A DNA stretch of 5,507 nt. Origin: Candidatus Sediminicultor secundus. GTDB taxonomy: Bacteria; Atribacterota; JS1; SB-45; 34-128. The DNA is taken from the NCBI GenBank assembly GCA_002849045.2, contig NCRO01000024.1:352-5858 (forward strand), written 5' to 3'. Of this stretch, positions 1-5,507 are shown piece by piece. Position numbers and translations under genes: made by a program. The number at the start of each line of letters is the position of its first letter. Within the stretch, counting starts at the first letter, position 1. The notes beneath the pieces are model-generated. The model had not been told where the DNA came from. It made no database searches and worked only from the letters and a program-made list of their open reading frames with translations.

Positions 1-12
1 ACTAATTTAATT

Positions 13-44
13 GGTCAATTGGTAAATCGGCGAATTGGCAAATT
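13..44 (-). repeat. 8-bp tandem array, GGNNAATY units
   Basis: Four consecutive octamers read GGTCAATT, GGTAAATC, GGCGAATT and GGCAAATT, with a degenerate unit just before them. Positions 1-2 and 5-7 of the unit are fixed, and positions 3-4 vary. The same family occurs in inverted orientation as a ten-unit array at 3692-3771, so the minus-strand label here is relative to that copy. A period of 8 is incompatible with coding. Function unknown. Confidence 0.8.
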
Positions 45-90
45 AACTCGTTTATTAGCCGAAAACTGATAACTAAAAATTTGCATTTAA

Positions 91-125
91 TACTAACGAC
101 TATTCACTATTCACTAACGACTAAT
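91..125 (+). repeat. 7-bp tandem array, YACTAWY-like units
   Basis: Five heptamers follow each other in register: TACTAAC, GACTATT, CACTATT, CACTAAC, GACTAAT. A further TAATTGG runs into the ribosome site of gene 1. The core ACTA is shared by all units, and the 11-mer ACTAACGACTA recurs exactly 21 bp (three units) apart. The stretch 110-132 matches the reverse complement of 3770-3792 at 21 of 23 positions, so this leader and the spacer upstream of the glycosyltransferase share a repeat cassette. I find no convincing -35/-10 pair for gene 1 in 1-142, so its promoter may lie outside the window or within these repeats. Confidence 0.8.
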
Positions 126-130
126 TAATT

Positions 131-135
131 GGAGG
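131..135 (+). promoter_or_regulatory. Shine-Dalgarno site of the alpha-oxoamine synthase
   Basis: GGAGG lies 7 nt before the ATG at 143 and fixes that start. Its first two G residues are also the last two bases of the TAATTGG unit ending the upstream heptamer array, so the ribosome site abuts repeat DNA directly. Confidence 0.85.
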
Positions 136-142
136 ATAAAAA

Positions 143-1375
143 ATGGGATTAAATAATTTAGAGAAAGCTCTTTCTCAAACTCTAAAAGAGTTAAAAAACG
201 AAGGACGATTAAAAGGAAAAGAATACATTATAACTAAAGTTAAAAAAGCTAAAGGAGAAAAAGGTCCAAGATATTTTTTAAAAGGAAAAGGCGAGCAGGA
301 ATTTATCAGGATGAATTCTAATTCTTATCTGGGAATGTCCTTAAGGGAGGAAATCATCCAGGAAGAAGAAAGAGCAACCAAAGAATATGGTGTTGGGCCA
401 GGGGCTGTCCGTTTTATCAGCGGAACATTCCAATCTCACCGAGAATTAGAAAAGAAATTAGCAGTATTTCATCAAAGAGAAGATGCTATGTTGTTCAGCT
501 CAGCTTATTCAACCGTGGTAGGTATTTTAACCCCTCTTATAACTTCTGACACCATTGTAATAAGTGATGAGTTAAATCACAACTGTATAATTAACGCCCT
601 TAGACTTTCCAGACCAAAAGATAAAAAAATCTATAAACATCTGGACATGAATGACCTCGAAGATAAAATAAAAAAATCTATCGGCCAAGCAAAAAGATTA
701 ATCATTATCACTGACGGCATATTCAGCATGAGAGGCGATTATGCCCCCCTGTATATTATTTCCAACCTTTCTAAAAAATACGACCGGGAGTTTCCGGAAA
801 GTATTCTGTTAGTGGTAGATGATTCTCATGGTATTGGTGCTTATGGAAAAACCGGTCGGGGAACAGAAGAATATACCAATACAAAGAGGGTAGATGTATT
901 AGTTGGAACCCTGGGTAAAGAATTTGGAGTAAATGGCGGATATGTAATTTCCAATCAAACCGTTATCACTTACTTAAGAGAAACGGCACCGATGTATATC
1001 TACTCTAACCCCATCTCCCCTACTGAGGCAAGCGCAGCCTTAAAATCTTTAGAAATACTTAATAGTGAAAGAGGAAAAGACATTTTAACTCACCTTCACC
1101 AGATAACTAAGAAATTTGAAAAAGGTCTCCTTGATTTAGGATATGAAATTATTGAAAGTGACCACCCTATTGTTCCTTTAATGGTGAGAGATACTAAAAA
1201 AACCACAGAGTTGGTAAATTATCTTATTGAAAATGGAATTCTTGGCACAGGTCTTAATTATCCGGTTGTGCCTAAAGGCGATGAAGAGATAAGATTTCAG
1301 ATTAATGCCGACCATACTCATTCGGATATTGAATATGCTTTGGCTGTTCTAAAGGACTATAAACAAAGAGCTTAA
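143..1375 (+). CDS. PLP-dependent alpha-oxoamine synthase, glycine C-acetyltransferase (KBL)-like
   Basis: This 410-residue cytosolic enzyme belongs to the fold-type I aminotransferase-like family that condenses an amino acid with an acyl-CoA (KBL, BioF, HemA, serine palmitoyltransferase). Visible motifs in order are the substrate-entry NSNSYLG (58-64), GPGAVRFISGT...H..LE (85-103), the PLP-stacking histidine in DELNH (H146), VVDDSHGIG (224-232, with D226 and H229 contacting the cofactor), the Schiff-base lysine in TLGKEFG (K259), and the carboxylate-binding arginine in IRFQINADHTH (R384). GKTGRG after the DDSH motif and YSN..SP (287-293) resemble KBL more than BioF. Length is normal for the family plus a lysine-rich N-terminal extension of a few tens of residues. 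Start choice is supported by GGAGG 7 nt upstream. Motifs and fold are seen directly; the exact acyl-CoA and amino acid substrate are not. No threonine dehydrogenase or biotin gene is visible beside it, so I give no symbol. Confidence 0.88.
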   Translation: MGLNNLEKALSQTLKELKNEGRLKGKEYIITKVKKAKGEKGPRYFLKGKGEQEFIRMNSNSYLGMSLREEIIQEEERATKEYGVGPGAVRFISGTFQSHRELEKKLAVFHQREDAMLFSSAYSTVVGILTPLITSDTIVISDELNHNCIINALRLSRPKDKKIYKHLDMNDLEDKIKKSIGQAKRLIIITDGIFSMRGDYAPLYIISNLSKKYDREFPESILLVVDDSHGIGAYGKTGRGTEEYTNTKRVDVLVGTLGKEFGVNGGYVISNQTVITYLRETAPMYIYSNPISPTEASAALKSLEILNSERGKDILTHLHQITKKFEKGLLDLGYEIIESDHPIVPLMVRDTKKTTELVNYLIENGILGTGLNYPVVPKGDEEIRFQINADHTHSDIEYALAVLKDYKQRA

Positions 1376-1426
1376 CAGATTTAAAAGATTTATAAAATAA
1401 AACAAAAACTAAAAAGTAAACTACCT

Positions 1427-1551
1427 CTTTGTCATTCCGCACTTGATGCAGAATCCATAAGCAAGGGGCGTATGCAATACACCCCTACAACAACATATCA
1501 TCTCTGCAGTTTACACTCACGAAAGTGGTAGAGAGAATGACATTGACAAAG
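1427..1551. repeat. Composite inverted-repeat element in a convergent spacer
   Basis: The ends are inverted repeats. CTTTGTC (1427-1433) matches GACAAAG (1545-1551), and GTCATTC (1431-1437) matches GAATGAC (1535-1541). Just inside the left end, ATTCCGCA (1434-1441) and TGCAGAAT (1447-1454) form an 8-bp hairpin with one mismatch. The centre carries the separate hairpin at 1465-1488. There is no ORF, so any mobility would be non-autonomous. It may be a MITE-like or REP-like repeat, and copies elsewhere in the genome would decide this. Confidence 0.5.
1465..1488 (-). repeat. GTAG-footed hairpin, REP-like, single copy
   Basis: Read on the minus strand, this 24-mer begins GTAGGGG and folds as GGGGTGTAT, loop TGC, ATACGCCCC. 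On that strand the only non-Watson-Crick pair is a T:G wobble. Length, GTAG foot and CCC end match the hairpins at 3831-3854, 3884-3907, 3916-3939, 5394-5417 and 5447-5470. It sits inside the 1427-1551 element, which looks like a nested insertion. Confidence 0.6.
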
Positions 1552-1566
1552 TCAAAATTAGATTAC

Positions 1567-1595
1567 CACCTGGCACTTAAATTAAGTGCCAGGTG
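1567..1595. terminator. 29-bp palindrome, likely bidirectional terminator
   Basis: A perfect 14-bp inverted repeat, CACCTGGCACTTAA (1567-1580) and TTAAGTGCCAGGTG (1582-1595), surrounds one central base. It lies between convergent genes, 23 bp beyond the stop of the minus-strand SYLF gene and about 190 bp beyond gene 1. As RNA it would form a stem of about 12 bp with a short AU loop. T-runs on either side are weak (TAATCTAATTTT on the minus-strand side), so it may be a processing or 3'-end stability structure, or an intergenic palindromic repeat, rather than a strong intrinsic terminator. Confidence 0.6.
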
Positions 1596-1618
1596 AATTT
1601 CCAAGTTTAATTAAAGTA

Positions 1619-2308
1619 TCATTTACTAACTTTCTTAATCAGAAGTAATAACTTCAGAACCGCCGGATTTACGGTAATCTTACTTCCTAATATAGTTCGA
1701 TTAGATATGTTTTTCCCATAAAATAATTCATTCGCCTTGCTGTCTTCTTCGATAGCTGAACCCTGAAAGGAAACTCCGATATAAGCTCCCTTACTTATAG
1801 AATAAGAATATATTGAAGCTTTAAATTTATAATCTGTATCTGCTGAAAGAGACCTTCCCAATGGACCTGCAGCGATACTGGCGGTACCGCCCAGAGTAAA
1901 ATTATCTTCCATAAACCCTTCCATTCCCCGTTCATTGGAAATAACTAAAACCAGAGCGATTGATTGAATGCCTATCTGAGGGCCGATGCTTATACTTTTA
2001 ATCTTTACAAAAGCGGGGCCATACCATATCCTCACCCTGCTATCTTTTCTAAATATTATACCTTTTCCATACTGTCCGCCAATTCCCCATCCAATTTTAA
2101 TTATCGAAGGAAAGATAGCTATGCCTTTTGCTTCTTTCAAAAGGGCTCCAAAAGCCCCGCTATCCTCTGATACTGACATCTCTTTTAACACTTCGATAGA
2201 TTCGTTAATTATTTCAGATGGTGTCATGGGGGCCGCTTGCCCTACACAAGTTAAAACTAAAAATAATAACAGTGCTAAAATGATATATTTTATATTTTTA
2301 TTTTTCAT
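1619..2308 (-). CDS. Exported SYLF-domain (Ysc84/DUF500) lipid-binding protein
   Basis: The protein has 229 residues. The N-terminus (K2-K7, then a hydrophobic run at 8-22 and GQAA at 23-26) is a signal peptide, probably cut after A25 or A26. Cys21 is preceded by V-L-T and makes a poor lipobox, so a lipoprotein is unlikely. Residues 50-205 match the SYLF/Ysc84 domain: LLKEAKGIAIFPS (56-68), GWGIGGQYGKG (73-83), GPQIGIQS (109-116), FTLGGTASIAAGPLGR (137-152), and SYSISKGAYIGVSFQGS (168-184). The family is known for lipid binding in eukaryotic members; bacterial members are secreted or periplasmic and poorly characterised. A basic hydrophobic tail (LKLLLLIKKVSK) ends the protein. The gene overlaps the upstream glycosyltransferase by 11 bp and is probably translationally coupled to it. 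The exact role is unknown; action on envelope lipids is inference. Confidence 0.9.
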   Translation of the reverse strand: MKNKNIKYIILALLLFLVLTCVGQAAPMTPSEIINESIEVLKEMSVSEDSGAFGALLKEAKGIAIFPSIIKIGWGIGGQYGKGIIFRKDSRVRIWYGPAFVKIKSISIGPQIGIQSIALVLVISNERGMEGFMEDNFTLGGTASIAAGPLGRSLSADTDYKFKASIYSYSISKGAYIGVSFQGSAIEEDSKANELFYGKNISNRTILGSKITVNPAVLKLLLLIKKVSK

Positions 2309-3536
2309 TTTTTATTTTCCCTCCATAATTTATGGACAGAATATCTTTTATAAAACTTTTCTTCTCTTTTGATTTGGATTTTTTTATCTCAATTACTTCC
2401 CGATAGAGATTTAACATTCTTTCAGATATCGTATCAATACTATATTTTTCAGAAGTCTTTATTGCTCCCTGGGAGAGCTTTCCTCTTAATTCTGGCTCTC
2501 TAATAATTTTTTCTAATGCCTTAGCAAATTTTTCAACATCATTATCGACCAACAGCCCATCCAGTCCATCTGTCAGTATATCTACTGCTCCCGGAGCTTT
2601 AATCGCCAAGACGGGAACTCCGGAAGCCAAGGCTTCTATAGTTACTATTCCAAAAGTTTCTGTTGTAGAAGCAATAGTAAATACATAAGCCATCTTGTAA
2701 TAATGCTGAATTTCTTCGTAGCTTACTGTACCTGTAAATATTACATCTTCTTCTACTTTCAAAGTTCGAGCAAGCTGTTTTAGTTCATCTATAGCCGGAC
2801 CACTACCTACTATTAATAATTTTTCTTTACCAATACTCCTTTTTTTAATTATTGCTAACGCTTTTATAATCTTATCTATGCTCTTTTCTAAAGCTACTCT
2901 ACCCACAAAGAGAATTATTTTATTATCTTCTTTCAAATTATATTTTTTTTTAATTTCTGTTCTTTTCAATTCATCATCTTCCTTGAAAGAAGTCAAATGT
3001 ATTGCATTAGGAATAACCTCAATTCTATTTTTAATTCCATAATTTTCTATAATTTTTTTCATTGATATAGACGGAGTAGTTATACAATCAGTTTTATAAG
3101 CTAAATTAGAAATTATCATCTTGATTGCTTCATGAGTTACTCTTTCTGGTATGGGGGAAACATAGTGAGCATATTTTTCATATTGAGTGTGAAGGGTCAA
3201 TATTTTGGGAATACCTAATCTTTTACCATACATTATAGCTACAGAACTTAGTAAAAAGGGATGATGAATATGGACGATGTCAGGATTAAATTCAGTTATA
3301 ACTTTTTTCACCCTAAAGGATAAAGGTATAGGAAGAGGATATTTCACTTTACTGGTTAAGTTTACTGACCTGTATCTGAATACATTTTTTTCTTGATCAA
3401 CATAATCTTCTACCCTGGGAGCAAAGACATAAGCTTCATGCCCTTTTCTTTCGTAAGCCTCTTTTAATGAAGAAATACTGGTAACAACTCCATTAACCAG
3501 TGGCTTATAACAATTGGTAAAAAAAGCAATTCTCAT
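2298..3536 (-). CDS. GT4-family (GT-B fold) glycosyltransferase, possibly glycolipid-forming
   Basis: This 412-residue, probably membrane-associated enzyme transfers a sugar from a nucleotide-sugar donor. The N-terminal Rossmann domain starts MRIAFFTNCYKPLVNGVVTSI, a typical GT4 opening with the VNGV loop (14-17). DIVHIHHPF (86-94) and LHTQYE (115-120) follow in the acceptor half. The donor domain shows VIPNAI (174-179), LFVGRVALEKSID (209-221), VGSGP (244-248) and FTGTVSYEEI (267-276). The EX7E motif is ETFGIVTIE (E293, E301), followed by ALASGVPVLA and APGAVDIL (314-321). The overall pattern resembles diacylglycerol glucosyltransferases and related MgtA-like enzymes, but the acceptor cannot be read from sequence. 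The C-terminus (385-399) is lysine-rich and could contact acidic lipids. It is first in an operon with the SYLF gene, and its last codons encode that gene's ribosome site. The start is supported by GGAG 7 nt upstream. Confidence 0.9.
   Translation of the reverse strand: MRIAFFTNCYKPLVNGVVTSISSLKEAYERKGHEAYVFAPRVEDYVDQEKNVFRYRSVNLTSKVKYPLPIPLSFRVKKVITEFNPDIVHIHHPFLLSSVAIMYGKRLGIPKILTLHTQYEKYAHYVSPIPERVTHEAIKMIISNLAYKTDCITTPSISMKKIIENYGIKNRIEVIPNAIHLTSFKEDDELKRTEIKKKYNLKEDNKIILFVGRVALEKSIDKIIKALAIIKKRSIGKEKLLIVGSGPAIDELKQLARTLKVEEDVIFTGTVSYEEIQHYYKMAYVFTIASTTETFGIVTIEALASGVPVLAIKAPGAVDILTDGLDGLLVDNDVEKFAKALEKIIREPELRGKLSQGAIKTSEKYSIDTISERMLNLYREVIEIKKSKSKEKKSFIKDILSINYGGKIKNEK
2319..2324 (-). 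promoter_or_regulatory. Shine-Dalgarno of the SYLF gene inside the glycosyltransferase ORF
   Basis: On the minus strand GGAGGG lies 10 nt before the SYLF ATG at 2308. The same six bases are the Gly-Gly codons near the glycosyltransferase C-terminus (residues 405-406), and the SYLF ATG precedes the glycosyltransferase TAA. Ribosomes finishing the first gene therefore end 11 bp past the second start, which favours termination-reinitiation coupling. Confidence 0.8.
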
Positions 3537-3540
3537 TTAT

Positions 3541-3547
3541 CTTCTCC
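3541..3547 (-). promoter_or_regulatory. Shine-Dalgarno of the glycosyltransferase
   Basis: On the minus strand GGAGAAG precedes the ATG at 3536, with the GGAG core 7 nt away. This supports the chosen start. Confidence 0.75.
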
Positions 3548-3565
3548 GTAATTTAAAATCAAAAT

Positions 3566-3594
3566 ATTATTTTATTCAGTTTTGATGCTTTCAA
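3566..3594 (-). promoter_or_regulatory. Candidate sigma-70 promoter of the glycosyltransferase-SYLF operon
   Basis: On the minus strand TTGAAA (3589-3594) and AATAAT (3566-3571) are separated by 17 nt, each close to consensus. Transcription would begin about 20 nt before the ATG, leaving room for the ribosome site. The DNA is very AT-rich, so chance matches are easy. Confidence 0.35.
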
Positions 3595-3691
3595 TTTTAA
3601 AAAGCAAGTTATTTTACAAAATTTAACTTTCATAAGTTTGAATAGTTCTATGGTTATTATATCTTAATTAACCTAAATAGCAAAATAGAGT

Positions 3692-3771
3692 AATTGACCA
3701 ATTCTCCAATTTACCGATTAGCCAATTTACCAATTAGTCAATTTACCGATTCCCCGATTAGCCAATTTACC
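3692..3771 (+). repeat. Ten-unit 8-bp tandem array (RATTNNCC)
   Basis: Ten octamers run without a break in register: AATTGACC, AATTCTCC, AATTTACC, GATTAGCC, AATTTACC, AATTAGTC, AATTTACC, GATTCCCC, GATTAGCC, AATTTACC. Variation is concentrated at positions 5-6. Units alternate partly as 16-bp dimers: the exact 16-mer of 3716-3731 recurs at 3756-3771. The reverse complement of this unit forms the array at 13-44. It lies about 100 bp upstream of the operon promoter candidate. No coding or known regulatory role is visible. Confidence 0.9.
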
Positions 3772-3776
3772 AGTTA

Positions 3777-3797
3777 ATTAGTAGTTAGTGAATAATA
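3777..3797 (-). repeat. Short 7-bp array abutting the 8-bp array
   Basis: On the minus strand the units read TATTATT, CACTAAC, TACTAAT, followed by TAACTGG (3770-3776), which leads straight into the octamer array. The stretch 3770-3792 matches the reverse complement of 110-132 with two differences, tying this junction to the leader of gene 1. Confidence 0.65.
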
Positions 3798-3830
3798 ATC
3801 CGTATCGCGCTAAAGAAATAAGATTCAGGC

Positions 3831-3907
3831 GTAGGGGCACAATGAATTGTGCCCTTCCTGTTTTATTGTTTTTTGATTACCCTGGGCACGATGCATCGTG
3901 CCCCTAC
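3831..3907. repeat. 77-bp paired-hairpin element, copy 1 (BIME-like)
   Basis: The terminal inverted repeats are perfect: GTAGGGGCAC (3831-3840) and GTGCCCCTAC (3898-3907). Each end forms its own hairpin. On the left, GGGCACAAT/ATTGTGCCC (3835-3854) is a 9-bp stem. On the right, 3884-3903 is a perfect 20-bp palindrome, GGGCACGATG/CATCGTGCCC. A T-rich spacer separates them. GTAG at the 5' foot of each hairpin, with two hairpins facing each other, is the known layout of REP/BIME elements. A second 77-bp copy in the same orientation lies at 5394-5470. There is no transposase ORF and no clear target duplication. Confidence 0.75.
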
Positions 3908-3915
3908 ATTATTGC

Positions 3916-3939
3916 GGGTTCGATTCATCGAACCCCTAC
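3916..3939 (-). repeat. Single GTAG-footed hairpin with a different stem
   Basis: GGGTTCGAT (3916-3924) and ATCGAACCC (3927-3935) pair over 9 bp around TC, followed by CTAC. On the minus strand it starts GTAGGGG like its neighbours. Compared with the hairpin at 3884-3907, the stem triplet CAC/GTG is replaced by TTC/GAA on both arms, so pairing is kept while sequence changes. It points the same way as the right arm of the 77-bp element, only 8 bp away. Confidence 0.65.
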
Positions 3940-4005
3940 CTCCTAAGCACCCTCCGCAAATAATCTTCTGGCTCCTGAATTCTGAATTTTATCTCTTCTT
4001 TTCTT

Positions 4006-4040
4006 CACTATATACTATATACTCGATACTTGATACTATC
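4006..4040 (+). repeat. 7-bp tandem array, TACTNNN units
   Basis: Five heptamers occur in register: CACTATA, TACTATA, TACTCGA, TACTTGA, TACTATC. A shorter heptamer dimer, CTGAATT twice, precedes it at 3975-3988. The inverted counterpart lies at 5142-5176 on the other side of the TPR gene and shares a 14-bp exact match (4026-4039 with 5142-5155 reversed). The array lies beyond the 3' end of the TPR gene. Confidence 0.8.
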
Positions 4041-4101
4041 TTATCTTCTGTCTTCTTTATTTTATTTTCTTAACCAACTAACTATCTAACTCTTTTCTTG
4101 T

Positions 4102-4150
4102 TACTCATTACACATTACTCATCACTATATTTCTAAACGCTATCCGCTAT
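4102..4150 (+). repeat. 7-bp array running into the TPR gene stop codon
   Basis: Heptamers in one register are TACTCAT, TACACAT, TACTCAT and CACTATA, then a degenerate TTTCTAA, then ACGCTAT and CCGCTAT. The last unit covers the stop codon of the TPR gene (TAG, 4147-4149). Weak units in the same register can be traced back to 4074. The TPR gene therefore ends directly in repeat DNA, and no stem-loop terminator is visible just beyond its stop. Confidence 0.7.
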
Positions 4151-5061
4151 TCTCCCTGTTTTTCTGCTTGCCTTAGCCAGTACTCTGCCTTTTTATTTTC
4201 CGGTTCTAAACGCAAGACTTCTTTCCAATTACTCGCGGCTTCCCGATAATTACCCCGTTCATAATAAATTCTACCCAGCCAATAATAAGCTGAAGAAAAA
4301 TCGGAATTGTATCTAACTGCTTGACGGTATTCGTATATTGCTTCTTCAAATAACCTTTGTTCATAAAGATTATACCCTGCTTCATAATTAGAATATGCTT
4401 CTTTCCCGTATTTTATAGAATTTTCTACTTTAGTATAAAAATATTGAGCCCGAGGATAATAAGGGTCAATCTCTAACACTTTTTGCCAGGAAGAAAGAGA
4501 ATCATTCAATCTACCTTCTTCGTAAAATACTCTCGCTAACCAATAGTGAGCTTCGGTCATTTCTGAGCTAACCTCAACCGCTTTTTGTAAATACAGGGTA
4601 CAGCCATCATAATCTTCCCTTTGATAGGCCGCATATCCCAACCGATAATAGGCGAAAGATAATTTTTGTTCAGCTTCCGGAGAAATTACTTCCTTTTTTT
4701 GAATAAGTTCAATATATCTCCCCCACTCTCTTGCTTCTCGATAATACCAATTAGTATATTGGTAAATCTGGGCAAGATGATAATGAGCTTCTATAAAATC
4801 AGGTTCTGCCTCAATAGCTTTTTCACCATAATCGATAGCTTCAACCCACAGTTTTTTATTGGGATAATTAACTCCCTGGTAAGTTTTAATCGCCTCATCC
4901 ATCTTGTTTACAGCCATCTTTAGGTAATCAGATGCTTCTTGAGAAAGAGTTTCCCAGGTAGTTTCCCCCTGACCAGCTGCAAAATTAAAGCTAAATACTG
5001 ACAATAATCCACAAATAATTAAACTTAATATCAAAAACATTTTTAAATATCTCTTTTTCAT
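4147..5061 (-). CDS. Exported tetratricopeptide-repeat (TPR) protein
   Basis: The protein has 304 residues. A signal peptide is clear: KKRYLK, a hydrophobic stretch (about 8-28), then AAGQ, with cleavage near residue 29-30. Cys17 lies mid-hydrophobic and has no lipobox. The mature part is largely TPR helices. Repeats are seen at about 73-104 (EAIDYGEKAIEAEPDFIEAH), 134-167, 168-201, 224-253 and 254-288, with a gap at 105-133 that may be a divergent repeat. Repeats at 168-201 and 254-288 are close to each other (A-H/Y-YWL-R--YEEG, then SW/NW-KVL--P), suggesting recent internal duplication. TPR proteins act as protein-protein scaffolds. Exported ones often serve envelope assembly, but no partner can be named from this sequence. 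It is transcribed alone: the next gene in the same direction lies over 600 bp downstream. The start is supported by GGAGGGG upstream. Confidence 0.9.
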   Translation of the reverse strand: MKKRYLKMFLILSLIICGLLSVFSFNFAAGQGETTWETLSQEASDYLKMAVNKMDEAIKTYQGVNYPNKKLWVEAIDYGEKAIEAEPDFIEAHYHLAQIYQYTNWYYREAREWGRYIELIQKKEVISPEAEQKLSFAYYRLGYAAYQREDYDGCTLYLQKAVEVSSEMTEAHYWLARVFYEEGRLNDSLSSWQKVLEIDPYYPRAQYFYTKVENSIKYGKEAYSNYEAGYNLYEQRLFEEAIYEYRQAVRYNSDFSSAYYWLGRIYYERGNYREAASNWKEVLRLEPENKKAEYWLRQAEKQGE

Positions 5062-5067
5062 CTTCAG

Positions 5068-5074
5068 CCCCTCC
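5068..5074 (-). promoter_or_regulatory. Shine-Dalgarno of the TPR gene
   Basis: On the minus strand GGAGGGG precedes the ATG at 5061, with the GGAGG core 8 nt away. This is a strong site that fixes the start. Confidence 0.85.
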
Positions 5075-5090
5075 TTTTAATCTTTATTTT

Positions 5091-5129
5091 ATTATACATC
5101 ATTATATCTTAATTCTACATTTTTTATAA
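5091..5129 (-). promoter_or_regulatory. Candidate promoter of the TPR gene with two TATAAT boxes
   Basis: On the minus strand there are two perfect TATAAT hexamers, at 5101-5106 and 5091-5096. The upstream one has TTATAA (5124-5129) 17 nt before it, matching four of six -35 bases. The downstream one has no comparable -35. Either would give a leader of a few tens of nucleotides before the ATG. AT-richness limits confidence. Confidence 0.5.
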
Positions 5130-5141
5130 ATACCCTTAAAT

Positions 5142-5176
5142 ATAGTATCAAGTATATAGTATCGAGTATCGAGTTA
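5142..5176 (-). repeat. 7-bp tandem array, inverted relative to 4006-4040
   Basis: Five heptamers on the plus strand read ATAGTAT, CAAGTAT, ATAGTAT, CGAGTAT, CGAGTTA. The first four form two 14-bp dimers differing by one base. Reverse-complemented they are ATACTAT, ATACTTG, ATACTCG and similar, the family seen at 4006-4040. The array lies just upstream of the TPR promoter candidate. Confidence 0.8.
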
Positions 5177-5238
5177 GGGAGGCGAAAGAAAAGATAAAAA
5201 AACAAGAGCAATAACTATTCTTTTCTTTCTTCTAACTC
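5171..5238. repeat. Imperfect inverted repeat, purine-rich and pyrimidine-rich arms
   Basis: GAGTTA (5171-5176) pairs with TAACTC (5233-5238), and GAAAGAAAAG (5184-5193) pairs with CTTTTCTTTC (5220-5229). Unequal internal loops of 7 and 3 nt separate the two stems, and the end loop is 26 nt. The outer arm overlaps the last unit of the heptamer array. It is low in GC apart from GGGAGGC in the internal loop. It could be a transcript 3' end from a gene beyond the window or a chance low-complexity pairing. Confidence 0.3.
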
Positions 5239-5393
5239 TCTCACAAAAGCAAAGATTAATATTTATTTGCATCGAGCATATTATATTATAGTTATTCCCC
5301 AAAAAGCCAAAAGATATTTAAAATCAGATTATGTATATGGTATGTTACAGATAATTTTATAGCAAATTATGATTTTTTGGTTATAATTATGTT
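5239..5393. other. AT-rich spacer without a recognisable gene
   Basis: I see no ORF with a ribosome site, no RNA gene and no strong motif here. A weak GCAAA/TTTGC pairing (5249-5270) and a TATAAT on the plus strand (5382-5387) without a good -35 are the only signals. The whole gene-free tail of the window, 5077-5507, otherwise holds the TPR promoter region, the heptamer array and the second 77-bp element. Confidence 0.5.
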
Positions 5394-5470
5394 GTAGTGC
5401 CACAATGAATTGTACCCTTGCCCTATTGTTACCTAAGTTCTACTATGGGCACGATGCATCGTGCCCCTAC
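5394..5470. repeat. 77-bp paired-hairpin element, copy 2 (BIME-like)
   Basis: It has the same length and orientation as 3831-3907. The right hairpin (5447-5466) is identical to 3884-3903, and identity extends over 29 bp (5446-5474 with 3883-3911). The left hairpin has decayed: GTAG is kept, but the foot reads GTAGTGCCAC and the far arm ends TGTACCC, breaking three pairs. The spacer between hairpins is largely unrelated between copies although its length is unchanged. Confidence 0.75.
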
Positions 5471-5507
5471 ATTACTATTTTGTGTACTTTTTGGGTTATA
5501 ATCATAT

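Follow-up and report, generated by a model that had tools for sequence, protein, structure and literature searches.

GTAG-foot hairpin pairs in an Atribacterota contig: members of a REPIN family with a likely RAYT mobiliser and a MITE-borne copy

Two 77-bp elements in the window (the whole 5,507-nt stretch of DNA analysed here) raise the question of what paired hairpins of this kind are and by which route each of them reached its place. An earlier note, made from the letters alone, had proposed paired REP sequences of the type that RAYT transposases mobilise. We read both elements, with a probability of roughly 0.9, as REPINs (GTAG REP BIMEs) of a family of the Atribacterota clade, with a subclass 2.4 RAYT as the likely mobiliser and with element 2 borne by a MITE.

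Hairpin pairs in the window and their family

Both elements were indeed recovered with the inward-facing hairpins and GTAG/CTAC feet described in the earlier note, and they share a 24 + 29 + 24 layout (Table 1). As that note also held, their right hairpins are identical (24/24 bases), while the spacers differ (13/29 positions agree) and keep their 29-base length. The left hairpins differ at 3/24 bases; that of element 2 reads GTAGTGCC...TACCC, and its stem is therefore decayed. The window yielded six matches to the degenerate hairpin pattern (≤3 mismatches), offset and other-strand matches to the same hairpins included, against none in dinucleotide-preserving shuffles (n = 200). Folded as single-stranded DNA, element 1 formed two hairpins (z −6.19, 0/200 shuffles as good) and element 2 gave a weaker fold (z −3.27, 1/200). 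An Rfam scan returned no match at the gathering score, and no GTAG hairpin was found in the interval of L001 that is syntenic to element 1.

Table 1. Features of the window, with positions counted from its first letter
Feature	Position	Strand	Remarks
Decayed double-foot REP palindrome	1462..1488	.	CGTATTGCAATACG subtype
Element 1, stand-alone REPIN (head-to-head REP pair), 77 bp	3831..3907	+	From sequence; spacer class 'solo'
Left REP of element 1	3831..3854	+	GTAG foot, stem GGGCACAA, loop TGAA
Spacer of element 1, 29 bp	3855..3883	+	0.76 identity to spacer of G004 RAYT-flanking REPINs
Right REP of element 1	3884..3907	-	GTAG foot on minus strand, stem GGGCACGA, loop TGCA
Single REP, second subtype	3916..3939	-	GTAGGGGTTCGATGAATCGAACCC
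MITE carrying element 2, ~214 bp	5290..5503	+	Ends GTTATTCCCCAAAAAG / CTTTTTGGGTTATAATC, set by eye
Element 2, MITE-borne REPIN, 77 bp	5394..5470	+
Left REP of element 2	5394..5417	+	Decayed stem, 3 changes
Spacer of element 2, 29 bp	5418..5446	+	MITE spacer class
Right REP of element 2	5447..5470	-	Same sequence as 3884-3907

Three features lie beyond those of the earlier note, namely the single REP next to element 1, the decayed palindrome and the MITE around element 2. In G010 and G014, RAYT genes have close variants of the single-REP subtype at one end and TCGGA at the other. An intact copy of the palindrome occupies the syntenic position in L004 (11275-11302); when 1463-1487 was folded, 7/200 shuffles were as good.

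Copy number, foot and pairing were scored in genomes related to that of the window. Hairpin pattern matches numbered 136, 34, 178, 135, 26, 8, 5 and 27 in G001 to G008, respectively, against 0-5 for reversed-pattern controls (3 in G001, 1 each in G003 and G004). The earlier note's prediction of further genome-wide copies was thus borne out in G001, G003 and G004, with few copies in G006 and G007. The GTAG foot is present on 55 of the 118 perfect GGGN5-N4-N5CCC hairpins, gathered without any foot requirement, and the next tetranucleotide on 7. Neighbouring hairpins within 200 bp in the G001 pieces are mostly foot-outward (25/31), never foot-inward and otherwise on the same strand (6); start-to-start distances of the foot-outward pairs, among which are 2 double-foot palindromes and 2 pairs spaced 158-160 bp, peak at 52-53 bp (13/25). 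Both the foot and the inverted-pairing preference agree with what had been anticipated. Stem covariation is evident in the G001 pieces, where 68/71 pattern matches (double-foot palindromes being counted on both strands) pair at 4-5 of the 5 pattern-free stem positions. These copies are mostly intergenic, 6/71 hairpin centres falling within ORFs at an ORF coverage of 79.9%. Together, a GTAG-foot hairpin, high extragenic copy number and inverted doublets of preferred length identify a REPIN/BIME family.

REPIN presence also differs between orthologous intergenic regions. In region A, the pair occurs in G001 only, and the scan criterion detected a GTAG hairpin in 0/11 relatives; the right flank of this pair resembles a MITE end, so that the region is not a clean stand-alone insertion. 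Region B holds different hairpin subtypes in different species, and window-type pairs are present in three of them, hence not necessarily as a recent insertion.

The MITE around element 2

The ends of the MITE that surrounds element 2 read GRTTRNWWCCCAAAAAG. The seven bases that precede the window copy (ATATTAT) start like the four that follow it up to the window end (ATAT). Among the six two-ended copies found by scan in the G001 sequence, four show 6-7 bp target duplications, versus 2/30 mismatched pairings. The element thus combines terminal inverted repeats with target-site duplications, the latter from the G001 copies, as MITEs do. Its ends are frequent in G001 (30), G010 (24) and G012 (16), and the strict end pattern was found neither in G002 nor in G013, which hold 34 and 95 hairpin matches, respectively. 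The MITE was probably moved by a putative DDE-type transposase. One inward TIR pair on contig C3 of G012, considered as a candidate autonomous partner, is 1.7 kb apart and partly masked.

Three MITE copies devoid of the hairpin pair were considered as empty sites and rejected as such, since hairpin traces remain by eye (in L148, the CTAC foot is the only one). These traces led us to read the copies as deletions, and the pair therefore seems old in the MITE. Element 2 is best explained as the core of this TIR-bearing MITE, so that its spread would be mostly that of the MITE.

Spacers point to a different history for element 1. Their identity is 0.68 and 0.71 within the solo and MITE classes, which we labelled from the flanks, and 0.56 between them, a difference as large being reached in 2/10000 permutations. 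The spacer of RAYT-flanking pairs is closer to the solo class (0.66 vs 0.52). The flanks of element 1 and of several G001 copies are unrelated, and their spacers are of a class other than that of the MITE; for element 1, arrival as a stand-alone REPIN is most likely. Because element 2 belongs to a MITE and has a MITE-class spacer, whereas element 1 stands alone with a spacer similar to that of RAYT-flanking copies, the two probably spread by different routes. Movement as a unit, as suggested in the earlier note, would accordingly take a different form in each of them, element 2 being carried inside the MITE. Copies located within MITEs suggest that REPINs can also multiply by a second route, a point to bear in mind wherever RAYT activity is inferred from REPIN numbers.

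RAYT genes and their REPs

A RAYT-like gene of the kind expected in a related genome was found on contig C105 of G004 (locus L201). It encodes a 218-aa TnpA_REP/RAYT and has identical 77-bp window-type pairs on either side, the arrangement expected of a cognate RAYT and its REPs, and it contains the in-frame window-type hairpins CACAATGAATTGTG and CACGATGCATCGTG. Its translation carries the NHFH, WQRN and YIQNNP motifs that mark subclass 2.4. The in-frame REPs lie at about residues 100 and 116, that is, between HUH (ending at 91) and WQ (from 166, match-start numbering), and a double-foot palindrome follows downstream; in-frame REPs between HUH and Tyr together with double-foot REPs are likewise features of that subclass. 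The best solved structure for the RAYT profile was TnpA_REP 4er8 (E 4.8e-6 over 40 profile positions). Against the NCBIfam model REP_Tyr_transpos (NF047646, cut-off 80 bits), L201 scored below the cut-off at 69.1 bits, and so did L185, L186, L188, L189 and L192 (61.7-68 bits).

The hairpins inside and around related genes are not uniform. The RAYT ORF of G052 contains the exact window hairpin GTAGGGGCACGATGCATCGTGCCC, and no GTAG hairpin was detected within its 250-bp flanks. The flanks of the G004 gene also carry the CGTATTGCAATACG subtype, as do close relatives in G010 and G013, which renders its preferred REP uncertain; in G010 and G013, CGTATTGCAATACG REPs occur both inside and around the gene. 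The G004 and G010 genes are ~82% alike in DNA; their in-frame REPs differ, and so do some of the REPs in their flanks. More widely, in-frame REPs were scored in RAYT genes at 34/38 loci (30 of them best-scoring) and at 23/40 lower-scoring loci. We dropped the idea that they are a new phenomenon and make no such claim, because the available text of PMC6006769 reports them for subclass 2.4. Searches of G001, G002, G005, G006, G007 and G009 recovered no RAYT of this type, in the first three despite their 136, 34 and 26 pattern matches; L001, L002 and L005 are draft MAG records.

The strongest PF01797 matches were rejected as cognate RAYTs, since other inverted repeats lie at the ends of 14/21 loci; we read those 14 as the TIR-flanked transposases (TIRYT) described in the accessible part of PMC3733652. 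A window-family hairpin lies near 1/20 PF01797 loci (L089), as part of a MITE-like repeat that is situated beyond the repeats of the gene itself. A second PF01797 set (36 matches, with loci for 30) showed the 24-mer GTAG hairpin at 1/30 loci, because most cognate RAYTs match PF01797 weakly (20-27 bits); L201 itself was absent from the initial match list. Of 13 further regions, nine have GTAG hairpins inside or next to the gene and four do not. Two of these nine (L187 and L195) differ from the rest in both GTAG family and RAYT type.

A TnpA_REP/RAYT that shows the features of subclass 2.4 (group 4) is likely to mobilise the family. Such an enzyme would bind the single-stranded hairpin through its GTAG foot, its HUH/Tyr site would cleave next to the hairpin, and it would help to copy the pair into new intergenic places. 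That a G004-type RAYT acts in this manner on the hairpins of the window, cleaving and transposing them, is what we infer from these gene and repeat arrangements.

Competing readings and known systems

If both elements were parts of a DDE-type MITE family, with the hairpins as passengers or structural core and no RAYT involved, the position of element 2 inside TIRs, the target duplications of the G001 copies, the commonness of MITE ends in G001, G010 and G012 and the apparent age of the pair, with pair-less copies that look like deletions, would all be accounted for. We rejected this explanation for the two elements jointly because solo copies, element 1 among them, sit in unrelated sequence and carry spacers of a different class; the lack of strict MITE ends in the hairpin-bearing genomes G002 and G013 and the hairpins that flank RAYTs and occur inside them also render it very unlikely. 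Hairpins kept for a host function rather than for mobility (transcription termination, mRNA stabilisation, gyrase or protein binding) would fit the intergenic bias, and REP roles of such kind are proposed in the portion of PMC3733652 at hand. Nevertheless, the confinement of the region A pair to G001, the species-dependent subtypes of region B, and the fact that a terminator needs neither a paired length of 77 bp nor a GTAG foot nor linkage to RAYTs make this extremely improbable as the main explanation. A secondary host role may exist beside mobility.

With a RAYT as mobiliser, the window-type hairpins could still belong to another lineage of these enzymes and adjoin the G004 gene through REP clustering, as would be allowed by the genes at L198 and L200, which have CGTATTGCAATACG REPs both in them and in their surroundings, and by the presence of both subtypes in the L201 flanks. 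We consider this rather doubtful, since the in-frame REPs of L201 are of the window type, in-frame REPs match the flanking ones at L242, L229, L248 and L203, and the separate G052 RAYT has a window hairpin inside. A further, tentative idea involves two independent machines, a RAYT and a REPIN-capturing, TIR-dependent MITE, together with a G004 RAYT that switched its cognate REP from CGTATTGCAATACG; this gene has the window type in the in-frame place and in most of its flanks. Were the switch real, the in-frame REP would record it or take part in it.

The literature already describes REPINs, RAYTs and the in-frame occurrence of REPs within RAYT genes, and the family that we favour as the source of both elements is a further member in Atribacterota. 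Like the SBW25 REPINs of Pseudomonas fluorescens, as the consulted part of PMC3116915 describes them, it consists of many extragenic copies of a spaced inverted REP doublet with preferred distances, and SBW25 RAYT genes likewise have their own REPIN clusters. It differs in sequence, 77-bp length, two unlike partner hairpins (a heterodimer), the location of some copies inside a MITE and the phylum. With the GTAG REP dimers of PMC3733652 (Di Nocera et al. 2013) it shares the GTAG foot, the short stem and loop, HH dimers including heterodimers and conserved spacers. That work has 24 consensus families, and Atribacterota is not among the phyla that its available text lists for GTAG repeats. Also described there are dimers that lie within longer palindromes, as in GTAG-15 of A. 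variabilis, and TIRtrons, in which unrelated TIRs flank a RAYT-like gene.

The G004 RAYT, in turn, resembles TnpA_REP subclass 2.4 (RAYT group 4; PMC6006769, Quentin et al. 2018, in the text available) in its NH[IFV]H, WQ and YIxNNP motifs, in long, double-foot REPs and in in-frame REPs, generally between HUH and Tyr. An in-frame REP that differs among close relatives, as between G004 and both G010 and G013, was not found in that text. The accessible text of PMC8266576 reports that enzymes of E. coli, S. maltophilia and Marinomonas bind and cleave single-stranded REPs, and it covers the choice of REP by a small number of enzymes from groups 2 and 3. No data on REP choice by group 4 enzymes were found in the texts available; the G004/G010 RAYT pair could allow a direct test of it. 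A search of the accessible literature retrieved no paper that names both Atribacter* and repetitive extragenic palindrom*. Collectively, these comparisons extend REPIN-RAYT systems to Atribacterota, a poorly studied phylum.

The hairpin pairs of the window and their family

The earlier note had placed two 77-bp GTAG hairpin pairs at coordinates that proved correct (see the table), each built of 24 + 29 + 24 bp. Their right hairpins show no differences and their left hairpins differ at 3 of 24 positions, while the spacers agree at just 13 of 29, bearing out the remark in that note that they differ at a constant length (29 bp in both). Allowing up to three mismatches, a degenerate pattern for the hairpin had six matches in the window, a count that includes offset ones on the opposite strand; 200 dinucleotide shuffles of the window yielded none. 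Folded as single-stranded DNA, element 1 forms two hairpins, each with an 8-bp stem and a 4-nt loop (z −6.19); the fold of element 2 is weaker (z −3.27) because its left hairpin has decayed. All three recurrent hairpin subtypes are represented in the window, that is, its own (CACAATGAATTGTG with CACGATGCATCGTG), TTCGA with TCGGA, and the double-foot CGTATTGCAATACG.

Repeat features of the window
Feature	Position	Remark
Element 1	3831-3907	stand-alone (solo) inverted REP pair (REPIN)
Element 2	5394-5470	REPIN nested in a longer repeat
Longer repeat (MITE)	5290-5503	ends set by eye
Third hairpin	3916-3939	different stem
Decayed palindrome	~1462-1488	intact syntenic counterpart in locus L004
Inverted repeat	1554-1608	around CACCTGGCACTTAA / TTAAGTGCCAGGTG; resembles GGTGCCAGGCACC repeats adjoining Y1 genes in L097 and L101
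Degenerate 8-bp tandem arrays (AATT plus 4)	9-132 and 3676-3805	TTAGTGAATA-like stretch adjoining; inverted copies on both sides of a coding block

Coding sequences in the window specify a member of the aminotransferase family (PF00155), a protein with a Ysc84 domain, a glycosyltransferase with domains of families 4 and 1, and a TPR protein. The aminotransferase-family protein is 89-91% identical to products of the related loci L001-L005. Four of these five are labelled Candidatus Atribacteria or Atribacterota and L003 'bacterium' only; the further locus L008 is labelled Chloroflexota. Genome-wide figures refer to relatives, G001-G008 being the genomes that contain L001-L008. Matches to GTAGGGG-N14-CCC numbered 136, 34, 178, 135, 26, 8, 5 and 27 in these genomes, in order, against 0 to 5 for the reversed pattern. 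Among 61 genomes around G001, 52 had at least one match, with further high counts in G010 (173), G012 (155), G015 (130) and G013 (95) and counts at or below control level in many.

In a 366,673-base sample of G001, with contigs picked mainly for containing matches, the 71 hits (double-foot palindromes counted on both strands) formed all five of the stem pairs left free by the pattern in 60 cases, four in eight, and two or fewer in three. GTAG preceded 55 of 118 perfect GGGN5-N4-N5CCC hairpins collected blind to the foot, and the next tetranucleotide preceded seven. Only six of the 71 hairpin centres lay in ORFs of at least 100 codons, which make up 79.9% of the sample. The foot therefore does not vary, stem bases covary, and most copies sit between genes. 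A pairing sample of 398,277 bases (window, G001 pieces, L001 and L004) contained 83 hairpins, whose 31 neighbour pairs within 200 bp had feet outward in 25 cases, inward in none and on the same strand in six. Thirteen of the 25 foot-outward pairs start 52-53 bp apart and are thus 76-77 bp long; two are double-foot palindromes and two are spaced 158-160 bp. Opposite to the window's clade, many pairs listed for G033, G044 and G048 have feet inward (minus then plus, ~38-41 bp apart). Another GTAG REP family (GTAGGACAGGCGTCTCGCCTGTC and GTAGGACGGGCATCTTGCCCGTC) occurs in L002, L187 and L195, adjoining in the latter two genes for RAYTs (TnpA_REP transposases) above the NCBIfam cut-off.

A MITE carrying a REPIN, and variation between relatives

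The longer repeat around element 2 is identified as a MITE carrying a REPIN, since its ends recur and are accompanied by flanking duplications. The strict end pattern GRTTRNWWCCCAAAAAG has 30 matches in G001, 24 in G010 and 16 in G012 (controls 0-1), and none in G002, G007, G009 or G013; the window copy matches it at the right end and is one base off at the left. Of six two-ended copies that the scan recovered in G001 sequence, four have identical flanking duplications of 6-7 bp, versus 2 of 30 mismatched flank pairings. Judged by its terminal inverted repeats and these duplications, the MITE is probably moved by a putative DDE-type transposase. Ahead of the TPR gene, both the window and L001 (6774-6984) have a MITE with REPIN, in opposite orientations.

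Spacer identity was 0.68 within solo copies (n = 7), 0.71 within MITE-borne copies (n = 9) and 0.56 between them, the labels being assigned from flanks by the analyst with three mixed-flank copies omitted; this difference was equalled in 2 of 10000 label permutations. Element 1 groups with the solo class (0.68 versus 0.54 to MITE); element 2 is closer to the MITE-borne copies (0.67 versus 0.53 to solo). Two sub-populations of one REPIN family, probably spread by two routes, thus explain why spacers differ at constant length.

Evidence of movement comes from one G001 locus set beside its counterparts in 11 relatives; 12 genomes were searched, with no G005 locus used, and a GTAG hairpin was scored as a 24-mer with seven or more of its eight stem pairs formed. 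At region A the pair occurs in G001 only, and none of the 11 relatives has a hairpin by this criterion. Its right-hand flank in G001 is similar to the end of a MITE, so this is not a clean solo insertion. Region B holds a window-type pair in G001, G003 and G014, a TCGGA/TTCGA pair in G011, a GCGGA/TTCGA pair in G012 and a single hairpin in each of G004 and G015; no GTAG hairpin was scored there in G002, G006, G009, G010 or G013, with other kinds of hairpin present in G010 and G013. In L001 the syntenic interval is shorter and lacks element 1.

RAYT genes associated with the hairpins

The strongest PF01797 genes were rejected as the cognate RAYT, as other inverted repeats end 14 of their 21 loci; they resemble the TIR-flanked RAYT relatives described in PMC3733652. 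Many Y1 transposase genes (243-327 aa) in L088-L104, from G001-G007, likewise lie between inverted repeats such as GGGGACGGTTCT, GGGGTCAGGTCTT and GGTGCCAGGCACC, similar to the TIRtrons of that source.

The REP-linked RAYT is a second type, with a weak PF01797 match and open frames 166-285 aa long. A profile built from seven of these proteins (A1) had hits in 8 of 14 genomes of the clade. Judged by reading, ORFs of this type occur in G003, G004, G010, G013 and G014; G012, G014 and G015 have broken copies or remnants, and the G011 match is a different RAYT type; the profile search found none in G001, G002, G005, G006, G007 or G009. The best solved structure for the RAYT profile was TnpA_REP 4er8 (E 4.8e-6, 40 profile positions). 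NCBIfam REP_Tyr_transpos scored 69.1 bits for the G004 protein (locus L201, contig C105) and 61.7-68 bits for five A1-set proteins, all below the cut-off of 80.

The RAYT with matching flanking hairpins that the earlier note expected was found in this relative. The L201 gene (218 aa; motifs NHFH, WQRN and YIQNNP) has on either side an identical copy of a 77-bp window-type pair (CACCATGAATGGTG with CACGATGCATCGTG) and also a CGTATTGCAATACG hairpin, within directly oriented 130-bp modules that are 95% alike. Between its HUH and W motifs the ORF carries, in frame, one CACAATGAATTGTG and one CACGATGCATCGTG hairpin. The spacer of the flanking pairs is nearer the solo (mean 0.66) than the MITE class (0.52), element 1 being the closest solo member (0.76). 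In close relatives from G010 (L200, contig C152) and G013 (L198, contig C8) the hairpins within and surrounding the gene are of the CGTATTGCAATACG subtype; L200 has an additional single CACGATGAATCGTG hairpin upstream. The in-frame and most flanking REPs of these three close relatives thus differ in subtype, possibly a natural specificity switch. In RAYTs of G010 and G014 one end carries TTCGA, the subtype of the third window hairpin, and the other TCGGA.

Among 38 loci (30 best-scoring plus eight from the clade), 34 genes contain a GTAG hairpin, positioned, as judged by reading, in the HUH-to-W stretch in 32 and near the N-terminus in two; automatic recognition missed one of these motifs in L203, L237, L239 and L242. 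Hairpins lie within 250 bp on both flanks in 9 of the 38 and on at least one in 24, and one locus has none at all. Forty lower-scoring loci gave internal hairpins in 23, between HUH and W in 21, and three had none in gene or flanks. Hairpin density in this set was 4.55 per kb in the HUH-W stretch and 0 elsewhere in the ORF (12,282 nt), both omitting four loci (HUH and W unrecognised in three, W alone in one), 2.93 per kb in 250-bp flanks and 0.08 further out.

Relation to known REPIN-RAYT systems

The interpretation of the earlier note, a REP/BIME family with a matching RAYT, is upheld in relatives, and the window elements are members of an already known kind, REPIN-RAYT. No paper naming both Atribacter* and repetitive extragenic palindrom* surfaced in a limited literature search with these words. 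The accessible portion of PMC8266576 reports that TnpA_REP of E. coli and two other enzymes use single-stranded REPs, with varying dependence on GTAG, and cleave at CT or, in one case, CT or CA; by analogy, TnpA_REP would here act on single-stranded REPs and cleave them. The replicating unit would likewise be the REP doublet, as argued in excerpts of PMC3116915. In-frame REPs are already described for tnpA_REP subclass 2.4, with NH[IFV]H, WQ, YIxNNP and long or double-foot REPs (PMC6006769, in part), and the RAYT genes fit this subclass. What remains unusual is the apparent exchange of the cognate REP between close RAYT relatives and the capture of a REPIN by a MITE, for which the GTAG-15 dimers within longer palindromes in PMC3733652 are a partial analogue.
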